Both the position numbers and the translations under genes were made by a program. 64,000 nucleotides of DNA from a virus. Positions 1 to 64,000 of the stretch are shown here, in pieces (position 1 is the stretch's first letter; the number at the start of each line of letters is the position of its first letter). The stretch spans positions 1 to 64,000 of the IMG/VR virus record IMGVR_UViG_3300020548_000011. One strand, given 5' to 3'. The notes under the pieces are model-generated. The model was not told the origin of the DNA, did no database searches, and saw nothing but the letters and a program-made list of their open reading frames with translations.

Positions 1-91
1 GGTTGACTATGAAGGCATGAAGCGTTATAATGAACGCATTCAGAACGGCTTCCGACTATTCGGAAAGTATTATCAGAACCTGTGGGACTAA
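1..91 (+). CDS. C-terminal end of an unidentified protein (cut by window start)
   Basis: Open frame from the window edge to TAA at 89-91, ending ...FGKYYQNLWD. Only about 29 residues are visible, aromatic and basic, too few to name a family. It is followed after 12 nt by an AGGAG and the next start, so it probably heads the same operon as the DNA polymerase. Confidence 0.6.
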   Translation, partial: VDYEGMKRYNERIQNGFRLFGKYYQNLWD

Positions 92-103
92 GGAGAATAT
101 GGT

Positions 104-286
104 ATGCACATTCTAGAAAGATATTATCTTGTTGATGATAATGGTAACGAACATGAATTGAAATGTAAGGTTCAGACAGATATTGCTATGTTGAGAGAAG
201 AAACGAATCATACTGCAAATAAAGAATTGCTAAAAATTAGAAACAACGAGTTGTTAGCTGAATTGTCATTGATGGGTGTTCAGTAA
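104..286 (+). CDS. hypothetical 60-aa protein
   Basis: ATG start with AGGAG 7 nt upstream. Short acidic/basic protein whose first half (YYLVDDNGNEHELKCKVQTD) looks like beta strands and whose second half looks helical. No known family recognised. It lies in the short-gene run leading to DNA polymerase. Confidence 0.75.
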   Translation: MHILERYYLVDDNGNEHELKCKVQTDIAMLREETNHTANKELLKIRNNELLAELSLMGVQ

Positions 287-298
287 AAGGAGAATAAC

Positions 299-508
299 AT
301 GGTACCTTCAAGTGAAAGCAACATGCACGTCCTAGAGACTGCATTCAAGCAGCGTGCCTTTGATGGCAAGTGGGAACGAATTGTCAAGATTATGGATCTT
401 GATAACTCTTATTCATTCGTGAATGAGAATGGTAATCGCACTACTCTAATTCCAGAGAAGTGGGTAACGGTCGGTGTTTACGACCTTTTGATGGAGATTG
501 TTGACTAA
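299..508 (+). CDS. hypothetical 69-aa protein
   Basis: Starts at ATG with AAGGAG 8 nt upstream and ends TAA at 506-508, sharing one base with the next ATG (TAATG), so it is translationally coupled to it. The sequence looks like a small beta-rich domain. No family recognised. Confidence 0.75.
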   Translation: MVPSSESNMHVLETAFKQRAFDGKWERIVKIMDLDNSYSFVNENGNRTTLIPEKWVTVGVYDLLMEIVD

Positions 509-819
509 TGGCTAAGACAGAAAATCTAAAACTTGTTCACATGATGACTGGCGAGGAGTTCATTGGAGAACTTATCAGCGAGACAGAGACCACTATCACG
601 GTAAAGAATCCGGTTCGCATCGTTGTTATTCCAACTGCGGATCAGAACAATCCAAAGGTGGCATTCGGTCCTTATACACAGTGGACTGACGATAAACACT
701 TGACAATCAATCGTCATCATGTTACATATATCGCTGCACCAATCAATGAGTTTGTCAATCAGTATACCTCTATGTTTGGTGGTCTAGTCCTTCCAAGATC
801 AGAGATTATTAAGCCTTAA
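508..819 (+). CDS. Sm/Hfq-like small protein, conserved in T4-type phages
   Basis: 103 residues. The first 40 (LKLVHMMTGEEFIGELISET...TITVKNPVRIV) have the form of an Sm fold: a strand, MxGEEF, I/VGEL, then a VKNP strand. Similar short proteins precede gp43 in cyanophage-like genomes (from memory). Role unknown; RNA binding is possible by fold only. Starts on the TAATG overlap with the gene before and ends in the same overlap with DNA polymerase, so it is tightly coupled to replication. Confidence 0.65.
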   Translation: MAKTENLKLVHMMTGEEFIGELISETETTITVKNPVRIVVIPTADQNNPKVAFGPYTQWTDDKHLTINRHHVTYIAAPINEFVNQYTSMFGGLVLPRSEIIKP

Positions 820-3362
820 TGAAAAAACTTTATACGAGCGTTGAGGTATGGGGTGGCAAAATCCTATACCGTGGAATCGAAAACGGTCGTCGTGTGCGAC
901 ACAAGGTGGATTACAACCCCACCTTGTTCGTCGCTGCGAATAAGCCTATCAAGTATACCACCATTTACGGTGAGTATGTCGCACCTATAAAACCAGGCAA
1001 CATCCGAGAGTGCCGAGATTTCGTAAAACAGTATGAAGGTGTGGATAACTTCAAGGTTTATGGCAATCAGAAATATCATTATTGTTTCATCGCCGACGAG
1101 TTTCCTGGTACGATTGACTGGGACGCCTCGCAAATCCGTATAGCCAATATCGATATCGAAGTTGGCTCCGAGAATGGCTTTCCAGAACCAGAACTCGCCA
1201 ATGAACCGTTGACAGCAATCACGGTATTGGTTGATGGCGTCTTCCATACATTTGGAACAGGTCCATATAACACCAAGCGCCATGATGTGGTGTATTATAG
1301 ATGTGCCGACGAGTTTCAACTTGTTAGCATGTTTCTTGGCTGGTGGCAACAGGATCATCCGGATATCATTACAGGTTGGAACGTAGAACAGTTCGATATT
1401 CCTTATCTTGTAAATCGTATTTCTAAACTGTATGGTGATGAAGTAAAGAAACTTTCGCCATGGAACGTTATCAATGCCAAGACACTGGATCTTGGCATGA
1501 ATCGTAAGGGACAGGGTTATTCCATTCTTGGTGTGGCTACTCTGGACCTAATGGCACTATATAAGAAATATGCTCCTGATGGCAAATCGCAAGAAAGCTA
1601 TCGTCTAGACAACATTGCGAATGTTGAGCTAGGTGAGCGTAAACTATCATATGAAGAATTTGGTTCACTTCATAATCTCTACAAGGAAGATTATCAGAAG
1701 TTCATTGACTATAACATCAAAGACGTTGATCTTGTGAACCGACTTGATGAAAAGCACAAGTTTATTGAACTTGCTCTAACTCTTTCATATGATAACAAAT
1801 GTAACTACGAGGACGTGTTCGCACAAGTCCGTATGTGGGACGTTATTTGCTTTAATCATTTGAAGGCGAAAAACGTGGTCGTCCCTCCTATTGAAAGACA
1901 CGAAAAGGAGGCTGCCTATGTTGGCGCTTATGTTAAAGACCCTATTACTGGTTTCCATGATTGGGTGGCTAGTTTTGATGTTAACTCAGAGTATCCGTCT
2001 GTTATTATGGGGACCAATATCTCTCCTGAGACGATTATCGAACCTAGTGCTTATAGCGATTGTATGCGGTCTATTATATCCGCTAATGTCACTGTTGATG
2101 GCCTTCTTAATAAGTCTATTGATACATCATGTCTAAAGGAAGAGAACGTTTGTTTGGCTGCTAACGGTCAGTTCTATCGCCGTGACAAGCAAGGCTTCAT
2201 GGCTGAAATGGTTGAAAAGATGTTCGCTGATCGTAAGATATACAAGAAGGCAATGTTGGATGCACAAGCACAATATGAAAATGAAATCGACGAAGCAAAG
2301 AAGAAAGAACTTAAAAAGACCATTGCAAAATACAACAACCTGCAACTCTCCAAAAAAGTATCGCTCAACTCGCTATACGGTGCGATGGGTTCACAGTATT
2401 TTCGGTTTTTCGATTTACGAAATGCGATTGCAATCACGACTACGAGCCAATTGTCAATACGCTGGATCGAAAGATCACTTAATAACTATCTCAACAAACT
2501 ACTGAAAACGGAGAGCGATTATGTTATTGCAGTCGATACTGATTCAGTTTACCTTGCACTTAAGGATGTGGTATGCCAGACGTTGCGTGGCGATGTTAAG
2601 GATACTGCAAAAGCCATCGCTTTCATGGACAGAGTATGCGAAAGTAAATTGCAACCTGTTATTGATAAGGCTTGCGGAGAGCTTGGCGAATACACTAACG
2701 TCTTTCAGCAAAAGATTGTCATGAAGCGAGAGGTCTTGGCAGACAAAGCAATCTGGACTGCCAAGAAGCGATACATTCTAAATGTCCATAACTCCGAGGG
2801 TGTGCAGTATGCCAAACCCAAGAAGAAGGTTATGGGTCTAGAGATGATTAAGTCATCGACACCGACCGCATGTAGAGACAAACTAAGAGAATCCATTGAT
2901 GTTATCTTTGACGCAAATGAAGAAGCTATCCAAACTTTCATTCAAACTTTCCGTAGTGAATTTGAAACTCTGCCTTTGGCGGACATTGCATTTCCTCGTG
3001 GCGTCAATGGACTGGATAAGTATTCAGACAAGAAAAGCATATATGGATCCGGTTGTCCTATCCATGTTCGTGGTTCTCTCATATACAATCACTTTCTATC
3101 TACTCATAAACTTACTAATAAGTATCAACTAATCAAAGGTGGTGAGAAGATCAAGTTTGTGTTTCTGAAAGAACCAAACACAGTGCAATCAAATGTGATT
3201 GCATTTCCACAAGGAGATATACCTAAAGAGTTTGACTTACACAAGTATATCGACTATAATACGCAATTCGAGAAATCGTTCCTCGAACCACTCAAGATCA
3301 TTTTGGATGCTATTGATTGGAAAACAGAACGAACATCAAGTTTGGAGGACTTCTTTTCATGA
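819..3362 (+). CDS. 43: DNA polymerase, family B (T4 gp43 type)
   Basis: 847 residues, close to T4 gp43 in size, the replicative polymerase with 3'-5' proofreading. Exo I is NIDIEVGSENG near residue 110, Exo II is ITGWNVEQFDIPYLVNR near 185, Exo III is YNIKDVDLVNRL near 300. Polymerase region II is SFDVNSEYPS near 390, region III is KVSLNSLYGAMGS near 515, and region I is VIAVDTDSVYL near 570 with both catalytic aspartates. No intein or split is seen. In LNSLYG the second, highly conserved Leu is encoded by CTA, confirming that CTA means Leu here. Starts by TAATG coupling and overlaps the next gene by ATGA. Confidence 0.98.
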   Translation: MKKLYTSVEVWGGKILYRGIENGRRVRHKVDYNPTLFVAANKPIKYTTIYGEYVAPIKPGNIRECRDFVKQYEGVDNFKVYGNQKYHYCFIADEFPGTIDWDASQIRIANIDIEVGSENGFPEPELANEPLTAITVLVDGVFHTFGTGPYNTKRHDVVYYRCADEFQLVSMFLGWWQQDHPDIITGWNVEQFDIPYLVNRISKLYGDEVKKLSPWNVINAKTLDLGMNRKGQGYSILGVATLDLMALYKKYAPDGKSQESYRLDNIANVELGERKLSYEEFGSLHNLYKEDYQKFIDYNIKDVDLVNRLDEKHKFIELALTLSYDNKCNYEDVFAQVRMWDVICFNHLKAKNVVVPPIERHEKEAAYVGAYVKDPITGFHDWVASFDVNSEYPSVIMGTNISPETIIEPSAYSDCMRSIISANVTVDGLLNKSIDTSCLKEENVCLAANGQFYRRDKQGFMAEMVEKMFADRKIYKKAMLDAQAQYENEIDEAKKKELKKTIAKYNNLQLSKKVSLNSLYGAMGSQYFRFFDLRNAIAITTTSQLSIRWIERSLNNYLNKLLKTESDYVIAVDTDSVYLALKDVVCQTLRGDVKDTAKAIAFMDRVCESKLQPVIDKACGELGEYTNVFQQKIVMKREVLADKAIWTAKKRYILNVHNSEGVQYAKPKKKVMGLEMIKSSTPTACRDKLRESIDVIFDANEEAIQTFIQTFRSEFETLPLADIAFPRGVNGLDKYSDKKSIYGSGCPIHVRGSLIYNHFLSTHKLTNKYQLIKGGEKIKFVFLKEPNTVQSNVIAFPQGDIPKEFDLHKYIDYNTQFEKSFLEPLKIILDAIDWKTERTSSLEDFFS

Positions 3363-3532
3363 CAGAAGACAATAGGTATTCGCCGGGTAAACTTTATGAG
3401 TTCAAGCCTGACGAAAAGATCACATCCGAAAATATGGTGGAACTTTGTAATGTCATCCGTATTGGCGTAGGTGGTCATGTTCTAAAGGAAATGAGTGAGG
3501 AGTTACAAAACTATTTCAAAGAAGTAGCGTAA
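3359..3532 (+). CDS. hypothetical 57-aa protein
   Basis: The open frame extends upstream to 3317, but the ATG at 3359 overlaps the polymerase stop (ATGA), the usual arrangement here, so I take that start. Acidic and probably helical in the second half (MVELCNVIRIGVGGHVLKEM). Lies between gp43 and uvsX; no family recognised. Confidence 0.7.
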   Translation: MTEDNRYSPGKLYEFKPDEKITSENMVELCNVIRIGVGGHVLKEMSEELQNYFKEVA

Positions 3533-3572
3533 CGAGATTGTTGCCTACTAACTGACAAAAAGGAGATTCTAT

Positions 3573-4631
3573 ATGTCAGATATTTTTAGTAATCTATTAT
3601 CAGAAATCGATAACGAGTATGCAGGCATTGTTGATGATGGTGTTGCCGCTGGTGATGTGTCAGGATTCATTGGCACAGGCAGCTATGCTATGAATGCCTT
3701 GCTATCTGGTTCAATCTATGGAGGTCTACCACAGAACAAGGTTACAGCATTTGCTGGTGAGCCTTCTGTTGGTAAGACCTTTTACGCATTGAATGTGGTA
3801 AAGCAGTTTCTAGAGGACAACGCAAATGGCTTTGTATTTTACTTTGAGTCCGAGTCCGCTATCTCCAGACAATTCATTGTTGATCGTGGCATTGACGCAA
3901 GGCGTGTTGGCATTGTTCCTGTGGCTACTGTGCAGGAGTTTAGAACGCAGGCAGTAAAGATTCTGGACAAGTATCTTGATGGCAAAGAAAAGCCACCGAT
4001 GCTTTTTGTTCTGGATTCTCTTGGCAATCTTTCTACAGATAAAGAAATGGCAGATATTGCTGACGGTAAAGACACAAGAGACATGACCAGAGCCCAATTG
4101 GTTCGAGGTGCCTTCCGTGTTCTTACATTGAAACTCGGTAAGGCTAAGGTTCCACTAATCGTCACCAATCACGTTTATGATGTTGTTGGATCTTATGTGC
4201 CAATGAAGAAGATGGGTGGTGGTTCTGGTCTAGAGTATGCCGCATCTACAATTATCTTCCTATCAAAGAAGAAAGATAAGGCACTAGACGATGACAATGG
4301 CAGAACTGGTGCAGTTATTACCGCACATCTAAAGAAGTCTCGTATGACTATTGAAGATAAGAAAGTTGAGACTTGGCTAAACTATCAGGCAGGTCTAGAC
4401 AAGTATTATGGTCTGCTTGATTTGGCAGAACGCTATGGCATCGTCAAGAAGATTTCAAACAAGTATGAGTTTCCTGATGGATCAAAGGCATTCGAAAGCC
4501 AGATCAAGAAGAACCCAGAGAAGTTCTTTACACCTGAAATACTAGATGCTATCAATGAAGGTTGTCAGGCAGATTTCATGTATGGCAAATATAATGTAGA
4601 AGTGGAGACAGAAGATGGAAATGGGAACTGA
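3573..4631 (+). CDS. uvsX: UvsX, RecA-like recombinase
   Basis: 352 residues. Walker A is GEPSVGKT near residue 65; the Walker B strand is PPMLFVLDSLGNL near 143, followed by a RecA-core segment with PLIVTNHVYD near 200. As in T4 it should form presynaptic filaments on ssDNA for recombination-dependent replication and repair. AAGGAG lies 6 nt before the ATG. Ends inside the start of the next gene (17-nt overlap), leading on to the helicase. Confidence 0.96.
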   Translation: MSDIFSNLLSEIDNEYAGIVDDGVAAGDVSGFIGTGSYAMNALLSGSIYGGLPQNKVTAFAGEPSVGKTFYALNVVKQFLEDNANGFVFYFESESAISRQFIVDRGIDARRVGIVPVATVQEFRTQAVKILDKYLDGKEKPPMLFVLDSLGNLSTDKEMADIADGKDTRDMTRAQLVRGAFRVLTLKLGKAKVPLIVTNHVYDVVGSYVPMKKMGGGSGLEYAASTIIFLSKKKDKALDDDNGRTGAVITAHLKKSRMTIEDKKVETWLNYQAGLDKYYGLLDLAERYGIVKKISNKYEFPDGSKAFESQIKKNPEKFFTPEILDAINEGCQADFMYGKYNVEVETEDGNGN

Positions 4632-4959
4632 CTTTCGATTTAGAGATGACCTTTTTGACGAAAAACAAGAAGGTTCTACATGCCCAATTGAATTAATGCT
4701 TGACCCATTCGCTGGAGTGTGCTATCGTTATACAGTTGTCAAATTCAAGATGGAAGAAGATGGCACGCCGAAACTCCAATATGATTATGAGATTATCAAG
4801 ACAAACGATTTGTCAATGATGACCTTGCGAAAGAATGAGAAGTTCAATACTGTATTAGGTCTAATTCTCAATACACTGTTATTGGATGCATCGGAAGCAG
4901 AGAATGGGATGAACATTGAGACTCGAACAAACGATACTGAAAAATCTAATCAAGAATGA
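4615..4959 (+). CDS. hypothetical protein between uvsX and helicase
   Basis: 114 residues starting at ATG 4615 (GGAG 7 nt upstream; a second in-frame ATG at 4621). It overlaps uvsX by 17 nt and the helicase start by 44 nt. The region FDEKQEGSTCPIELMLDPFAGVCYRYTVVKFKMEEDG looks like a beta-rich fold. No known family. Its position between two replication genes suggests a replication or recombination accessory role, which is inference. Confidence 0.8.
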   Translation: MEMGTDFRFRDDLFDEKQEGSTCPIELMLDPFAGVCYRYTVVKFKMEEDGTPKLQYDYEIIKTNDLSMMTLRKNEKFNTVLGLILNTLLLDASEAENGMNIETRTNDTEKSNQE

Positions 4960-6301
4960 GTCCTTTACGAGGAAGGTTCTACCCTTCCTCAAAGAGGATT
5001 ATTTCTCTAATGGTGAAGATCGGCTACTTTTCAAAGAAGTGGCCGACTTCATTCTCAAGTATAATCAGCAACCAACTTTTGATGCATTGTCCATTGAGGT
5101 GGACAATATTCGTGGTTCGACTGACGATACTGTAAAGAATATCCAAGAGACACTAAAACAACTCAAAGATGATACAAATCAAACAAACGAAGATTGGCTT
5201 TTGGACAACACCGAAAAGTTTTGTCAAGAGAAAGCAATCTACAATGCCATTACACAATCACTGGAGATTATGAATGGGAAGGGAAAACTATCTAAGGGCG
5301 CTATACCTACTTTGTTGTCTGACGCTCTGGCTATATCTTTCGATCCGAATGTTGGTCACGATTATCTTGAAAATGCTGTAGAACGATATGAACATTATCA
5401 CCGTGTGGAAGAACGCTTGCGGTTTGATTTGGATTTATTCAATAAGATTACAAAGAATGGCGTTCCGAGAAAAACTCTCAATGTTGTTATGGGTGGTGTC
5501 GGCGGTGGTAAATCTCTTACTCTTTGTCATTTTTCTGCTAGTTATCTTGCTATGGGCAAGAACGTTCTTTATATCACATTAGAGTTGGCCGAAGAAGAAG
5601 TTGCCAAGCGTATCGACGCCAATCTAATGAACATTACATTTGATGATTTACAAGCATTACCAAAAGATTTGTATGATAAGAGAATTGATACACTAAAGCA
5701 AAAGACAAACGGTAAACTGATTATCAAAGAGTATGCCACGGCAACGGCATCAACTATCCACTTTCGTTCCTTGTTGAACGAACTAAACCTCAAGAAAGGA
5801 TTCGTACCAGATGTTATCATGGTCGACTATCTCAATATTTGTGCGTCATCCCGTATCAAGCCTGGTAATGGTGTTAATAGTTATACCTACGTTAAAGCGA
5901 TTGCCGAAGAGCTTCGAGGTCTAGCGGTAGAGTTCAATGTTCCAATCTGGTCTGCCACACAGTTGACCAGAAGCGGATACACAAGTTCTGATCCAGGTAT
6001 GGAAGATACTTCCGAGTCATTCGGTCTTCCCGCTACGGCCGACTTCTTCTTTGCTCTTGTCGTAACGGAACAACTGTCACAACTAAATCAGATTATGGTG
6101 AAGCAGCTAAAGAACCGATACAATGATCCAGGCATAAACAAAAGATTTGTGATAGGGGTTGACAGAGCAAGAATGAAACTATATGATGTTGAAGCATCGG
6201 CACAAGACTTGGCGGACTCTGGACAGGAAGAACCAGAGAGACCAGTTTTTGATAGAAGCAAGACAGACAAAACCAGCAAGTTTAGAGGACTAAAGGTATG
6301 A
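4916..6301 (+). CDS. 41: Replicative DNA helicase, DnaB/gp41 type (TTG start)
   Basis: 461 residues, the size of T4 gp41. Residues 1-60 (LEQTILKNLIKNESFTRKVLPFLKEDYF) match the N-terminal domain of gp41/DnaB-like helicases. Walker A is GGVGGGKS near residue 192, Walker B is DVIMVDYLNI near 304, and the C-terminal region SATQLTRSGY fits RecA-fold helicase motif H3. The start must be TTG at 4916, since the conserved N-terminus begins there and no ATG is available. It should unwind the fork with the primase at 30 kb. Ends ATGA into the next gene. Confidence 0.95.
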   Translation: MRLEQTILKNLIKNESFTRKVLPFLKEDYFSNGEDRLLFKEVADFILKYNQQPTFDALSIEVDNIRGSTDDTVKNIQETLKQLKDDTNQTNEDWLLDNTEKFCQEKAIYNAITQSLEIMNGKGKLSKGAIPTLLSDALAISFDPNVGHDYLENAVERYEHYHRVEERLRFDLDLFNKITKNGVPRKTLNVVMGGVGGGKSLTLCHFSASYLAMGKNVLYITLELAEEEVAKRIDANLMNITFDDLQALPKDLYDKRIDTLKQKTNGKLIIKEYATATASTIHFRSLLNELNLKKGFVPDVIMVDYLNICASSRIKPGNGVNSYTYVKAIAEELRGLAVEFNVPIWSATQLTRSGYTSSDPGMEDTSESFGLPATADFFFALVVTEQLSQLNQIMVKQLKNRYNDPGINKRFVIGVDRARMKLYDVEASAQDLADSGQEEPERPVFDRSKTDKTSKFRGLKV

Positions 6302-6537
6302 GCCGACATTATACATATTACCATGAGTTCAATGAAAACGAAGAACTGATTTGGTATGTCTTTGAAAAGGCAACCGCACAGGTTGTTGCGGAGTTTTTCT
6401 TTGAGGACGATGCCAAGGAATGGAGTAACTTCTGGTCGAACGGCGGAGGCTTTGCTGGATTCACTCCAAGATTTGTCTTGACAAAGGTCTCCAAAGGTGA
6501 TATAAATGAGGCATTCTTGGCAGAGTTTGCGGAATAG
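6298..6537 (+). CDS. hypothetical 79-aa protein
   Basis: ATGA overlap with the helicase stop. Aromatic-rich and acidic (FFFEDDAKEWSNFWSNGGGF), probably a small alpha/beta fold resembling short phage proteins of unknown role. Last gene before the tRNA region. Confidence 0.75.
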   Translation: MSRHYTYYHEFNENEELIWYVFEKATAQVVAEFFFEDDAKEWSNFWSNGGGFAGFTPRFVLTKVSKGDINEAFLAEFAE

Positions 6538-6574
6538 ATTCCAAAAAAGTGAAAAAAAAAATCAAAAAAAGTTC

Positions 6575-6603
6575 TTGACTTTCCGTTTTGTGTGCTATAT
6601 ACT
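6575..6603 (+). promoter_or_regulatory. sigma-70-like promoter of the tRNA array
   Basis: TTGACT (6575-6580), 17 bp, TATACT (6598-6603), with TGTGC just before the -10 region. Start would be about 6610, 13 nt before the first tRNA. The same sequence around the spacer (TTTTGTGTGCTATATA) recurs in the promoter at 7094. Confidence 0.85.
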
Positions 6604-6622
6604 ATTCAGACAATAGAGATTT

Positions 6623-6699
6623 GGTTCCATAGCTCAACAGGATAGAGCAACCGCCTTCTAAGCGGTAGGTTGAAGGTTCGAATCCTTCTGGGACCGCCA
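6623..6699 (+). tRNA. tRNA-Arg(TCT)
   Basis: Acceptor GGTTCCA pairs with TGGGACC, G73, encoded CCA. Anticodon stem ACCGC/GCGGT with loop CTTCTAA gives anticodon TCT (codon AGA). Normal T-loop TTCGAAT. First tRNA after the array promoter. Confidence 0.95.
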
Positions 6700-6705
6700 T
6701 TTTAT

Positions 6706-6796
6706 GGGGGTGGGTGTAAGACACAAGAGGGACTTATAAACCCTTTAGCGGCCGATTACCGTTCTCGACCAGGAGCGTTACCTGGCACCCCTACCA
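6706..6796 (+). tRNA. class II-like tRNA candidate, anticodon unclear (TAT as read)
   Basis: 91 nt. Acceptor GGGGGTG pairs with CACCCCT, then ACCA. T-stem CCAGG/CCTGG has an odd 7-nt loop AGCGTTA. A long variable region of over 20 nt gives class II size. The anticodon arm AGGGA/ACCCT has one A-A mismatch around loop CTTATAA, which reads TAT (Ile, ATA). A class II body with an Ile anticodon is unexpected, so Leu-like or Tyr-like ancestry, an altered anticodon or a pseudogene are all possible. Confidence 0.6.
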
Positions 6797-6811
6797 ACTT
6801 TGGAGCATGTG

Positions 6812-6940
6812 ATGGAAAAGTTTGAGTTGCTTCTACAGTGTTATAGGTCTGGACAGATGTCCGAGAAGCAATGGCAAGATCATTTGCGAAACGATGAAGG
6901 TCTTGTCGAGTGGTATGTAAACATTCTACAAAATCAATAG
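6812..6940 (+). CDS. hypothetical 42-aa protein
   Basis: ATG with GGAG 7 nt upstream; sequence MEKFELLLQCYRSGQMSEKQ... ending VNILQNQ. It resembles micro-proteins common in phages that carry MSExQW near the middle (from memory). The last 15 nt plus the following terminator match the end of the gene at 48296, so gene end and terminator moved as one block. Confidence 0.65.
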   Translation: MEKFELLLQCYRSGQMSEKQWQDHLRNDEGLVEWYVNILQNQ

Positions 6941-6947
6941 ACTAAGG

Positions 6948-6966
6948 GTGCGTCAAACTGTCGCAT
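6948..6966 (+). terminator. hairpin of the repeated GTGCGACA family, imperfect
   Basis: GTGCGTCA-AAC-TGTCGCAT, 8-bp stem with one T-T mismatch, followed by ATTTTTG. Same cassette as the hairpins at 7056, 46148, 46785, 47124, 48427, 52592 and 53816. Confidence 0.65.
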
Positions 6967-6986
6967 CAGATTTTTGAAAAAAGTTC

Positions 6987-7015
6987 TTGACCCAAGCGAT
7001 TCCTTGTGGTATGGT
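6987..7015 (+). promoter_or_regulatory. sigma-70-like promoter of a short transcript
   Basis: TTGACC (6987-6992), 17 bp, TATGGT (7010-7015). The next terminator is only about 55 nt downstream of the expected start (about 7022) and no credible gene lies between. Confidence 0.75.
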
Positions 7016-7021
7016 ATGCGA

Positions 7022-7081
7022 ACAGTGAGACGAGAGGGTAGAAGTCAAGGACACGGTGCGACAACCTGACGCACTTTTTTT
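7022..7081 (+). ncRNA. candidate small RNA of about 60 nt
   Basis: Bounded by the promoter at 6987-7015 and a hairpin at 7056-7074 (GTGCGACA-ACC-TGACGCAC, one A-A mismatch) followed by seven T residues. The unpaired 5' part (GTGAGACGAGAGGGTAGAAG) is purine-rich and carries AGAGGG. No start codon with a ribosome site is present. It may be a regulatory RNA or a by-product of two adjacent cassettes. Confidence 0.55.
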
Positions 7082-7093
7082 CGAAAAAAGTTC

Positions 7094-7122
7094 TTGACTA
7101 TGCGTTTTGTGTGCTATATAGT
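7094..7122 (+). promoter_or_regulatory. sigma-70-like promoter
   Basis: TTGACT (7094-7099), 17 bp, TATAGT (7117-7122) with TGTGC before the -10. Drives the 7152 gene and probably the tRNAs after it. Nearly the same sequence as the promoter at 6575. Confidence 0.85.
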
Positions 7123-7151
7123 ATGCGAACGATGACAGAAACGAGGTACGG

Positions 7152-7337
7152 ATGAAAGACGAAACCGTAAAGCGTGACTACTACTGGGTGGTAGAGGCAT
7201 CCGATCCTAACGGTCGGATTAACTACCGCAAAGAGTATCATAATAAAGACGGCTCGGCATTCCGAGATTATGCTCGCTTGAAGGCAACTGGCGCTGTATC
7301 TATTCAGCGTAAGTTCAAGGAGTATAAGATTGCCTAG
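7152..7337 (+). CDS. hypothetical 61-aa basic protein
   Basis: ATG preceded by GAGG at 6-10 nt. Begins MKDETVKRDYYWVVEASDPN; basic with many Tyr and Lys. No family recognised. First gene of the second tRNA transcription unit. Confidence 0.75.
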   Translation: MKDETVKRDYYWVVEASDPNGRINYRKEYHNKDGSAFRDYARLKATGAVSIQRKFKEYKIA

Positions 7338-7375
7338 CTACCGCTGTTTGACATTGTGAATAGGGTTATAACTGA

Positions 7376-7452
7376 GGTGCCGTGCCCGGAACTGGTTACG
7401 GGGCGGTCTGCAAAACCGTTTTATGTGGGTTCGAGTCCCATCGGCACCTCCA
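7376..7452 (+). tRNA. tRNA-Cys(GCA)
   Basis: Acceptor GGTGCCG/CGGCACC, T73, CCA. Anticodon loop CTGCAAA gives GCA. Canonical T-loop TTCGAGT. Confidence 0.95.
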
Positions 7453-7540
7453 ATTACTTTATTGATGGGTGCATCCTTATAAGCCTAAAGATATGGCCTT
7501 GAACCATATACGCTTAGGGTGCATCTCTCAATAGAGTAAT
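7453..7540 (+). other. structured spacer between tRNAs
   Basis: Bounded by ATTACTTTATTGA (7453-7465) and TCAATAGAGTAAT (7528-7540), a 13-bp stem with one wobble. Inside are a CCTAA/TTAGG stem, an ATATGG/CCATAT hairpin with a 7-nt loop, and a direct GGTGCATC repeat. Not a tRNA. It could guide precursor processing or be a separate RNA. Confidence 0.45.
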
Positions 7541-7542
7541 AT

Positions 7543-7620
7543 TCGGCGATAGCAATCCTGGTGATCGCACTCGGCTGTTAACCGAGATGAAGGTTGGTTC
7601 GAGTCCAACTCGCCGAGCCA
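7543..7620 (+). tRNA. tRNA-Asn(GTT)
   Basis: Acceptor TCGGCGA/TCGCCGA, G73, CCA. Anticodon arm CTCGG-CTGTTAA-CCGAG gives GTT. T-loop TTCGAGT. The D-arm is weak. Confidence 0.92.
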
Positions 7621-7624
7621 ATAC

Positions 7625-7699
7625 CGCCCATTCGTCTAGTGGCTAGGACGCCTGCCTTTCAAGCAGGAAAAAGGGGATCGAAACCCCTATGGGTGACCA
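7625..7699 (+). tRNA. tRNA-Glu(TTC)
   Basis: Acceptor CGCCCAT/ATGGGTG (one G-T), A73, CCA. Anticodon arm CCTGC-CTTTCAA-GCAGG gives TTC. The D-arm TTCGTCTAGTGGCTAGGA is typical of Glu tRNAs. T-loop ATCGAAA departs from TTC at the first base. Confidence 0.92.
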
Positions 7700-7704
7700 A
7701 TTAT

Positions 7705-7780
7705 GGACCGATAGCTCAGTTGGTAGAGCAGGGGACTCTTAATCCCTTTGTCGTGGGTTCGAATCCCTCTCGGTCTACCA
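7705..7780 (+). tRNA. tRNA-Lys(CTT)
   Basis: Acceptor GGACCGA/TCGGTCT (one A/T end and wobble), A73, CCA. Anticodon loop CTCTTAA gives CTT. Canonical D-arm TAGCTCAGTTGGTAGAGC and T-loop TTCGAAT. Confidence 0.95.
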
Positions 7781-7783
7781 TTT

Positions 7784-7864
7784 GGAACATAACAACAGGA
7801 CGCTGACTCTGCGAAGTAAGATATCGGGTTGATCTCCGAGAAGGTATGGAGAGTGTTATGTTCC
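7784..7864 (+). other. structured spacer closed by a perfect 10-bp stem
   Basis: GGAACATAAC (7784-7793) pairs exactly with GTTATGTTCC (7855-7864). The 61 nt between contain a CTCC/GGAG hairpin. tRNA-sized, but with no CCA, no anticodon arm and no T-arm, so not a normal tRNA. Confidence 0.5.
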
Positions 7865-7875
7865 TACTTTATTTT

Positions 7876-7951
7876 GGATCCGTAGCACAATAGGTGGTGC
7901 AAGGGACTTTTAATCCCAAGGCTGTCGGTTCGAGCCCGACCGGATCCTCCA
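7876..7951 (+). tRNA. tRNA-Lys(TTT)
   Basis: Acceptor GGATCCG/CGGATCC, T73, CCA. Anticodon arm GGGA-CTTTTAA-TCCC gives TTT. T-loop TTCGAGC. Confidence 0.94.
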
Positions 7952-8119
7952 ATAGTCGAGCGAAAGCGGTTAAGTTCATAACGACTCAAAATAAGTATGA
8001 ATGAGAGTTAGACTAAGTTTTCTTCATTTCAGTGAAGAAAAGACTGGGTCGATGGGAAGTCTCTTTCACTAGGATCAAACTTCCCACTAAGTTTTTTGAT
8101 GGTCTGACCGGATCATCCA
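7952..8119 (+). other. structured spacer ending in a tRNA-Lys 3'-end relic
   Basis: No gene. Contains AGTCG/CGACT around two small hairpins, a 9-bp hairpin TTTTCTTCA/TGAAGAAAA (8017-8040) and TGGGAAGT/ACTTCCCA. Its last bases, GACCGGATCATCCA, copy the 3' end of the tRNA-Lys(TTT) just upstream (GACCGGATCCTCCA) without a matching 5' acceptor strand. I read this as a decayed duplicate or an alternative processing site. Confidence 0.5.
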
Positions 8120-8122
8120 ATT

Positions 8123-8196
8123 GCGGGTGTAGCTCAATGGTAGAGCCATAGTCTTCCAAACTAAAGACGAGGGTTCGATTCCCTTCGCCCGCTCCA
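8123..8196 (+). tRNA. tRNA-Gly(TCC)
   Basis: Acceptor GCGGGTG/CGCCCGC, T73, CCA. Anticodon loop CTTCCAA gives TCC (GGA codons). Canonical D-arm TAGCTCAATGGTAGAGC and T-loop TTCGATT. Confidence 0.95.
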
Positions 8197-8200
8197 ATAT

Positions 8201-8281
8201 CTTCACGTATCCCCCTCGGCTACGAACCGAGAGTAAGGTAACTGGATGAAAATGCAGGTTCGACTCCTGCCGTGAAGGCCA
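8201..8281 (+). tRNA. tRNA-Arg(ACG) lacking a D-arm
   Basis: Acceptor CTTCACG/CGTGAAG, G73, CCA. Anticodon arm CTCGG-CTACGAA-CCGAG gives ACG. T-arm GCAGG-TTCGACT-CCTGC. Only TATCCCC (7 nt) lies between acceptor and anticodon stems, so there is no D-arm. Instead 22 nt (AGTAAGGTAACTGGATGAAAAT), which recall a D-loop (AACTGGATGA), lie between the anticodon and T arms. Either a D-armless tRNA or a rearranged gene. Confidence 0.7.
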
Positions 8282-8287
8282 TTTAAT

Positions 8288-8362
8288 GCTGGTAGGTCGG
8301 CAAGATGTCGAGGCGCTCTCATAAGGCGTTATAGGTTGGTTTAATTCCAACTATCAGCACCA
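8288..8362 (+). tRNA. tRNA-Met/Ile2(CAT), copy 1
   Basis: Acceptor GCTGGTA/TATCAGC, A73, CCA. Anticodon loop CTCATAA gives CAT. The T-loop TTTAATT lacks C56. Whether it is Met or a lysidine-modified Ile2 tRNA cannot be told from sequence. Confidence 0.85.
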
Positions 8363-8444
8363 TGTTTGATCTAGATACACAGCCTTTATGGAGTGTCGCA
8401 ATGCTAGACAACATTCGTTCCAAGACGTGAGGGACAGCAAGTTT
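8363..8444 (+). other. structured spacer between tRNAs
   Basis: 82 nt with no gene. TCTAG/CTAGA and ACAC/GTGT arms form an imperfect long hairpin (about 8370-8410). The remainder (TTCCAAGACGTGAGGGACAG) shows nothing recognisable. Confidence 0.4.
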
Positions 8445-8519
8445 TGCGGTCAGGTGGTCCGGAGACCATTCTTGTCTCATAAGCAAGAGAGCCATGTTCG
8501 ACTCATGGGTCCGCATCCA
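8445..8519 (+). tRNA. tRNA-Met/Ile2(CAT), copy 2
   Basis: Acceptor TGCGGTC with GTCCGCA (one T-T mismatch), T73, CCA. Anticodon arm CTTGT-CTCATAA-GCAAG gives CAT. T-arm CCATG-TTCGACT-CATGG. The D-stem GGTC/GACC is unusually GC-rich. Confidence 0.85.
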
Positions 8520-8521
8520 AT

Positions 8522-8595
8522 ATCGGTGAAGTGTTACGGTAGCACGGCAGTCTCCAAAACTGCAAGCCCAGGTTCGACTCCTGGCTCCGGTGCCA
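8522..8595 (+). tRNA. tRNA-Trp(CCA)
   Basis: Anticodon arm GCAGT-CTCCAAA-ACTGC gives CCA. Acceptor ATCGGTG with CTCCGGT (one T-T), G73, CCA. T-loop TTCGACT. Confidence 0.92.
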
Positions 8596-8602
8596 GTTTT
8601 AT

Positions 8603-8678
8603 CTAGGTGTAGCTCAATTGGCAGAGCATCCCGTTTGGGGCGGGAAGGCTGTTGGTTCAAGTCCAGCCACCTAGACCA
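8603..8678 (+). tRNA. tRNA-Pro(TGG)
   Basis: Acceptor CTAGGTG/CACCTAG, A73, CCA. Anticodon arm TCCCG-TTTGGGG-CGGGA gives TGG. Canonical D-arm and T-loop TTCAAGT. Confidence 0.95.
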
Positions 8679-8693
8679 TTTAGGAAGATATAT

Positions 8694-8861
8694 ATGGATG
8701 AAAACTATTTGAAGCGCCAAATGATTTTTCGCTTGACAGTGTTCTTTTTATTGAGTATAGTAATAGGGTTCGTTCTATCGGATTTAAATATCCATAGTCA
8801 GATTAGTGGAGATAATCAGAATGTTCAAGATTTCAGAGGAAACCAAGGCAGCGGCAATTGA
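8694..8861 (+). CDS. small membrane protein inside the tRNA array
   Basis: 55 residues from ATG 8694 with AGGAAG 7 nt upstream (the frame is open further up, but into tRNA-Pro). A single hydrophobic segment at about residues 10-30 (MIFRLTVFFLLSIVIGFVLS) is followed by a polar Asn/Gln/Gly-rich tail. Could be an inner-membrane effector; no family recognised. Confidence 0.65.
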   Translation: MDENYLKRQMIFRLTVFFLLSIVIGFVLSDLNIHSQISGDNQNVQDFRGNQGSGN

Positions 8862-8961
8862 GGAAATGCGTAAAATTCTAGGTGATGGTCCTACAGACAA
8901 TCAGTTGGAAGAGGCATTTGAAGCGGCAGTTGCTATTGTAAAGAAGCAGTTTGGTTTTTAA
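8821..8961 (+). CDS. hypothetical 46-aa protein
   Basis: ATG 8821 with GGAG 11 nt upstream, overlapping the preceding membrane-protein gene in another frame. MFKISEETKAAAIEEMRKIL... is helical, with Ala and Glu throughout. It stops 8 nt before tRNA-Ser. Function unknown. Confidence 0.6.
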   Translation: MFKISEETKAAAIEEMRKILGDGPTDNQLEEAFEAAVAIVKKQFGF

Positions 8962-8969
8962 TGTATAAT

Positions 8970-9060
8970 GGAGAGTTGGCTGAGTGGTCGAAAGCGGCCG
9001 TTTGCTAAATGGTTGGGCCCTAACCCGGTTCCATAGGTTCGAATCCTATACTCTCCGCCA
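8970..9060 (+). tRNA. tRNA-Ser(GCT)
   Basis: 91-nt class II tRNA. Acceptor GGAGAGT/ACTCTCC, G73, CCA. Anticodon loop TTGCTAA gives GCT. Variable arm GGGCCCTAACCCGG region. T-loop TTCGAAT. Confidence 0.94.
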
Positions 9061-9064
9061 ATTA

Positions 9065-9153
9065 GGAGTGAGCAACAGGCAAGGAGTCTGCACCGCTTGG
9101 AAAGCGGATGGTCCCCGAAAGGGGATAGGTGTCGGATACCTGCCACTCCGCCA
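9065..9153 (+). tRNA. tRNA-Ser(GGA)
   Basis: Class II. Acceptor GGAGTGA with CCACTCC (one A-C), G73, CCA. Anticodon arm CCGC-TTGGAAA-GCGG gives GGA. Variable-arm hairpin TCCCC-GAAA-GGGGA. The T-loop GTCGGAT is non-standard. Confidence 0.9.
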
Positions 9154-9159
9154 GTTTAT

Positions 9160-9249
9160 GGAAGAGTAAGCCAGTGGGACTGGCCTTCGTTTCGAAAACG
9201 AAAGGAGCCTGAAATATGGTTTGGGGATCGAGACCTCACTCTTCCGCCA
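9160..9249 (+). tRNA. tRNA-Ser(CGA)
   Basis: Class II. Acceptor GGAAGAG/CTCTTCC, G73, CCA. Anticodon arm TTCGT-TTCGAAA-ACGAA gives CGA. The T-loop ATCGAGA is non-standard. Three Ser tRNAs stand in tandem here. Confidence 0.92.
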
Positions 9250-9254
9250 TTTAT

Positions 9255-9329
9255 GCGGGTTTAGTTCAGAGGTAGAACATCGGTGTTACATACCGAGTGT
9301 CGGTGGTTCGATTCCATCAACCCGCACCA
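9255..9329 (+). tRNA. tRNA-Val(TAC)
   Basis: Acceptor GCGGGTT/AACCCGC, A73, CCA. Anticodon arm TCGGT-GTTACAT-ACCGA gives TAC. T-loop TTCGATT. Confidence 0.94.
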
Positions 9330-9337
9330 GAAAGCAG

Positions 9338-9390
9338 AGTTGTCACGCTTCGTCTATGCTTAATAAGGTAGAATAGCGCACCAGACAACT
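9338..9390 (+). other. structured spacer, 7-bp closing stem
   Basis: AGTTGTC (9338-9344) pairs with GACAACT (9384-9390) around 39 nt. No CCA and no anticodon arm. Same design as the other closed spacers in this array. Confidence 0.4.
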
Positions 9391-9399
9391 TATTATAAT

Positions 9400-9476
9400 G
9401 CGCTTGTAGTCCAATTGGTAGAGGCGCTGGTCTTAGAAACCAGATGTTGTAAGTTCGAATCTTACCAGGCGCACCA
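9400..9476 (+). tRNA. tRNA-Leu(TAG), class I variable loop
   Basis: Acceptor GCGCTTG/CAGGCGC, A73, CCA. Anticodon arm CTGGT-CTTAGAA-ACCAG gives TAG (codon CTA, heavily used in this phage). The variable loop is only 5 nt (ATGTT), whereas bacterial Leu tRNAs normally carry a long class II arm. A clear paralogue of the Leu(CAA) gene at 10197 (shared TAGNCCAATTGGNAGAGGC D-arm). Confidence 0.92.
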
Positions 9477-9557
9477 AACGTAGAGGGATTGTAGGTAGAC
9501 CTGTAAGAAAACCGTTGCGACGAGTTATGACTGGGTTGTAACCTTCATAGATTTAAT
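9477..9557 (+). other. spacer with weak hairpins, no gene
   Basis: 81 nt. Short inverted repeats AGGT/ACCT (9491-9503) and GGTTGTAACC (9533-9542) are visible, but nothing I can call a gene. Confidence 0.35.
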
Positions 9558-9633
9558 GCACTTAGAGGGAGCAGGTGAACCCACTCGGCTGTCAACCGAG
9601 TATCGGCCGGGTCAGTACCGGTTAAGTGCGCCA
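9558..9633 (+). tRNA. tRNA-Asp(GTC)
   Basis: Acceptor GCACTTA/TAAGTGC, G73, CCA. Anticodon arm CTCGG-CTGTCAA-CCGAG gives GTC. The T-arm CCGG-GTCAGTA-CCGG has a non-standard loop. Confidence 0.9.
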
Positions 9634-9638
9634 TTCAC

Positions 9639-9713
9639 GGGCCTGTAGTTCAGGGGGAGAACGTCTGCTTTGCAAGCAGAATGTCGGCGGTTCGATTCCG
9701 TCCAGGTCCACCA
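9639..9713 (+). tRNA. tRNA-Ala(TGC)
   Basis: Acceptor GGGCCTG/CAGGTCC, A73, CCA. Anticodon arm TCTGC-TTTGCAA-GCAGA gives TGC. T-loop TTCGATT. The acceptor has G3 against T70, the G-U identity pair for alanine. Confidence 0.94.
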
Positions 9714-9714
9714 G

Positions 9715-9849
9715 TTTTGTGAGGCAGTATCGATACAAATAATCCGGATGAGCAGAATTGCCACATCGAGGTCGGGAGACGGTGCGAGGCTGTCGTAACC
9801 TTGGGAACCCGGATACTGAAAAGAGGATGCATACTCGTTCCTCACAAAA
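9715..9849 (+). other. structured spacer closed by a 10-bp stem
   Basis: TTTTGTGAGG (9715-9724) pairs exactly with CCTCACAAAA (9840-9849), enclosing 115 nt that include the palindrome GTATCGATAC. A run of A follows on this strand. The largest structured spacer of the array and a candidate stable RNA. Confidence 0.5.
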
Positions 9850-9859
9850 AAAGTTTTAC

Positions 9860-9934
9860 GCTTCGTTCGTCTATTGGCTAGGACACTCGCCTCTCAAGCG
9901 GGAAAGATGGGATCGATACCCATACGAAGCACCA
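9860..9934 (+). tRNA. tRNA-Glu(CTC)
   Basis: Acceptor GCTTCGT/ACGAAGC, A73, CCA. Anticodon loop CTCTCAA gives CTC. T-loop ATCGATA, same ATC start as Glu(TTC). Confidence 0.92.
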
Positions 9935-9939
9935 TTTAT

Positions 9940-10015
9940 GCTTCTCTGGTGTAGGTGATCCGCACGACTGCCTGAAGAGCAGAAGGACTTAGTTTGATTC
10001 TAAGGGGAAGCACCA
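9940..10015 (+). tRNA. tRNA-Phe(GAA)
   Basis: Acceptor GCTTCTC/GGGAAGC, A73, CCA. Anticodon arm CTGC-CTGAAGA-GCAG gives GAA. T-loop TTTGATT lacks C56. The 3' acceptor strand (AGGGGAAG) doubles as the ribosome site of the gene that starts on the final A. Confidence 0.9.
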
Positions 10016-10206
10016 TGATGTTATATTATAAAATCACATATCTTCCGATGTGGAAGAAAGAAGATAAAGAAAACGGTTATGATTGTATAGGTATTGTTAT
10101 TGGTGAGCATCGTTGGTATGATACTGATCCTTATAACAATAATCCAATACATAAGATAAAGTATCATCAGTATTCAGAGTTGATGATAGGTGTTATGCCC
10201 TCGTAG
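10015..10206 (+). CDS. hypothetical 63-aa protein wedged between two tRNAs
   Basis: Two adjacent ATG codons at 10015 and 10018; the first uses the terminal A of tRNA-Phe, and the ribosome site lies in its acceptor stem. The stop codon lies 10 nt inside tRNA-Leu(CAA). Begins MMLYYKITYLPMWKKEDKEN; Tyr-rich, 63 or 62 residues. Translation and tRNA maturation would compete on one transcript. No family recognised. Confidence 0.6.
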   Translation: MMLYYKITYLPMWKKEDKENGYDCIGIVIGEHRWYDTDPYNNNPIHKIKYHQYSELMIGVMPS

Positions 10207-10273
10207 CCCAATTGGCAGAGGCAGTTGATTCAAACCCAACTTAGTGTCAGTTCGAGTCTGACCGAGGGCACCA
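10197..10273 (+). tRNA. tRNA-Leu(CAA), class I variable loop
   Basis: Acceptor GCCCTCG/CGAGGGC, A73, CCA. Anticodon region GTTGA-TTCAAAC-CCAAC gives CAA, with one A-C mismatch closing the loop. 5-nt variable loop (TTAGT). Shares its D-arm with Leu(TAG) at 9400. Confidence 0.85.
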
Positions 10274-10277
10274 ATTT

Positions 10278-10351
10278 GCTGGGTTAGTGTAATGGTAGCA
10301 CCCGAGATTGTGGATCTTGGAGACCAGGATCGATACCTGGACCCAGTGCCA
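10278..10351 (+). tRNA. tRNA-His(GTG)
   Basis: Acceptor GCTGGGT/ACCCAGT (G1-T72 wobble), G73, CCA. Anticodon arm CGAGA-TTGTGGA-TCTTG gives GTG. The universal bacterial G-1:C73 pair is absent, since the base before G1 is T and position 73 is G. Confidence 0.88.
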
Positions 10352-10354
10352 TTT

Positions 10355-10428
10355 GCTCTTGTAGTATAAAGGTATTACACACCCTTGGTAAGGGTGAAAA
10401 CTCGGATCGTTACCGGGCAGGAGCACCA
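10355..10428 (+). tRNA. tRNA-Thr(GGT)
   Basis: Acceptor GCTCTTG/CAGGAGC, A73, CCA. Anticodon arm CACCC-TTGGTAA-GGGTG gives GGT. T-loop ATCGTTA, shared with Ile(GAT). Confidence 0.9.
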
Positions 10429-10432
10429 GATT

Positions 10433-10506
10433 GCCGGCTTAGTATAATGGTATTACAGTTGACTCGTAATCATCAAACAGAGGTTCGATTCCTCTAGCCG
10501 GCACCA
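10433..10506 (+). tRNA. tRNA-Thr(CGT)
   Basis: Acceptor GCCGGCT/AGCCGGC, A73, CCA. Anticodon loop CTCGTAA gives CGT; the stem GTTGA/TCATC has one T-T mismatch. T-loop TTCGATT. Confidence 0.9.
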
Positions 10507-10538
10507 GAATGTAGACAAACGATTGTAAACATAGCCAC

Positions 10539-10567
10539 TTGACATTCCATTCCGGATGTGCTATTAT
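10539..10567 (+). promoter_or_regulatory. sigma-70-like promoter of the phosphatase gene
   Basis: TTGACA (10539-10544), 17 bp, TATTAT (10562-10567). The spacer TTCCATTCCGGATGTGC is nearly the same as at 12168, 48468 and 53854. Confidence 0.9.
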
Positions 10568-10592
10568 AAGACATAATGAGAAAGGAAATGGA

Positions 10593-11066
10593 ATGAATAA
10601 GCGGAACTTGTGGATATTCGATATTGATGGAACGCTGGCTAACAACCTGCACCGTATCAAGCACCTTACCCAGAACACCACGAAGGACTGGGATGCTTTC
10701 TTTGCGGCACAGGATAAGGATGAACCTTACGAAGCCGTTATGCATCTTATGAATACTCTACATAAGACTGGTGATAAGGTTATTGTTATTACTGCCCGTG
10801 ACGAGCGTTTTCGTGCGGTTACTCTCCGTTGGTTGCAGCAGCATTGTGATTACGATTTTCCTGATGGCGATCTTTTCATGCGTAAGAGTGGTGATCGTAC
10901 CGACGATGATAAGATCAAGTTGGATATTCTAAATGAGTATCTTTCTCTGTTTCATCCTCGATATAAAGTGATGGGAGTGTTCGAGGATCGGCATCGTGTT
11001 ATTGATGCGTGGCGTGAAGCTGGTTACTATGTGTTTGAGTGTAACCAGGATCGTGCCGATTTCTAA
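10593..11066 (+). CDS. HAD-family polynucleotide 3'-phosphatase-like protein
   Basis: 157 residues from ATG 10593 (AAAGGA 6-11 nt upstream). HAD motif I is WIFDIDGTLANN near residue 7 (two aspartates), motif II is VIVITARD near 66, and the last motif is VMGVFEDRHRVIDAWREAG near 127. This matches the C-terminal 3'-phosphatase half of T4 polynucleotide kinase, without the kinase. Placed among tRNAs and with its own strong promoter, it may trim 2',3'-cyclic or 3' phosphates during tRNA repair, working with RtcB (50.4 kb). The family is clear; the role is inference. Confidence 0.85.
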   Translation: MNKRNLWIFDIDGTLANNLHRIKHLTQNTTKDWDAFFAAQDKDEPYEAVMHLMNTLHKTGDKVIVITARDERFRAVTLRWLQQHCDYDFPDGDLFMRKSGDRTDDDKIKLDILNEYLSLFHPRYKVMGVFEDRHRVIDAWREAGYYVFECNQDRADF

Positions 11067-11073
11067 AGTTTAC

Positions 11074-11147
11074 TGTCCCTTAGCTCAAAGGTAGAGCAAT
11101 GTGCTGATAACACATAGACACTGGATCGTTACCAGTAGGGACAACCA
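11074..11147 (+). tRNA. tRNA-Ile(GAT)
   Basis: Acceptor TGTCCCT/AGGGACA, A73, CCA. Anticodon arm ATGTG-CTGATAA-CACAT gives GAT. T-loop ATCGTTA. Confidence 0.92.
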
Positions 11148-11151
11148 GTTT

Positions 11152-11264
11152 ATCCTGCTTTCTAGATACGCAGGAGAGGCCTAGCGGGAATAACAGAAGG
11201 GAATGCCCGTGAATATCGGATTGCTGACTTCATTAGCTAAAGGGCTAAACCGATAAGGCGTATG
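11152..11264 (+). other. structured spacer, possible RNA
   Basis: Outer stem TACGC (11167-11171)/GCGTA (11258-11262). Inside, CGGG/CCCG, ATCGG/CCGAT and TTAGC/GCTAA hairpins; a TCCTGC/GCAGGA hairpin lies at the 5' edge. Five nested stems in about 110 nt, no gene. Confidence 0.5.
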
Positions 11265-11270
11265 GAATAT

Positions 11271-11362
11271 GTGTGAGCGGCAACGGCGGTGGTGTTGCAG
11301 CGGACTGTAAATCCGTTCCCTTTGTGGTAACATTGTAGGTTCGAATCCTACCTCACGCACCA
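11271..11362 (+). tRNA. tRNA-Tyr(GTA)
   Basis: 92-nt class II tRNA. Acceptor GTGTGAG/CTCACGC, A73, CCA. Anticodon arm GCGGA-CTGTAAA-TCCGT gives GTA. T-loop TTCGAAT. Confidence 0.94.
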
Positions 11363-11369
11363 TCTTTAT

Positions 11370-11444
11370 TCGGGGATAGTTAAATTGGCATAACGTCGGA
11401 TTTTGGTTCCGACTTTCTAGGTTCGAGTCCTAGTCCCCGATCCA
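11370..11444 (+). tRNA. tRNA-Gln(TTG)
   Basis: Acceptor TCGGGGA/TCCCCGA, T73, CCA. Anticodon arm TCGGA-TTTTGGT-TCCGA gives TTG. T-loop TTCGAGT. Confidence 0.93.
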
Positions 11445-11445
11445 T

Positions 11446-11519
11446 TCAGGAATAGTTCAACGGTAGAACAGCGGACTCTGACTCCGTTAATCTTGGTTCG
11501 AATCCAGGTTCCTGATCCA
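11446..11519 (+). tRNA. tRNA-Gln(CTG)
   Basis: Acceptor TCAGGAA/TTCCTGA, T73, CCA. Anticodon arm GCGGA-CTCTGAC-TCCGT gives CTG. Last tRNA of the array; it follows Gln(TTG) after one base. Confidence 0.93.
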
Positions 11520-11537
11520 ATCATTGAAAGGTATTTT

Positions 11538-11687
11538 ATGAACAAAGTGAAAGTTTCTCTAAGAGAAATTATGGAAGATGATCATCATCCCTTGATGGAG
11601 AAATGGGTAGAAGAACTGCTTCCCTTGATTGAACCTATAATCAAAGCACAAAATCCTAAGTTATTTGAAGAAGAGGATTCAGAATGA
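11538..11687 (+). CDS. hypothetical 49-aa acidic protein
   Basis: ATG 11538 preceded by AAAGG. MNKVKVSLREIMEDDHHPLM... then a helical acidic tail. The stop overlaps the next ATG (ATGA). No family recognised. Confidence 0.65.
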   Translation: MNKVKVSLREIMEDDHHPLMEKWVEELLPLIEPIIKAQNPKLFEEEDSE

Positions 11688-12163
11688 ACAAAGCATTTAC
11701 CACTATAGCCCTTTTCATCGTTCTTACAACTTCGGCCGCTGCCGATCCGTTATCTGATTTTTTCGGTGGTATCTTTGGCGAACAATCCACACGACAAACA
11801 AAGGTGAAAAGAAATAGACATGGCACAAGCGTTCAAAGCTATGACAATAATGATTGGACTGCTAGTTGGGGCCATCATTCTACTGGAGGCAGTCACATGG
11901 TTGCTTCCTTCTACGGTCACGGAGAACATCTTTCCCGTCGAACCGCATCGGGCGCAGTTTTCAATCCTCATGGATACACCGCAGCCCATCGTTCTCTTCC
12001 GTTCGGCACTCACCTAAAGGTATGTCACCATGGATGCGTTACAGTTGTGGTCAATGATAGAGGACCATTTGTCAGGGGCCGTTCTCTTGATCTTTCTTAC
12101 GGTGCTGCACGGGCTATTGGCATGGGTAGCACTAGCAATATCTCCGTGGAACGATTGAACTAA
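11684..12163 (+). CDS. Exported RlpA-like double-psi beta-barrel protein
   Basis: 159 residues with an N-terminal signal peptide (KAFTTIALFIVLTTSAAA, cleavage near residue 20). Residues 70-155 carry the RlpA/DPBB pattern: ASFYGHGE, RTASGAVF, AAHRSLPFGTHLKV, VVVNDRGPF, GRSLDLSYGAARAIGM. The NDRGPF aspartate matches the catalytic position of RlpA lytic transglycosylases. It probably acts on periplasmic peptidoglycan at lysis or entry. ATGA overlap with the gene before; a promoter follows. Confidence 0.85.
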   Translation: MNKAFTTIALFIVLTTSAAADPLSDFFGGIFGEQSTRQTKVKRNRHGTSVQSYDNNDWTASWGHHSTGGSHMVASFYGHGEHLSRRTASGAVFNPHGYTAAHRSLPFGTHLKVCHHGCVTVVVNDRGPFVRGRSLDLSYGAARAIGMGSTSNISVERLN

Positions 12164-12167
12164 AGAC

Positions 12168-12196
12168 TTGACATTTCCATTCCAATGTGCTAATAT
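12168..12196 (+). promoter_or_regulatory. sigma-70-like promoter
   Basis: TTGACA (12168-12173), 17 bp (TTCCATTCC...TGTGC), TAATAT (12191-12196). Drives the gene at 12224. Confidence 0.88.
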
Positions 12197-12223
12197 TAGA
12201 CATAATGAATGAGGAGAAATGGA

Positions 12224-12487
12224 ATGCCTACCATCACCACGGAAGTTGATGTTGATGTAGACCTGCGTGATTTTCACATAGATGATTTGATGGATGAACT
12301 GGAAGATAGAGGATACTCCGTTATTTGTAGAGACGAGTCCATTCAGGCAAAAGAAAGAATTATGGACGATATTCACAATCTTTATCAGGACTTCATTCTC
12401 TGGAATGACACTATGATGACGAATGAAAATTTCGGCACAATTCTCAAAAACTTTTTCTCCGAACATCTTGACAAAAATGTCCTATGA
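12224..12487 (+). CDS. hypothetical 87-aa acidic protein
   Basis: ATG 12224 chosen because GAGGAG lies 8-13 nt upstream (an in-frame start at 12209 would lie in the ribosome site). N-terminal ITTEVDVDVDLRDFHIDDLM is strongly acidic; a helical region follows. Similar short phage proteins exist; function unknown. Confidence 0.75.
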   Translation: MPTITTEVDVDVDLRDFHIDDLMDELEDRGYSVICRDESIQAKERIMDDIHNLYQDFILWNDTMMTNENFGTILKNFFSEHLDKNVL

Positions 12488-12496
12488 CTATATACT
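12468..12496 (+). promoter_or_regulatory. strong sigma-70-like promoter inside a gene end
   Basis: TTGACA (12468-12473), 17 bp, TATACT (12491-12496), overlapping the 3' end of the preceding gene. Serves the exported-protein genes at 12554 and beyond. Confidence 0.88.
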
Positions 12497-12501
12497 AGTA
12501 T

Positions 12502-12520
12502 GATGTTGCAATGCAACATC
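12502..12520 (+). promoter_or_regulatory. 19-bp palindrome at the transcription start
   Basis: GATGTTGCA-A-TGCAACATC, 9-bp arms, beginning at the predicted +1 of the 12468 promoter. It could be an operator or a 5' hairpin protecting the mRNA. No other copy seen in the window. Confidence 0.5.
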
Positions 12521-12553
12521 GGTAAACTTCGCTAACTTTAGGAAGGAAAATAT

Positions 12554-12742
12554 ATGAAGACTGTTACTTTTCTAGCCGCTATGCTTTTCAGTGGTAGCGC
12601 ATTCGCTGGCACCGATGTTATCGCTCCGCCAGTTACCAAGTATGTTGAGGCACCTATGCCGCCTAAGCGTCCTACTAATTTCGGTAAACTCGATAATCAG
12701 AAGGTTGCACAGAAGGTTCAGGAACTCACAACCAGAAAGTAA
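12554..12742 (+). CDS. small exported protein, 62 aa
   Basis: Signal peptide MKTVTFLAAMLFSGSAFA with an AFA-G cleavage site, leaving about 44 mature residues rich in Pro (APPVTKYVEAPMPPKRP) and a basic tail. AGGAAGG lies 7 nt before the start. Periplasmic; role unknown. Confidence 0.8.
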   Translation: MKTVTFLAAMLFSGSAFAGTDVIAPPVTKYVEAPMPPKRPTNFGKLDNQKVAQKVQELTTRK

Positions 12743-12751
12743 TAAATATAC

Positions 12752-12778
12752 AGTGGCCCCGCAATGGGGTCACTTTTC
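12752..12778 (+). terminator. rho-independent terminator
   Basis: AGTGGCCCC-GCAAT-GGGGTCACT, 9-bp stem (one G-T), followed by TTTTCT. Separates 12554 from 12795. An ATAAATA just upstream could be a weak late promoter for the next gene. Confidence 0.75.
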
Positions 12779-12794
12779 TCTATGGAGTCTCAAA

Positions 12795-13145
12795 ATGAGA
12801 AACAAGATTATAGCCCTATTCACCGCACTAAGTCTTTCTCTTGCCATCGCTACGCCTGCCAAAGCACAGTTTATCCCTTGGGGATATGGTGGAATGGGTT
12901 GGGGTTATGGTGCTGGTTTTGGCTACAGTGCCGCTATTGCTGGTATTGGTATTGCTTCCGCTGCTATTGGTGCTGCCGCTATTGCTAACTCTTATCCTTA
13001 TGGTGGATATGGTTATGCTCCTGTGCCTGTATATGCTGCGCCGACTTATGCTCCTGCTTATCGTCCGACTGTCCGAAAGCAGATCATTATCAAGAATAGT
13101 CCTGGTGCCCGGGTGTATGAGGAAGACGACATATTCGGTTGGTAA
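12795..13145 (+). CDS. exported Gly/Tyr/Ala-rich protein
   Basis: 116 residues from ATG 12795 (GGAG 7 nt upstream); the longer open frame runs back through the previous gene and is not used. Signal peptide ends TPAKA-QF. The mature protein has a hydrophobic Ala/Gly/Ile stretch (AAIAGIGIASAAIGAAAI) and repeated GYGYAPV-type Pro/Tyr runs. It resembles rhizobial small exported proteins in style. Periplasmic or outer-membrane; function unknown. Confidence 0.75.
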   Translation: MRNKIIALFTALSLSLAIATPAKAQFIPWGYGGMGWGYGAGFGYSAAIAGIGIASAAIGAAAIANSYPYGGYGYAPVPVYAAPTYAPAYRPTVRKQIIIKNSPGARVYEEDDIFGW

Positions 13146-13166
13146 TAACACAGAAGGAGGAAGAGT

Positions 13167-13463
13167 ATGTGCTATTACACTGTAACAATGGATCGTGCTT
13201 CAAGTTCTTCTGGACATACTAGAGCGATTATGATTCTAGATGCAAAAGATAAAACTGAAGCCACGGCCAAATTTCTAAATTCATTTGGTGCAAAGTATTA
13301 CAATGATATCAATGTGAGGGAAGGGATTCATATCGAACAAGATTTTGATCGCCTTCTAACAGAACAAGCTAAAAAGTATATACTAAAAGTTAAGAACAAG
13401 ACGGCAGATGCTCCTCCGTTAATGTCTTATCAGAATATGATTCATCTTGATTATGGAGAGTAA
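13167..13463 (+). CDS. hypothetical 98-aa protein
   Basis: Very strong ribosome site AGGAGG 7 nt before ATG. Begins MCYYTVTMDRASSSSGHTRA, with a beta-strand then helix pattern (KDKTEATAKFLNSFGAKYY). No family recognised. Confidence 0.8.
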   Translation: MCYYTVTMDRASSSSGHTRAIMILDAKDKTEATAKFLNSFGAKYYNDINVREGIHIEQDFDRLLTEQAKKYILKVKNKTADAPPLMSYQNMIHLDYGE

Positions 13464-13464
13464 A

Positions 13465-13839
13465 ATGAAAAACGTTTTTATTAGAGGCGGTCTTCAAGGT
13501 CTATTTGCTGTGCTTGTCATTACACTCGCATCGACGGCGCTACAAGGTGCTCCTGCGAAAAAGGAAACGAATACCGAACAGAAGATTGTTTGCGAAAAGA
13601 CAGAGAGCGTCCAGAAAACTATGGACGAAAAGAACTTCTTTCTTCTTCTAAATATGACCAATGACAGTGGTGTTGTCGAGAGTGTCTGGATTTCTGGCAC
13701 GACTATTGTTATCACAGCACAGAAGGGTGAGGATTCTTGCTTTCTCGCCATGATGAATGATGTTACATATAATCCAGATACGCTTCAAGGCCTAGTAAAG
13801 GCATATGAAGCACAAAAGGGCAAGCAAAAGGATATCTAA
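13465..13839 (+). CDS. exported or membrane-anchored protein, 124 aa
   Basis: ATG 13465 selected because GGAGAG precedes it; upstream in-frame starts are weaker. An N-terminal hydrophobic segment (GLFAVLVITLASTALQG) acts as signal peptide or anchor. The mature part has two Cys (VCEKTE and DSCFLAMM) that could pair in the periplasm. Unknown function. Confidence 0.75.
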   Translation: MKNVFIRGGLQGLFAVLVITLASTALQGAPAKKETNTEQKIVCEKTESVQKTMDEKNFFLLLNMTNDSGVVESVWISGTTIVITAQKGEDSCFLAMMNDVTYNPDTLQGLVKAYEAQKGKQKDI

Positions 13840-14187
13840 ATGGCGTGGGGTTATCATCTTATTCTAGATTGTTATGATGCTGACAAGGCGCTAATCACCA
13901 ATCCAACAAACATCGCCGCATTTGCTAAAGTATTAGTAAAGCGCATTGATATGGTGGCATATGGTGAGCCGCAAGTTGTTCACTTCGGCGAAGACGACAA
14001 GCAAGGTTATACACTGGTTCAGTTGATTGAAACTTCCAATATCGTTGCTCATTTCTGTGACGAGTCTGGTAACTTTTACATGGATGTTTTTTCATGTAAA
14101 CCATTTTCAACCGAAGCAGTATTAGAGACAGTAAATCAGTTTTTCGCTCCAAAGAAAATCAGGGAGCGATATGTAGAAAGGGACTAA
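13840..14187 (+). CDS. SpeD-like (AdoMet/arginine decarboxylase superfamily) protein
   Basis: 115 residues, typical SpeD length. GYHLILDCYD near residue 4 and VAHFCDESGNFYMDVFSC (residues 68-85) match the SpeD core. The DVFSC Cys, the His 11 residues before DVF and the Ser five residues before that align with the catalytic Cys, His and pyruvoyl-forming Ser. The residue before the Ser is Thr rather than the usual Glu of the E-S self-cleavage site. Phage SpeD homologues are known and some have changed substrate, so AdoMet decarboxylase activity is not assured. A polyamine role is inference. Confidence 0.7.
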   Translation: MAWGYHLILDCYDADKALITNPTNIAAFAKVLVKRIDMVAYGEPQVVHFGEDDKQGYTLVQLIETSNIVAHFCDESGNFYMDVFSCKPFSTEAVLETVNQFFAPKKIRERYVERD

Positions 14188-14188
14188 A

Positions 14189-14653
14189 ATGAGACGTAAA
14201 CTAGACTTGGACGAAGTAAGAGATTTCATCGAGAACTCTTCGGAATCAACCAAGATTTATATTGGTTCTGACTCTGAAAGACATAGACGAGGCGGAGTCT
14301 GGTTTGCGGATTATGCTGTCGTTGTGGTTATTCATAAAGACGGTAAGCATGGTGCTAAAGTCTTTGGTGAGATTACAACCGAACGAGATTATGACCAGGC
14401 TAAAGATAAGCCACGTATGCGATTGATGAATGAGGTTATGAAGGCAGCACAGCTTTATCTAGACCTAGCAGATGTTATTGGTGACAGACAGTGCGAGGTC
14501 CACATCGATATCAATCCAAATCACAAGCACGGTTCTTCCTGTGTTATCAGCGAAGCAGTTGGCTATATTCGTGGTATGACTGGTGTGACTCCTAGAGTGA
14601 AGCCAGAGGCATGGGCTGCTTCTATCGCCGCCGATAAATTCCCAAGCCTATAG
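14189..14653 (+). CDS. YkuK/DUF458-type RNase H-like protein
   Basis: 154 residues. IYIGSDSERHR near residue 27 supplies the first Asp of an RNase H-like fold; VHIDINPNHKHGSS near 107 and a C-terminal Asp (AADKFP) fit the DUF458 (YkuK) family. Likely a nuclease-fold protein of unproven activity. It starts 2 nt after the SpeD-like gene. Confidence 0.75.
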   Translation: MRRKLDLDEVRDFIENSSESTKIYIGSDSERHRRGGVWFADYAVVVVIHKDGKHGAKVFGEITTERDYDQAKDKPRMRLMNEVMKAAQLYLDLADVIGDRQCEVHIDINPNHKHGSSCVISEAVGYIRGMTGVTPRVKPEAWAASIAADKFPSL

Positions 14654-14657
14654 TTTA

Positions 14658-14664
14658 CTAAATA
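14658..14664 (+). promoter_or_regulatory. late-promoter element CTAAATA
   Basis: TACTAAATA just after the preceding stop. Same element as at 19029, 23518 and 60361. The next gene start is 175 nt away, behind two hairpins. Confidence 0.5.
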
Positions 14665-14669
14665 CTAAT

Positions 14670-14696
14670 TCGCTAGGCAGTCATATTGCCTAGCGA
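14670..14696 (+). terminator. 10-bp hairpin, possible terminator
   Basis: TCGCTAGGCA-GTCATAT-TGCCTAGCGA followed by TTAT. A second hairpin, GCCGCTG/CAGCGGC, follows at about 14701-14732. The remaining intergenic bases to 14839 show nothing else. Confidence 0.5.
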
Positions 14697-14839
14697 TTAT
14701 CGCCGCTGACCACGGATGTAATGGCAGCGGCACTCAACTCCTACGACCTCGTCGGCACTCGCCAAATCAATCTCACATTTCCTTCATCTTTCGTTATCGT
14801 GATATTGTGCGTGGTCGTATATAACAGAAAGGTACTATT

Positions 14840-15340
14840 ATGAAGAAGATTTTACTTGCTTTCATTACGGTACTTGCTATTAGCGGTACCGCTGAGGCAA
14901 GAAATCAATATTCAAACGGAGCAACAGAGCCTAATCTATTAGACTCTATTCTCGGCACTCCGAACGGAAACTGGAGCGTAATGCCCAGACTCCATGGTCG
15001 TGCTAGACTTGCTTCGAGACACCATAACACCCATATGGCAGGACGAGGAAGAAACACTGGTGCTTCGGCATCAATCGTTGCATACGGAAGAATGCTTCAA
15101 CATTCTGGTTTCCGTGTGTCGGAACATCCTGCTTTTGGAGGAGTCCATCATGTTCATCATGGTTGGGCTCATTATGCTGGTCGGGCAATCGACATCAACA
15201 TAGGTCGTGGTGTAAGAGAGGCATCTAATCGTTCGACAAGATCGAAGTTTGATGCCTTGGCTGCGAGAGCCAGAGCGGCAGGTTATACTGTGCTTTGGAA
15301 GGTAGCAGGCCACTTTGATCATATACATATACAGAAGTAA
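14840..15340 (+). CDS. exported M15/DD-peptidase-like protein
   Basis: 166 residues. Signal peptide KKILLAFITVLAISGTAEA. The C-terminal half carries HYAGRAIDIN (H-x6-D, residues about 119-128) and GHFDHIHIQ (His-x-His at the end), the zinc-ligand pattern of M15-type D-Ala-D-Ala peptidases and related hydrolases. Probably a periplasmic peptidoglycan peptidase. It is the second of four cell-wall enzymes in the window and is followed by a terminator. Confidence 0.8.
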   Translation: MKKILLAFITVLAISGTAEARNQYSNGATEPNLLDSILGTPNGNWSVMPRLHGRARLASRHHNTHMAGRGRNTGASASIVAYGRMLQHSGFRVSEHPAFGGVHHVHHGWAHYAGRAIDINIGRGVREASNRSTRSKFDALAARARAAGYTVLWKVAGHFDHIHIQK

Positions 15341-15348
15341 TATATAGA

Positions 15349-15377
15349 GGGTGGGGAGAAATTCCCACCCTTTCTTA
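15349..15377 (+). terminator. rho-independent terminator
   Basis: GGGTGGG-(8 nt)-CCCACCC followed by TTTCTTA. Confidence 0.88.
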
Positions 15378-15391
15378 TAGGATAAATCATC

Positions 15392-15595
15392 ATGGTCGAA
15401 CTTGTAACAAAATGGACAGAACGAGCCAAGAAGGCAAGAGAACGATTGAACATCTGTGTAGAGTGTGAACATTTGGAAAAACAGTTTTACGTTTGTAAGA
15501 AGTGTGGTTGTTTTCTCAAAGGCAAGACTATGTTTCCCAGTTCATCGTGCCCTGTAGGCAAATGGGACAAATACACGGAGGAAAAGGATGTATAG
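15392..15595 (+). CDS. small zinc-ribbon protein
   Basis: 67 residues. Six Cys in the spacing C-x2-C (CVEC), C-x2-C-x-C (CKKCGC) and CP near the end (SSSCPVGKW), a pattern of small phage and bacterial zinc-binding proteins. Its last codons overlap the next gene by 8 nt. Nucleic-acid or protein binding is possible; role unknown. Confidence 0.75.
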   Translation: MVELVTKWTERAKKARERLNICVECEHLEKQFYVCKKCGCFLKGKTMFPSSSCPVGKWDKYTEEKDV

Positions 15596-16238
15596 AACAT
15601 TTGACATTAAAGAATACTGGCCGCAGCCAAAACCTGGCGAACTTATTCAACACGAATATTATAACCCTGCTGATCAAAAGATTATCGGTAATGTTTTCTA
15701 CACGAAGCCAAACGACCGTTATGTCTACCAAGAAGACTATCATGGCGGTGAGTGGAAAGCAACATGGGTTATGGACTACAATCATCCAAATGGTGTGATG
15801 GAGTTGGTCGATATCTATCCTGCCAAAAAGTATCAGTTCTGGACAAAGTTTAGAACAACTGCCTTTGTTGCTGGTAAAGAAATACCATGGGGTAAAGTCC
15901 AGAAGGTCGGTGACATAATCGATCAGGAACTTCAAATCTCCGCAATCAAGTCTACACCATTCATTTGGCCAGAAAAGGGTCGTCAAGTCGTAAACTTCGT
16001 TGCTCACCATGAAACATTTGATGTTGGTAATACTGTTTATAAAGACGTTTTGGAAATCGCTTATGACCAGACATTTGGTAAGATGACTGCTGGTGCCAGA
16101 TCATTTCAAGCCAAAGGAATTGGAATCGTTCAAATGCAGTGGCGTGGTTTTGGAAAAGATGTGGGAACTCATATGGCAGCGGTGACAAAGACTGGTCCCG
16201 GAATCGTAACGGAAGACAAGAGAATAATTTGGTATTGA
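15588..16238 (+). CDS. hypothetical 216-aa protein
   Basis: AGGAAAAGG before the ATG. Soluble, beta-rich, with many Trp, Tyr and His (EYWPQPKPGELIQHEYYNP, YVYQEDYHGGEWKATWVMDY). It looks like a compact beta-barrel protein but I recognise no family. The stop overlaps a promoter. Confidence 0.75.
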   Translation: MYRTFDIKEYWPQPKPGELIQHEYYNPADQKIIGNVFYTKPNDRYVYQEDYHGGEWKATWVMDYNHPNGVMELVDIYPAKKYQFWTKFRTTAFVAGKEIPWGKVQKVGDIIDQELQISAIKSTPFIWPEKGRQVVNFVAHHETFDVGNTVYKDVLEIAYDQTFGKMTAGARSFQAKGIGIVQMQWRGFGKDVGTHMAAVTKTGPGIVTEDKRIIWY

Positions 16239-16263
16239 CTTTCTAGATCATCTATGCTATATT
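16235..16263 (+). promoter_or_regulatory. sigma-70-like promoter, leaderless transcript likely
   Basis: TTGACT (16235-16240), 17 bp, TATATT (16258-16263). The expected start is about 16270, exactly the second ATG of the next gene. Confidence 0.8.
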
Positions 16264-16269
16264 ATGAGA

Positions 16270-16680
16270 ATGCGAAAGATCAATAAGAACATTCTCCATA
16301 CTCTGGAAAAGATAGCGGCAGCTAATCCGAACCCCACGGAAAAGTTTGCCGCTGCTGTCGTTTGGAATAATAAGATCATTTCCATTGGAATGAATAGTAT
16401 GAAGTCGCATCCACTCCAAGCGAAGTATTCCAAGAATGAACATGCGATCTTCCTTCACAGCGAGATTGATGCCATCAAGAATGCGCTCCGTGAGATTGAT
16501 GTGGATGATTTTTCTAAATGCGACTTGTATATCACCAGAGTGAAGAAAGAGAAGCCATTCACCAAAAAGTTTGTGTGGGGTCTAGCAAAGCCTTGTGCTG
16601 GTTGTGAAAGGGCTATAGCAGCCTTTGGTCTAAAGCGAACGATATACACTTGCGATGATGGATATGAGGTGATAGAATGA
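16270..16680 (+). CDS. deoxycytidylate/cytidine deaminase-like protein
   Basis: 136 residues from ATG 16270 (an in-frame ATG at 16264 would lie at about -6). Zinc-binding deaminase motifs: HSEID near residue 63 (H-x-E) and KPCAGC near 107 (PC-x2-C). Probably converts dCMP to dUMP for ThyX. With transcription starting at or beside the ATG, the mRNA would be leaderless. ATGA overlap with the next gene. Confidence 0.85.
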   Translation: MRKINKNILHTLEKIAAANPNPTEKFAAAVVWNNKIISIGMNSMKSHPLQAKYSKNEHAIFLHSEIDAIKNALREIDVDDFSKCDLYITRVKKEKPFTKKFVWGLAKPCAGCERAIAAFGLKRTIYTCDDGYEVIE

Positions 16681-17063
16681 GCGATAAAACACTAGAAGAC
16701 CTTGTGGAAGAATGTCCATATGAAACGAAACTGGCCGTTACCGCATGGGTAATGAAACATATCGTGGAACATGCTCATAATCCTGGTTCTTTTCGTTATC
16801 TAATCTATGAACGCCTAGGATTTGGTCCTGACGCCTATGTGCCACTATATATGGCTGGCGGCATGGAAATCTCCAATGAGTTTGATATGGAGAGAATCGA
16901 CAACATTAGAGCAAAGGTTAGAGAAGAAAAGATTGATGTTCTCAAGCCGATTCTTAGTTTGTGTGATGAACCAGGTTGCTTCAATAGTATTAGCACTGGT
17001 TGGCCTACCAAAGATGGTGGATATCGTATGACTTGCTCCGAACATCATAAGAAAGAAGAATGA
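16677..17063 (+). CDS. hypothetical 128-aa protein
   Basis: N-terminal two thirds helical (ETKLAVTAWVMKHIVEHAH). C-terminal CDEPGCFN and TCSEHH make a Cys4/His-type metal site similar to small zinc knuckles in phage proteins. Role unknown. Coupled by ATGA at both ends. Confidence 0.75.
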   Translation: MSDKTLEDLVEECPYETKLAVTAWVMKHIVEHAHNPGSFRYLIYERLGFGPDAYVPLYMAGGMEISNEFDMERIDNIRAKVREEKIDVLKPILSLCDEPGCFNSISTGWPTKDGGYRMTCSEHHKKEE

Positions 17064-17200
17064 TATATATTGTTAATGTGTCCGAGTTGGCGAGAGTCAA
17101 TCGTGAGTATTGGTGCTGTGAGTATGTTATCACTTACATCGGCTCCGCTGACTGTCCTGCTAGTGATTGCGAACTAAGAATAGGAGAAACTAATGGCTAA
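17060..17200 (+). CDS. hypothetical 46-aa Cys-containing protein
   Basis: ATG overlaps the previous stop (ATGA). MIYIVNVSELARVNREYWCC..., then two more Cys (ADCPASDCEL). Ends 8 nt inside the next gene, in a different frame. Position and coupling support it; no family. Confidence 0.55.
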   Translation: MIYIVNVSELARVNREYWCCEYVITYIGSADCPASDCELRIGETNG

Positions 17201-17858
17201 AACATTCAAACAGGCATTTGCCGAAGCACGAAAAGCTGGCAAAGATGTATTTCTTTTTGACGGTAAACTATACACGACCGATGTTGCTGTAAAAGACGCT
17301 GACGAAACAAAGTTTGTTGACGTTACCAACACTGTGGCTGACGCTAAGGTCCCTACTGCTGGTAAACTAAAGAAGAACGTATGGCCGCTCCAGCGTGAAC
17401 TTCGTGCCAAGTTCGGTACACCAGATTACGGCGGAGCATTTAGAAAGCATATGGTTCAGGTCAATCTACCATATACCATGTGGATGGACGATATCAAGAT
17501 CACCAAGACATGGATGAATAAGTCCTGTGCTGATTCTCTTGTTCGTGTTCTAACATATGTGTGGGACGAGAATGGCAGAGATTATGATAAGATTAAGGCA
17601 CAGCAACTACATGTCTTTTCTGGCACCTGGAACATCCGTAACATGCGTGGCGGTTCTTCTCTTTCTACTCATGCCTTTGGTGTCGCTATTGACATTGCCG
17701 CACCTTGGAACGCTCTTGGTAAAAAGCCAGGATATAATAAGCATTCTTTCACTGAAAAGTCTCTAATCGTTCAGGCATTTGAGGCAGAAGGTTGGATTTG
17801 GGGTGGTCGTTGGGAGCGTCGTCCTGACGGTATGCATTTCCAGGCTGCCCGTATCTAA
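17193..17858 (+). CDS. endolysin-like M15 peptidase
   Basis: 221 residues, no signal peptide. GGSSLSTHAFGVAIDI (residues about 150-166) gives the S-x-H-x6-D zinc motif, and WIWGGRWERRPDGMHFQ at the C-terminus has the W-GG-W and final His of phage M15C endolysins (L-Ala-D-Glu or DD-peptidase type). The N-terminal 70 residues are extra and may bind the wall or virion. Probable lysis enzyme. AGGAG precedes the start by 8 nt. Confidence 0.88.
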   Translation: MAKTFKQAFAEARKAGKDVFLFDGKLYTTDVAVKDADETKFVDVTNTVADAKVPTAGKLKKNVWPLQRELRAKFGTPDYGGAFRKHMVQVNLPYTMWMDDIKITKTWMNKSCADSLVRVLTYVWDENGRDYDKIKAQQLHVFSGTWNIRNMRGGSSLSTHAFGVAIDIAAPWNALGKKPGYNKHSFTEKSLIVQAFEAEGWIWGGRWERRPDGMHFQAARI

Positions 17859-17875
17859 CAACTGGAGTTTTTGTT

Positions 17876-18166
17876 ATGAAGATGATTCACAAGTATCCGC
17901 TTGGTACGGATATTCATCATAATATGGTGACAGAGATTGAAATGCCCAGAGGAGCACAGATACTATCATTGCAGATGCAGGGTAGTATTCCTGTCCTCTG
18001 GGCCGTCGTCAATCCCAAGAAAGAAAAACGTAAGTATGTGTTTCATGTCTTTGGCACTGGATATGAAATGCAGGATTATGAACGAAAGCATTATGTTTAT
18101 GTTGGCACGGTTCAGCAATCAAGTTGGACAACTCTTGTTTGGCATATCTTTGAGGTGATAGAATAA
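17876..18166 (+). CDS. DUF7352-like conserved phage protein
   Basis: 96 residues. IEMPRGAQILSLQMQGSIPV, LWAVVNPKKEK, FHVFGTGYEM, YVGTVQ and LVWHIFE follow the pattern of a small beta protein common in phages (DUF7352, recalled from memory). Function unknown. Confidence 0.75.
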   Translation: MKMIHKYPLGTDIHHNMVTEIEMPRGAQILSLQMQGSIPVLWAVVNPKKEKRKYVFHVFGTGYEMQDYERKHYVYVGTVQQSSWTTLVWHIFEVIE

Positions 18167-18795
18167 TGACAACATTGAGAACCGCACAGAAGAGAAAAGA
18201 TTGGTCATACGATGTTATGACAGATTCGTATCGTCATATTTCTGGTGTCACTGTTGATAGAATAGATATAGCTAGAAACAACGGTGATTTAGAAACGGTA
18301 CTAGATAATGCTTTAAAGATGGCTTCTGTAGGAGCGGCAGGAGCAGTTGGCGCACCATATAATCCGTCGATTGTCTATAATGGAGAACCGTTTGATGTCG
18401 ATGTATCATCGGGATCCGCAATGATAACCTCATCTATCCAAAACGATCAACCTAGACATATTACAATACAAACGAGTCTGGGTGATATAGCTTTAAATCT
18501 CAAAACCGGAGACATTGCCATACCAGTAGGCGTCGGGCGTGATGATGCTATCCGTGAGTTTTGGCTAGGCTTTCAGAAGAATTTTCAGCCTCTTGAAAAG
18601 AAAAGCTATGAGGATAAGATACTTACTCTAGAAAGAGAATTGGCAAAAGCAAAAACTTCTGCGACACTAATGCGGGCGGAAAATCAAAAAGAAGCCAGTA
18701 AGAGAGTTGCCGAAAAGATTGCCAAGAAGTATGCCAACGAAAAGTTCATCATGGTGAAACCCGCTGACTTAATCAAGTTTATTGAGGAAGAATGA
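18166..18795 (+). CDS. hypothetical 209-aa protein with C-terminal coiled coil
   Basis: Starts on TAATG overlap. Residues 1-130 form a globular, Gly/Ala-containing domain; residues 145-190 (EDKILTLERELAKAKTSATL...) look like a coiled coil. Possibly a structural or scaffolding protein; no family recognised. Confidence 0.75.
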   Translation: MTTLRTAQKRKDWSYDVMTDSYRHISGVTVDRIDIARNNGDLETVLDNALKMASVGAAGAVGAPYNPSIVYNGEPFDVDVSSGSAMITSSIQNDQPRHITIQTSLGDIALNLKTGDIAIPVGVGRDDAIREFWLGFQKNFQPLEKKSYEDKILTLERELAKAKTSATLMRAENQKEASKRVAEKIAKKYANEKFIMVKPADLIKFIEEE

Positions 18796-19046
18796 GCGAC
18801 AATCAAGAACTAATCGAACAACTACATGAACTAGCGGACTGGGTTGAGAAACACAACTCAGTCCATTGTCATTCTGTGCCACGAAAGGCAGCATATACTA
18901 TTGCCAGACTGGAAGAAGACAATCACAGAATGCGACTACAGTTGAATAAGAACTTTTGGTCTATCCGAGACATATATGACAGATGTGTTGGTGCTATTCG
19001 ACTGTGGATCTATTTGATAAGAAAAAGACTAAATACTCCTAGATGA
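18792..19046 (+). CDS. hypothetical 84-aa protein
   Basis: ATGA overlap with the gene before. Helical throughout (LIEQLHELADWVEKHNS..., ARLEEDNHRMRLQLN). The end of the gene overlaps the late promoter and regulatory hairpin at 19029-19061. Confidence 0.7.
   Translation: MSDNQELIEQLHELADWVEKHNSVHCHSVPRKAAYTIARLEEDNHRMRLQLNKNFWSIRDIYDRCVGAIRLWIYLIRKRLNTPR
19029..19035 (+). promoter_or_regulatory. late-promoter element CTAAATA inside a hairpin arm
   Basis: GACTAAATA. By T4 spacing, transcription would start near 19041-19042, just past the 5' arm of the hairpin at 19033-19061. Confidence 0.7.
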
Positions 19047-19061
19047 TAAAATTAGGAGTAT
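19033..19061 (+). promoter_or_regulatory. hairpin that hides the Shine-Dalgarno (also terminator-like)
   Basis: ATACTCCTA (19033-19041), 11-nt loop, TAGGAGTAT (19053-19061), then six more T. The AGGAG (19054-19058) is the ribosome site for the TTG start at 19066. Read-through mRNA would mask it; late mRNA, starting after the 5' arm, would expose it. May also terminate upstream transcription. Confidence 0.7.
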
Positions 19062-19065
19062 TTTT

Positions 19066-20148
19066 TTGGCTGTTAAGAAACCAGACTCGAAAACTATTAT
19101 AAGCGAAGTTGCAGGTCTCTTGAATAGTGTTTCTAAAAAGTATAACTTTCAAGTGGCTCCTACACAAAAACTAGGAAAGCCGTCTAAGACCAACTCAATG
19201 GTAAGAGAGTTTAGATTACAGTTGATTAATACTGGTAAGGATACGTCCGAGGCGCTAAAGGCAGCAATCATGAAAGATTTAAAGGCTGCTGGCGTCACAA
19301 AAATAACATATAATAATATTTCACCAAATAGTAGCAAATATCCTTCAGTATCTTTTACATATGAGAGTATGAAGTTCGATGCCGTTATAGCAAAGGGTGC
19401 CAACAAAGGTGAGAATTTCGAGAAGAAAACTATCACTGATCTGGCAAGATTCTTTAAAAGTAAAGGTGTAAATAAAACATATCAGCAACTTGTGGAAAAA
19501 CTCATTCAGTCGAATCCTGCGTTTGGCGTAAATGAAATTAAATCTGTGACACAAAGAACAGGTTCAACGAAAAAAGAAGGAGTAGCGACTGCTGATTTGG
19601 GAGCAATTATTGGTGACATTGTTATTGAGGATTCACGTAGTAAAAAGTGGTTTATCTCACTGAAAGATGTGAACGGAGCAACATTTAGTTCTTACTCAGG
19701 TGCTGCTTCTTTGTTTGATGCTACAGGAACTTTACAACCTGATTCAGCTGGTGCTAAGTTTTTAAACTCTTTTGGTGTTGATTTGAATAAAGTCCAAGAA
19801 GGCTTTGATGAAAGAAATAAAATAAAAAAGAAACGTCCTAAGCTAAAAGTTGCTACACCTAATCCAAAAGAGATGAAAGCTATTTTCGAAAGAGCGTGGG
19901 GTATGAATTACTTTTATGTGAGAAAGATAAATGCTACCGATTGGAAAGTTTTTTGGATGGATGGTTCAAAATTAAAATCGTTGACCGAAAACATGACGGT
20001 TACAAAAGTAAACTATCCTAACACTGGATCAAAACAGATTACTATTTACTGTTCAACACCTTCTGCGGAATATACAATCGAACTAAGAAATAGTAAAGCA
20101 CAAGAATATCCAAACGATACTAAGTTTAAGATCGTTAGATTCAAATAA
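19066..20148 (+). CDS. hypothetical late protein, possible nuclease fold (TTG start)
   Basis: 360 residues. TTG at 19066 with AGGAG 7 nt upstream; MAVKKPDSK follows. The middle segment has ENFEKKTITDLARF (about residue 117), GDIVIED (about 185) and KKWFISLKD (about 193), resembling the D...(x)xK core of PD-(D/E)xK nuclease folds. That resemblance is weak and not proof. Controlled by the SD-masking hairpin and the late promoter, so probably late. Lies just before virion-type genes. Confidence 0.75.
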   Translation: MAVKKPDSKTIISEVAGLLNSVSKKYNFQVAPTQKLGKPSKTNSMVREFRLQLINTGKDTSEALKAAIMKDLKAAGVTKITYNNISPNSSKYPSVSFTYESMKFDAVIAKGANKGENFEKKTITDLARFFKSKGVNKTYQQLVEKLIQSNPAFGVNEIKSVTQRTGSTKKEGVATADLGAIIGDIVIEDSRSKKWFISLKDVNGATFSSYSGAASLFDATGTLQPDSAGAKFLNSFGVDLNKVQEGFDERNKIKKKRPKLKVATPNPKEMKAIFERAWGMNYFYVRKINATDWKVFWMDGSKLKSLTENMTVTKVNYPNTGSKQITIYCSTPSAEYTIELRNSKAQEYPNDTKFKIVRFK

Positions 20149-20160
20149 GAGGATTCATTT

Positions 20161-21402
20161 GTGATTAGACTTTCACAGTATATTACAGAAGCAGCGGCCG
20201 AAAAGGATCGCCATCTAACACATATTGAGGACGCCGTTCTGGAAGGTGGTGTTGCTGGCACTCGCAACGCTATTCAGTTCCTAATCTCCCTTAGAGATAT
20301 GTTTGCCGATGATGGTCAGACTCTATCAGAAGCAAGAGGCGGCCTTATTCTTAGAACTAAGTTCGACGGCGCTCCTGCTATCTATGCCGGTATCAATCCT
20401 GAAAACGGAAAGTTCTTTGTTGGCTCAAAGTCTATCTTCGCCAAGAATGCTAAACTAAACTATACAGAAGCCGATGTTAGAGCCAATCACCAAGGCGGTC
20501 TGGCTGATAAACTGTCTGCCGCTCTAAAGTATCTACCAGAACTAGGCATCAAAGGTATCGTTCATGGCGACTTTATGTTCTCCAAAAGCGAACTAAAGGA
20601 CGAGACAATCGACGGCAAGAAGTATATCACATTCCGTCCTAATACAATCACATATGCTGTTCCTGCCGATTCTAAACTGGCACAGCAAGTCAGAGCGGCC
20701 AAGATTGGTATCGTATTTCATACCACATATCATGGCAAGACGATGCAGACTCTCCAGACACATTTTGATATCAATGTAAATAACTTCAATCCATCACGAA
20801 ATGTGTGGTATAGATCAAATAAGTTTGTTGATGTTACTGGTCGTGCTACTCTTACAAAGGCAGAGAATGCTAGACTAACAGGCATTCTATCACAAGCTGG
20901 TTCACTATTCAGAACAATACCTGCCTCACTAATGAACTTCATTGCTACAAACGAAACACAAAGAATCCAGATTATGTCCTTCTATAATCAGCGCATTCGT
21001 GCTGGTGAACATATGGGTGCGGGCCATACGGCACAGCTAATCAAATGGGTTGGCGACAAGTATCAAAAGCAAATAGACGACGCCAAGATGCCAGCGACTA
21101 AAGCAAAGCGCAAGGCTGAAAGAGATATGATCCTTAGATGGTATCGCCAGAATGCTTCCGATCTAAAGAAGATATTCCAGCTTCAAAATCTATTGATTGA
21201 TGCCAAGATGCTACTGATTGCCAAGTTCAACATGGTGAATGATCTAGGCACATTCTTACATACAGCCGATGGTGGCTATAAAGTAACAACTCCAGAAGGA
21301 TATGTGGCTGCTTGGTCAACTGGTGGTGATGCTGTCAAACTAGTGGATCGTATGGAGTTTAGTAGAGCCAACTTCCTGGCTGTAAAGAACTGGGGCAAGT
21401 AA
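20161..21402 (+). CDS. KxDG nucleotidyltransferase/ligase-fold protein, probably packaged
   Basis: 413 residues. TKFDGAPAIYAGINPENG (about residue 67) holds K-x-D-G, motif I of DNA/RNA ligases and capping enzymes; GSKSIF follows, and GIVHGDFMF (about 137) sits where ligase motif III lies. Related proteins occur in T4-type phages (DUF6267, from memory). The N-terminus MIRLSQYITEA resembles the capsid-targeting peptide of T4 internal proteins (MKTYQEFIAEA), cut after E. GTG start. If packaged, it might repair or seal nucleic acid on entry; that is inference. Confidence 0.75.
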   Translation: MIRLSQYITEAAAEKDRHLTHIEDAVLEGGVAGTRNAIQFLISLRDMFADDGQTLSEARGGLILRTKFDGAPAIYAGINPENGKFFVGSKSIFAKNAKLNYTEADVRANHQGGLADKLSAALKYLPELGIKGIVHGDFMFSKSELKDETIDGKKYITFRPNTITYAVPADSKLAQQVRAAKIGIVFHTTYHGKTMQTLQTHFDINVNNFNPSRNVWYRSNKFVDVTGRATLTKAENARLTGILSQAGSLFRTIPASLMNFIATNETQRIQIMSFYNQRIRAGEHMGAGHTAQLIKWVGDKYQKQIDDAKMPATKAKRKAERDMILRWYRQNASDLKKIFQLQNLLIDAKMLLIAKFNMVNDLGTFLHTADGGYKVTTPEGYVAAWSTGGDAVKLVDRMEFSRANFLAVKNWGK

Positions 21403-21494
21403 TGAAAAAGGAACCCGAAAAGAAGCCTACGCCTATCGTCAAAACTATTCGTAAGATAGTAAAAGAGGCAAGAAAGAAAAAGTTATATAAATAA
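21402..21494 (+). CDS. 30-aa basic peptide
   Basis: TAATG overlap with the gene before. MKKEPEKKPTPIVKTIRKIV..., 13 Lys/Arg in 30 residues. The stop codon overlaps the late promoter. May bind nucleic acid or be a chance reading frame. Confidence 0.45.
   Translation: MKKEPEKKPTPIVKTIRKIVKEARKKKLYK
21486..21493 (+). promoter_or_regulatory. T4-type late promoter TATAAATA
   Basis: Exact TATAAATA, 29 bp before the ATG of the 21522 gene. Confidence 0.85.
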
Positions 21495-21521
21495 GCAAAT
21501 AAACCCGCAGAGGGAGCGAGT

Positions 21522-23525
21522 ATGTTCAATAAAAAAGTTGTATTCATTTTCGGACGTTTCCAGGTACCTACAAAAGGCCATGCTGAAATGATCCACTTCG
21601 GTGCTAACTATGCTAGAAAGATTGGCGCCGAGTTTAGAGTTTATACCTCCAAGTCCTGGGATCCTAAAAAGAATCCTCTTCCATATCAGCAAAAAGTAAT
21701 GTTTCTTCGCCAGCTATTCCCTGGCATCAATATCGTTGACGATCCAAATGCTACAACCGCATTTGCTATTTGTAAAAAACTCTCCGATGAAGGCGTCGAA
21801 GATGTGACAATGATTACAGGTGGTGACCGTGTAGCAGAGTTCAAGAATAGCATTGGCAAATATGTTCTGCCTAGAGACAATCCAAAGTTTGATAAGAACA
21901 AAAACTATGCCTTTAGACGCTTTGATGTAATCAACTCTGGCGGTCGTAAGGCAGGCGTATCTGGAACACAGATGCGTGAATATATCCGTGGTGGCAAGTT
22001 TGGCGAGTTTATGAAGACCGCACCTACCGCCGATAGAGCATTAGCCAAGAAGATTTTCACCGCAGCCAAATCATATCTCAAAGAAGATACTCTAACCGAG
22101 GATCTATCTCGCAAAGAGTTTGATGGTATGCTGAAAAGTTTTATTGACTTTACTGTCGGCAAACTTGGCATTGTAGAACCTCCTGAAATAGAATACAAAG
22201 AAGCTGACGATCACGGCGACCAGCCATCATTTGGTGGTTATTCACCAGGTGAGAAGAAGCTAATCGTTATGACAAAGAATCGTCATCCAATGGACATCTT
22301 TAGAACTGTCGCACATGAACTGGTCCATCACAAACAAAACGAAGATGGTAGACTCGGTAAAGATATCAAGCAAGAAGGCTCAACTGGTTCAGATATTGAA
22401 AACGAAGCAAACTCGGAAGCAGGTAAAGTAATGCGTTGGTTCGGCAAGGCTAATCCAGATATGTTTGGTAAGTCATATGTTATAGAACATAAGGCAATCG
22501 TTCTTGGTGGTGTTCCTGGTTCAGGCAAAGACAAGATACTAAAAGAAGCTATTCTACCACATGGCTTTAGAGAAGTATCAGATAACAAGTTTTCCATCAA
22601 AGAGTGTAATGGTGATAATCTTGTAGTCAATGGCACCATGGCAGACTATGAAGCAACAAGACAAATCAAGAATATCCTTGAGAGTGCCGGTTACAAGACG
22701 ATTATGCTATTTGTGAATACCAGCAATGATGTATCCAGACAGCGTAACGAAGCAAGGTCAACCACTGGTGGTCGTGTCATTGCCGAAGAAAAGCGTTATG
22801 AAAAGTGGAGCAAGGCACAGTTCAATCTAAATCGTTATGACCAGCTATTTGAGAAGGTTATTGAGGTAAAGAATGACCTTGACGCCAATACTATTGTTGA
22901 GACATACAATAAGTTCGTTGACTCCATTTCCAAAGAAGTGGAAGAGTTTCTATCCAGTGATATGGACCGCCGCTTTGAGAATATGCTAGAACAGTATTCG
23001 GACTTCTCACCAAAGGCAAAGAGCAATCCAGTAGGTGGCGCAGGAAACTGGGGCACACCTAAGCTAACAGATCGTTATAAGAAAGATACGCCAGGTCAGG
23101 AGCCAGGTAAGACAAGAGATATGGGTTATTATGAAACTAAAGTCTTTGGCAATCTACCCATCAAAGCGGATCGCCTTGGTCAGACATTTACCTCTGCCAA
23201 GAATCCTTCATTTGTCGGTGATATAACAAGCGATGATAATCCTTTCATTACTGGTGAACCAAATCAGCTATGGTCTCCTATTGACCGTTGGATGATGAAA
23301 GAAGAAACTCGTAGAAGATTCAAAGCAAAGTATGGCAAACTAGCCGAAGAAAAGATGAAAGAAACGGCTGAAAAAGTGAGAAAAGAAAGCCTGATTGACC
23401 CTTATATGGGATCAATGGGCATGACTCCAAACACAATGAGTCAAGATGAAGTAAAACCTGATGTGAACGCAGAGTTTGAAAAAACAGCATTGTTTGGAAA
23501 AAGAAAATACAAAAAGACTAAATAA
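21522..23525 (+). CDS. three-domain protein: NMN adenylyltransferase-like + HExxH + P-loop kinase-like
   Basis: 667 residues. Domain 1 (1-175): FGRFQVPTKGHAEMI is the nucleotidyltransferase GxFxPxHxGH-type motif, and VSGTQMREYIRGG is the ISSTxxR-type motif of NMN adenylyltransferases. Domain 2 (about 225-300): FRTVAHELVHHKQ, a zinc HExxH site. Domain 3 (about 325-475): VLGGVPGSGKDKILKEA, a Walker A, with a NADRN-style kinase/zeta-toxin-like body. The 180-residue tail is Pro/Gly/Lys-rich. TLTED near residue 185 could be a prohead-protease site. Late promoter. Possibly packaged; the combination is unusual and its substrate unknown. Confidence 0.8.
   Translation: MFNKKVVFIFGRFQVPTKGHAEMIHFGANYARKIGAEFRVYTSKSWDPKKNPLPYQQKVMFLRQLFPGINIVDDPNATTAFAICKKLSDEGVEDVTMITGGDRVAEFKNSIGKYVLPRDNPKFDKNKNYAFRRFDVINSGGRKAGVSGTQMREYIRGGKFGEFMKTAPTADRALAKKIFTAAKSYLKEDTLTEDLSRKEFDGMLKSFIDFTVGKLGIVEPPEIEYKEADDHGDQPSFGGYSPGEKKLIVMTKNRHPMDIFRTVAHELVHHKQNEDGRLGKDIKQEGSTGSDIENEANSEAGKVMRWFGKANPDMFGKSYVIEHKAIVLGGVPGSGKDKILKEAILPHGFREVSDNKFSIKECNGDNLVVNGTMADYEATRQIKNILESAGYKTIMLFVNTSNDVSRQRNEARSTTGGRVIAEEKRYEKWSKAQFNLNRYDQLFEKVIEVKNDLDANTIVETYNKFVDSISKEVEEFLSSDMDRRFENMLEQYSDFSPKAKSNPVGGAGNWGTPKLTDRYKKDTPGQEPGKTRDMGYYETKVFGNLPIKADRLGQTFTSAKNPSFVGDITSDDNPFITGEPNQLWSPIDRWMMKEETRRRFKAKYGKLAEEKMKETAEKVRKESLIDPYMGSMGMTPNTMSQDEVKPDVNAEFEKTALFGKRKYKKTK
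23518..23524 (+). promoter_or_regulatory. late-promoter element CTAAATA
   Basis: GACTAAATA overlapping the stop of the preceding gene, 45 bp before the ATG at 23569. Confidence 0.7.
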
Positions 23526-23568
23526 GATAGAGTTTTCTATATTATAAGAAACTAAAAGGGAAACAAAA

Positions 23569-24897
23569 ATGAGTAATCCATTTCTAACAAAGAAGGACCC
23601 GCTATTAGAAGCAGTCCAGTCCGCCATGCAGGATGGTGAGATTCGTCGTAAGGCCGAAGCCCTTGTAAACGAGGAGTTCGGTGTCTATTCTCGTAAGGCA
23701 GTTGTCCGTGAGGATCTTGCTGCTTATGATGCTCGCCTTGAGGAAGCATATAAGTGCATGAAGGAAGGTGAACAGATTGATGAAATACGTGATCGTCCAA
23801 AGAAAGATGATATAAATCGTCGTAAGCGTGATGCCGTTGCTATGAAACTCGGTCACGATAATCCCGAAGGTCGCAACAATAACTACAATGCTCCCGTAAG
23901 TATGCTAAAACATGGTCGCAAACTTATGAAGCAGGGTGTTACCAAAGAAGAAAAAGCCGACAAAGACTATGACAAGGACGGCAAGATAGAGTCTCCAAAG
24001 GACGAAGTTTGGGGTTCTCGCTTCCGTGCTGCTAAGATGGCAGGCAAGATGGAAGAAGAACAGATCGATGAACTTTATGGTAAGGGTAAGTTACCAGATA
24101 TTCGTCGCAAACATTCTGACGACTATCAAACACATAAAGCCAGAGCCAATTTTCATCATGGTGAAGCTGACAAGGCTGATGAAAAAGACGATGATGAAAA
24201 ATTCGAGCGTCATTATGGGAAGGCAGTTGGGCATGAAAGAAGTGCAGAAAAATCCGCAGCTAAGAGAGGTCGTGCATCGGCTTTGATGGATCGTGCCAAG
24301 GCATCGTCCGATCTTAAGGCTGCTAAGAACAAGGCAAAGGAATATAGAAAACTTGCTAAAGAAGAAATACAGATTGATGAACTAAAGAAGCCAACTGCTA
24401 AGACAGCAATGCAGGCATATCGTCGTGCAGAAACGCATGATGACATGGATGGCAACTGGAATAGAAGTAATCGTCTTTATAGATGGAAAGAAAAGAATCT
24501 TCCTGGCAAGAGTGCAAGAAATCAAAAGCCAACAGGAAAAGCAAAACTTCCTGATGTTAGCAATACAGATTTTCATAAGGATGGATATTCAGGCCATTTT
24601 ACTAAAAAAGGCAAACTTACTAAGTCTGCAACCAAAGACACAAAGGCCGATATCAAAAGTCGTCTTGGAAAACATACAAAACCAAATCTACCAGAAGGTT
24701 ATGAACTTGACGAAGCGGCATATTCAGCAAAGGCTGCCCGTGCTGGTAAAGATATTGGTAAGCCAGGCAAGATGTTCTCTAAGATTGCTGCTAAAGCTGG
24801 TGAGAAGTATGGATCCGAAGAGCGTGGCAAGAAAGTTGCCGGTGCTATTCTAAAGAGAATCCGTGCCAAGCATATGAAGGAAGATTCGTCTTTCTAG
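23569..24897 (+). CDS. repeat-bearing basic protein with IDE/LDE motifs, putative internal-head or virion protein
   Basis: 442 residues, Lys/Arg/Asp/Glu-rich and probably extended or helical. Four spaced motifs, EGEQIDEIR (about 66), EEEQIDELY (about 162), KEEIQIDELKK (about 263) and GYELDEAAY (about 376), each fit [I/L]-x-E, the cut-site consensus of the T4 prohead protease, and are followed by basic helical segments. The C-terminus (AGEKYGSEERGKKVAGAIL) is a pattern seen in other phage proteins. Late promoter. I infer a packaged, processed protein. Confidence 0.75.
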   Translation: MSNPFLTKKDPLLEAVQSAMQDGEIRRKAEALVNEEFGVYSRKAVVREDLAAYDARLEEAYKCMKEGEQIDEIRDRPKKDDINRRKRDAVAMKLGHDNPEGRNNNYNAPVSMLKHGRKLMKQGVTKEEKADKDYDKDGKIESPKDEVWGSRFRAAKMAGKMEEEQIDELYGKGKLPDIRRKHSDDYQTHKARANFHHGEADKADEKDDDEKFERHYGKAVGHERSAEKSAAKRGRASALMDRAKASSDLKAAKNKAKEYRKLAKEEIQIDELKKPTAKTAMQAYRRAETHDDMDGNWNRSNRLYRWKEKNLPGKSARNQKPTGKAKLPDVSNTDFHKDGYSGHFTKKGKLTKSATKDTKADIKSRLGKHTKPNLPEGYELDEAAYSAKAARAGKDIGKPGKMFSKIAAKAGEKYGSEERGKKVAGAILKRIRAKHMKEDSSF

Positions 24898-24932
24898 GCG
24901 CACCGGAAACGGGTAAGTCGGTATCCGAGCAA

Positions 24933-25658
24933 ATGAGACCTACGGCCGCACAAGCGTTGGCTAAATTAAATAGTATGCCAAAGCCAGCGGCGCCGGCCGC
25001 AGCACAAGTTGGACGCACACAGGCAGTAGGCTCACAAAACATTAGACCTGCGGGATCGACTAATGCTGGTGGTAGCGGATCAGTAACTATGGCTCCACGT
25101 CCACCAGTAAGACCTACTAGTCTTGGCACAACTACAAGACCGCCTGCTGCATCAACAGCAACAAAACCCGGCGTTGTTTCTAAGTCTGATCTAGATACAT
25201 ATAGAAAAAACGTAGGTAATCCGAATGCTACCTTAGGTCAGTATATGAATGATCTTAAAGGATTGACAGCACGTAAGGGTGGTGCAAATGATCCTTCTGT
25301 TATTCAAAAGAGACTTGATCCTAAGGGACTAAAGGCCTTTGATCCTTCAAAGGCTGAAAAAGCACAAGGTCCAGAGCAGTCAGCAGCACCCGCTCCAGCA
25401 ACACCAAGAACAGATAGTAGCGTTCCTGGAGCATCTACAGCAGTCACTACACCAAAAGGTGGCTCGGATGCTATGACTCCTAATTATGGTAGAGAGAGTG
25501 ATCCTCTTGATCGTACCAATTCACCTGTAAGTGGATCAAGGCATCAAGGTGGTGCTGGTCTTGATAATGAAAAAGAGGCAAAGAACAGAACTTCTCAAAA
25601 TAGTCAAATTGCTGAGTCTGTCGTGTCCGTTGGTGCAAATAAATATAGGATAGTATGA
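24933..25658 (+). CDS. low-complexity Ala/Pro/Thr-rich protein
   Basis: 241 residues, mostly disordered, with PAAPAAAQ, APRPPVRPTS and AAPAPATPRT stretches and a short ordered part (DLDTYRKNVGNPNATLGQYM). QIAESVVSV near the C-terminus resembles a prohead-protease site. The ATG at 24933 lacks a good ribosome site, and the frame is open back into the preceding gene, in its -1 frame, so an upstream frameshift or coupled start is possible. Probably structural. Confidence 0.65.
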   Translation: MRPTAAQALAKLNSMPKPAAPAAAQVGRTQAVGSQNIRPAGSTNAGGSGSVTMAPRPPVRPTSLGTTTRPPAASTATKPGVVSKSDLDTYRKNVGNPNATLGQYMNDLKGLTARKGGANDPSVIQKRLDPKGLKAFDPSKAEKAQGPEQSAAPAPATPRTDSSVPGASTAVTTPKGGSDAMTPNYGRESDPLDRTNSPVSGSRHQGGAGLDNEKEAKNRTSQNSQIAESVVSVGANKYRIV

Positions 25659-25825
25659 TGAAACATCCGTATGATGTAAAGAAACTCGTAAGAGAGGATC
25701 GTAAAAAAGTCCTCTCTAAGAGACAACAAATAAAAGCAAATACAACCGAGACGGGCAAACCCGCTGATCCTGTAGAATTGGATCCAGCAAAACAGGGTAT
25801 GCAGAACACCTCTCTAACTAACTAA
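25655..25825 (+). CDS. hypothetical 56-aa basic protein
   Basis: Two adjacent ATG codons overlapping the preceding stop. MMKHPYDVKKLVREDRKKVL... then a polar tail. Coupled between two structural-type genes; likely a small virion or assembly factor. Confidence 0.6.
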   Translation: MMKHPYDVKKLVREDRKKVLSKRQQIKANTTETGKPADPVELDPAKQGMQNTSLTN

Positions 25826-25836
25826 AGGAAACTACA

Positions 25837-26448
25837 ATGCCACTATGGGGTAATAAAGACAACGCTGCCAATTCAGACATTGCAGCAACAATTCAGGTCA
25901 ATCAGGCAACCACACCTGGTAATCGTGCCAATCTATATGGCAATGTTACCATGTCTGCCATCACAACAAATCTAGCAATCGGACAGTTTGCTGTAGACAC
26001 AAACGAAGTCCGTGCTAATCCAAGAATCCCACACTCCGGTTGGGTTCTTCGTAAAGAAGGCACCGGTCTTCGTGCTGGTCGTGTAACATACGAAGTTCTA
26101 GTTGCTACAGGTTCTATCGCTACCGATGGTTCCGATGACACTAACTTCCCAGACTTTACACTACGCATTACCACACAGCCAACAAGCGCAAATGGTGCCG
26201 GCAATGTCAATCTAACTGTTGCTGCTGCATCAACACCAACAGGCGCTACACTATCCTATACATGGCAGCGTAACGCTGGTGCTGGTTGGATATCTGTTCC
26301 AAATACAGCTGGTGTTTACTTCAACAATACTTCACCAACTCTTGTCGCAAATGCCGCAGTCGCAAACGCAAACACCTTCCGTGTTCTAGTTTCCGCAGCT
26401 GGAGCAAACACAGTTACATCCGCAAACGCTGCCGTAACAACACCATAA
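25837..26448 (+). CDS. virion structural protein with Ig-like C-terminal domain
   Basis: 203 residues. The N-terminal half (MPLWGNKDNAANS, SGWVLRKEGTGLRAGRVTYE) follows a structural protein pattern common in T4-type marine phages. Residues 105-203 form an Ig-like beta domain (FTLRITTQPTSANGAGNVNL, TLSYTWQRNAGAGW), as in decoration proteins such as Hoc. AGGAAA precedes the ATG. Probably displayed on the virion; the part is not known. Confidence 0.78.
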   Translation: MPLWGNKDNAANSDIAATIQVNQATTPGNRANLYGNVTMSAITTNLAIGQFAVDTNEVRANPRIPHSGWVLRKEGTGLRAGRVTYEVLVATGSIATDGSDDTNFPDFTLRITTQPTSANGAGNVNLTVAAASTPTGATLSYTWQRNAGAGWISVPNTAGVYFNNTSPTLVANAAVANANTFRVLVSAAGANTVTSANAAVTTP

Positions 26449-26458
26449 GGAGAGTTAT

Positions 26459-28615
26459 ATGAAAACTTTCCGTGAACACCTAAACGAAGAAATCACAATC
26501 GGTGCCCTCGCTAGTGGGGGCATCGACATTGAGCGTGACGCCGTTAGAGACGAAGTAAATGGCATTCTAGCTGGTATCGCTGCCAGACCATGTGTAACAC
26601 CTTATGCTTCACTCAATAAGGTTCGCAAGGCTCTAGCATATTTCCACATTCATCTACCAAAGAAAGTCTATCTAGAGGGTAGACATGGTATTGAAGTATG
26701 GGAAGTAAATCAGTTTGGTAACAAGATGGGCTTCACCGATACAGGTGAATGGATCAATCAAGTTCCTGCCAAGTATTATCTTTTCTTTCACTATCATCTA
26801 GTCGGTTCCATGTATTATCTACAAGCCAAGATTGTGGATGATAAAGAACTAGAATCCAAGATTGGTGCGGCTGAAAGTATGGTCGCTGAGGAAACATTAG
26901 AAGAAGCGATTCGTCATTCAACTTCACATAAAGTTGTTCATGCCGATAGTAAAAAAATTGTTGCTCAGGGCAGTAAAAAAGAAATGATGAAAAAGATGAA
27001 GGAATTAAATTCCAAAAATCCAAGAAGTCATTTTTTGGGTAATTCGCCTAGTAAAAAAGTTGGTGATGTTTTTGGAGAAGAAACCGATGCTGCCGTCCGT
27101 CAGGCAGTTGCTAAGGCCGCTGCACCAAAAGAAAAGGCACATACTGTTCTAGACGATTGCGACTGTAGCCAAGGAGACTCACCAAGCACCCAGTCTGCCA
27201 TCAAAGTTATGATGAAAAAGCAGATTGACGAAGATGATTCAACTAAAGCGATTCAAAAAATCGTTGCTAAGAATAAGATAAAAGATGTTGTCAGGTCTGG
27301 TAAAAAGAAAAGCCAAGCTTGGTATGATAAAATGACAAAGCGTGCCAATCAAAAAGAAGAAGTTGAACTTGACGAAGTATCTCTAGGCAAACTTGTTCGC
27401 TATAAGAGAGGTGCTGAAAAGTCCCATGGCGATGCTACTTGGGAAACTAAGTTCACCAAATCTATGGGTGATGATCCTTCTCCTTCTAAGGCATTAGCAA
27501 GAAAAAGAGAAAAAGGTATTGCTCTTGCTGATAAGAAGATGAAAGGCAAGGCAAAAGTAAATGCTTCTATGCCTAAGAATGCTTACATGGAAGAAACCCA
27601 GATTGATGAAATCTCTAAGGAACTAGCAAACAGATATAGAAAGAGGGCACACGCCTCCTATACATATGCTGCTGGTAAGAGAGAAGATGACCGCTTTCAC
27701 GAAAGGGCCGGCAAAGATATGACGGACGTTTTTGGTAAACCTAAGTTTAAGGATAGACCAGAATCAGAAAAGGCAAAAGACGAAAAGACCATTGGAAAAA
27801 GACTAAAAGGTCTAACCATGGCACATAAGCGTCTAAAAGAAGAAAAGATTGATGAAGTATCCGCTGGTCTTGCTAGCCGTGCTGCCCATCATGCTTATGT
27901 AAAGTCCGATAAGATGAAGAAGGATGCCCAGAAAGAACCTGATATGTATTCTTATGTTCAGGCATTCCATAAAGGCGAAAAGAAGAACAAGCAAGGCATC
28001 AAGTTTGCTAAGTATGCTGCCAATAAGATGGAAGAAGATAAAGATCCTTGCTGGAAGGGTTATGAAATGGTTGGCATGAAGAAGAAGGGCGGCCGCCAGG
28101 TGCCTAACTGTGTGCCAGTCAAAGAAGAACAGATTGATGAGGTTTCTAAAAAGACTCTTAGAAGTTACCTTGCGAAGAAGAAAGATCGAAACAAGGATTA
28201 CGCAACACCCGAGTCTTTTCGTAAAGGAATGCTATCTCCTAACCTTGCTAAAGACAAGATCAAAGGCAAGAATGTAAAAGTTCATGCTAAAGAAGAAACA
28301 CAGATTGATGAACTAAAGCAGGCAACTCTCAAAGCATACAAGAGTGCGGCTAAAGCAGACCGCAATGTAAGTAAAGAAGTTGTTAGAAAAGGCCTTGACA
28401 CAGAAGGCAAGTTCAAGCACGCCATCAAGAAAAGAAAGAAAGGTCTTGAAAGAGTATCTGATAGACTAGAAGAAAAGGCACCTCCAGGCGCAAAGTTTGA
28501 GCGCATGGTAAAGCACATCAAGAAAGGCTATTCTAAGGACGGTCTAACTGCCAAAGAAAAGTCTATTGCTTACGCTACAGCATGGAAAGCAAAGAAGCGT
28601 GAAGAAAATAAGTGA
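26459..28615 (+). CDS. 718-aa repeat protein with capsid-targeting-like N-terminus
   Basis: MKTFREHLNEE at the N-terminus is close to the T4 internal-protein targeting peptide (MKTYQEFIAEA, cleaved after E). Residues 10-145 are a folded domain. After residue 250 come KKQIDEDD, EVELDEVS (about 301), ETQIDEIS (about 379), EEKIDEVS (about 462), EEQIDEVSKKTL (about 557) and ETQIDELKQATL (about 613). Each is an [I/L]-x-E motif followed by a basic helical unit rich in Lys and Tyr. The C-terminus (YSKDGLTAKEKSIAYATAWKAKK) is a separate conserved segment. I infer a packaged polyprotein processed in the prohead. Confidence 0.78.
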   Translation: MKTFREHLNEEITIGALASGGIDIERDAVRDEVNGILAGIAARPCVTPYASLNKVRKALAYFHIHLPKKVYLEGRHGIEVWEVNQFGNKMGFTDTGEWINQVPAKYYLFFHYHLVGSMYYLQAKIVDDKELESKIGAAESMVAEETLEEAIRHSTSHKVVHADSKKIVAQGSKKEMMKKMKELNSKNPRSHFLGNSPSKKVGDVFGEETDAAVRQAVAKAAAPKEKAHTVLDDCDCSQGDSPSTQSAIKVMMKKQIDEDDSTKAIQKIVAKNKIKDVVRSGKKKSQAWYDKMTKRANQKEEVELDEVSLGKLVRYKRGAEKSHGDATWETKFTKSMGDDPSPSKALARKREKGIALADKKMKGKAKVNASMPKNAYMEETQIDEISKELANRYRKRAHASYTYAAGKREDDRFHERAGKDMTDVFGKPKFKDRPESEKAKDEKTIGKRLKGLTMAHKRLKEEKIDEVSAGLASRAAHHAYVKSDKMKKDAQKEPDMYSYVQAFHKGEKKNKQGIKFAKYAANKMEEDKDPCWKGYEMVGMKKKGGRQVPNCVPVKEEQIDEVSKKTLRSYLAKKKDRNKDYATPESFRKGMLSPNLAKDKIKGKNVKVHAKEETQIDELKQATLKAYKSAAKADRNVSKEVVRKGLDTEGKFKHAIKKRKKGLERVSDRLEEKAPPGAKFERMVKHIKKGYSKDGLTAKEKSIAYATAWKAKKREENK

Positions 28616-28850
28616 TCATCTAAAAGAAAGTAATACTACATATACGGCTCACCTCAAATGGGCCGTATATGCTGGCTTCATCCTAATAGGCACAGGTATT
28701 GCTTCTATTGTTCATGGTCTTATACCATCGTTATTTGAGGGAACAACTGCCAAGACAATAATCGAAATGTTCTATAGAAGATTGTATAATCATTCTAATA
28801 GGCATTATCAGTATAAGATCATGAAGGAAATGAAACGAAGTAAGAACTAA
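28599..28850 (+). CDS. DUF6356-like small membrane protein (GTG start)
   Basis: 83 residues from GTG 28599 (conserved start region MKKISDHLKESNTTYTAHLK). Hydrophobic segment WAVYAGFILIGTGIASIVHG (residues about 21-40), then a basic helix. The pattern fits DUF6356, found in cyanophage-like genomes and bacteria. Overlaps the preceding gene by 17 nt. Confidence 0.75.
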   Translation: MKKISDHLKESNTTYTAHLKWAVYAGFILIGTGIASIVHGLIPSLFEGTTAKTIIEMFYRRLYNHSNRHYQYKIMKEMKRSKN

Positions 28851-28853
28851 GTA

Positions 28854-29240
28854 ATGCTTGATCTAAATGATGGAAACTTCTTGATATATGCGGCGAAATG
28901 CTATGATCGTCCTCACATCATCCAATCGGAGTTTGAGGACGATCTAAAGCGCATCAAGTATATCAAGCGCCTTTTGAGAAAGTATAAACAAACTGGTGAG
29001 TTCAAGGAGAGACTTGTTCTAAACCACGTTATCATTCTAGCCAATGTCTTTGGTGTTGAACCCACCGTCAATATGCTATTTTACAAAATAGATCAAGAAG
29101 ATTATCCTGTTCTGAAAACAATACTGATATATTTGAACTATATGCCCGACCATCTAAAGGCTTCGTTTGATAAATACTATGTCAGGCAAGAAGAAATACC
29201 TGTGGATTTATCCATAGCAGATAGATTGAGGAAAATATGA
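28854..29240 (+). CDS. conserved T4-type phage protein, function unknown
   Basis: 128 residues: MLDLNDGNFLIYAAKCYDRP, LVLNHVIILANVFG, LKTILIYLNYMP. This protein recurs in cyanophage-like T4-type genomes with the same neighbours (from memory). All-helical and soluble. The stop overlaps the next ATG. Confidence 0.8.
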   Translation: MLDLNDGNFLIYAAKCYDRPHIIQSEFEDDLKRIKYIKRLLRKYKQTGEFKERLVLNHVIILANVFGVEPTVNMLFYKIDQEDYPVLKTILIYLNYMPDHLKASFDKYYVRQEEIPVDLSIADRLRKI

Positions 29241-29656
29241 CAATCAAAGAAGATGCGCCGACAAACAATGTAGGTTCTGGTGCCATCGCCGGTGCAGGTA
29301 TCGGACCAATGGGCGAACCTGGTGTTTCTAAGAAAGCACAAAGAAGAAGACAGCGTAATGAGAAATCAACTCCTACACCTGTCGTTATAAATATGCTTAG
29401 AAGAAAAGCACCAAATCCTATTGTAGAAGATTGTGAAACATTTGCTGGTTCGGTTGTCTTCGAGGTGTCATCAAAAGTTTTTCATAATGCCAAGATGGAA
29501 AAGCGCAGAGGTAAACATTGGCGCAAGTACCTAGATGAAGATGATTGTTTTGCCGAGATTAGAGAATATGCCGCAAAGAATCCTGGGAGAGGGATTGTAT
29601 TGAGAAATGAAAGCACCGGTGAAATGTGTTATGCTCGCTATCCCAAGAAGAGATAG
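29237..29656 (+). CDS. conserved phage protein with Gly-rich N-terminus
   Basis: 139 residues. EDAPTNNVGSGAIAGAGIGP at the N-terminus is a signature of a recurrent T4-type phage protein. A basic linker (KKAQRRRQRN) and a compact C-terminal domain (VFHNAKMEKRRGKHWRKYLD...) follow. Possibly virion-associated; unknown. Confidence 0.78.
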   Translation: MTIKEDAPTNNVGSGAIAGAGIGPMGEPGVSKKAQRRRQRNEKSTPTPVVINMLRRKAPNPIVEDCETFAGSVVFEVSSKVFHNAKMEKRRGKHWRKYLDEDDCFAEIREYAAKNPGRGIVLRNESTGEMCYARYPKKR

Positions 29657-29685
29657 ACAGGACAAGAAAAGGAATGGAAGCAACA

Positions 29686-30018
29686 ATGGTTAACAACAAC
29701 ACCAACGACGATAATGATGCGGTTGGTGGTATCGTAGAGAAAGTTCCACACTTTATCACCGCCATTATTGCGGTGGGTGGTCTTATTGCTGCCTACTTTA
29801 TGACCATTGGCGACTTCAAAATGAAGGACCTGGAACTTCAACAAAAAGTAACTTACCTTGAAACAAAGGTAACTCGCATAGAAGAAACCGTAGATTCCAT
29901 CAAGTCAAAGTTGGATTCTCGTATTCCTGTAGTGGACAATGACCGTCAAGACCTTAGAAAGGAAATCGATAGTCTAAGGGAAGTTCTCCAACAAATGAAG
30001 CCATACCTAAAGAAATAA
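29686..30018 (+). CDS. single-pass membrane protein with coiled coil (holin-like candidate)
   Basis: 110 residues from ATG 29686, chosen because GGAAG lies 5-9 nt upstream (in-frame ATG 29674 has poor spacing). One membrane segment, FITAIIAVGGLIAAYFMTI (about residues 21-39), then a coiled coil (LELQQKVTYLETKVTRIEET...). The layout fits a class III holin or spanin-type protein; other roles are possible. Confidence 0.7.
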   Translation: MVNNNTNDDNDAVGGIVEKVPHFITAIIAVGGLIAAYFMTIGDFKMKDLELQQKVTYLETKVTRIEETVDSIKSKLDSRIPVVDNDRQDLRKEIDSLREVLQQMKPYLKK

Positions 30019-30019
30019 C

Positions 30020-30048
30020 TTGACACAGCGTCAAGGATAATATAGAAT
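30020..30048 (+). promoter_or_regulatory. sigma-70-like promoter of the primase gene
   Basis: TTGACA (30020-30025), 17 bp, TAGAAT (30043-30048); TAATAT at 30038 is an alternative -10 with poor spacing. Confidence 0.8.
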
Positions 30049-30074
30049 AGAACTTCATTATGAACAGGTGATCT

Positions 30075-31079
30075 ATGTCGGTATACATCGATAAAAAGTA
30101 TATTTCTCTCCTCGCTCCTAAACTTTCACAGTTCAAGCAGCGGGGAGAATTTTTATGGAACTTCCGTTGTCCAGTTTGTGGCGATTCCCAAAAGAACAAA
30201 ATCAAGACCCGTGGTTACATCTATAAGCGAAAGGAACACTTTGGCTTTATGTGTCATAACTGCGGTTCCACTATGGCGTTGTCTAAGTTCATTCGCTATG
30301 TGGATCCTGTTCTCTATAATGAGTATCAGTTGGAATCGTTTGTTCAGTCCAATACAACAAACACCAAAGTGGATGTAAATGACTTTGTGTCCAAGCCTGT
30401 GTTTGTTTCCAAGCCTAAGACTATTGTAACCACCAAACTTTCGGAGTTGAGTCCAAAGCATCATGCCAGAAAGTATATGGAAGATAGAAAAGTTCCTATC
30501 GACCATCTATTCTATACGGACGACTTCTCAAAGTTTGTCAAGGACCTATTTCCTGAAAACGACAAACAACTATATAAAGAAGAACGCATCATCATTCCTT
30601 TCCATGACAAAGAAGGCAATCTTCTAGGCGTTCAAGGTCGAGCAATCGGTCCTTCCAAAATCAAATACATAACGATCAAGGCAGATGAAACAGTTCCTAA
30701 GATATTTGGTTGGGATAGAGTTGATGTTAGTCGCACTATGTATGTGGTTGAGGGTCCCATCGACTCTCTTTTTATTGACAATAGCCTGGCTACTATGGAT
30801 GCAAGTTTGTATGTTGCGGCTAGTATCGTAGGTCTTGACTACGACTATGTTTTCGTCTATGATAATGAACCTCGAAACAAGCAAATCGTAAGCAACATGC
30901 GGAAGACAATCGACATGGGTAGAAAGATTTGTGTATGGCCTACGGATATCAAAGAGAAAGATATCAATGAAATGGTATTGGCAGGAATGCATCCTTCCCA
31001 TATCCAGCACATCATAGATACTAATACCTTTGCAGGATTAGAAGCGACAATGAAAATGAACCAGTGGAGCAGAGTATGA
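30075..31079 (+). CDS. 61: DNA primase (gp61 type)
   Basis: 334 residues. Zinc ribbon FRCPVCGDSQ plus FMCHNCGST (residues about 32-60). TOPRIM core with VVEGPIDSLFID (about 223, the catalytic Glu) and YVFVYDNEPRNKQ (about 256, the Asp motif). Makes RNA primers with the gp41 helicase at 4.9 kb. It has its own promoter and overlaps the next gene by ATGA. Confidence 0.93.
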   Translation: MSVYIDKKYISLLAPKLSQFKQRGEFLWNFRCPVCGDSQKNKIKTRGYIYKRKEHFGFMCHNCGSTMALSKFIRYVDPVLYNEYQLESFVQSNTTNTKVDVNDFVSKPVFVSKPKTIVTTKLSELSPKHHARKYMEDRKVPIDHLFYTDDFSKFVKDLFPENDKQLYKEERIIIPFHDKEGNLLGVQGRAIGPSKIKYITIKADETVPKIFGWDRVDVSRTMYVVEGPIDSLFIDNSLATMDASLYVAASIVGLDYDYVFVYDNEPRNKQIVSNMRKTIDMGRKICVWPTDIKEKDINEMVLAGMHPSHIQHIIDTNTFAGLEATMKMNQWSRV

Positions 31080-31270
31080 ACGACGCTAAGATCATCTATG
31101 ATGCTAAGTGGGTTGAACAAGAACTAAAACATATATCACCACACGAATATGTGAAGCGTTATAAGCACCTTATGAATAAACATACATGGGGCGCTGCTTT
31201 TGTATTATTACCTAAACTAATTGAAGAAATGGCAGAATTGATTGAGGACATAAAGAATGAACGACGCTAA
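31076..31270 (+). CDS. hypothetical 64-aa protein sharing its 5' end with thyX
   Basis: ATGA overlap with primase. Begins MNDAKIIYDAKWVEQELKHI; the first 17 nt (ATGAACGACGCTAAGAT) are identical to the start of the thyX gene 181 nt downstream. The helical C-terminus (LLPKLIEEMAELIEDIK) resembles a MazG-like segment but is too short to call. Confidence 0.7.
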   Translation: MNDAKIIYDAKWVEQELKHISPHEYVKRYKHLMNKHTWGAAFVLLPKLIEEMAELIEDIKNERR

Positions 31271-32069
31271 GATTATTGCTATTACACAACCGCTTATGAA
31301 AACTACTGTTGAACAGACTAAATTTTGTAAAGCAACAGGCAGAAATCATACATCTAGTTATCAAAAAGATATGTCTGCCGAAGAGTTTATCGCCTACACG
31401 GCAAGAGTATCTAATCCATCTAATCAACACAACACACTAACCGCACCAAAACTTCTAAAGTACCTCATTGAACATAAGCACTGGAGTCCTTTTGAGATGG
31501 TGTCTATCACAATGGAAATCAATACAACCCGTGATATCTCTCACCAGATCATTCGCCATCGTTCATTCTCATTCCAAGAGTTTAGCCAGCGTTATGCTGA
31601 TCCTACTAAGGACATGCAGTTTGTAACGAGAGAAGCAAGACTACAGGATGCCAAGAATCGTCAGAATAGTATTGAGATTACAGATGAAACGATTTCTTCG
31701 TCTATTGGAGATATCGATGCTTCCGGTCTAAAGTTTCAATGGAATAGTGTTCAGGAAGAAATAACTGATCTTGCTAAAGAGCGTTATAAAAACGCTATAA
31801 GTTGGGGCATGGCCAAAGAACAAGCCAGAGCAATTCTACCAGAAGGTCTAACCACAACCCGTCTATATATGTCAGGGACACTTCGTTCTTGGATTCATTA
31901 CATTGACGTTAGAGCCGAACCAGGCACACAGAAGGAACACCGTCAGGTTGCTCTTTCCGCACAAGAGCAAATTCTAATGCACTTTCCTTCTCTTTGGGAT
32001 TATTGGGATAATAAATTTGTTGAGGTACCTCTCATTGAAAAGAAACCTTGGTGGAAGTTTTGGTCATGA
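31257..32069 (+). CDS. thyX: ThyX, flavin-dependent thymidylate synthase
   Basis: 270 residues. Signature RHRSFSFQEFSQR near residue 101 (RHR-x7-S-x-R). SPFEMVSITMEI near 82 and RSWIHYIDVRAEPGTQKEHR near 218 complete the FAD/dUMP sites. Converts dUMP to dTMP with methylene-THF and reduced FAD. Grouped with NrdJ; the dCMP deaminase is at 16 kb. Overlaps its neighbours by 14 and 4 nt. Confidence 0.96.
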   Translation: MNDAKIIAITQPLMKTTVEQTKFCKATGRNHTSSYQKDMSAEEFIAYTARVSNPSNQHNTLTAPKLLKYLIEHKHWSPFEMVSITMEINTTRDISHQIIRHRSFSFQEFSQRYADPTKDMQFVTREARLQDAKNRQNSIEITDETISSSIGDIDASGLKFQWNSVQEEITDLAKERYKNAISWGMAKEQARAILPEGLTTTRLYMSGTLRSWIHYIDVRAEPGTQKEHRQVALSAQEQILMHFPSLWDYWDNKFVEVPLIEKKPWWKFWS

Positions 32070-32296
32070 TTGATCCTAATGTTATGAGGGATGCGGCAGA
32101 ATATCTAAAGAACTATTACAGTGATCCTGATAGAAAATGTTTAGACATTCTATTTGAGTTTAGAAGAAGTATTGGTATGACAAATGATACTATCATAGTC
32201 ATCCACAAAAGAATGGAAAAAGGTTGGGGACAACCAACATCTTATTCATATGAGGATCTGACGAGAATCGCAAATCGCAAGGAATTTCGGTCATGA
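32066..32296 (+). CDS. hypothetical 76-aa protein
   Basis: Uses the ATG overlapping the thyX stop. Helical (AAEYLKNYYSDPDRKCLDIL), no motif recognised. Four-base overlap with the next gene. Confidence 0.7.
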   Translation: MIDPNVMRDAAEYLKNYYSDPDRKCLDILFEFRRSIGMTNDTIIVIHKRMEKGWGQPTSYSYEDLTRIANRKEFRS

Positions 32297-32478
32297 TTGA
32301 CGAAGCATTGACAAAACTTGACCAAACGATTTCAGAGGCGAACAAAACATATAAAAAGTATAGACGAGAATATAGTGATAGCGACTTACACAAAGACCTT
32401 CAAGCTATTCACGGCAAGGAAGAAGGTCTGAAACAGTATAAACAGATTATGGAAATGGAAAAGAAAGAGGAAGAATAA
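32293..32478 (+). CDS. hypothetical 61-aa charged protein
   Basis: Helical, Lys/Glu-rich (LTKLDQTISEANKTYKKY), ending KKEEE. The last 20 nt and following ATG repeat the end of the next gene, so the two ends are related by duplication. Confidence 0.65.
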   Translation: MIDEALTKLDQTISEANKTYKKYRREYSDSDLHKDLQAIHGKEEGLKQYKQIMEMEKKEEE

Positions 32479-32693
32479 TGAGTAACTATACTCCAGGATT
32501 CTATTGGGTCATCCAGTATGAGAGATCACAGAAACTAACTATTGCAAAGTTGACAAAGAACAGTGGTTGGGAATATATGTATATGGAACATTCAAACAAA
32601 TGTGTCAGTAATGCTCCATATAAAGTGATCAATCGTATTGAGAAACCTAAAGATGAGCAGATAGTATATACGAATAAGAAAGAGGAAGAATAA
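32478..32693 (+). CDS. hypothetical 71-aa protein
   Basis: TAATG coupling at both ends. GFYWVIQYERSQKLTIAKLT suggests a small beta domain; ends KKEEE like its upstream neighbour. Directly upstream of nrdJ. Confidence 0.7.
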   Translation: MSNYTPGFYWVIQYERSQKLTIAKLTKNSGWEYMYMEHSNKCVSNAPYKVINRIEKPKDEQIVYTNKKEEE

Positions 32694-34585
32694 TGGAATC
32701 ACTTTATCAGGAATTTATTTACAAAAGCAGATACTCAAGATACCTACCAGAACTAAATCGCCGTGAGAACTGGGGCGAGACTATCAATAGATACCTAGAC
32801 TTCATGGAGAATCATCTCCAAAGCAAATACAACTACAACATCAAAGACATTCGTCCTCGTCTCTATAACGCCATGTATGACCTCAAGGTTATGCCTTCTA
32901 TGCGTGCCTTGATGACTGCTGGCAAGGCATTAGAGCGTGATAACACTTGTGGTTATAACTGTTCGTTTTTGCCTGTTGATGATCCTAAGGCATTTGACGA
33001 AGCAATGTTTATTCTTCTTTGTGGCACTGGTGTTGGCTTCTCTGTTGAGCGCCAGTTTATCAATCAGCTACCAGAGATTCCAGAAAAACTATTTGATTCC
33101 GAAACTATCATTTCTGTTCGTGATTCTAAGGAAGGTTGGGCAAAGGCACTTCGTATGCTTATCTCACTTCTTTATGCTGGTGAAGTTCCAAAGTGGGACC
33201 TAACAAAGGTTCGTCCTGCTGGTGCTCCACTAAAGACATTTGGCGGTCGTTCTTCTGGTCCTGGTCCACTTTCCGAACTGTTCAAGTTTGTTGTAAAGAT
33301 TTTCAGGAATGCTCATGGACGCCGCTTGACATCCTTAGAGTGCCATGATATTATGTGTAAAATCGGAGAGGTTGTGGTAGTCGGTGGTGTTCGCCGTTCT
33401 GCTATGATTTCCTTGTCTAATCTTTCCGATGATCGTATGAGACATGCTAAGGCAGGTGCTTGGTGGGAAGCAAATCCACAGCGAGCATTGTCTAACAACT
33501 CTGCGGTCTATAACGAGAAGCCGGAAATCGGATCATTCATGTCCGAGTGGCTAGCACTATATGATTCCAAGTCGGGTGAGAGAGGTCTATTCAGTCGTGA
33601 AGCATGTCAGAAAATCGCAAAGCGAAATGGCCGCAGAAATGCTGACCAACTTTTTGGAACAAACCCATGCTCTGAAATCATCCTTAGACCGTATGGCTTT
33701 TGTAATCTTACCGAGGTTGTTATTAGAGCCGGAGACACCATGGAAACTATTCGTGACAAAATTGAGATTGCGACTATCCTTGGTACTTTTCAGTCTACTC
33801 TTACGGATTTTCCCTACCTAAGAAAGATTTGGCAGAAGAATGCTGAGGAAGAAAGACTACTTGGTGTATCTCTCACAGGCATCTATGACTCCAAACTATT
33901 CAACAATCCAGAAGACAAAGGCATCAAGGAGCGTCTTGCTTCTCTCCGTGACTTTGCTATTGAGGTAAACAATGGACTCGCAACTACTCTTGGAATCAAT
34001 CCCGCTGCTGCTATTACTTGCGTTAAACCTTCTGGTACTGTATCTCAACTATGCGATTCGGCCAGTGGTATCCATCCTCGCCATTCTAACTTCTATATTC
34101 GTCGTGTTCGGGCTGATAATAAAGATCCTCTCACACGGTTTATGAAGGACAAGGGTGTGCCATGGGAACCAGATGTTATGAAGCCAGAATCCACAACTGT
34201 CTTCTCATTCCCAATGAAAGCGCCAAAGGGCGCTGTCGTTAGAGACGACATTGACGCCATCAAGCACCTTGAACTTTGGGCAGTATATCAGGAGGCATGG
34301 TGCGAACACAAGCCATCCGTTACCATCAATGTAAGAGAGCATGAATGGATGGATGTTGGTGCGTGGGTGTATCGTCATTTTGATGAAATGTCTGGCGTAT
34401 CATTCTTGCCACATGATGGTGGTTCATATCGTCAGGCACCATATGAGGAAATCACCGAAGACCTTTATAATCTAATGCTACCATCTATTCCAAAGTCTCT
34501 CGATTGGGACTCTCTGGTTGAAATGGAAGATAATGTTGAAGGTGTTCAGACTTTGGCTTGTACCTCAGGAAGTTGTGAAATATGA
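32693..34585 (+). CDS. nrdJ: Ribonucleotide reductase, class II B12-dependent (NrdJ, monomeric type)
   Basis: 630 residues, no separate small subunit nearby. RDNTCGYNCSF near residue 82 holds the first active-site Cys; FGTNPCSEIIL near 322 holds the radical Cys and Glu; KPSGTVSQL near 447 and the C-terminal redox pair CTSGSC match the monomeric adenosylcobalamin-dependent reductases. Makes dNTPs without oxygen, using host B12. Neighbour of ThyX. TAATG coupling upstream and ATGA downstream. Confidence 0.95.
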   Translation: MESLYQEFIYKSRYSRYLPELNRRENWGETINRYLDFMENHLQSKYNYNIKDIRPRLYNAMYDLKVMPSMRALMTAGKALERDNTCGYNCSFLPVDDPKAFDEAMFILLCGTGVGFSVERQFINQLPEIPEKLFDSETIISVRDSKEGWAKALRMLISLLYAGEVPKWDLTKVRPAGAPLKTFGGRSSGPGPLSELFKFVVKIFRNAHGRRLTSLECHDIMCKIGEVVVVGGVRRSAMISLSNLSDDRMRHAKAGAWWEANPQRALSNNSAVYNEKPEIGSFMSEWLALYDSKSGERGLFSREACQKIAKRNGRRNADQLFGTNPCSEIILRPYGFCNLTEVVIRAGDTMETIRDKIEIATILGTFQSTLTDFPYLRKIWQKNAEEERLLGVSLTGIYDSKLFNNPEDKGIKERLASLRDFAIEVNNGLATTLGINPAAAITCVKPSGTVSQLCDSASGIHPRHSNFYIRRVRADNKDPLTRFMKDKGVPWEPDVMKPESTTVFSFPMKAPKGAVVRDDIDAIKHLELWAVYQEAWCEHKPSVTINVREHEWMDVGAWVYRHFDEMSGVSFLPHDGGSYRQAPYEEITEDLYNLMLPSIPKSLDWDSLVEMEDNVEGVQTLACTSGSCEI

Positions 34586-34809
34586 GCGAAGATTGGAAAG
34601 AAGGATACAAACAAGGTATTCGTGATGGTATGGAAATAGGAAAACTATGGAGGGACTGGACGGTCCCTTCTCAACACCAACTTCCAACTGATTATGGCGA
34701 AGTGAAATGTAAAATCTGTGGTATTTCTTTTACAGATGGTCTTGGCAGACTATTACCTATGGGATATGTTTGTCCGCACGACAAATGTCCTGGTAAGATT
34801 ACATGCTAA
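34582..34809 (+). CDS. small zinc-binding protein
   Basis: 75 residues. N-terminal repeat-like EGYKQGIRDGMEIGK, then KCKICGIS and YVCPHDKCPGK, four or five Cys and a His as metal ligands. Follows nrdJ by ATGA. Unknown role. Confidence 0.72.
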   Translation: MSEDWKEGYKQGIRDGMEIGKLWRDWTVPSQHQLPTDYGEVKCKICGISFTDGLGRLLPMGYVCPHDKCPGKITC

Positions 34810-34820
34810 TGGAGAAGTAA

Positions 34821-35123
34821 ATGAGTCAAATAGAACTATCATTCAAGGCAAGAGTTATCAATACCAGAGAAGAACTTGATAACATGATGAAAAGGGATCA
34901 TCTACGCAACTATACAGTAGATGATCTTTTGGTTGTGTCACAGTATTTTGATCGGAAAAACTATCAACCACATATCATATATGCCATAAAAGAATCTAAT
35001 AAGGATTTTATGGCATGGCAAAAGTTTGTTGTACCACTTGAACTTACTGTGAAGGAGAAAGAGAATGAAGAAGTTGCTAAGTCTAGCCCTCGTAACGTTG
35101 CTGACTACACCGGCGTTTGCTGA
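34821..35123 (+). CDS. hypothetical 100-aa protein
   Basis: GGAG upstream of ATG. SFKARVINTREELDNMMKRD..., alpha/beta. Its last 59 nt overlap the signal-peptide region of the next gene in another frame. No family. Confidence 0.7.
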   Translation: MSQIELSFKARVINTREELDNMMKRDHLRNYTVDDLLVVSQYFDRKNYQPHIIYAIKESNKDFMAWQKFVVPLELTVKEKENEEVAKSSPRNVADYTGVC

Positions 35124-35469
35124 AACCAATATCACTGTTAGCAAGTCTCACCAGATGATGCAGGTTGATAGTGATTATGGTTCTTATCAGTGGCCTGTGT
35201 CTACGGCTCGTAAGGGCTTTTATACACCAACTGGCACATTTCATCCGTATTCTCTACAGAGAATGCATTACTCAAAGAAGTATGATAATGCACCTATGCC
35301 GAACTCTATTTTCTTCTCTGGTGGATATGCCATTCATGCTACTCCCCATGTTGGCAATCTTGGTCGGCCTGCTTCTCATGGCTGTGTCAGGCTACATCCT
35401 GCTAATGCTGCCACTCTATATGAAATTGTAAAGCATGATCCAAACACAACTATTAGGATTGTTCCGTGA
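35065..35469 (+). CDS. Exported L,D-transpeptidase (YkuD family)
   Basis: 134 residues. Signal peptide KKLLSLALVTLLTTPAFA-ET. The catalytic block IHATPHVGNLGRPASHGCVR (about residues 91-110) has the His and SHGC-R of YkuD transpeptidases, with Cys as nucleophile; TPTGTFHPY is the upstream substrate-side motif. The domain is complete though minimal. Would form or exchange 3-3 peptidoglycan cross-links, or attach other amines, in the periplasm. Strong ribosome site AAGGAG. Rare in phages as far as I know. Confidence 0.88.
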   Translation: MKKLLSLALVTLLTTPAFAETNITVSKSHQMMQVDSDYGSYQWPVSTARKGFYTPTGTFHPYSLQRMHYSKKYDNAPMPNSIFFSGGYAIHATPHVGNLGRPASHGCVRLHPANAATLYEIVKHDPNTTIRIVP

Positions 35470-35606
35470 CCGACGAAAAGTTTCGCACCATCATGTCTCT
35501 CATCATACTAATCACAATCTTTGGTATGATAGGACTGGCAACTAACTGGGCATTCTCATTAGTCATGCTTATCACGATTACTGCCCTTTTGTTTTCAGCT
35601 TTATAA
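35466..35606 (+). CDS. 46-aa protein with two membrane segments (holin-like candidate)
   Basis: GTG start overlapping the transpeptidase stop. IMSLIILITIFGMIGLA and WAFSLVMLITITALLFS form two hydrophobic helices after a charged N-terminus (MTDEKFR). The stop overlaps the late promoter. May help release wall enzymes, or be an antiholin or immunity factor. Confidence 0.65.
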   Translation: MTDEKFRTIMSLIILITIFGMIGLATNWAFSLVMLITITALLFSAL

Positions 35607-35609
35607 ATA
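35602..35609 (+). promoter_or_regulatory. T4-type late promoter TATAAATA before the PlcP/Agt pair
   Basis: Exact TATAAATA, 26 bp before the GTG at 35635. Confidence 0.82.
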
Positions 35610-35634
35610 GTCTTGCCTTCTAACCAAAGGAGCG

Positions 35635-36378
35635 GTGTTGAAGAACAAAGAGAAAAAGAAGTATCGTGCTATCTTTATATCAGATGTTCACTTGGGCACA
35701 AAATACTCCAATGCTGAAAAGCTATTGGAGTTTCTCAAAGAAACCGAAGCCGATAGATACTACTTGGTTGGTGATATTATTGACGGATGGATGATGCGAA
35801 ACAAAGTCTATTGGCCTCAGGCACATAACGAAGTCATTCAGTTCTTTCTAAAGCAATCCAAGAAGTCAGTAGAAGTCTATTATGTAACTGGCAATCATGA
35901 CGAGTTTCTTCGTGAGTATGCTGGCACCGAGATGGGTAATATCAGATTGGTGAATGAAACTATCCATCATGGTGAAAGTGGTAAGCGATATCTCGTAATT
36001 CATGGCGATCAGTTTGACTTGATTACAACAAACGCCAAGTGGCTTGCTCTTATCGGCGGTTGGTTGTATGATAGAATGATTGATCTAAACAGATATCTAC
36101 AGAACATATATAATTATTTTGGCATCAATGGATTTTCTCTTTCGGCATGGGCGAAACAAAATGTCAAGGAAGCAGTAAACTTTATTGGTGACTATGAAAA
36201 GGTAGTTGCTGATGCTGCCAAAAGGAGATGCGTAGATGGTGTGGTTTGCGGTCATATTCATCATGCTAATATATGTTCTTTTGATGATGTTGAGTATATG
36301 AACTGCGGCGATTGGGTAGAATCCTGCACCGCACTTGTTGAACACTATAATGGAAAGTTTGAGATTATAAGACGATGA
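35635..36378 (+). CDS. PlcP/LpxH-like metallophosphoesterase
   Basis: 247 residues. Calcineurin-type metal motifs: ISDVHLGT (residue 16), VGDIIDGW (47), TGNHDE (90), VIHGDQFD (121) and GHIHHA (207). SLSAWAKQNVKEAVNFIG and MNCGDWVESCTALVEH mark the alphaproteobacterial subfamily annotated as LpxH-like that includes PlcP, a phospholipase C used in phosphate-starvation lipid remodelling. Start is GTG 35635 or, by AGGAG spacing, TTG 35638. Followed by a GT4 gene with ATGA overlap, the bacterial plcP-agt arrangement. I infer release of diacylglycerol from phospholipids; LpxH-type activity is the alternative. Confidence 0.85.
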   Translation: MLKNKEKKKYRAIFISDVHLGTKYSNAEKLLEFLKETEADRYYLVGDIIDGWMMRNKVYWPQAHNEVIQFFLKQSKKSVEVYYVTGNHDEFLREYAGTEMGNIRLVNETIHHGESGKRYLVIHGDQFDLITTNAKWLALIGGWLYDRMIDLNRYLQNIYNYFGINGFSLSAWAKQNVKEAVNFIGDYEKVVADAAKRRCVDGVVCGHIHHANICSFDDVEYMNCGDWVESCTALVEHYNGKFEIIRR

Positions 36379-37373
36379 CGAACATTACAATTTTTACCGA
36401 TGCTTGGGAACCACAAATCAATGGAGTTGTCACTACACTAAAGACGACAATCAAGCATCTTGAAAAGCGTGGTTATGATGTAAAAGTTGTCCATCCTGGT
36501 ATGTTCAAGGTGACAGTTCCACTACAACCATCAACGGGCATTTATATGCCACTTTTGCCTATGGGTATCGCTGATGAATATGTGAAGAATGCGAACCACA
36601 TTCACATAGCAACAGAAGGAAGCATAGGTCTTGCCGCTAGACATTATTGCAAGAAGTATAAACGACGCTATACCACATCGTTCCATACTAAGTATCCAGA
36701 TTATCTTTATGAACATGCTTATATACCACCAAGAATTACTGGTCGGTATTTTCGTTGGTTCCATAGAAACAGCGATTGTGTTATGGTTCCTACCCCCGCC
36801 ATGGTTGATTACTGTAATTCATTGGGTATCAAAAACCTAAAGTTATGGTCTCGTGGTGTTGATACTGACCTTTTCAAACCCGATCCGAATTGGAAGAAGA
36901 TGGAAGTAGAAAAGGTCATTCGTGCTATCTATGTAGGTAGAGTATCAGCCGAGAAAAACCTAGAAGCATTTCTAAAGATACCGAATGAAAGTATTGTGAA
37001 GTTTATTATTGGTGATGGTCCACAGTTAGAAGAATACAAAGCAAAATATCCAGATGCCATATTCCTAGGCAGAAAAACTCCAGAAGAAATCGCTAGAACA
37101 TTACAGGTACAAGATGTGTTCGCATGGCCATCCATGACAGATACATTTGGCCTTGTCGTGCTTGAAGCGATGGCATGTGGTCTACCTGTTGCTGCTTTTT
37201 ATAATGATGTGAATGAATATATCATTGAAGAAGGCAAGTCTGGTTATCTTGATGATGATCTGGAACATGCCATTTGTAGGGCATTCCATCTCAAACGAGA
37301 AGATGCTGTAGCGAGAGCAAAGCATTTCTCATGGGAAGCAGCAACCGATCAGTTTGTAGAAAATTTGGTATGA
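36375..37373 (+). CDS. GT4-family glycosyltransferase, Agt-like
   Basis: 332 residues with a GT-B fold. ITIFTDAWEPQINGVVTTLK at the N-terminus is the GT4 acceptor-side signature; SFHTKYPDYLYEHAYIP follows near 95; IYVGRVSAEKNLEAFL near 182 starts the donor domain; and DTFGLVVLEAMACGLPV near 258 holds the E-type donor motif. Bacterial relatives beside PlcP (Agt) glycosylate diacylglycerol to glycolipid. With the preceding gene it would replace membrane phospholipid by glycolipid. Substrate is inferred from the pair. Confidence 0.85.
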   Translation: MTNITIFTDAWEPQINGVVTTLKTTIKHLEKRGYDVKVVHPGMFKVTVPLQPSTGIYMPLLPMGIADEYVKNANHIHIATEGSIGLAARHYCKKYKRRYTTSFHTKYPDYLYEHAYIPPRITGRYFRWFHRNSDCVMVPTPAMVDYCNSLGIKNLKLWSRGVDTDLFKPDPNWKKMEVEKVIRAIYVGRVSAEKNLEAFLKIPNESIVKFIIGDGPQLEEYKAKYPDAIFLGRKTPEEIARTLQVQDVFAWPSMTDTFGLVVLEAMACGLPVAAFYNDVNEYIIEEGKSGYLDDDLEHAICRAFHLKREDAVARAKHFSWEAATDQFVENLV

Positions 37374-37714
37374 ATGAACTTGACGAAATCTTACTTGAAC
37401 AACTCCACATTTCAATGAGAAATAGAAAGCATCTAAGGAGAGTTTCTAAACTTTTGAGAAATGATCCTCAAGTGGAGAAGGGCAAACTTTACATAGAAGG
37501 AAGAATAAAGTTTTTTGAGACTATGATAGAAGATAAGTCTTTACTAAAGAAAAGACCCAGAAGAAAGAAAATAAAAGAGTCGGACTTGTTGGCTAGAAAT
37601 CTAGTTTATGAATGGTATAGAAATGTGTTTATCGCAGCGGCTTTCAGTTATAAGATGTTCTCCGATTCTGTCACAAGTTACATGTCTTATTTCAGAAAGG
37701 ATAAAGAAGGATGA
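37370..37714 (+). CDS. hypothetical 114-aa basic helical protein
   Basis: ATG overlaps the glycosyltransferase stop. ILLEQLHISMRNRKHLRRVS..., KKRPRRKKIKESD: strongly basic and helical. No family. Coupled to the lipid genes by ATGA. Confidence 0.7.
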   Translation: MNELDEILLEQLHISMRNRKHLRRVSKLLRNDPQVEKGKLYIEGRIKFFETMIEDKSLLKKRPRRKKIKESDLLARNLVYEWYRNVFIAAAFSYKMFSDSVTSYMSYFRKDKEG

Positions 37715-37929
37715 CCGGAGAAAGAGCGGCCATATTTGGACAGTTTATTGAACAGTATGTTGAAAGCGATGTTGGTGTATTAGAACGAGAAGAAACATAC
37801 AGGATTCTATTAGAAGTTTTGGAAGAGTTTGAAGTCAAAGGCATGGAAGGATATCTTGATATCGATCCGGCATTTGATGTAGTGTGGAACGAAAAGTATC
37901 CGCCAGAGGTAGAAGCCTTTGAAGATTGA
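37711..37929 (+). CDS. hypothetical 72-aa acidic protein
   Basis: ATGA overlap upstream. EQYVESDVGVLEREETYRIL, helical and acidic. No family. Confidence 0.68.
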   Translation: MTGERAAIFGQFIEQYVESDVGVLEREETYRILLEVLEEFEVKGMEGYLDIDPAFDVVWNEKYPPEVEAFED

Positions 37930-38032
37930 CGCATGGACATATCTTCTTTTTATCGCACCTCTATTGGTAATAGTCTACGGTATTTTGATTGTTGTTTCTG
38001 CCAAGATATATGATTGGTTTATAAATCGATGA
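37919..38032 (+). CDS. 37-aa single-pass membrane peptide (TTG start)
   Basis: TTG 37919 with GAGG about 10 nt upstream, overlapping the end of the preceding gene. MKIDAWTYLLFIAPLLVIVY... is one hydrophobic helix with a short basic/aromatic tail. Plausible but start-dependent. Confidence 0.5.
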   Translation: MKIDAWTYLLFIAPLLVIVYGILIVVSAKIYDWFINR

Positions 38033-38044
38033 CTATATATCTGT

Positions 38045-38446
38045 ATGGCATGGACATACAACAAAGAACCACTTACTGAAATACCAGATGGATATGTGGC
38101 GTTTGTTTATCTGATAACAAACACGGTCACTGATAAGAAATATGTAGGCAAGAAACTGTTTCGTTTCACTCGCAGCACCAAGAGAAAAGGTAAGCGAGTG
38201 AAGAAACAGGTTGATTCGGATTGGCTGGATTACTATGGTTCAAACAAAGAACTCCTTTCGCATGTTGATCTATTCGGCAAAGAAAAGTTCACAAGAGAAA
38301 TCCTCTATCTATGTAAGAGTAAAGGCGAGGCTTCGTATATGGAAGCGAAGGAACAGTTTGACCGAAACGCTTTGATTTCCGAGGACTATTATAACGATTG
38401 GATTTTTTTGAGAGTTAGGCGAACTCATGTGAAAGCACTAAAGTAA
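38045..38446 (+). CDS. GIY-YIG-like nuclease-domain protein
   Basis: 133 residues. [20 protein letters not shown] gives the GIY and YIG-like pair (VYL...YVG), and a Glu in SYMEAKEQF lies where the catalytic Glu should be. Widespread in T4-type phages as a putative endonuclease. Ends 9 nt inside the 3' end of the minus-strand homing endonuclease. Confidence 0.72.
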
Positions 38447-38932
38447 GGGTTTCTTCTTGGACTCGCTAATCTTTCTTTTCCATTCTTCGGTGAAAACACG
38501 ACCACGGAGTTTTAGATTAGGTTTACCTTTCTTTGCTTCACTTATCTTCTTACGATATTCTTCGGTTTTCATATATGAACGATCAATGGGTTTTCTTGTT
38601 TTACCAAACATAGGATTATTAGATCCTGACATTTTTACACTATGTTCTTTTTTCCATTCGTCGGAACGAGGACTAGTATTACCATCACCTCCTTCGGTTC
38701 TGTTTATGAGAATACCAGTGCCGAGGTCTTTGCGACCGAACCATCTAATATATCGGCGCTCCAAAGCACAGGCGCCCACATTAGTTAGGTTTGATTCCAT
38801 TATGACTATGCGAGAAGGATCTTTAGGAACAGAAACACCAGGATGAATACTCCAGGCTCGTTTACCTTTTCCTTTACCGATATAATAGGGAGTTCCGTTT
38901 TGACGAATATAGGCGTATATATAGTAAGACAT
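38438..38932 (-). CDS. GIY-YIG homing endonuclease with NUMOD repeats
   Basis: 164 residues on the minus strand. [19 protein letters not shown] is the GIY-YIG core, [10 protein letters not shown] carries the catalytic Glu, and [24 protein letters not shown] and [12 protein letters not shown] are NUMOD3-type DNA-binding repeats. AGGAG lies 9 nt before its ATG, and a late element (38993-38999) precedes it. A free-standing selfish gene inserted convergently between two plus-strand operons. Confidence 0.9.
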
Positions 38933-38992
38933 ATGCTGGCGCTCCTGTTTAGCGTTAGAGTAGGTGAGGACGGCAATCCTGCGACCTACATC

Positions 38993-38999
38993 TATTTAG
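38993..38999 (-). promoter_or_regulatory. late-promoter element of the homing endonuclease
   Basis: CTAAATA on the minus strand, about 60 bp before the ATG at 38932, as known for late expression of T4 homing endonucleases. Confidence 0.65.
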
Positions 39000-39017
39000 C
39001 GTTTTTAGATTTTTCAC

Positions 39018-39046
39018 TTGACATTCCAAAATGATTCTGCTATTAT
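39018..39046 (+). promoter_or_regulatory. sigma-70-like promoter of the glutaredoxin operon
   Basis: TTGACA (39018-39023), 17 bp, TATTAT (39041-39046); the spacer begins TTCCA as in the other early promoters. Confidence 0.88.
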
Positions 39047-39065
39047 ATAAGACAATGAGGTAAAC

Positions 39066-39299
39066 ATGGCTATCGTAATTTATTCCAAAGATGAATGTTC
39101 CTTCTGTGACAAAGCCAGGGAACTTCTAAGAAGTCAAGGAAAGTTCTTTATTGAATATAAACTAGAAAGAGACTTTTCCAGAGAGACTATCAAGGCATTA
39201 TATCCTACTGCCAAAACCTTTCCCGTAATCACTATTGACAGTCGTTACATTGGCGGCTATAATGAACTTTCCAATCTACATGAGGAAGGAAAACTATGA
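39066..39299 (+). CDS. glutaredoxin
   Basis: 77 residues. VIYSKDECSFCDKARELL carries the C-x2-C redox site at residues about 11-14, TFPVITIDSRYIGGYNEL has the cis-Pro and GG glutathione-side motif. Would reduce NrdJ or other disulfides. First gene after its promoter; ATGA with the next. Confidence 0.9.
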   Translation: MAIVIYSKDECSFCDKARELLRSQGKFFIEYKLERDFSRETIKALYPTAKTFPVITIDSRYIGGYNELSNLHEEGKL

Positions 39300-39571
39300 T
39301 TGACAAGTATGGACTAAAAGAAGACTTGAAGAACGGTGTTGTTACCGTTGTCTTTGAGAAGAAAGATGGAACGGAACGCACCATGCGTGCCACTCTTTCT
39401 GATCTATATGTACCGCTACCGCAGATGCTATCAGAATATGATGGACAGGTAGCAAAGCCTGCTCGGCAGTTGAATGATGATGTTCAGGTAGTATGGGATA
39501 TTGACGCAGATGGATGGCGATCCTTTCGTTATGATTCCGTGAAAACCGTGAAAACACTATTGAGGGAGTAA
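39296..39571 (+). CDS. DUF2693-like small protein
   Basis: 91 residues. VTVVFEKKDGTERTMRATLS and VVWDIDADGWRSFRYDSVK follow the small beta protein family DUF2693, frequent in T4-type phages. Function unknown. Confidence 0.75.
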   Translation: MIDKYGLKEDLKNGVVTVVFEKKDGTERTMRATLSDLYVPLPQMLSEYDGQVAKPARQLNDDVQVVWDIDADGWRSFRYDSVKTVKTLLRE

Positions 39572-39573
39572 GT

Positions 39574-39672
39574 ATGGCGCATCCACATAAGAATAGACCT
39601 CGCAAGGGTCGTCGTAAGATTGGTTCAACAAAACGCAAAGCCCGTCGTCTCAAAGGAAGAAAGAAGAAGTAA
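39574..39672 (+). CDS. 32-aa highly basic peptide
   Basis: ATG 39574 with GAGGGAG about 6-12 nt upstream; MAHPHKNRPRKGRRKIGSTK then more Lys/Arg, 18 basic residues in all. Looks like a small nucleic-acid- or ribosome-binding peptide. TAATG coupling to the next gene. Confidence 0.6.
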   Translation: MAHPHKNRPRKGRRKIGSTKRKARRLKGRKKK

Positions 39673-39929
39673 TGCCTATGGATCTACCAACAAAGGTGAA
39701 GAACTTGAGCGAGAATAGCAAAATCATCAACGTGTCAGCCTCGTCCGATGGCATCAACTTTATGGACGGTCTAGCACTACTGTTCATTGGTCTAAAGTTG
39801 ACCGACCATCTCCAGAACTGGACATGGGTAGAGGTGACTGCTCCGCTTTGGGCACCTTTCATGTTCTCTTGGTTTGTTCGCTTGTTCAAATCAACTTTTA
39901 TGAATGATGGTGACGAGGGAGAAGAATAA
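39672..39929 (+). CDS. membrane protein, holin-like candidate
   Basis: 85 residues. Two hydrophobic stretches, FMDGLALLFIGLKLTDHL and VTAPLWAPFMFSWFVRLF, and an acidic tail DGDEGEE. Size and layout resemble phage holins. Not near a lysis gene, so unproven. Confidence 0.65.
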   Translation: MPMDLPTKVKNLSENSKIINVSASSDGINFMDGLALLFIGLKLTDHLQNWTWVEVTAPLWAPFMFSWFVRLFKSTFMNDGDEGEE

Positions 39930-40222
39930 TGTCGGTTGATAACGGAATCTATGTCCTTCTAACGGAAACAGAAAAGGGTCCTGAATATCGTGTCTCTTAT
40001 TCTCATTCCATTGGAAACATCTATGGTGAGTGGAATGCTGATAAGGCATTATATGAAGGAAATCTTTCCGCTATCAAGGAAACGTTTGGTGAAAGCGAAG
40101 TATTTCATACACTTAACCAGGCTATTGACTTTGCCGAGGCATTGGAGTATGATGTAGGCGAAACTGAGGATGGTATCTGTGTGATCAACGACTTCAAAGA
40201 TTACGGATACATCTTCGGATAA
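39929..40222 (+). CDS. hypothetical 97-aa protein
   Basis: TAATG overlap upstream. GIYVLLTETEKGPEYRVSYS; alpha/beta, acidic. No family recognised. Confidence 0.7.
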   Translation: MSVDNGIYVLLTETEKGPEYRVSYSHSIGNIYGEWNADKALYEGNLSAIKETFGESEVFHTLNQAIDFAEALEYDVGETEDGICVINDFKDYGYIFG

Positions 40223-40223
40223 C

Positions 40224-40721
40224 ATGGCAACAATCAAGATCATAGGTAGCGCAAAAAAGGTTCATACTAGATCAATTCGATCCGCAGCAAACTTTTTTTG
40301 CGATTACCTCTTGAAACGCCTAAGTAGAAATGTCCATGTCAAAATCAAACTCAAGAAAAATCTATATAAGAATACTAAGTGTTTTGGTTTCGCTACATGG
40401 ACAGATGACGAAACAAGGAACCATCGTAAGTTTGAAATAGAAATTGACGCAGACCTTGGACCTGTATTTTTATTTCGGACACTGGCACATGAACTTGTCC
40501 ACGTCAAACAGTATGCTAGAAAAGAACTTATAGATATGGAGTATGGCAGTTATCAAAAGTGGCAAGGCACTATGTTCAATGAGCATATGGTCGATTATAA
40601 AAAGCTGCCGTGGGAAATAGAAGCAGCACAACTAGAAAAAGAACTTTACGAACTTTGGAAACAACATCTTGAAAGACAAGGAGAAAAAGGTGAGAAAGTC
40701 GGCTACCGTAAGACGACCTAA
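40224..40721 (+). CDS. SprT-like zinc metalloprotease-fold protein
   Basis: 165 residues. LFRTLAHELVHVKQYARKEL (about residue 80) contains HELVH, the zinc-binding Glu site. PWEIEAAQLEKELYELW is a conserved C-terminal feature of these phage proteins. Similar proteins occur in T4-type phages (from memory). Substrate unknown; cellular SprT proteins act on DNA-protein crosslinks. Confidence 0.8.
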   Translation: MATIKIIGSAKKVHTRSIRSAANFFCDYLLKRLSRNVHVKIKLKKNLYKNTKCFGFATWTDDETRNHRKFEIEIDADLGPVFLFRTLAHELVHVKQYARKELIDMEYGSYQKWQGTMFNEHMVDYKKLPWEIEAAQLEKELYELWKQHLERQGEKGEKVGYRKTT

Positions 40722-41790
40722 ATTTGCTGATGAAAAGTATCTGGGTCCGGAACCCACAGTCACCGAAAAGGCCACGCAGGGCGATATGGCCAGGGCATAC
40801 ACATGGTTCAACTATTTCTATAATAGTGAGGACGCCAAAAACTTCACAATCTCCTACCTCAAGTATATCAAATACAACAAAGACACAATCACAAAACTCT
40901 CTAAAGTAAATGCCATTGATCTTCATAACATCGGTTGGAACTGCCGTTTGCTCCATAATGGCAGTAATCTGCCTGATGGTGTTTGGGATCGTTGCTATTC
41001 CAGAATCAAACAACTTGCTTCTGCTGTTACAATCGATAACGACGAAGAACCAGCGGCAGTTGTCAAGATCGTATCAATCCAGGACCGTATCAACAATAAA
41101 GCGTCCGATCTAATCGGCGAGTTGGAAGAACAGTTGGACGTGTTCTTCCAAGAAGGAGTTATTCAGTTCGATGTTAAGAAGTGGTCCCTTGAGAAGGGAA
41201 TTAAACCGCAAATTGCGAAGAGGATTGCAGAACACTTCCGTCCTCAATACAATGAAATCACCGAAGCCCTCGAAGGCAAAGACAAAGAGTTGGCTGAGTC
41301 GTATAAGGGTTGGCGTAAGCCAGTTCTTAAAATCATGGCGCTTTTCATCAAGCGACTAATCGATCATATGGTAGAACTGGATTCTGCTGGTCAGACTATT
41401 CGTAAGCCACGCAAGAAGAAGGTAAAGCCAGCGAGTGTGCTGGTTTCCAAGATGAACTATCTACCTAACAATGATGAATATAAGAGTATCGATCCTAAGG
41501 AGATTATTGGTGCTTCGCAACTTTGGGTTTATAATGCTAAGACTCGTAATCTTTCTGTGTATAATGCCGTGGGTCATTCTGGCCTTTCGGTCAGAGGGTC
41601 TACGCTTACAGGATTTGACGAGACAACTTCGGTCACAAAGAAACTCCGTAAGCCAGAAGCGGTAATCAAACCTCTTCTCGAAGGTGGCAAAATCTATCTT
41701 CGCAAGGTTATGGATAACATCACCACAACAGAACAAAAAGCAACTGGTCGTATCAACACTGATACACTTCTATTGAGAGTAGTAAAATGA
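40690..41790 (+). CDS. conserved T4-type phage protein (GTG start)
   Basis: 366 residues from GTG 40690, chosen because AAGGAG lies 6 nt upstream; a TTG at 40669 is in frame. Mostly helical, basic core (RKPRKKKVKPASVLVSKMNY), Trp-rich region GWRKPVLKIM. The family recurs in cyanophage-like genomes beside the SprT-like gene. Role unknown. Confidence 0.78.
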   Translation: MRKSATVRRPKFADEKYLGPEPTVTEKATQGDMARAYTWFNYFYNSEDAKNFTISYLKYIKYNKDTITKLSKVNAIDLHNIGWNCRLLHNGSNLPDGVWDRCYSRIKQLASAVTIDNDEEPAAVVKIVSIQDRINNKASDLIGELEEQLDVFFQEGVIQFDVKKWSLEKGIKPQIAKRIAEHFRPQYNEITEALEGKDKELAESYKGWRKPVLKIMALFIKRLIDHMVELDSAGQTIRKPRKKKVKPASVLVSKMNYLPNNDEYKSIDPKEIIGASQLWVYNAKTRNLSVYNAVGHSGLSVRGSTLTGFDETTSVTKKLRKPEAVIKPLLEGGKIYLRKVMDNITTTEQKATGRINTDTLLLRVVK

Positions 41791-42527
41791 ACCCGTTAGA
41801 TACAATACAACATTATAAACACTTCAATGAAATCTGTCCTGATATCCTGACCTTTTTCAATCATGGATATTATACAGAAGATCCTGAGGTCGATCTATCA
41901 TCCGACTACTTCAATGGCTATCAGAAATCCCTATACCAACATCTACTGAAAAATCTTGTGACCGAAAACAAGAATATTCTGGACGTTGGTTGTGGTCGTG
42001 GCGGTGCGGTCAATATGTTCAAAACAGGAAACTATGGTTTCGCTGGCGCCACAGGGATCGATATCAGCGAGGACAATATCTCGTTTGCTAATAGGGTATT
42101 CAAGGACGATTCTTATTATGTTATGGATGCTCATAACATATCGTTCAATAACTCTACGTTCGATATCGTAACAAATGTTGAGTCGATGCATTGTTATGAT
42201 AACCCTCAACTGTTTTTGATTGAAGTTCGGCGAGTGCTTGATTCCAACGGAGTGTTTGTTGTTACAGATACCGATGCCTCCTTAGAAAAGCATCTAGCAT
42301 CTAATAGATGTCCGTTTCGATATATTGACCGAGAAGATATCACGGACAATATTGTGGCAGCGTGTATGAGAATGGGCGAGAGGTTTCTAAATATCGAGAG
42401 TTCTCCGTTTCGTGATAACATGCTTTATATTACAGAAAAGGCTGCTTTCTACTATGCTAACAGAATATGGAGCTATGTGACGTATACTTGTTACAATGAC
42501 AAATCAGTTTTCAAGGATAACAAATGA
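41787..42527 (+). CDS. class I SAM-dependent methyltransferase, small-molecule type
   Basis: 246 residues. NILDVGCGRGGAVNMF (about residue 65) is motif I, the SAM Gly loop; TGIDISEDNI is motif II; FDIVTNVESMHCYDNPQLFL and RRVLDSNGVFVVTD give motifs III and IV as in Methyltransf_11 enzymes. Relatives methylate lipids, sterols or polyketides rather than DNA. Substrate unknown. Confidence 0.85.
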   Translation: MNPLDTIQHYKHFNEICPDILTFFNHGYYTEDPEVDLSSDYFNGYQKSLYQHLLKNLVTENKNILDVGCGRGGAVNMFKTGNYGFAGATGIDISEDNISFANRVFKDDSYYVMDAHNISFNNSTFDIVTNVESMHCYDNPQLFLIEVRRVLDSNGVFVVTDTDASLEKHLASNRCPFRYIDREDITDNIVAACMRMGERFLNIESSPFRDNMLYITEKAAFYYANRIWSYVTYTCYNDKSVFKDNK

Positions 42528-42922
42528 CCGACAAAGTAATCGAGTTTCCAAAACATAAGGTGGTTCGAGAAGTTCCACAAGAGCATCTTATAGCACGACA
42601 AGCAAAGGCTGACCAAAAGTTGGCCGATGCTATTGTTGATGACCTAACGGGAATGCTAATCACGGAACTTGACAACTGTATGGTCGAAGTGGAAAACAAA
42701 CAGTTCTCCAAAGACTTTGTTCTGGTAGCGGACGCACTCAAGGCTTGTGTATATCGGTCATTTGGAATCGATCATCATCTCCATGACTTTGTGGATAACA
42801 ATGTCAAGCTAATCGAAGGTGGTGAAGGAATGACCAAGGAAGAGATTAAGGAAAAGATCGAAAAGATTATGTTGGAATTGACACAAGCAAAAGATAATCT
42901 TGACACTGACGAGGAAGAGTGA
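42524..42922 (+). CDS. conserved T4-type phage protein of unknown function
   Basis: 132 residues. KVIEFPKHKVVREVPQEHLI, then a helical body with LDNCMVEVENKQFSKDFVLV and acidic end DTDEEE. Recurrent upstream of rnh in related genomes. Its 3' end contains the next promoter. Confidence 0.72.
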   Translation: MTDKVIEFPKHKVVREVPQEHLIARQAKADQKLADAIVDDLTGMLITELDNCMVEVENKQFSKDFVLVADALKACVYRSFGIDHHLHDFVDNNVKLIEGGEGMTKEEIKEKIEKIMLELTQAKDNLDTDEEE

Positions 42923-42928
42923 TATAGT
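42900..42928 (+). promoter_or_regulatory. sigma-70-like promoter of rnh
   Basis: TTGACA (42900-42905), 17 bp, TATAGT (42923-42928), overlapping the end of the preceding gene. Confidence 0.82.
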
Positions 42929-42954
42929 ATCTATTCACTCAATAAGGAAATATT

Positions 42955-43812
42955 ATGTCTTACATGCTAATCGACCTTAACCAGGTTCTTATCTCAAACT
43001 TGATGCAGCATCTAAAGTTTGTGGCCAAACAACATGAAATGAGCGAAGACCTTATTCGCCATATGTGTATCAATACAATCCGATCCAATGTAAAACAGTT
43101 TCGGTCGAAATACAATAACGTTATTCTTTGCTGCGACTCCAAGCATTACTGGCGCCGTGATGTGTTTCCTTTCTACAAGGCGCATCGTAAGCACGACCGA
43201 GAGGCATCTGGTCTGGATTGGAACATGATCTTTGATGTTCTAAATCGTCTCCGAGATGAACTGCGTGACAACTTTCCCTATAAGACTCTAAATGTCGAAG
43301 GTGCCGAAGCCGACGATGTTATTGCCGTTCTAACCGCTCGGTTGGCTCCGCATGGCAGTGTTCTCATTTTGTCATCGGACAAAGACTTCGCACAACTACA
43401 GAAGTATCCAAACGTTTCACAGTATTCTCCTATTCTAAAGCGGTTCATCAAGATTGATGATCCTAAGACGTTCATTCGTGAGCATATTCTAAAGGGTGAT
43501 CGTGGTGATGGTATTCCAAACTTTCTATCGCCTGACAACTGCTTTGCCGCTGGTGAACGTCAGAAGCCGATAAACAGTAAGAAACTCTCTGAATGGGTTC
43601 AGAAAGATGCCACGGATTTTTGTAACGCTGATATGCTTCGTGGGTTTAAGCGTAATCAAATGCTGGTTGATTTTGACTATATACCTGATGAAATTCAGAA
43701 GAAGATTGTAGTGGCTTTTGAGGAATCAAAGCCTGCTACAAAAGAGAAGATGCTAAACTATTTTATTGACAAAGGACTCAAGGCAATGATTGAGTCAATA
43801 GGAGACTTCTAA
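42955..43812 (+). CDS. rnh: RNase H / 5'-3' flap nuclease (T4 Rnh, FEN family)
   Basis: 285 residues. MLIDLNQVLIS has the first metal Asp; YNNVILCCDSKHYWRRD the second; VEGAEADDVIAVL the paired acidic cluster near 118; ILSSDKDFAQL near 141 the third; GDRGDGIPNFL near 177 the helix-hairpin. Removes RNA primers and flaps from lagging-strand fragments. Own promoter; TAATG into the next gene. Confidence 0.94.
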   Translation: MSYMLIDLNQVLISNLMQHLKFVAKQHEMSEDLIRHMCINTIRSNVKQFRSKYNNVILCCDSKHYWRRDVFPFYKAHRKHDREASGLDWNMIFDVLNRLRDELRDNFPYKTLNVEGAEADDVIAVLTARLAPHGSVLILSSDKDFAQLQKYPNVSQYSPILKRFIKIDDPKTFIREHILKGDRGDGIPNFLSPDNCFAAGERQKPINSKKLSEWVQKDATDFCNADMLRGFKRNQMLVDFDYIPDEIQKKIVVAFEESKPATKEKMLNYFIDKGLKAMIESIGDF

Positions 43813-44243
43813 TGGCTATTAAGAATGTGTATGAAGTTTTTGATGATTTCAAAAACGCTAAAACAAAGGCGGAGAGAATTGAGGTTCTTCGCAAAAACAA
43901 AAACTTTGCTCTAATGAGTGTTCTACAGGGAGCATTCTCACCTAACGTGGAATTTTGTATCAAGAAAATCCCAGAATACAAGAGCGAAGATGTGCCGCCA
44001 GGTATGTCTTATAATCATATCACTGACGCCTTGCGCCGTGTATATCTTTTTGTGAAGGATCATCCTCAGTGTCCTCCTACTTTGACAGAAAAGCGCAAAG
44101 AGGAACTATTGATTCAGATTCTTGAATCACTGGAGCCAAAAGAGGCCGAGGTGTATGCTAACATGATTAGAAAGGATCTAAAGGTGCCATATCTAACGCC
44201 AGCAATCGTTAGTGAAGCATTCGAAGGTCTGCTACCAACATAA
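43812..44243 (+). CDS. DUF6433-like conserved phage protein
   Basis: 143 residues. VYEVFDDFKNAKTKAERIEV, LMSVLQGAFSPNVEFCI, LESLEPKEAEVYANMIRKDL: a helical protein found beside rnh in T4-type phages (DUF6433, from memory). Perhaps a replication accessory. Confidence 0.8.
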   Translation: MAIKNVYEVFDDFKNAKTKAERIEVLRKNKNFALMSVLQGAFSPNVEFCIKKIPEYKSEDVPPGMSYNHITDALRRVYLFVKDHPQCPPTLTEKRKEELLIQILESLEPKEAEVYANMIRKDLKVPYLTPAIVSEAFEGLLPT

Positions 44244-44258
44244 CATGGATATCATTCT

Positions 44259-44456
44259 ATGAAAAATAAGACTCCAACTCGCAAAATCGATCCTCTCTAT
44301 GTCGATCTATATGAAGAGGACAAGAAGTATGGCGGAAAGCGAATTGAGCGTCCGCAGACTGACATGACCAAGAAGCGTCCTATTCGGAATCTGACCAAGG
44401 CGTGGATGGAACATGTCGATGATTACGACGAAGTGGACGAATTTTACGAGCATTGA
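44259..44456 (+). CDS. hypothetical 65-aa protein
   Basis: Charged, Tyr-rich (DPLYVDLYEEDKKYGGKRIE) with an acidic tail. No strong ribosome site. No family. Confidence 0.6.
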   Translation: MKNKTPTRKIDPLYVDLYEEDKKYGGKRIERPQTDMTKKRPIRNLTKAWMEHVDDYDEVDEFYEH

Positions 44457-44477
44457 ATAACTTTATAAGGTGTCGTT

Positions 44478-45014
44478 ATGAGAAATATAAGTGAATCCGC
44501 TATTCTGATCGATGTTACAGATGACATTCGTGAAGCAATTAAACATCTAAACAAAGCACAAGAACTTTTCAGAAAATCTGGAATTGATAACATTACACAA
44601 CCAGGTCTTATCAAAGAAGTTATCATGGCAGATAGTCTTGGTCATAAGATCATTAAGAACAAGCATCTCCCCGATGCTACTGATGGTATCAATTATTATG
44701 AGTATCTTTCTTGTCAGGAAAAAGTTGCTAACAATGGAAAAAAGTCGGGAACTTTTGCTATCGATTGCATGTTCTCCGATCCTGAAAGAAAGCCTGATAG
44801 TCTTGAACGCATCACCAGAAATAAAGCATTTTATTGTGGTGTGTTTGAAGGACTAACACTCAAATACATTTATAAGGTAAGTACCACGGCATTTCTAGAT
44901 TACACAGAAGACAATCTAACTCGCCGTGGTGCCAATTCGAAGAATAAAGAACATACAATCAATTATCCTCTATCATGGGTTTCAAGAGTGGGAAAAATAG
45001 TTAATGAGATATGA
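44478..45014 (+). CDS. possible restriction endonuclease partner of the methyltransferase
   Basis: 178 residues. LPDATDGINYYEYLSCQEK (about residues 74-92) has the P-D-(x8-9)-E-x-x spacing of PD-(D/E)xK restriction enzymes, although the Lys is not in the usual place. It overlaps the adenine methyltransferase start by 11 nt, the typical layout of a type II pair. No clear family match; could be another nuclease or an unrelated protein. Confidence 0.55.
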   Translation: MRNISESAILIDVTDDIREAIKHLNKAQELFRKSGIDNITQPGLIKEVIMADSLGHKIIKNKHLPDATDGINYYEYLSCQEKVANNGKKSGTFAIDCMFSDPERKPDSLERITRNKAFYCGVFEGLTLKYIYKVSTTAFLDYTEDNLTRRGANSKNKEHTINYPLSWVSRVGKIVNEI

Positions 45015-46083
45015 ATCTATAAGATACTCTGGCAGTAAGAATAAGATACTACCAAAGATTGATCTAATTCTTGAGGACATTTCTTTAAAAAATGTCCTCG
45101 ATGGATTTTCTGGTAGCACCAGAGTCTCACAGTTTTTCAAACACAAAGGATTCGTTACGACTAGCAATGATATGGCAATCTATTCCAAACATATTGCCGA
45201 ATGTTATTTGTTAGCAAGACAGCCTCATAGTTATTATAAGTCTATTGTAGATCATTTAAATAGTTTAACGCCAACAGTTGGATGGTTCTCTATCAATTAC
45301 GGAGGTTATGATAGAGATGGATCTTCGATTCAAGAAGATGGCTTTAAAAGACCGTTCCAAATGCATGTTACGGAAAAATTGGATGCAATTAGAAATGAGA
45401 TAGACATTCTTTATCCAATGGATTGTATAGATAAATCCGTGTTATTAACAAGTCTGTTGTTGGCTCTAGATAATGTATCAAATGATATGGGTCATCAGGT
45501 CTCATATCTAAAGAATTGGTCTTCAAAAACGTATAAACCTTTACATCTTAAAGTTCCTAACTATGTAATAGATAATCTAGATCATAGAGTTTATACTAAA
45601 AATGTCTTCGATGTTAAGGATAGTTTTGATCTTTGCTACTTCGATCCTCCATATGGAACATCAAATGAAAAAACAAAGACGACCCGAGTAAGATACTTTT
45701 CTTATTATCATCTATGGACAACAGTATGTAAGAACGACTGTCCTGTTTTAGTCGGATCGTCTAAAAGAAGATATGATGTATCGAGTGATAAGATCAAAGG
45801 TGCTATCTCGGAATTTGAAAGCACAAACAATTCTGTCGTCGAGGATTCTTTCAAATCTTTATTGACAAAGTTTGATACAGAATACACACTTATATCATAT
45901 AGTAATCGTTCCAAAGTAAAGATAGATAACCTAATAGAAATTATTGGCGATCATCAAAAACTGATAAATATATTTAAGTTTGATCATAAACCAAATAGTC
46001 AGACATTTGCAATCAAGTCAGGTAATTGTAAAAACGAGGTCAATGAACCTAATGCGGAGTATCTGATACTATCGAAGAATTGA
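45004..46083 (+). CDS. DNA N6-adenine methyltransferase (D12/Dam class)
   Basis: 359 residues. RYSGSKNKILPKI (residues 7-19) is the D12-class SAM-binding start (GSK), VLDGFSGSTRVSQFF the F-x-G motif, and LCYFDPPYGTSNEKTK (about 215) the DPPY catalytic motif. The central TSLLLALDNVSNDMGH region and the tail are variable. Would methylate adenine in a short site. Lower-GC and more ATA/AGA codons than neighbours, suggesting recent transfer together with 44478. Confidence 0.9.
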   Translation: MRYESIRYSGSKNKILPKIDLILEDISLKNVLDGFSGSTRVSQFFKHKGFVTTSNDMAIYSKHIAECYLLARQPHSYYKSIVDHLNSLTPTVGWFSINYGGYDRDGSSIQEDGFKRPFQMHVTEKLDAIRNEIDILYPMDCIDKSVLLTSLLLALDNVSNDMGHQVSYLKNWSSKTYKPLHLKVPNYVIDNLDHRVYTKNVFDVKDSFDLCYFDPPYGTSNEKTKTTRVRYFSYYHLWTTVCKNDCPVLVGSSKRRYDVSSDKIKGAISEFESTNNSVVEDSFKSLLTKFDTEYTLISYSNRSKVKIDNLIEIIGDHQKLINIFKFDHKPNSQTFAIKSGNCKNEVNEPNAEYLILSKN

Positions 46084-46147
46084 CTAAGATAAAATCGCTT
46101 TATAATCAATCACTTATAAAATCATTAATGAAATCAGTCACTTAGAG

Positions 46148-46166
46148 GTGCGACAACCTGTCGCAC
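46148..46166 (+). terminator. cassette hairpin 1 (GTGCGACA-ACC-TGTCGCAC)
   Basis: Perfect 8-bp stem and 3-nt loop, followed by TCGTTTACAAACGATTTCG. Same cassette stands before each following operon. The T tract is poor, so it may be a terminator, an operator or an RNase site. The rest of 46084-46147 is AT-rich with no gene. Confidence 0.6.
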
Positions 46167-46186
46167 TCGTTTACAAACGATTTCGC

Positions 46187-46214
46187 TTGCATCTCGGTTC
46201 CATTGTGCTATAAT
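46187..46214 (+). promoter_or_regulatory. cassette promoter 1
   Basis: TTGCAT, 16 bp (ending TTCCATTGTGC), TATAAT (46209-46214). Expected start at about 46221, the A of the next ATG. Confidence 0.85.
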
Positions 46215-46220
46215 GTGACC

Positions 46221-46541
46221 ATGATCAAGAAGCGCAAAGCCCGCACCGACCGTAAGCATGTCATCTATTCCTTGTCTGTAAACGGACTGGAATATATCGG
46301 CGTGACGTATGTAGACAAGTCGGCTGTGTCCAAGTCTGTTATCCGTCGCTGGCAGAAGCATGTAAACCGTGCCCTGACCGAGGGACGTGACTGGGCCCTA
46401 TGTAAAGCGATCCGCAAGTATGGTCCAGACGCATTTGAAGTCTGCTATTACGAAGTGGTGCGTGGCAAGTCCGCTGCCCATATCCGTGAGCGTGAGCTTA
46501 TCCGTGAACTCTCTCCTGCCCTCAATACGGACGTCCGATAA
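46221..46541 (+). CDS. GIY-YIG-like nuclease-domain protein, probably leaderless
   Basis: 106 residues from ATG 46221; no room for a ribosome site, since the promoter places +1 at about the ATG. HVIYSLSVNGLEYIGVTYV is a GIY-YIG core and RERELIRELSP supplies a Glu-rich end. It has no homing-repeat tail, so it may be a domesticated nuclease. TAATG coupling to the sigma-like gene. Confidence 0.75.
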   Translation: MIKKRKARTDRKHVIYSLSVNGLEYIGVTYVDKSAVSKSVIRRWQKHVNRALTEGRDWALCKAIRKYGPDAFEVCYYEVVRGKSAAHIRERELIRELSPALNTDVR

Positions 46542-46783
46542 TGGTAAACGAAACTTTTCTCCAACTTATCAATATGCATGACCTTGACCGTAAGGTTGTC
46601 TGTAAACGGGCTATCGAATGCCTTAGCCCACGTTTACAATTCATCGCCGTCCGTCGTTTCTATCAGAACCAGACCATCGATGCCATCGCCGAGGAGCTTG
46701 GCCTGTCGCAGGCACGGGTTTATCAGCTAGAAAGAAAGCTGGTCTGGAAGATGCGCCGGAGCCTTGAGCTTGGCAATAGCTGA
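46541..46783 (+). CDS. sigma-70 region 4-like HTH protein
   Basis: 80 residues. LSPRLQFIAVRRFYQNQTID followed by AIAEELGLSQARVYQLERKL is the region 4.2 helix-turn-helix. No region 2 is present, so it is not a complete sigma factor. It could bind -35 sequences, compete with host sigma or act on phage promoters. Stop is directly followed by cassette hairpin 2. Confidence 0.8.
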   Translation: MVNETFLQLINMHDLDRKVVCKRAIECLSPRLQFIAVRRFYQNQTIDAIAEELGLSQARVYQLERKLVWKMRRSLELGNS

Positions 46784-46784
46784 G

Positions 46785-46803
46785 GTGCGACATCCTGTCG
46801 CAC
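46785..46803 (+). terminator. cassette hairpin 2 (GTGCGACA-TCC-TGTCGCAC)
   Basis: Perfect 8-bp stem, one base after the stop of the sigma-like gene, followed by TGTTTACAATTAG. Confidence 0.6.
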
Positions 46804-46823
46804 TGTTTACAATTAGATTTCTA

Positions 46824-46852
46824 TTGACTCCTTCCTTTTACCGTGGTATTAT
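46824..46852 (+). promoter_or_regulatory. cassette promoter 2
   Basis: TTGACT (46824-46829), 17 bp, TATTAT (46847-46852). Confidence 0.85.
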
Positions 46853-46876
46853 GTTCCTATGATGAAAGGAAAAATC

Positions 46877-47095
46877 ATGTCCAACTATTATTCCATTCTT
46901 GTTTATGATCACATAAACGACAATATCCGTCAAGAGTTTGATCCGTTATTCAACAATCTGACCGAAGCAAAAGAGTTTCGTGAATCCGTAGAAGTATTAC
47001 TAGAAGTCTTAGAAAAGATTGATCTAGATCAATATAGCGTCGAAATTGTTGAATATAATATCGACAATGTTACCATTCGCTATGTTGATATTTGA
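46877..47095 (+). CDS. hypothetical 72-aa protein
   Basis: ATG 46877 taken because AAAGGA lies 7-12 nt upstream; ATG 46859 would be at +1. MSNYYSILVYDHINDNIRQE..., acidic, alpha/beta. Single-gene transcription unit ended by the hairpins at 47105. Confidence 0.72.
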   Translation: MSNYYSILVYDHINDNIRQEFDPLFNNLTEAKEFRESVEVLLEVLEKIDLDQYSVEIVEYNIDNVTIRYVDI

Positions 47096-47104
47096 TAGAA
47101 GAAT

Positions 47105-47150
47105 GTCAACGACTGCGATCAATGTGCGACAACCTGTCGCAGTCGTTGAC
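47105..47150 (+). promoter_or_regulatory. two mutually exclusive hairpins (cassette 3)
   Basis: GTCAACGACTGCGA (47105-47118) pairs with TCGCAGTCGTTGAC (47137-47150), a perfect 14-bp stem. The usual cassette stem TGCGACA (47125-47131)/TGTCGCA (47135-47141) uses part of the same right arm, so the two folds exclude each other. Could terminate, attenuate or mask. Confidence 0.6.
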
Positions 47151-47162
47151 AAACGATTTTGG

Positions 47163-47191
47163 TTGACCCTTCCGTTCCGATGTGCTAATAT
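47163..47191 (+). promoter_or_regulatory. cassette promoter 3
   Basis: TTGACC (47163-47168), 17 bp ending TGTGC, TAATAT (47186-47191). Followed by ATTCCCATAATCGAGAAAGG, shared with cassette 5. Confidence 0.85.
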
Positions 47192-47218
47192 ATTCCCATA
47201 ATCGAGAAAGGTTCCAAC

Positions 47219-47389
47219 ATGTCAAATACTCGCTTTCATATCAAAAACCAAGACGGCAAAGATGTGGTTTTGCGTCTCGCCCTTCTTCGTTGGGCTGAAA
47301 ACGGTGGTAAAATCACCAAGGTGAAATCGTCTAAACGTCCGAAGCGTGGTTTCACGGTTGGTAAAAATATCAAAGTAGGAGATAAGTGA
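47219..47389 (+). CDS. hypothetical 56-aa basic protein
   Basis: GAAAGG before ATG. MSNTRFHIKNQDGKDVVLRL... then KVKSSKRPKRGFTVGKN; basic, beta-like. First gene of a micro-gene operon; overlaps the next ATG by one base. Confidence 0.68.
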   Translation: MSNTRFHIKNQDGKDVVLRLALLRWAENGGKITKVKSSKRPKRGFTVGKNIKVGDK

Positions 47390-47613
47390 TGGAAGTTTTC
47401 GTTCTCTTCGGTTGCATCGATTATGAGGGTGATTATATGCTCGGCGTTTATTATTCGCTGGCAGATGCCCAATCGGCTCTGGTCGATTTTGAGGGTGAAG
47501 CGTATGGTCGTTATATTATCTCTCGCCGTGTAGTTGGTGCCCGTGCCAACGAAGACTTTCTCGGCGAGTCGATTGTGTATGATACGGATAAACTCGGTCA
47601 GGAGGCTGCATAA
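47389..47613 (+). CDS. hypothetical 74-aa protein
   Basis: Start 47389 overlaps the previous stop. VFVLFGCIDYEGDYMLGVYY followed by SLADAQSALVDF: the strand-helix style of small phage proteins that describe 'cut in by tyrosine-rich sheet'. No named family. Confidence 0.7.
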   Translation: MEVFVLFGCIDYEGDYMLGVYYSLADAQSALVDFEGEAYGRYIISRRVVGARANEDFLGESIVYDTDKLGQEAA

Positions 47614-47735
47614 TGAATAATATCCCAGTTCACATCATTGCCCAGATCAATAACTGGGCCGAGCACCAGTTGATTTGGCACGGTGTTTGTGTGTGGTTAT
47701 ATCCCGATCTTATCTCTAATGCGGAGAACCGATAG
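47613..47735 (+). CDS. 40-aa micro-protein, possible W-x-x-P family member
   Basis: TAATG coupled. MNNIPVHIIAQINNWAEHQL... ends VCVWLYPDLISNAENR, whose VWLYPDL resembles the WVVPGTL ending of the genes that follow. Confidence 0.6.
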   Translation: MNNIPVHIIAQINNWAEHQLIWHGVCVWLYPDLISNAENR

Positions 47736-47815
47736 TGTCCGACGTTATTCTCTTTTTCGTTCTATTCGGTGCGCCTATATCTCTTGCGCTTGTCGCTATT
47801 CTGACGGAGGTCTGA
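47735..47815 (+). CDS. 26-aa membrane micro-protein (GTG start)
   Basis: GTG overlapping the preceding TAG. VILFFVLFGAPISLALVAIL is one hydrophobic helix. Coupling to both sides supports it. Confidence 0.5.
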   Translation: MSDVILFFVLFGAPISLALVAILTEV

Positions 47816-47816
47816 A

Positions 47817-47945
47817 ATGACAGTTTTCTATTCTATCTATCACGATGGTCACCGTGGTTATTCTGCTATCACCTGGCTTCAGGATGAAATCTATCCCGAT
47901 GCTGATATCTCTTATTGGATTGTTCCCGGCACTCTGGAGGATTGA
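47817..47945 (+). CDS. W-x-x-P family micro-protein 1 (42 aa)
   Basis: GGAGG lies 7 nt upstream. MTVFYSIYHDGHRGYSAITW... ends SYWIVPGTLED. First of three tandem genes with the same ending; N-termini differ. Confidence 0.68.
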   Translation: MTVFYSIYHDGHRGYSAITWLQDEIYPDADISYWIVPGTLED

Positions 47946-47946
47946 T

Positions 47947-48072
47947 ATGATAGTATATGTTAATCATCTGATGATATACGCCAATCTCGGTGTGTTTGGT
48001 CATGTTGTGGCATATGCTGCTAATAGTGATCATCAATCTTATTGGGTTGTTCCCGGAACTTTGGAGGCATGA
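47947..48072 (+). CDS. W-x-x-P family micro-protein 2 (41 aa)
   Basis: Starts 2 nt after the previous gene, whose GGAGG end serves as ribosome site. Ends SYWVVPGTLEA; FGHVVAYA in the middle is shared with micro-protein 3. Confidence 0.68.
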   Translation: MIVYVNHLMIYANLGVFGHVVAYAANSDHQSYWVVPGTLEA

Positions 48073-48073
48073 T

Positions 48074-48190
48074 ATGGTTATTCATAGGTATATTCCTTCA
48101 TATGGTCATTGTGTAGCATATGCTAGCTTTGGTGGTAATATGTTTACTTCATGTTCAATATGGGTTGTTCCTGGCACTCTGGAGGACTAA
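48074..48190 (+). CDS. W-x-x-P family micro-protein 3 (38 aa)
   Basis: Same spacing from its neighbour. MVIHRYIPSYGHCVAYASFG... ends SIWVVPGTLED. GHCVAYA aligns with GHVVAYA of micro-protein 2, so these two are recent duplicates. Confidence 0.68.
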   Translation: MVIHRYIPSYGHCVAYASFGGNMFTSCSIWVVPGTLED

Positions 48191-48191
48191 A

Positions 48192-48296
48192 ATGTTAGAC
48201 GAAAGTAAAATGGTTCAGATTATGGCCCTTGGTGTTGTTACTGTCGGTCTAATCTTCGGTATCGTTCTTATCATGGCTCTTGATGGAGTAAACTAA
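48192..48296 (+). CDS. 34-aa single-pass membrane micro-protein
   Basis: GGAGG upstream in the preceding gene end. MVQIMALGVVTVGLIFGIVL is one membrane helix. TAATG overlap with the next gene. Confidence 0.58.
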   Translation: MLDESKMVQIMALGVVTVGLIFGIVLIMALDGVN

Positions 48297-48421
48297 TGGC
48301 TCGGTTTTATGTCAGTCTCTATGGTGCTGGAATTCGGGTGAGTTATGATTATAGTACCTGCCCATATACCGCATCCAGCATTTGGTATGTGCCTAATACA
48401 ATCTTGCTACAAAATCAATAG
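48296..48421 (+). CDS. W-x-x-P family micro-protein 4 (41 aa)
   Basis: MARFYVSLYGAGIRVSYDYS... ends SIWYVPNTILLQNQ. The last codons and the following cassette repeat the end of the gene at 6812. Confidence 0.62.
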   Translation: MARFYVSLYGAGIRVSYDYSTCPYTASSIWYVPNTILLQNQ

Positions 48422-48426
48422 ACTAA

Positions 48427-48449
48427 GGGTGCGACAGAATGTCGCACCC
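48427..48449 (+). terminator. cassette hairpin 4
   Basis: GGGTGCGACA-GAA-TGTCGCACCC, perfect 10-bp stem, the strongest copy; followed by GTTTACATACG. Confidence 0.65.
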
Positions 48450-48467
48450 GTTTACATACGATTTCGC

Positions 48468-48495
48468 TTGCATCTTCCATTCCTTGTGCTATAAT
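48468..48495 (+). promoter_or_regulatory. cassette promoter 4
   Basis: TTGCAT, 16 bp (CTTCCATTCCTTGTGC), TATAAT (48490-48495). Near-identical to cassette promoter 6. Confidence 0.87.
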
Positions 48496-48524
48496 ATGTC
48501 CATAGAATGAGAAATGAGGAAACG

Positions 48525-48725
48525 ATGGCTGTCCACTTTGTCGGTTTCAAGGACGAGCGTGTATATAACGCCCTCAAGGTCTTTGGCAAGCCGGACTTCT
48601 GGCATCGCTTTTGGGACCTTCGTGCGGTTGCGGAAGTTGTTGAAGGCGACACGGTCATCTTTGCGACTGGCAATGAATATACAGTTCCGAACGTCAATGC
48701 TTTTGACGACTCGGCAAATCAATAG
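48525..48725 (+). CDS. hypothetical 66-aa protein
   Basis: ATG 48525 chosen for GAGGAA 7-12 nt upstream over in-frame ATG 48507. HFVGFKDERVYNALKVFGKP... with VAEVVEGDTVIFATG; alpha/beta. The FGKPDFWHRFWD pattern recalls small phage proteins of unknown role. Confidence 0.72.
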   Translation: MAVHFVGFKDERVYNALKVFGKPDFWHRFWDLRAVAEVVEGDTVIFATGNEYTVPNVNAFDDSANQ

Positions 48726-48732
48726 GTGAGAA

Positions 48733-48882
48733 ATGGCAGAAGCAAATCTGGACAAAACTGTTTATGTTCCTGTCACCGAACTTCTGCCGACTGTTGCCGA
48801 ACTTTATGGTAATGTCGGTGTCGTAATCTACACTAAGACCTTTATGGTTCACGGTGTAAACATTTGGATGGTGCCTGAATGA
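48733..48882 (+). CDS. W-x-x-P family micro-protein 5 (49 aa)
   Basis: MAEANLDKTVYVPVTELLPT... ends FMVHGVNIWMVPE. A 31-nt block encoding FMVHGVNIWM is identical to the end of the 49739 gene. ATGA into the next gene. Confidence 0.66.
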   Translation: MAEANLDKTVYVPVTELLPTVAELYGNVGVVIYTKTFMVHGVNIWMVPE

Positions 48883-49067
48883 CGACGTATGAAGTGACAC
48901 TAGTGGAAGAACGCAGATACGTTTATGTAGTTACCGCGGATAGTTCTCTTGAGGCGACCAATGGTGTGCTTTGGGATTTTAACCATGCCATACAATGGCA
49001 AAGAGACATGCATTGCAAGGAAAGCATCCTCGTCGATTGGCATGAGAAGGAGATAGATAATGACTAA
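48879..49067 (+). CDS. hypothetical 62-aa protein
   Basis: ATGA overlap. YEVTLVEERRYVYVVTADSS then ATNGVLWDFNHA; strand-helix small protein similar in style to the 56933 gene product. Unknown. Confidence 0.7.
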   Translation: MTTYEVTLVEERRYVYVVTADSSLEATNGVLWDFNHAIQWQRDMHCKESILVDWHEKEIDND

Positions 49068-49131
49068 TGTTAGCGATACTGCTCCCGATTGGTATATGAA
49101 GGCAGAAGATAGAGTTGAGGTTGTAGAATGA
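49060..49131 (+). CDS. 23-aa peptide
   Basis: AAGGAG 7 nt upstream of ATG 49060, and ATGA coupling to the next gene. MTNVSDTAPDWYMKAEDRVE... Too short for assignment; may serve as a coupling leader. Confidence 0.45.
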   Translation: MTNVSDTAPDWYMKAEDRVEVVE

Positions 49132-49559
49132 AGTATTTTGCTGATAATCTAAGCCAAATGGAAGGATTAACCTTTCACCATGTCGAGGGTGAAAAGGACA
49201 ACGATGTTCTCTTGTTCGTTGGAGCAGGCGATACTCCTTCCTTTAAGTTCTATCACGAGCAGGATTGTTGCGAGAGTGTTCGCATTGAGGACATTGTAGG
49301 TGATCTTAACGACCTTGTAGGAGTGCCAATTCTTGAGGCTCGTGAGGACTCGCAGGACGGTGGTGCGGATTATGAAAGTGCCACTTGGACTTTCTATAAC
49401 TTTCGTACCATTAAGGGATCTGTAACTGTTCGTTGGTTGGGAACTTCAAACGGCTACTACAGTGAGAGCGTAACATGCGAACGCCTACCTACTGAATACG
49501 AGAAGACTATAAACGAACTATATGAGGATGAGGAACATGAAGAGGATAATGACAGTTGA
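49128..49559 (+). CDS. hypothetical 143-aa acidic protein
   Basis: GLTFHHVEGEKDNDVLLFVG, FYHEQDCCESVRIEDIVGDL, VRWLGTSNGYYSESV: the pattern matches a common phage/bacterial small beta protein that carries QDCCE...V (DUF7448-like, from memory). Function unknown. Confidence 0.75.
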   Translation: MKYFADNLSQMEGLTFHHVEGEKDNDVLLFVGAGDTPSFKFYHEQDCCESVRIEDIVGDLNDLVGVPILEAREDSQDGGADYESATWTFYNFRTIKGSVTVRWLGTSNGYYSESVTCERLPTEYEKTINELYEDEEHEEDNDS

Positions 49560-49746
49560 TTTAGATCAAGACCAAGTGGACTATTTGGTTGTAGAAAATC
49601 TAAAACATGATTATCGTTCAATGGCTGTAAATCCCATGCCAGAGGAGGATGACTTGAGAGATGCTATTGAAGTAGTGCTTGAATATTATCTCAGTCACGA
49701 CGATTATAAAAAGTGGCTAGAAGAAAAGGTTCAATATTATGGCTGA
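49549..49746 (+). CDS. hypothetical 65-aa protein
   Basis: Start ambiguous between ATG 49537 and 49549; AGAGG precedes the latter. TVDLDQDQVDYLVVENLKHD, then a helical Glu/Asp-rich region. Recurrent small phage protein of unknown role. Confidence 0.65.
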   Translation: MTVDLDQDQVDYLVVENLKHDYRSMAVNPMPEEDDLRDAIEVVLEYYLSHDDYKKWLEEKVQYYG

Positions 49747-50068
49747 GCTTCCTACAAGTCTTATTGTTAGTGCTCGCAACCTTCTCCGTGATATCACAAA
49801 GTATTACGGAGACGAGCAGGGCATGAAGATGTGGCGTTCACTGAAAGAAGGAATGGGCGAGGACTTACAGAACGCTGTCCTTATGGGACTTCTGCGTGGT
49901 ATTAAGTATGATCTAAAGATTCGTACTCATGCTTCAAAAGAATATCGCATGTTCATCAATGCCATTAAGGCTGTGCGTCATGCTACTGGGTATGGACTTA
50001 AAGATGCCAAGGACTTTATGGTTCACGGTGTAAACATTTGGATGCTTCCTGAAGGAGTGAAAGAATAA
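49739..50068 (+). CDS. W-x-x-P family protein with L7/L12-like motif (109 aa)
   Basis: Helical N-terminal 70 residues. NAIKAVRHATGYGLKDAKDF near residue 75 resembles the C-terminal motif of ribosomal protein L7/L12 (ATGLGLKEAKDLV). Ends FMVHGVNIWMLPEGVKE, identical in DNA to the end of the 48733 gene. The L7/L12 likeness may point to ribosome or elongation-factor contact; that is inference. Confidence 0.7.
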   Translation: MAELPTSLIVSARNLLRDITKYYGDEQGMKMWRSLKEGMGEDLQNAVLMGLLRGIKYDLKIRTHASKEYRMFINAIKAVRHATGYGLKDAKDFMVHGVNIWMLPEGVKE

Positions 50069-50226
50069 TGACCTACGTTCTAATCGCTCTTTTATATTAT
50101 AAGGCAGGAATTACTGCGGAGTTTAGTTCGCTAGACAAATGTAAAGCGGCGGGTGAAGCCCTTATTCGTATATATCCTGATAAGTATCATCAGGCTATGA
50201 TCCAGTATGTCTGTGTGGAGAAATAA
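50068..50226 (+). CDS. hypothetical 52-aa protein, DUF1482-like
   Basis: TAATG overlap. MTYVLIALLYYKAGITAEFS..., CKAAGEAL, YVCVEK: two Cys and a hydrophobic N-terminus resemble small exported phage proteins of the DUF1482 kind. Confidence 0.62.
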   Translation: MTYVLIALLYYKAGITAEFSSLDKCKAAGEALIRIYPDKYHQAMIQYVCVEK

Positions 50227-50227
50227 A

Positions 50228-50380
50228 ATGGCTAATGTGAAAACCTACAATCTGTCGGTCTATTTTGTTGATAGCACGACCATAACATTCCGTGGCATTT
50301 CACGGGTTGCTGTTGAACGATATAAAAAGTATTATCTCAATAAGTATATCAAGCCCGATTTTTATGTAGAGGCTCGTTAG
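50228..50380 (+). CDS. hypothetical 50-aa protein
   Basis: GGAGAAATAAAATG ribosome site shared with its neighbours. MANVKTYNLSVYFVDSTTIT..., basic Tyr/Lys-rich tail. Unknown. Confidence 0.62.
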   Translation: MANVKTYNLSVYFVDSTTITFRGISRVAVERYKKYYLNKYIKPDFYVEAR

Positions 50381-50390
50381 GAGAAATAAA

Positions 50391-51617
50391 ATGGCTTATC
50401 AGTTCGTCCAAGGTCGTGGTGCGCCGCTCAAGATGTGGTGCGAAGGTGTTGAGGTCGAAGCCGACGCTCGCACGCAGTTGGAAAATATAGCGTCCTTGCC
50501 GTTCGTGTATAAGCATGTAGCGGTTATGCCGGACGTTCATCTTGGCAAGGGTGCTACGGTTGGTTCTGTTATAGCAACGAAGGGTGCTGTGGTTCCGGCT
50601 GCGGTTGGTGTTGATATCGGTTGCGGTATGATGGCTGTTCGCTTGTCACTGACGGCGAACGATTTACCGGATAATCTTGCTCCGCTTCGTTCTGCTATCG
50701 AGGCCGCAGTGCCGCATGGTCGCACGGACAACGGTGGTAAGAACGACGAAGGAACGTGGAACTCGAACTTTGCGTCCCGTTCTGCCATAGATGCTTGGGC
50801 GGTGTTGAAGTCTCGTTATGACGCTATCTTAGCAAAGCATCCGAAGATTGCTTCTCATAAGACCTTCGAGTTTATGGGAACGCTTGGCACGGGTAATCAC
50901 TTTATCGAATTGTGTCTGGACGAGGCCGACTATGTGTGGGTAATGCTACACTCTGGTTCTCGTGGTGTTGGTAACAAGATAGGTCAGTATTTCATCGAAG
51001 CTGCAAAGCGTGAGATGGAACGCTATCATATCTTGCCGTATCTGCCGGATCAGGACTTGTCCTATCTGGTAGAAAACACGACGCTATTCGATGATTATGT
51101 GGAGGCTGTATCGTGGGCACAGGAGTTTGCTGCCCTCAACCGTCAGGTTATGATGGACGCTGTGCTAAAGGTTCTTCGTGGGCGTTTGCCGGCATTCGTT
51201 GTATCTGACGAAAAGGCTGTGAACTGCCATCACAACTATATCTCCAAGGAGAACCACTTTGGAGAAAATGTGTATGTGACCCGCAAGGGTGCTGTTCGGG
51301 CTCGTAAGAACGACCTCGGTATCATACCGGGTTCGATGGGAACGGGTTCGTTTATCGTTCGTGGTCTTGGTAATCATGAGTCGTTTTGTTCATGTTCTCA
51401 CGGCGCTGGTCGTCGTATGTCTCGCAATGCGGCACGTAAGGCTATCACGCTAGAGGATCATATCAAGGCGACCGAGGGTATCGAGTGCCGTAAGGATGCC
51501 GATGTTATCGACGAGTCGCCGGCTGCTTACAAGGATATCGGTGCGGTCATGGCTGCCCAGGATGACCTTGTTGAGATTGTCCACCGTCTCCGTCAGGTGG
51601 TCAACATCAAAGGTTGA
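50391..51617 (+). CDS. rtcB: RtcB, tRNA/RNA ligase
   Basis: 408 residues. VMPDVHLGKGATVGSVIATK (about 45), GVDIGCGMMAVR (about 73, metal Asp and Cys), GTGNHFIEL (about 164), MLHSGSRGVGNKIG (about 184), NCHHNYISKE (about 276) and CSCSHGAGRRMSR (about 335, His that takes GMP) are all present. Joins 2',3'-cyclic or 3'-phosphate ends to 5'-OH ends. With the tRNA array and the 3'-phosphatase at 10.6 kb, it may repair tRNAs cut by host anticodon nucleases. Confidence 0.96.
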   Translation: MAYQFVQGRGAPLKMWCEGVEVEADARTQLENIASLPFVYKHVAVMPDVHLGKGATVGSVIATKGAVVPAAVGVDIGCGMMAVRLSLTANDLPDNLAPLRSAIEAAVPHGRTDNGGKNDEGTWNSNFASRSAIDAWAVLKSRYDAILAKHPKIASHKTFEFMGTLGTGNHFIELCLDEADYVWVMLHSGSRGVGNKIGQYFIEAAKREMERYHILPYLPDQDLSYLVENTTLFDDYVEAVSWAQEFAALNRQVMMDAVLKVLRGRLPAFVVSDEKAVNCHHNYISKENHFGENVYVTRKGAVRARKNDLGIIPGSMGTGSFIVRGLGNHESFCSCSHGAGRRMSRNAARKAITLEDHIKATEGIECRKDADVIDESPAAYKDIGAVMAAQDDLVEIVHRLRQVVNIKG

Positions 51618-52206
51618 TACAACGTCTTTTGTGTTGACTGTTCAACGGTGAAATCATTTCGCCACAGTTAGGACAGGGTAGTTTGCCTAATGACTGTAAA
51701 GTTTTAGTCATTCTCTCTGTCCTATCGTCTTTATGTTTCTTACCATAACAGTGGTGATTTTCACCAAACTTGCCATAGTTTGGATTATTTTCACCGCTCA
51801 TAAGGAGTGATTGTCTTGGTCTTTTCTTTCCGAACATATGATGATCTTCACCCGATCTTAGCATATGGGGTGAAATAACGCCTTTTCGTGCTTCACTAAA
51901 TGATTGCCTACAAATCGCATATTGATAAGATGATAGAGTCCTTCCATTGTGATTATTACCAGTCATTCCACCCAAAGCATGTTTCATTTTTACTTGTTCA
52001 TTATCTTTAGTCATTTTGGTTAGTAACCAATGTGCTAAAAAATGTTCTCTTGCGGTCAATGCGACAAGATTATCGGAGTCATCGGTTCCTCCGATAGATT
52101 TGGGGATAATATGATGCTTCTCAACATATCCTTCTGGAATAGTTGATTTGCGATTCTCTATAAGGGAGAAATACCAAGTGGTATACTTGTTGGATATAAA
52201 TAACAT
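51607..52206 (-). CDS. HNH homing endonuclease with NUMOD-like repeats
   Basis: 199 residues on the minus strand. EKHHIIPKSIGGTDDSDNLV (residues about 29-48) is the HNH core with LTAREHFLAHWLL following; EDHHMFGKKRP, ENNPNYGKFGE and ENHHCYGKKH are repeated NUMOD3-like units; LPCPNCGEMISPL adds a zinc finger. Overlaps the rtcB end by 11 nt. Preceded by a minus-strand late element. Confidence 0.9.
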   Translation of the reverse strand: MLFISNKYTTWYFSLIENRKSTIPEGYVEKHHIIPKSIGGTDDSDNLVALTAREHFLAHWLLTKMTKDNEQVKMKHALGGMTGNNHNGRTLSSYQYAICRQSFSEARKGVISPHMLRSGEDHHMFGKKRPRQSLLMSGENNPNYGKFGENHHCYGKKHKDDRTERMTKTLQSLGKLPCPNCGEMISPLNSQHKRRCINL

Positions 52207-52267
52207 TGCTGATACTCCTATACAGTATTAGAGTCCGTGGGTGCGTCAACACCGTGACGGACATTAC

Positions 52268-52274
52268 TATTTAG
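52268..52274 (-). promoter_or_regulatory. late-promoter element of the HNH endonuclease
   Basis: ACTAAATA on the minus strand, about 62 bp before the ATG at 52206. A GTCCGT/ACGGAC hairpin and AGGAG lie between. Confidence 0.65.
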
Positions 52275-52299
52275 TAAACATAGAATGTGAAGGGGTAAA

Positions 52300-52413
52300 A
52301 TGAAACGAAAACCGAATCCAGTAGCGAAAGCACTCCGACAACCTCAATGTAGACAAAAGGTGATTGTAGACAAGAAAACTGTATACAATCGCAAAAGGCT
52401 ACCAAAACTATAG
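52300..52413 (+). CDS. 37-aa basic peptide, conserved phage type
   Basis: AAGGGG 7 nt before ATG. MKRKPNPVAKALRQPQCRQK... and VYNRKR: the NPVAKAL and basic ending recur in a peptide found in many phages (DUF7230-like, from memory). Confidence 0.68.
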   Translation: MKRKPNPVAKALRQPQCRQKVIVDKKTVYNRKRLPKL

Positions 52414-52466
52414 ACTTTGATCTGTAGACATTCGGAGCGCATTCTATATTCCAATGGGTGCTTATA

Positions 52467-52567
52467 GACCAGGATCGCCTGAGGCCAGCGACGGCTGGAG
52501 AGCGGTCCTGGTCGTTTTGGTGCGTATATAGCTGTCCAATGCTCGGTTTCTCCAGCCCGCTCTGGAG
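52467..52567 (+). ncRNA. structured intergenic RNA candidate
   Basis: GACCAGGA (52467-52474) pairs with TCCTGGTC (52506-52513) around a CCAGC-GACG-GCTGG hairpin, followed by GTTTTGG. A second hairpin, CTCCAG-CCCGCT-CTGGAG, ends at 52567. GC-rich against the surroundings. No gene in 52414-52685. Could be a terminator or a small RNA. Confidence 0.5.
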
Positions 52568-52591
52568 GAATGTAAACGGCTATGCCTAAGG

Positions 52592-52608
52592 TGCGACATC
52601 CTGTCGCA
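52592..52608 (+). terminator. cassette hairpin 5
   Basis: TGCGACA-TCC-TGTCGCA, 7-bp stem, followed by GTTGTTTACAAACG. Confidence 0.58.
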
Positions 52609-52629
52609 GTTGTTTACAAACGATTCCCA

Positions 52630-52658
52630 TTGACTCTTTCCTTCCTATGTGTTAATAT
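52630..52658 (+). promoter_or_regulatory. cassette promoter 5
   Basis: TTGACT (52630-52635), 17 bp, TAATAT (52653-52658), then ATTCCCATAATCGAGAAAGG as in cassette 3. Confidence 0.85.
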
Positions 52659-52685
52659 ATTCCCATAATCGAGAAAGGATCTAAC

Positions 52686-52934
52686 ATGTCATCCATCGCT
52701 ATTCGTGCCCAGTCCATCGGTTCCAACCAGCTTGAAATCCAGCACGGTTATAACCGCTTTCTTATTTCTTACAAGACGCCTGTGGCAGTCTATATCTGCG
52801 GCATGGGTTATTTCCGTACCGCTACCAAGTTTTCTCGCACCACGTCCAAGCATATCAATAAGTGGATCGGTTCTGCTAATGCTAACACCATCGACCAGAA
52901 GGCTCTGGAAGATATGCTCGGCTGGAATGCGTAA
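52686..52934 (+). CDS. DUF8033-like small protein
   Basis: 82 residues. YNRFLISYKTPVAVYICGMG, FRTATKFSRTTSKHINKWIG: matches a small domain frequent in phages and bacteria (DUF8033, from memory). Unknown function. Confidence 0.75.
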   Translation: MSSIAIRAQSIGSNQLEIQHGYNRFLISYKTPVAVYICGMGYFRTATKFSRTTSKHINKWIGSANANTIDQKALEDMLGWNA

Positions 52935-52945
52935 GGAGAAATAAA

Positions 52946-53149
52946 ATGAAAGTTAAGTTTATCGATGCGGAAACAATCAATCGTATATGGAGCAACAAAG
53001 TGTATTCTTTCTTTTTTGTCGATAAGCATGGTAAGCGGCATACGTTTTATGGTTTGTCCGAACGTACCGCCAAAATGAGGTATAAAATTTTCAATCGTGA
53101 TATGGCTCTATATGGTTATCTTCAAGTTGGTTGGAACAAGGAGATATAA
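52946..53149 (+). CDS. hypothetical 67-aa basic protein
   Basis: GGAG upstream. AETINRIWSNKVYSFFFVDK, RTAKMRYKIFNRD; beta-strand/helix, basic. Unknown. Confidence 0.66.
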   Translation: MKVKFIDAETINRIWSNKVYSFFFVDKHGKRHTFYGLSERTAKMRYKIFNRDMALYGYLQVGWNKEI

Positions 53150-53353
53150 ATGCTTTTCATTCTAGCTTGGGTTATCGTCGGTCTAATCGGTCAGGGCGTT
53201 TTTATGTATCTAATGAAACGCACATATCCCGACATCTATCTAAAAGATGAAACCGATTGGGATATCCTTCCCTTTCAGATTTTTATATCAATGCTAGGCG
53301 GTCCTATCTGCTTTCTTGCTATTCTCACCATCTTCTCTAATTCGGAGGACTAA
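53150..53353 (+). CDS. membrane protein with two segments, 67 aa
   Basis: Starts immediately after the previous stop (GGAG within its end). LAWVIVGLIGQGVFMYL and FISMLGGPICFLAILTIF are hydrophobic helices separated by a charged loop. Early-operon membrane protein; unknown role. Confidence 0.7.
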   Translation: MLFILAWVIVGLIGQGVFMYLMKRTYPDIYLKDETDWDILPFQIFISMLGGPICFLAILTIFSNSED

Positions 53354-53354
53354 T

Positions 53355-53558
53355 ATGTCACGTATGTCTGATTTGGTTCTTATGGCAGAAAATCTAGTGA
53401 TTGATGCTATGTCGGAACCCGGTGTAATGTCTGACCGAGACGTCCTTGAATATGTAAATGAGCGTATGCCGGTCGAAGTTGGTATGTGGTTTGTTGAGAG
53501 TGTCCTTGAAAAGTTTTTCGGTGAGGATGCTCCTGGCGACTTTACTTCTTACAACTGA
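53355..53558 (+). CDS. hypothetical 67-aa acidic protein
   Basis: ATG 53355 with GGAGG about 10 nt upstream. DLVLMAENLVIDAMSEPGVM..., VNERMPVEVGMWFVESVL. Helical, acidic. Unknown. Confidence 0.68.
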   Translation: MSRMSDLVLMAENLVIDAMSEPGVMSDRDVLEYVNERMPVEVGMWFVESVLEKFFGEDAPGDFTSYN

Positions 53559-53568
53559 GGTGATGAAA

Positions 53569-53781
53569 ATGGTCCGTAAATACACGAATAAGATAATCGA
53601 AATGGTTGATGAATGTCTTTGGGATCGAGATGAATTGATCCGGGACCTTCTTAACTATATGTCCGAGTCCGATGTAAAGGATTTTTACAATTCCTTTGGT
53701 TTTGATGACGAGGAAACGGACGAGGACGATGGTCAGCCCGACGAAATTCTAGAGTGGCACGATTATGACCCTGGATGCTGA
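53569..53781 (+). CDS. hypothetical 70-aa very acidic protein
   Basis: ATG 53569 chosen for GAGG spacing. The C-terminal half is DDEETDEDDGQPDEILEW...; strongly acidic, a DNA-mimic or inhibitor-like composition. Unknown. Confidence 0.66.
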   Translation: MVRKYTNKIIEMVDECLWDRDELIRDLLNYMSESDVKDFYNSFGFDDEETDEDDGQPDEILEWHDYDPGC

Positions 53782-53815
53782 TTGTATACACTCTACCCAT
53801 TCTATAGACTATGGG

Positions 53816-53832
53816 TGCGACAACCTGTCGCA
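53816..53832 (+). terminator. cassette hairpin 6
   Basis: TGCGACA-ACC-TGTCGCA; an outer ACCCAT/ATGGGT pairing lies just upstream. Followed by GTCGTTGACATACG. Confidence 0.58.
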
Positions 53833-53853
53833 GTCGTTGACATACGATTTCGC

Positions 53854-53881
53854 TTGCATCTTCCATTCCATGTGCTATAAT
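53854..53881 (+). promoter_or_regulatory. cassette promoter 6
   Basis: TTGCAT, 16 bp (CTTCCATTCCATGTGC), TATAAT (53876-53881), then ATGTCCATA as in cassette 4. Confidence 0.87.
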
Positions 53882-53912
53882 ATGTCCATAAAGTCGAAAA
53901 GTGAGGTTCTAA

Positions 53913-54482
53913 ATGGCTAACAATACTCTTTCCAGTCTCTCTCCTACCCTTCTCAAGGTCCTTGAGATTGCCAAGCCCGGCGTGCCTGTGTCTCCGTCGC
54001 AGATTAACGACCATGTCGGCAAGGGCAACTATGCTGCCAAGCATGTCCTTTATCTCAAGATCCTTGGTTATGATTTCTCGGTTGCTAAGAGCGGCCGCAA
54101 TGTCGTATCCTACACCCTTATCAAAGAGCCCGCAAATGCTGCGGCGCTGGTGGCTGCGGCCCAGAGCAAGGGCAGTGGCACCAAAGCTAAGACGGCTAAG
54201 ACTAAGGCAGCACCCGCTGCTAAGACTAAGACTGCAACCAAAAAGGTTGTTGCTCCTGTCGTTGCTAAGACTAAGCCCACCAAGTCTGTTGCCGAAATCA
54301 AGGCAGCTAATCTTGCTAAACTCAAGGAAGTTGGTGCCGCTCATAAGAAGCTGGCAAAGCGTGTCCGTGAGTTCGATGATGTGACCGAGACTTTCGGCAC
54401 GACTGGTGAAGTCGGTACGTCCTTCAATGTCGATGGTGACTGGGACTCGGTCGAAGGTCTTGACCTCAAGAACCTTCTCTGA
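53913..54482 (+). CDS. winged-helix protein with histone H1-like Ala/Lys tail
   Basis: 189 residues. Residues 8-65 (LSPTLLKVLEIAKPGVPVSP...VLYLKILGYDFSV) resemble a small winged helix. Residues 85-130 are Ala/Lys/Thr repeats (TKAKTAKTKAAPAAKTKTAT) like histone H1 or bacterial nucleoid proteins. An acidic C-terminus follows. Probably binds DNA, phage or host; early promoter. Confidence 0.75.
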   Translation: MANNTLSSLSPTLLKVLEIAKPGVPVSPSQINDHVGKGNYAAKHVLYLKILGYDFSVAKSGRNVVSYTLIKEPANAAALVAAAQSKGSGTKAKTAKTKAAPAAKTKTATKKVVAPVVAKTKPTKSVAEIKAANLAKLKEVGAAHKKLAKRVREFDDVTETFGTTGEVGTSFNVDGDWDSVEGLDLKNLL

Positions 54483-54512
54483 TATAAATTGAATGTGAAA
54501 GGATAATATATA

Positions 54513-55997
54513 ATGTCTACGTCTTCGCAAATCTCCCGCATGAGTTCGCTTTATGATAGAAATCTTATGGAATGGGAGATGAAAATCATCACCATTCGAG
54601 AACTTATCGATCTAATGGCGGACATTGATGTCCTTCCTGTCCATCAGCGAATTGATACGACCAACGATAAGTTTGAGTCTGATAAGAAGAAGACTGCCAC
54701 GAAACGGCAGGGTATCGTGTCTTCTATCTTTAAAGGCACAGACATTGGTGAAATCAAGATCAATGAGCGCACTCCAGAAGAGCGTTTAAAGTATCGTGAA
54801 AAGTATGAGTCCATCGATGGTGGTCATCGCAAACGTGCGATCCGAGCATTCTTTCGTGGAGAGTTTTGTACCAATCCTTATGAAACTAAGATGATCGGTT
54901 ACAAGCAATATTCGGATTTGACCGACCAAGAACGTGATATGTTCCTTAATTTCAAGGTTCGTATCGTGATCTATCGTAATCTGTCGCCGACACAGAAAGC
55001 GATGCTGTGGGCTACCTCGAATAACTTTACGGCTCTTAATCATCAAGAGCAGGTAAATGGCGTTGGCGATGTTCCTGTTGCCAATCTTATTCGTCAGTTG
55101 GCTCGTACCGATCGTAAGACCAAGACTTTCTGTCACGATCTTTTCGATGTTAAGCAAGGTACCCAGGGTGATACGATTGGTGAATGGTTGACGTTCACTC
55201 CTAATCGTCTGACTTATGATCGTCTGGTTGCTCGCATCGCTACTATCGTGTATAATGGTTCCAAGCCATGCAATGTGGATGATCCTGACATTGAAAAGAT
55301 GTATTATGATACTAACATAACACAGGCTCAGGCTGACATTATGCGAAAGAAAGTCACAGAGGTTCTTGATTTTCTTTTTGCAATGGCAGAAAACAAGTTA
55401 GCAGACATTAAGGCGAAAATGACCGAAGATGAATGCATCATGCTTATTCGGTTATGGTTCACTTATCAGTCTCGTTATGACTCGTTCAAGATTACTGACA
55501 TGGATAGATACTATGATCAGTTCCGTCTTGCCTGGATCCGCTTTCATAAAGACACTTTTGATGCCTATGCGTTGCAGCTACTCAATGGTTATGATAACAG
55601 CAAAGAAAAGCGCAATCGCTTTGCCATGTTCAAAGACAATCACGGTAAGGGTAGCGTAAATCGTTGGCTTGATAATATCAAGTGGATCGAAAATCGCTTT
55701 ATGGACTGTGATACCCTTATTGAAGATGGTATTCTTGTTGTGAAACAATCACGCAAAACCCTTACCAAGGAATTGCGTGAGCAAATTCTACAGAGTCAGG
55801 ATAACAAATGCTATATTGATGGTAAGCCGCTCAAGTTCAAAGATGCTCATGCTGCACACATTGTTCCACTTGATGAAGGTGGTTCCAATGATCGTAGCAA
55901 CATTCGGATGGTTCGTGCGGAACATAACACTCGAATGGGCACAATGAACCTTGAAGATTACAAAGATATGTGGTATAATAAGCCTAAGGCTGCTTAA
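54513..55997 (+). CDS. DUF262 (GmrSD-like/ParB-fold) + HNH nuclease protein
   Basis: 494 residues. Residues 30-210 have the DUF262 pattern: LPVHQRID, GIVSSIFKGTDIGEI and the YESIDGGHRKRAIRAFF nucleotide-handling motif. C-terminal HNH: CYIDGKPLKFKDAHAAHIVP and NDRSNIRMVRAEHNTRMG. In bacteria such fusions (GmrSD, type IV restriction) cut modified DNA. In a phage it may attack host or rival-phage DNA. Activity inferred. Confidence 0.82.
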   Translation: MSTSSQISRMSSLYDRNLMEWEMKIITIRELIDLMADIDVLPVHQRIDTTNDKFESDKKKTATKRQGIVSSIFKGTDIGEIKINERTPEERLKYREKYESIDGGHRKRAIRAFFRGEFCTNPYETKMIGYKQYSDLTDQERDMFLNFKVRIVIYRNLSPTQKAMLWATSNNFTALNHQEQVNGVGDVPVANLIRQLARTDRKTKTFCHDLFDVKQGTQGDTIGEWLTFTPNRLTYDRLVARIATIVYNGSKPCNVDDPDIEKMYYDTNITQAQADIMRKKVTEVLDFLFAMAENKLADIKAKMTEDECIMLIRLWFTYQSRYDSFKITDMDRYYDQFRLAWIRFHKDTFDAYALQLLNGYDNSKEKRNRFAMFKDNHGKGSVNRWLDNIKWIENRFMDCDTLIEDGILVVKQSRKTLTKELREQILQSQDNKCYIDGKPLKFKDAHAAHIVPLDEGGSNDRSNIRMVRAEHNTRMGTMNLEDYKDMWYNKPKAA

Positions 55998-56011
55998 CTC
56001 GGAGTGCCGTG

Positions 56012-56398
56012 ATGGACTTGGTAGGTAAACGTATCAAGATTACTGTTAGAAATGTTCACAAGCATAAATGTTCCCATGCTTGTTATGAGCCAGACTCTAA
56101 CACATATGTTGGTCGTTATCTGCCACGTCCGTCATGGCTATCCAAAGACGAGTTTATGTTGACGACTGGTGATATTGATGCCCCAGTCCGCATCGTCAAT
56201 AAGAACAATATAACGGATATCAAGATTGACAAATCAAATCGTCCTGACGGTGTATATCTGGTCGATGGCGAAAAGAGAAAGTATGTGGTTACAAGCGGTC
56301 CGTTCGGACGTTTCTCTTGTAATTGCACGGCTTTCGGATATCGCAAGTGGTGTTCTCATATAAACGAAGTCAAGAAAGGTCTGAAAAATGCGCCATGA
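56012..56398 (+). CDS. SWIM zinc-finger protein
   Basis: 128 residues from ATG 56012 (GGAG upstream; GTG at 56009 also in frame). C-terminal RFSCNCTAFGYRKWCSHI has the C-x-C-(x9)-C-x-H SWIM pattern. N-terminal KHKCSHACYEPDS adds another possible metal site. DNA or protein binding expected. Confidence 0.75.
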   Translation: MDLVGKRIKITVRNVHKHKCSHACYEPDSNTYVGRYLPRPSWLSKDEFMLTTGDIDAPVRIVNKNNITDIKIDKSNRPDGVYLVDGEKRKYVVTSGPFGRFSCNCTAFGYRKWCSHINEVKKGLKNAP

Positions 56399-56585
56399 TA
56401 CACTCTCCATTCTTGTAAAGATTTTGATGGGCGTTACGCTTATTGCCGCTATTTATAACGGCATTCTAATGCAAGACTGTATCAATAGCGGAAGCTCTAA
56501 TAGCCAGGCTTGCTTCAAGTATAATGTGGTCAATAACAATCTCCGCAATAACAATGTCAACCTCAACTTTAATCAGGGTGAATGA
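56388..56585 (+). CDS. membrane-anchored or exported Asn-rich protein
   Basis: 65 residues. Hydrophobic LVKILMGVTLIAAIYNGILM, two Cys, then Asn-rich NVVNNNLRNNNVNLNFNQGE. Overlaps the SWIM gene by 11 nt. Unknown. Confidence 0.65.
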   Translation: MRHDTLSILVKILMGVTLIAAIYNGILMQDCINSGSSNSQACFKYNVVNNNLRNNNVNLNFNQGE

Positions 56586-56586
56586 A

Positions 56587-56781
56587 ATGTCAAAGGTTAA
56601 GATGATTGATCCACCTTCTGGTTGGCTTTACGGTTTTCCAAAAGTTCTTCCAGAGGATGTTACAGACACGATCAAATGGCTATTAGAGAATGGTTATCCG
56701 CAGCATGAGATAGATGCCTGCGGTGACCATTTCTATTGCCGTCACTGGTATGTGGAGTTAAATAATGAAAAAGATGGCTAG
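56587..56781 (+). CDS. hypothetical 64-aa protein
   Basis: ATG 56587 right after the previous stop. MIDPPSGWLYGFPKVLPEDV, YPQHEIDACGDHFYCRHWYV; aromatic, two Cys and several His. Similar small phage proteins exist; unknown. Confidence 0.66.
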   Translation: MSKVKMIDPPSGWLYGFPKVLPEDVTDTIKWLLENGYPQHEIDACGDHFYCRHWYVELNNEKDG

Positions 56782-56932
56782 AACGGCTGGTCGAGTGCCG
56801 CCGAGAAGATATTGGCGTAGTATGGTAATAAAAAGACGAAAGAACCTTGGATGGGGTCCTTGTTTTGTTTATGGTTCTTATCACTCTTTGTTGCAGCGGG
56901 CCCACGACCATCAACCAATTCGGAGAAAGTAA
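56765..56932 (+). CDS. 55-aa highly basic protein
   Basis: ATG 56765 with GGAG about 10 nt upstream, overlapping the preceding gene by 17 nt. MARTAGRVPPRRYWRSMVIK, Arg-rich with Trp/Tyr. Possibly RNA-binding. Confidence 0.6.
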   Translation: MKKMARTAGRVPPRRYWRSMVIKRRKNLGWGPCFVYGSYHSLLQRAHDHQPIRRK

Positions 56933-57301
56933 ATGAGCAAGATTGTCCTAGTAGAAACCGTTTCAACATTTCGGCATGTATATGCTGTGCGACTGCCTGA
57001 TGATGAACCAAATCAAAATGCCATTGATGATGTTGTATGGAATGTCGATCTACCTGATAGTTCTCTAACAGAGGTCACGCAAAATCATATTTCAGAAGAA
57101 GTCTTTTCGCACCATGTTGTTACCGAAGATGAATATATCGAACTGTTCGACCGTGAAAATGAATATCTAAGAGAATGGCCGAGAGAAAAGAAGTTAGAGT
57201 TTATCTTTGACTCGGCACAAAAAAGTAGACTTCACAAAGAAGTAGACTTTGGTAAGCCTGTTGGTAAGGAGAAATGGGGCAAATGGTCGATCCTCTTCTA
57301 A
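56933..57301 (+). CDS. hypothetical 122-aa protein
   Basis: GGAG 8 nt upstream. IVLVETVSTFRHVYAVRLPD, VVTEDEYIELFDRENEYLRE; alpha/beta acidic protein in the style of the 48879 gene product (beta strand then VVWN). Unknown. Confidence 0.7.
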   Translation: MSKIVLVETVSTFRHVYAVRLPDDEPNQNAIDDVVWNVDLPDSSLTEVTQNHISEEVFSHHVVTEDEYIELFDRENEYLREWPREKKLEFIFDSAQKSRLHKEVDFGKPVGKEKWGKWSILF

Positions 57302-57435
57302 AACTATACAAGATTGAAATCCACTGGATATGGAATCCTAAACACTGGGCGTTTCATATCGTGGAAAGGTTCAACAGTGGGAACCCATATAGAAGTTACA
57401 GATTTGGGCCGTTGTTTGTGAGGAGATTTTGGTAA
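57283..57435 (+). CDS. hypothetical 50-aa aromatic basic protein
   Basis: AAGGAG about 12 nt upstream of ATG 57283, overlapping the preceding gene. MVDPLLKLYKIEIHWIWNPK... The KLYKI start also appears at the N-terminus of the ligase that follows. TAATG coupling to ligase. Confidence 0.58.
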   Translation: MVDPLLKLYKIEIHWIWNPKHWAFHIVERFNSGNPYRSYRFGPLFVRRFW

Positions 57436-58550
57436 TGATTAGCCTTCCGAAACTATACAAGATTGACACTAAAGGTAAGACCCGTGTTTGGTGGATCGAA
57501 CATGACAGCGAGAAGTATCGGACACATTCTGGTATCGATGGTGGCAAGATTGTAGTTTCGGGTTGGCAGTATCCTACTGAAAAGAATGTTGGTCGTGCCA
57601 ATGCGACCGACGTTGCTATGCAGGTTGCTAATGAAGTAAATGCTCATTATGTAAAGAAGCAGTTTCAAGGCAAGTATTATACTAGCGTTACTGCTGCTAA
57701 GTCGAAGGATGATTTGTTCTATGAGTGTATGCTGGCCGACAAGTATGATGCCAAGAAGCATAACAAGTTTCCGTATTGTTCACAGCCGAAACTTGATGGT
57801 GTTCGCTGTCTCGTTTCAAAAGATGGTATGCAGTCTCGCAATGGCAAGTCTATCATCTCTGCTCCGCATATTCGTGAGGCATTAGAACCATTCTTTCAGA
57901 AATATCCTGATGTGGTTCTTGATGGTGAGTTGTATAATCATGACCTCAAGAATGATTTTGAAAAGATCATTTCACTGGCTCGTAAGACAAAGCCAACTGC
58001 TGCTGATTTGGAAGAGTCTAAGCAGATGATACAGTATTGGGTATATGACTGTATAATGGATGGCACATTCGAAGAACGTTACGACTTTCTCTTTCCGAAC
58101 CTTAAAATATATTTTCAGAGTTGTATAAATTTGGTCAGGACATTCGAGATTAAAAACGAAAATGAAATTGAAACAATGCTTGGTCATTATCTCGAAAGTG
58201 GTTACGAAGGCCAAATGCTCCGTGTTCCTGACTCTCTTTATGAAGGCAAGCGTTCTAAGAACCTTATCAAGCATAAAGAGTTTGAGGACGACGAGTTCCA
58301 GATTGTCTCTATCGAAGAAGGAAAAGGTAACTGGGCAGGTGCTGCCAAGCGTGTGGAAATCCGTTTGAAAGATGGAACGACACAGTTTTCGGGAGTGCGT
58401 GGCTCATTTGACATGCTCAAGGACTTGCTGTATAATGCTAATGATTATATCGGCACGGACGTTACCGTGAGGTATCAGAACAAAACGGAAGACGGCAAAC
58501 TTCGTTTTCCTGTTATCGTTGCTTTCTGGAAAGGTAAGCGTGATCTATGA
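57435..58550 (+). CDS. ATP-dependent DNA ligase
   Basis: 371 residues from ATG 57435. YCSQPKLDGVRCLVSKDGMQ (about residue 114) holds motif I K-L-D-G; VVLDGELYNHD (about 159) is motif III; GYEGQMLRVPDSLYEGKRSK (about 257) covers motif IV to V; a C-terminal OB domain (FQIVSIEEGKGNWAGAAKRV) completes it. Joins nicks in phage DNA. Related to short T7/T4-type phage ligases. Confidence 0.92.
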   Translation: MISLPKLYKIDTKGKTRVWWIEHDSEKYRTHSGIDGGKIVVSGWQYPTEKNVGRANATDVAMQVANEVNAHYVKKQFQGKYYTSVTAAKSKDDLFYECMLADKYDAKKHNKFPYCSQPKLDGVRCLVSKDGMQSRNGKSIISAPHIREALEPFFQKYPDVVLDGELYNHDLKNDFEKIISLARKTKPTAADLEESKQMIQYWVYDCIMDGTFEERYDFLFPNLKIYFQSCINLVRTFEIKNENEIETMLGHYLESGYEGQMLRVPDSLYEGKRSKNLIKHKEFEDDEFQIVSIEEGKGNWAGAAKRVEIRLKDGTTQFSGVRGSFDMLKDLLYNANDYIGTDVTVRYQNKTEDGKLRFPVIVAFWKGKRDL

Positions 58551-58774
58551 CATGGCAACCGATTGAAACATATCCATACGATCATCCGTTCAATCATTAT
58601 CTTCTCTGTCATAAAGAAAAGAAATGGATACGATTTGGTCGTTGGTATTCTCAACAGAAAGAATGGTATTATTCTGGCACGAATGAACGATCACAATACG
58701 CACAAGTAGAGGGTGATGCGCCTACACATTGGATGGAAATACCGGAGTTACCTAATGATAATACGAAAAATTGA
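58547..58774 (+). CDS. DUF551-like small protein
   Basis: 75 residues. WQPIETYPYD, HYLLCHKEKKWIRFGRWYS and APTHWMEIPELP follow the DUF551 pattern of short phage proteins. ATGA after ligase. Unknown. Confidence 0.76.
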   Translation: MTWQPIETYPYDHPFNHYLLCHKEKKWIRFGRWYSQQKEWYYSGTNERSQYAQVEGDAPTHWMEIPELPNDNTKN

Positions 58775-58967
58775 TGTAAAACTTGATAAGAGAGTCGAAA
58801 CAGGACCAACACAGTTTGGCGACGATTGGCCTGGTTTGTTTATTCGTGGTGATAATGCTGCATATTATGCCATGAACCTTCAAAATCTATTGGATGAAAA
58901 CGAAGATGCTTTTACTCGTATCGTGCTAAGAGGATTGCTCGCAGACCTAAAAGGATGTCAATTATGA
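58755..58967 (+). CDS. hypothetical 70-aa protein
   Basis: ATG 58755 chosen (GGAG about 11 nt upstream). TQFGDDWPGLFIRGDNAAYY then ALQNLL-type helix; a recurrent small phage protein that contains W-PG-FIRGDNA. Unknown. Confidence 0.7.
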   Translation: MIIRKIDVKLDKRVETGPTQFGDDWPGLFIRGDNAAYYAMNLQNLLDENEDAFTRIVLRGLLADLKGCQL

Positions 58968-59131
58968 CCGATGAAATGAAACAAATCGCCTATAACGAAG
59001 GCGTAAAGGCATACGTTGATGATGTGTTGTGTATTGACTGTCCTTATTATGGTGTTTCGGAGGTTCTTGCTGATATGTGGGAAGAAGGTTGGTGGGAAAC
59101 AGGTTTTTGGGATATGTTTGATGACGCATGA
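58964..59131 (+). CDS. RMF/CrpP-like micro-protein
   Basis: 55 residues. IAYNEGVKAY near residue 8, DCPYYG near 25 and MWEEGWWETGFWD near 39 recall the A-x-x-G-x-x-A, CPY and W-x-x-GW pattern of ribosome modulation factor-like and CrpP-like proteins. If correct it could act on ribosomes. ATGA overlap with the gene before. Confidence 0.6.
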   Translation: MTDEMKQIAYNEGVKAYVDDVLCIDCPYYGVSEVLADMWEEGWWETGFWDMFDDA

Positions 59132-59273
59132 TCCACTATACAAAGTCGAAAAGATAAACAACCACGCCTGGGGTGTCTATAAGAGAGACTTCGGTTCTGC
59201 TGGTGGTTGGGTGTTGCTAAAAGCATTTTATACTGAGGACGAAGCAAATGAATATATTTTATCTACACTCTGA
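59121..59273 (+). CDS. hypothetical 50-aa protein
   Basis: Overlaps both neighbours. PLYKVEKINNHAWGVYKRDF and GGWVLLKAFYTEDEANEYI; small strand-helix fold. Unknown. Confidence 0.62.
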   Translation: MTHDPLYKVEKINNHAWGVYKRDFGSAGGWVLLKAFYTEDEANEYILSTL

Positions 59274-59799
59274 CCCCAAATTATGTGCCGAGTGGGCTGT
59301 TGACTCTCATTGCGTCAAGATGATCCTTGAAAGTGCCCAACTTCTATCTACCGCACATCGGGTACTTGATGGTGTAGAGTATACCGATAAGACAAAGACT
59401 GGTCGCAATGTAAAGCGTTGGCGACTCGATGACTGGCGTGATACAGAATTTTATTCTGCCACCCATATCAATCATCCTTGTGCTGTGTGGGCCCGTGAGT
59501 CTTCTAGCAACTATGAGTGGTTGTGGGATCTTATGGCCGAGTATTGTATAGAATATACCCATCGTTATAACAAGATTCATAAGATTCAGCGAACCAATCT
59601 TTTGGGTAAACTATCCGATCATCCAAAAAACATCAAGCGTATTGGCCCGACTACTCCGCCAAGTTGTATGGATACTAAATACATCATATCCGAAGACCCA
59701 GTGGTCAACTATCGGAACTATTACAAGCATGGTAAGGCACATCTTCACAAGTGGAAGAATCGTGAAGCGCCAGCGTGGATAAATGAGGTAACACTATAG
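59248..59799 (+). CDS. conserved phage protein, possible pyrimidine-dimer glycosylase relative
   Basis: 183 residues. MNIFYLHSDPKLCAEWAVDS, HCVKMILESAQLLSTAHRVL and a C-terminal YRNYYKHGKAHLHKWKNR. This family is widespread in T4-type phages and is sometimes annotated as a pyrimidine-dimer DNA glycosylase, but I see no firm catalytic evidence. Function open. Confidence 0.75.
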   Translation: MNIFYLHSDPKLCAEWAVDSHCVKMILESAQLLSTAHRVLDGVEYTDKTKTGRNVKRWRLDDWRDTEFYSATHINHPCAVWARESSSNYEWLWDLMAEYCIEYTHRYNKIHKIQRTNLLGKLSDHPKNIKRIGPTTPPSCMDTKYIISEDPVVNYRNYYKHGKAHLHKWKNREAPAWINEVTL

Positions 59800-59800
59800 C

Positions 59801-60358
59801 ATGAGCCGTGTAGTTCACAAAAGATTGATGACAACAACAGAAGATATCATTGACATTTACGATGGTATCTTTGATGTTGATGAACATTATAGAATGCACC
59901 ACTATGCTGGTCACTCTCTCTTTCATACCAAAGGCACATCTCTAGGCATTTATGAATCCCGAAAGGACTTCTTTCTTCGGTCTTCATTCACCGAAGAGGA
60001 TGTCTATAACTTTGGCTTTTTTGAGTCTATGAACTGGAAAGTTTTCTCCAGCGAGTATGAAATCAATCTAAATCCAAAAAACTTCTGGATGGTCTTATCA
60101 ACACATCTTTCCGAATATAGTTATCATCCCGACAACTCTCATAAAGGCAAGAAGTCCTTACTATACTACATCAACACAACCTGGAACAAGGATTGGGGTG
60201 GCGAAACTATGTTTTGTAACAAGTATGGTGAGGTAGAGATTGCTACGGAGTTTAGACCAGGAAGAGTCATCATATTTGAAAACCACATTTTACATAAGCC
60301 AGCGCCACTAACTTTGAGTTCGATTCCTTATCGTTTCACATTTGTGGCGACTGAATAA
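59801..60358 (+). CDS. 2OG-Fe(II) oxygenase
   Basis: 185 residues. YSYHPDN (about 108) gives H-x-D, HILHKPAPL (about 165) the distal His and PYRFTF the 2-oxoglutarate Arg. The double-stranded beta-helix core is complete. Common in T4-type phages with unknown substrates (protein, lipid or nucleic-acid hydroxylation). Confidence 0.85.
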   Translation: MSRVVHKRLMTTTEDIIDIYDGIFDVDEHYRMHHYAGHSLFHTKGTSLGIYESRKDFFLRSSFTEEDVYNFGFFESMNWKVFSSEYEINLNPKNFWMVLSTHLSEYSYHPDNSHKGKKSLLYYINTTWNKDWGGETMFCNKYGEVEIATEFRPGRVIIFENHILHKPAPLTLSSIPYRFTFVATE

Positions 60359-60360
60359 TA

Positions 60361-60367
60361 CTAAATA
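60361..60367 (+). promoter_or_regulatory. late-promoter element CTAAATA
   Basis: TACTAAATA two bases after the oxygenase stop, 20 bp before the next ATG. Confidence 0.7.
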
Positions 60368-60386
60368 CAGAATACTGTGAGGGACT

Positions 60387-60650
60387 ATGCCATATTACAC
60401 ATTTCGCAATAAGAATACCAACGAAGAAGTCACCGTCCAGATGACGATGGCAGAACATGACACATATCTAGACGATAAGCCAGATTGGGAACAGGTCATT
60501 CTTGCTGTGAACTTTGCCGATCCTGTAACTATCGGTGTCACTAAACCTCCCTCCGACTTCCAAAAATACGTTTTAGGCAGAATCAAAAACTCGGTGCCTC
60601 AAGCTGATGCCGTAGCGAGTAAGCGTTGGGATATTCCCAAGGAGATTTAA
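60387..60650 (+). CDS. FmdB-like N-terminus, conserved small phage protein
   Basis: 87 residues. PYYTFRNKNTNEEVTVQMTM resembles the beginning of FmdB-like proteins without the Cys pairs; QKYVLGRIKNSVPQADAVAS is a helical tail. In T4-type phages such proteins lie near structural genes. Late promoter supports virion assembly. Confidence 0.72.
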   Translation: MPYYTFRNKNTNEEVTVQMTMAEHDTYLDDKPDWEQVILAVNFADPVTIGVTKPPSDFQKYVLGRIKNSVPQADAVASKRWDIPKEI

Positions 60651-60759
60651 CCTGTCAGAAGAAATACCTTCAAAAAAGTTTAGAGGTCGTGCCCGTAACA
60701 AGGCATCGACCTCTTTTGTTTATGATAATGTGACTAACAATAACAACAAGGTAAAATAT

Positions 60760-61473
60760 ATGTCACGTAAGAATAGAAGAAATAGCAAGCAGCAAAATCA
60801 GCAAAACTTTGAGGAGCATAACCACTTTCAATTGCGTCACATTAAACCACTAACAGTAAACCAACAGAGAGTGTGGGACGCATATTCGAATGGCTCCAAT
60901 CTTATGCTGCATGGCTATGCCGGTACCGGTAAAACCTTTCTATCATCATATCTAGCACTAAAGGAGGTGTTATCAGACGACATATATAAGAGGGTCGTTA
61001 TCATCCGCTCCGTAGTTCCAACCAGAGACATGGGCTTTCTACCAGGAACCGATAAACAAAAAGCGGAAGTTTACGAACAACCCTACCAAGAAATTTGTGA
61101 CGATTTATTTGGTCGTGGAGATGGATGGCGTATATTGAAACTAAAGAGAATGGTAGAGTTTACCACTACATCATTTCTTCGTGGCACTACATTCAATGAT
61201 TCCATTATCATTGTTGACGAGTGTAACAACATGACCTTCCAAGAGGTCGATACAGTTATGACACGTATTGGTAATAACTCTAAGATTATCTTTTGTGGTG
61301 ACTATCGCCAGACCGATCTACATAAACCACATGATAGAACTGGCATCAAAGAACTGATGGCTATTACTCGCCGTATGTCATCATTTGAGCATGTCGAATT
61401 TGGTATTGAGGACATCGTTCGCTCCGGTGTCGTCAAAGAATACATCATTCAGAAAACTGAAATGGGACTATGA
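60760..61473 (+). CDS. phoH: PhoH-like P-loop ATPase
   Basis: 237 residues from ATG 60760 (AAGG 8 nt upstream). GTG 60730, and a CTG at 60652 with AAGGAG at the right distance, are in-frame alternatives that would add 10 or 36 residues. Walker A MLHGYAGTGKTFLSSY near 53, RSVVPTRDMGFLPG near 95, Walker B DSIIIVDECNNMTF near 162, FCGDYRQTDL near 192. Phosphate-starvation-type NTPase associated with RNA metabolism, common in marine T4-type phages. Confidence 0.93.
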   Translation: MSRKNRRNSKQQNQQNFEEHNHFQLRHIKPLTVNQQRVWDAYSNGSNLMLHGYAGTGKTFLSSYLALKEVLSDDIYKRVVIIRSVVPTRDMGFLPGTDKQKAEVYEQPYQEICDDLFGRGDGWRILKLKRMVEFTTTSFLRGTTFNDSIIIVDECNNMTFQEVDTVMTRIGNNSKIIFCGDYRQTDLHKPHDRTGIKELMAITRRMSSFEHVEFGIEDIVRSGVVKEYIIQKTEMGL

Positions 61474-61487
61474 TAGTTTACATGTTA

Positions 61488-61495
61488 TATAAATA
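61488..61495 (+). promoter_or_regulatory. T4-type late promoter TATAAATA
   Basis: Exact TATAAATA, 30 bp before the ATG at 61525. Confidence 0.85.
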
Positions 61496-61524
61496 GAAGT
61501 AAATTACAACCAGGAGTTTCTACA

Positions 61525-62097
61525 ATGTCAAATGTCACTTTCAAAATGTTTGCCGACCATATGGGCGGAACACAGGCCACCGAATACATCGGAAGACCCG
61601 GTGAAATATTCTATGATACAGATGGTCAGACACCTCTCCGACTTTCGGATGGAGAGACTCCTGGTGGTATTCCTTTTAGTATACTTTCTATCAATCAAAC
61701 TTTTGATCCTCAATTTACAGCAAATGGTGCCAACGTTCCTGGTGTAGTTGCTACAGGGTCTTATGTAAAGCAAGGTCTTATTACACACTTTAGAATTAAT
61801 ATAGATTTTGCTAATTGTAATGCCGCATCTTTCAATGTTGGTGGGCAGTATCAGGTTGTTTTGCCAGCGCCTTCTATCGCAACAATAACGGCTAGAGCCG
61901 GTACATTACATCAAGCAAATGGCGACGCCAAATATCACATCGCCGGTATCACAGATATAGACATAAGTAATACAGTCATGAAACTCTACTATTCAGGTAG
62001 TACCACAGATTTGGCCTGGAAAAATACCACACCAGTTGGAGCAACATCAAACACAAGTGAGTTTGATATCTCCGGTGCTTATCAAACAATAAGTTAA
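61525..62097 (+). CDS. tail-fibre-like structural protein
   Basis: 190 residues. RPGEIFYDTDGQTPLRLSDG followed by ETPGGI is the phage fibre/collar motif (LRxSDGxTPGG). The rest is beta-rich (AATITARAGTLHQ style) with a compact head-like C-terminus. Late promoter and CAGGAG ribosome site. Exact position on the virion unknown. Confidence 0.75.
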   Translation: MSNVTFKMFADHMGGTQATEYIGRPGEIFYDTDGQTPLRLSDGETPGGIPFSILSINQTFDPQFTANGANVPGVVATGSYVKQGLITHFRINIDFANCNAASFNVGGQYQVVLPAPSIATITARAGTLHQANGDAKYHIAGITDIDISNTVMKLYYSGSTTDLAWKNTTPVGATSNTSEFDISGAYQTIS

Positions 62098-62101
62098 AAG
62101 G

Positions 62102-62130
62102 TTGACAACTATATATTTGGAGTATATAAT
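62102..62130 (+). promoter_or_regulatory. perfect-consensus sigma-70 promoter
   Basis: TTGACA (62102-62107), 17 bp, TATAAT (62125-62130). Expected start about 62137. The only exact match to both hexamers seen in the window. Confidence 0.9.
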
Positions 62131-62170
62131 GTATAAATTAAATGAGGAACATTTTGATGTTGGTTGCTAA
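62129..62170 (+). CDS. 13-codon leader peptide
   Basis: MYKLNEEHFDVGC with GGAG 6 nt upstream, its stop overlapping the nuclease ATG (TAATG). Only read-through transcripts from upstream would carry it, as the strong promoter starts inside it. Confidence 0.4.
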   Translation: MYKLNEEHFDVGC

Positions 62171-62844
62171 TGAAAACTTTTACACATATAAACAATGACC
62201 CAGTGTTGGTGAATCTGAAAAGAGAAGAACAAAATGGAAAACGATATTATATATCTCCTTCGGGCAGGCCTCTTCCATCGGTTACCACCTTTCTCTCTCA
62301 CTTCAAAGGAGACTCCATCCAAAAGTGGAGGAAGAAAGTTGGCGAAGAAGAAGCGAACAAAATATCAGGACGAGCAAGCCGAAGAGGTACAAAATTTCAT
62401 TCTCTTATGGAATCTTATATCAACAATCAGGAAGGGTTCCTCAACGAAGATGTAATGCCTGATATGCGGCATGCCTTCAATCAGTTTGTTCCTATACTCA
62501 ATAGACTTGATAATGTTCACTATCTAGAAACTATGCTATACTCTGAAACTCTTGGTCTCGCTGGTCAAGTAGACTGTATTGCCGAGTTTGATGGTGTTCC
62601 TTCTATTGTTGATTTCAAAACTTCCTTGAGACCTAAGAGAGAAGATTGGATTCTAAGTTACTTTGAGCAATGTACCTGTTATTCTTTGATGTATGAGGAA
62701 ATGACAGGCATCAAGTGTAAGCAGATTGTGGTATTGATATCGGTTGACCACGAAGAACCGCAGGTGTTTGTGAAAGACCGTAAAGATTACTTGCCAGAAC
62801 TGGCGTATAAGATAAAAAAGTTTAGAGAGGATACAGGACTATGA
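62170..62844 (+). CDS. RecB/Cas4-like PD-(D/E)xK exonuclease
   Basis: 224 residues. SRRGTKFHSLMESY (about 60) is the upstream H-x3-E motif; GLAGQVDCIAEFDGVPSIVD plus FKTS (about 134-157) is the D...D-x-K core; EDWILSYFEQCTCYSLMYEE (about 163) the QxxxY motif. Similar to cyanophage exonucleases and MGME1. Processes DNA ends in recombination, packaging or host DNA breakdown. Own strong promoter. Confidence 0.87.
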   Translation: MKTFTHINNDPVLVNLKREEQNGKRYYISPSGRPLPSVTTFLSHFKGDSIQKWRKKVGEEEANKISGRASRRGTKFHSLMESYINNQEGFLNEDVMPDMRHAFNQFVPILNRLDNVHYLETMLYSETLGLAGQVDCIAEFDGVPSIVDFKTSLRPKREDWILSYFEQCTCYSLMYEEMTGIKCKQIVVLISVDHEEPQVFVKDRKDYLPELAYKIKKFREDTGL

Positions 62845-62993
62845 AATCTCTACATATTAGAAACGTAGCTGGTCAGTTCGATCTAAAAGGTAAAAAATAT
62901 AAACTTCTTTCCTGTAAATGTTGCGTTTTACAAAACTTCAAGGAAAGAGAAAGATATAGGGAAGCAAAGAAAGAAATGAGGGAATACAAATGA
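62841..62993 (+). CDS. hypothetical 50-aa basic Cys protein
   Basis: ATGA after the nuclease. MKSLHIRNVAGQFDLKGKKY..., LSCKCCVLQNF, basic helix. The KGK...L-C-CCV pattern recurs in short phage proteins. Three Cys may bind zinc. Confidence 0.66.
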   Translation: MKSLHIRNVAGQFDLKGKKYKLLSCKCCVLQNFKERERYREAKKEMREYK

Positions 62994-63109
62994 GAAAAGT
63001 ATATCTAGCGGTAGCATTGGTGTTTCTTAGTTTGGGTTTGTCTGGTTGCGTTTTGGCGACCGTCGGTAAGTGCGTTGTATGGGACAGTTCTAATAGACCG
63101 TGCCAGTGA
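62990..63109 (+). CDS. small lipoprotein
   Basis: 39 residues. KVYLAVALVFLSLGLSGC is a type II signal with lipobox L-S-G-C, leaving a 20-residue mature peptide with two more Cys (KCVVWDSSNRPCQ). Could be an o-spanin-like Rz1 or a superinfection-exclusion lipoprotein. ATGA with the gene before. 63110-63170 holds no clear gene. Confidence 0.75.
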   Translation: MRKVYLAVALVFLSLGLSGCVLATVGKCVVWDSSNRPCQ

Positions 63110-63170
63110 TGGACCCGGTGGTATACACGGACCAGATTTAGACGATTACGAAAACGCTGTGGAGTGATAG

Positions 63171-64000
63171 GTGAGTAAGATTATTACTCGTAAATGGATT
63201 AGACCAGATAGTGTATTTCATACAGCAAATGAAACATACACATTTGAACAACTTGCCTTATCTATCAATCACTGGAAAGAAAGACTTCTCAAAGAACGGA
63301 TAACACCAGGTCAAAAGATAGGGATAGCCATTCCATCTTATGAGTTATCATATCTGGCTATAACATTTGCCGCATTTGAGTTAGGTCTAAAGATGGTAAT
63401 ACTAACCAGACCTATGAATGAAAAGGATTGCGTCAGTGCTAAATGTCTGGCGCATTTGCCTTTGGATATGTTCATATACGGATTACCAGATGCGCCCGAA
63501 TACAACTTTGCGGTCGATTTCTTCATTCGTCATTCATGGAAGAGTATTAGACTAGAACCTAACTATGTTGCTTTCTCTGACAATGATGTTGGTGTATATG
63601 CCACACCAGATAGTGATTTGCTTTTGTGTACCAGTAGCGGCACTACGGGCAAACCTAAACTAATAAGTCAAACACATTCTTTTCTTTATGACCTATGTTC
63701 TATGAACTGGGAGCAACTCGGATTCAATCAGGATGATTCGGCGATTCATCTAGAGTCCTTCAATCATGGATCCTCTATCTGTATATTCTTCTTACCCTCA
63801 ATGCTTGTTTGTAAAGAGCATTATTTGTTTGCTAGTGTCGTCACCGATGCGGACAAAGGCTATTACTACAATGTTATGAAGTTTTGTGAGAGAAAAGGCA
63901 TAACTAAAATACTATCACCAAACGGTTTAGCAACAGACTCGTTACTTTCTACATTAGAGTCTGGTGAAATAGATGCTTCCGCTGTCACTATGATGATTCT
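63171..64000 (+). CDS. AMP-forming acyl/aryl-CoA ligase-like (ANL) enzyme, 5' part
   Basis: GTG 63171 with GGAG 6 nt upstream; open to the window end (276+ residues). FEQLALSINHWKERLLKERI then GQKIGIAIPSYELSYLAITF are the N-terminal ANL pattern. LLLCTSSGTTGKPKLISQTH (about residue 155) is the AMP-binding P-loop-like motif; DSAIHLESFNHGSSICIFF follows. Should activate a carboxylic acid with ATP as acyl-AMP, then pass it to CoA, a carrier protein or another acceptor. Very unusual cargo for a phage. C-terminal part and partner genes lie beyond the window. Confidence 0.88.
   Translation, partial: MSKIITRKWIRPDSVFHTANETYTFEQLALSINHWKERLLKERITPGQKIGIAIPSYELSYLAITFAAFELGLKMVILTRPMNEKDCVSAKCLAHLPLDMFIYGLPDAPEYNFAVDFFIRHSWKSIRLEPNYVAFSDNDVGVYATPDSDLLLCTSSGTTGKPKLISQTHSFLYDLCSMNWEQLGFNQDDSAIHLESFNHGSSICIFFLPSMLVCKEHYLFASVVTDADKGYYYNVMKFCERKGITKILSPNGLATDSLLSTLESGEIDASAVTMMI

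Follow-up and report, generated by a model that had tools for sequence, protein, structure and literature searches.

A T4-like virus and its relatives carry a putative PlcP and Agt-type gene pair for remodelling host membrane lipids

In a T4-like virus, and in numerous viruses related to it, two genes look from their sequence like the kit with which phosphate-starved bacteria remove the phosphate head group of their lipids and replace it with a sugar. The virus record, IMGVR_UViG_3300020548_000011, is 67,554 bases long, and the 64,000-nt part of it that was analyzed is referred to here as the window. Its DNA polymerase is T4-like (1046.6 bits) and 47.8-49.2% identical to those of Synechococcus myophages (best 20 of 2588 matching phage records). 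UvsX, a DnaB-type helicase and a primase were also found, and the window encodes a T4-type RNase H, ThyX and 26 tRNA genes. Of 34 records examined, 17 encode the T4 major capsid protein Gp23, namely 15 of 31 IMG/VR relatives and both isolates; it was not found on the window's own fragment or in the three closest relatives tested. The gene pair thus lies on a real phage contig and has cellular homologues with a metabolic role, which is what defines auxiliary metabolic genes. The host of the virus is probably a Gram-negative, heterotrophic bacterium.

The layout of the locus is given in Table 1. The landmarks that the original prediction had named were all recovered: the motifs HGDQFD, GHIHHA and MNCGDWVESC lie in the plcP reading frame, this frame overlaps by 4 nt a gene in which Pfam recognizes glycosyltransferase domains, an exact TATAAATA stands upstream, and a PhoH gene is found at 60.8 kb. 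The start of plcP is most likely the TTG codon, because a ribosome-binding site precedes it and because relatives keep this codon rather than the GTG that lies three bases 5' of it. This GTG was rejected as the start since it is absent from viral loci L023, L025, L028 and L037, where TTG sits at the same place; in L022 the TTG start lies one codon later. A gene resembling L,D-transpeptidases (YkuD, 66.5 bits) and a short ORF with a hydrophobic product lie directly upstream of the plcP locus. The two coupled ORFs downstream had no match to any Pfam or PHROG family.

Table 1. Features of the lipid-remodelling locus, and phoH, in the window (positions count from the first base of the window).
Feature	Position	Strand	Remarks
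TATAAATA, candidate T4-type late promoter element or -10 of a host-type promoter	35602..35609	+	36 nt 5' of plcP start
Ribosome-binding site AAAGGAG	35627..35633	+	similar AAGGAG in several relatives
plcP, PlcP/LpxH2-type metallophosphoesterase, 246 aa, TTG start (most likely)	35638..36378	+	in-frame GTG at 35635
agt-like GT4 glycosyltransferase, 332 aa	36375..37373	+	4-nt ATGA overlap with plcP
Coupled downstream ORF, about 114 aa	37370..37714	+	ATGA overlap; mechanically listed from 37331
Second coupled downstream ORF, 72 aa	37711..37929	+	ATGA overlap
phoH	60730..61473	+	Pfam 151.6 bits; far from plcP in window

The identity of the first protein as a PlcP-type (LpxH2-type) phosphoesterase is firm by phylogeny and residues. 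Pfam assigns it to Metallophos (52 bits), and the metal-ligand motif D-x-H, GD, GNH(D/E), H, GHxH is complete (D16, H18, D46, N86, H87, H122, H206 and H208). For the tree, hits with fewer than about 205 residues covered or with stops were left out, and rows were thinned at 92% (viral) and 85% (bacterial) and then at 80% and 75%, which kept 54 of 85 phage and 45 of 80 bacterial rows. In this tree the four LpxH rows (LpxH loci L249 and L251, retrieved in the wrong orientation, were left out) split off with starred support of 100, and the window protein falls inside the PlcP side. When eight long rows and LpxH were removed, it fell in a clade of 27 rows, all from phages (95, starred), which sets it apart from the proteins of the bacterial plcP-agt operons. 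A single phage clade for PlcP received an AU p value of 0.043 in an analysis that omitted the eight long rows and the LpxH rows and in which one phage row (L161) was not on the phage side; more than one transfer of plcP to phages is therefore likely, if not firmly shown.

Profile scores and a diagnostic residue point the same way. The window protein reached 50.8 bits with the LpxH model TIGR01854 (cut-off 190.35) and 56.2 bits with a second LpxH model (cut-off 134), and in five genomes that have both genes LpxH scored 278-336 bits and the paralogue 40-50 bits on the LpxH model. No NCBIfam model matched either the window phosphoesterase or the window glycosyltransferase above its cut-off. The available text of two papers states that an Arg in place of the superfamily His is found only in LpxH (PMC5016852, PMC3087551). 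At this position all 99 PlcP rows (54 phage, 45 bacterial) have His and all 4 LpxH rows Arg. The tree split, the scores below cut-off and His87 instead of Arg together led us to reject an LpxH identity of the first protein. Tree, score and residue thus agree on PlcP rather than true LpxH, the placement on which the original prediction had staked its reading. We know of no experimentally studied PlcP among the bacterial rows of the tree. According to the accessible parts of PMC5016852 and PMC3087551, the paralogue LpxH2 takes in proteins of P. aeruginosa and S. meliloti; as far as can be judged from the portion of PMC8528852 at hand, these would be the proteins later named PlcP. The family name itself rests on the available text of PMC4796936, PMC8528852 and PMC3087551.

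What the protein shares with LpxH is the metallophosphoesterase fold with an insertion, and LpxH supplies its best PDB matches. A search of solved structures returned LpxH only (7 distinct sequences). The structure model has a mean pLDDT of 84 with a weak insertion and comes near LpxH (TM 0.54-0.60); that of the glycosyltransferase is a confident GT-B fold (pLDDT 90) with MshA and BshA as the closest matches in a fold search. Structure prediction, which had been proposed as a check, did not sharpen either assignment.

The second protein can with fair confidence be called an Agt-type GT4 glycosyltransferase on the basis of its sequence. Pfam gives Glycos_transf_1 (66.6 bits) and Glyco_transf_4 (66.3 bits), and a search of solved structures gave various GT4-type enzymes. 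In the SAR11 enzyme GTcp, a His104-Asp256 dyad and residues of the donor and diacylglycerol (DAG) sites are required for activity, as described in the available text of PMC8231724. The window protein equals GTcp at 13 of 14 functional residues, nine of them with the same numbering: G16, G82, G85, H104, R163 (R160 in the window protein), R190, K195, D256, T257, F258, G259, E264 and W320 are kept, and T162 is replaced by Ser. Its motifs GRVSAEKN and WPSMTDTFG each differ by one letter from the Agt motifs GRVAXEKN and FPSXTDTFG that appear in the same text (PMC8231724). Among glycosyltransferases with at least 290 residues matched (107 viral and 86 bacterial rows), His104, Arg190, Lys195, Thr257, Gly259 and Glu264 are invariant. 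Position 256 is Asp in 95 of the viral and 83 of the bacterial rows and Glu in the others, a replacement that lowered GTcp activity by over 90% according to the accessible part of PMC8231724.

The acceptor of the glycosyltransferase is less certain, because 12 of the 14 Agt residues also occur in an Acinetobacter MgtA-like control enzyme, which has Glu at 256 and Gly at 162, is annotated as an LPS transferase and is the nearest of six control glycosyltransferases. In the tree, which contains only these six control rows, viral and bacterial plcP-linked glycosyltransferases are joined with a support of 94 that is not starred; the MgtA-like enzyme, with its long branch (3.03), is nested among viral rows, and the node excludes two bacterial rows. 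The label Agt-type is therefore well motivated as a sequence-based name for a clade whose outer limit is provisional. The original prediction had placed this protein with Agt rather than with O-antigen transferases. That part stands in so far as it groups with plcP-linked bacterial glycosyltransferases and keeps the Agt residues, and is weakened by the position and residues of the MgtA-like enzyme; overall, the interpretation given in the original prediction is partly supported. A defense-system role, suggested by a weak GT4-conflict Pfam hit below cut-off, was also considered and rejected: PADLOC gave no match for three proteins.

The pairing of the two genes is conserved in viruses, more than expected by chance. 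A scan of IMG/VR with the glycosyltransferase alone gave 46 loci, many of them near-copies, and in 42 the gene is preceded by plcP at a distance of no more than 250 nt. Of the other four, two have plcP at another place in the locus and two end before the plcP position, so that plcP is present at 44 of 44 IMG/VR relatives with upstream DNA. Conversely, IMG/VR scans with PlcP, one of which covered the 80 best matches, and three records from the phages collection provided at least 109 distinct viral plcP loci. Among these listed matches, a GT4 gene is found at 64 of 109 (not adjacent in L041 and L043), and a GT2 gene within about 210 nt of plcP at 21, assigned by Pfam in one case (L118) and by BLAST clustering in the other 20. 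Neither family was found near plcP at 24, of which six are incomplete and three (L001-L003) are those of the phages collection. Homologues of the downstream ORF of about 114 aa occur near plcP at 14 of the 109, again among the matches listed. PlcP and glycosyltransferase distances are correlated (r 0.86, n 58), and none of 999 permutations gave a value as high.

Cellular relatives show the same arrangement. Bacterial PlcP proteins about 48-55% identical to that of the window come from Hyphomicrobiales, Pseudomonas and others (best 80 listed loci), so the label alphaproteobacterial in the original prediction was too narrow. In 36 of these best 80 listed loci a GT4 of the same family lies 48-338 nt downstream of plcP; none was found in the DNA around the other 44. 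Within the phylum of a Bradyrhizobium genome, 79 of 249 genomes had a match at 1e-25. The known plcP-agt operons of SAR11 HTCC7211, Erythrobacter sp. NAP1 and Pseudomonas aeruginosa (PA3219-PA3218) contain the same two families in the same order and close together, and such operons make glucosyl- and glucuronosyl-DAG at low phosphate, as reported in the available text of PMC4796936 and PMC8528852. The bacterial pairs examined are 50-55% (PlcP) and 35-43% (glycosyltransferase) identical to the window pair, which differs from them in being located in T4-like phages, in its ATGA coupling, in its T4-late-type element and in having no Pho box. Two isolates carry PlcP homologues annotated as lipid A enzymes, gene 00120 of Mosig EXVC030M and a 'UDP-2,3-diacylglucosamine diphosphatase' of S-SRM01 (45% and 37% identity to the window protein); in the surrounding stretches examined neither has a homologue of the window glycosyltransferase.

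In T4, a late promoter consists of TATAAATA without a -35 element, a short distance 5' of a late gene. A late-promoter reading of the copy before plcP is plausible on sequence grounds. The element is not over-represented in the window (6 copies vs 3.7 expected; 15 of 100 shuffles gave as many), and three of the five plus-strand copies sit 36-37 nt before an ORF start. Keeping only upstream regions that differ in their final 60 nt left 23 for the close clade, and 13 of these had NATAAATA 24-36 nt before plcP, seven as exact TATAAATA and six in another form. Should TATAAATA indeed act as a late promoter, PlcP and the glycosyltransferase would be made rather late to supply DNA synthesis.

Some relatives offer a different view of the same element. 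We defined a Pho box as two 7-nt repeats CTGTMAY with a 4-nt spacer, located before the -10. None was found in the window, where no 18-mer matched at 15 or more of 17 positions on either strand and the region upstream of plcP gave a p value of 0.52. Among upstream regions thinned in the same way by their final 60 nt, Pho-box-like sequences at p <= 0.01 were present in 70 of 147 bacterial plcP upstream regions, which served as positive control, versus 8 of 103 viral ones. A Pho-like 18-mer (at least 13 of 17) lies exactly 11 nt 5' of NATAAATA at 5 of 361 distinct viral sites, and all five are directly before plcP (L022, L025, L026, L028 and L037); these loci are homologous and thus not independent, and the single-locus scores of L025, L022, L037 and L028 are p 0.03-0.09. 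Two sites have a spacing of 12 nt; the one in L034 precedes plcP and the one in L136 does not. In another group (L131, L139, L150, L157 and L159; p 0.005-0.010) 7-4-7 repeats are followed by about 11 nt, by TAAATA and, within a few nt, by an ATG. In some relatives, then, the AT-rich element occupies what would be the -10 place of a PhoB-type promoter, and in others plcP follows phoH without a late-type element. Because the Pho-box-like repeats lie about 11 nt before the TATAAATA-like element, one promoter could serve both PhoB and the late sigma factor; in part of the phage group, host PhoB might act on it early, in starved cells, and the phage late sigma factor later on. It is a tentative and rather doubtful extension that phages carry a complete lipid-renovation module which host phosphate signalling can switch, with the membrane as a regulated phosphorus store for phage DNA.

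As to function, the sequence evidence makes it reasonably probable that the phage converts phospholipid of its host to glycolipid and obtains phosphate; the catalytic activity, the sugar used, the timing and the purpose of the pair are what we infer. PlcP would hydrolyze host glycerophospholipid to DAG and a phospho-alcohol head group, and the coupled Agt-like GT4 would attach a hexose or hexuronic acid, donated by a UDP-sugar, to this DAG, yielding a phosphorus-free bilayer lipid. The membrane would stay intact while host enzymes recycle head-group phosphorus into nucleotides for progeny DNA; host phosphatases would be needed, since the PlcP product is a phospho-alcohol and not free phosphate. 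An E. coli cell has about 2x10^7 lipids, and as a plausibility estimate the lipid phosphorus would roughly cover the need of 50-100 progeny genomes (165-kb relative, two phosphorus atoms per base pair). Phosphate genes, moreover, recur beside viral plcP: phoH stands directly before it in five viral loci among the matches listed (L060, L063, L065, L068 and L078), and in the Pelagibacter (SAR11) phage Mosig a gene annotated as phosphate transporter points away from plcP, with 150 nt between the two; it is pstS-like (143 bits for PstS, below the cut-off of 206.6). Points against this reading are that viral plcP occurs without a glycosyltransferase at some loci, that 12 of 107 viral glycosyltransferase rows have Glu256, that the Agt residues are shared with the MgtA-like control, that the window has no Pho box, that a late promoter would act late for DNA synthesis, and that the glycosyltransferase follows plcP in only 36 of the best 80 listed bacterial loci.

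The main rival is a change of the envelope, in which the glycolipid alters surface charge or receptor presentation and thereby excludes superinfecting phages or tunes lysis, phosphorus being a by-product. The late-type promoter element, the YkuD-like gene and hydrophobic ORF just upstream, and the available part of a paper that deals with aminolipids and the attachment of phages in Ruegeria (PMC9938194) fit such a role, and the pairing of plcP with two glycosyltransferase families agrees with a sugar-headed lipid being required in addition to phosphorus. Against it stand the phoH and pstS-like neighbors, and plcP is also found without either glycosyltransferase. We therefore regard envelope change as an unlikely main purpose, though it could operate alongside phosphorus gain, and phosphorus supply is the more likely purpose of the pair.

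Modification of LPS, by a phosphoesterase acting as LpxH-like lipid A enzyme and an LPS glycosyltransferase, would agree with the public annotation of PlcP relatives as UDP-2,3-diacylglucosamine hydrolase, with LpxH as the closest solved structure and with the LPS annotation of the nearest control glycosyltransferase. It is nevertheless very improbable in view of the fully supported LpxH split, the His at the LpxH-only Arg position and the LpxH score far under cut-off; moreover, the E. coli enzymes WaaG, WaaB, WcaL, WcaC and WcaI lie near the root of the glycosyltransferase tree on very long branches. Just as little probability attaches to a re-use of the two proteins on nucleic acid or virion proteins, i.e., DNA-base or capsid glycosylation. 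Phages do use glycosyltransferases on DNA, and the phosphoesterase has its best PHROG match (44.4 bits) in a family of DNA repair exonucleases, but both families adjoin in the same gene order in the 36 of the best 80 listed bacterial loci, and three of the four polar contacts of GTcp with docked diacylglycerol, as far as the available text of its description gives them, are kept in the window protein, the fourth being Ser for Thr.

The phosphorus auxiliary genes of T4-like marine phages include phoH, pstS and phoA, and phage auxiliary genes for phosphorus are known to serve uptake and the starvation response. The window pair shares with these genes its location in phages and the phosphate theme, and in relatives sometimes the neighborhood, but whereas they are linked to uptake or starvation, plcP-agt would draw phosphorus from host membrane lipid. 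The enzymes and the bacterial plcP-agt operon were already known; a phage-borne operon that, from its sequence, would cover both lipid-renovation steps appears to be new. A full-text literature search, with most subscription papers and bioRxiv preprints outside its scope, found, among the papers listed by title and opening of the abstract, no description of plcP or of the pair in phages, and in a term search of the Mosig genome paper the words lipid, diacylglucosamine and phosph- were absent. In the parts of the following sources that were available, a lake virome table gives lpxH (K03269) as a viral gene (PMC9611531), a virocell paper uses 'lipid remodelling' once (PMC12282109), and a global ocean catalogue left out auxiliary genes on contigs with glycosyltransferases (PMC11360552), so that plcP-glycosyltransferase pairs would stay hidden.

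The PlcP reading may explain some of the viral genes filed under lipid A synthesis, and with Pelagibacter phage Mosig a cultured carrier of plcP exists, which makes the idea open to testing. If it is true, a phage would use the host membrane as a phosphorus source and change the lipids of infected cells, and viral infection would be linked to the glycolipids that are seen under phosphate stress. The kit suggests that such a virus can draw phosphorus from its host's membrane or remodel that membrane in the course of infection.

A glycosyltransferase of family GT2 lies directly upstream or downstream of plcP, the PlcP/LpxH2-type phosphoesterase gene, in 21 of the 109 distinct viral plcP loci. 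It was assigned by Pfam in L118 (Glycos_transf_2, 101.6 bits) and by BLAST clustering in the other 20. The GT2 gene and plcP form a second pairing of PlcP with a glycosyltransferase in viruses, distinct from the one with GT4.

Two open reading frames flanking plcP also recurred. Homologues of the YkuD-like protein of the window, the N-terminus of which is signal-like, were found close to plcP in 10 of the 109 loci. The hydrophobic frame of the L139 type occurs in nine loci, where it falls within the stretch that matches GT4, and it may be an alternative reading frame only.

Features at the compared loci and elsewhere in the window
Feature	Location	Position relative to plcP	Score (bits)
plcP-GT2 loci, examples	L098, L103, L111, L114, L118, L119, L122 and others		
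Small YkuD L,D-transpeptidase-like protein	window 35065-35469	just upstream	66.5
Hydrophobic ORF, 94 aa	L139 8953-9234 and relatives	just downstream	
tRNA gene array, 26 genes	window 6623-11519		
RtcB RNA ligase, phage-borne	window 50391-51617		430

In Pelagibacter phage Mosig (L001 4912-6747), plcP and a pstS-like gene are divergent, and the 150-nt gap separating them contains two TTAAC repeats, 11 nt apart. The D1 protein gene of Synechococcus phage S-SRM01 (L002 1837-3499) is annotated as two pieces with an endonuclease gene in between, an arrangement like that of an intron.

The stretch examined of L262 (record 'Acinetobacter phage MD-2021a') has the look of bacterial chromosome rather than phage; among its genes are prc, iscX, ndk and one for a radical SAM protein. 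In the PlcP tree, the protein of L321, from bacterial genome G227, was placed amid viral rows; a prophage gene or a transfer back is possible.
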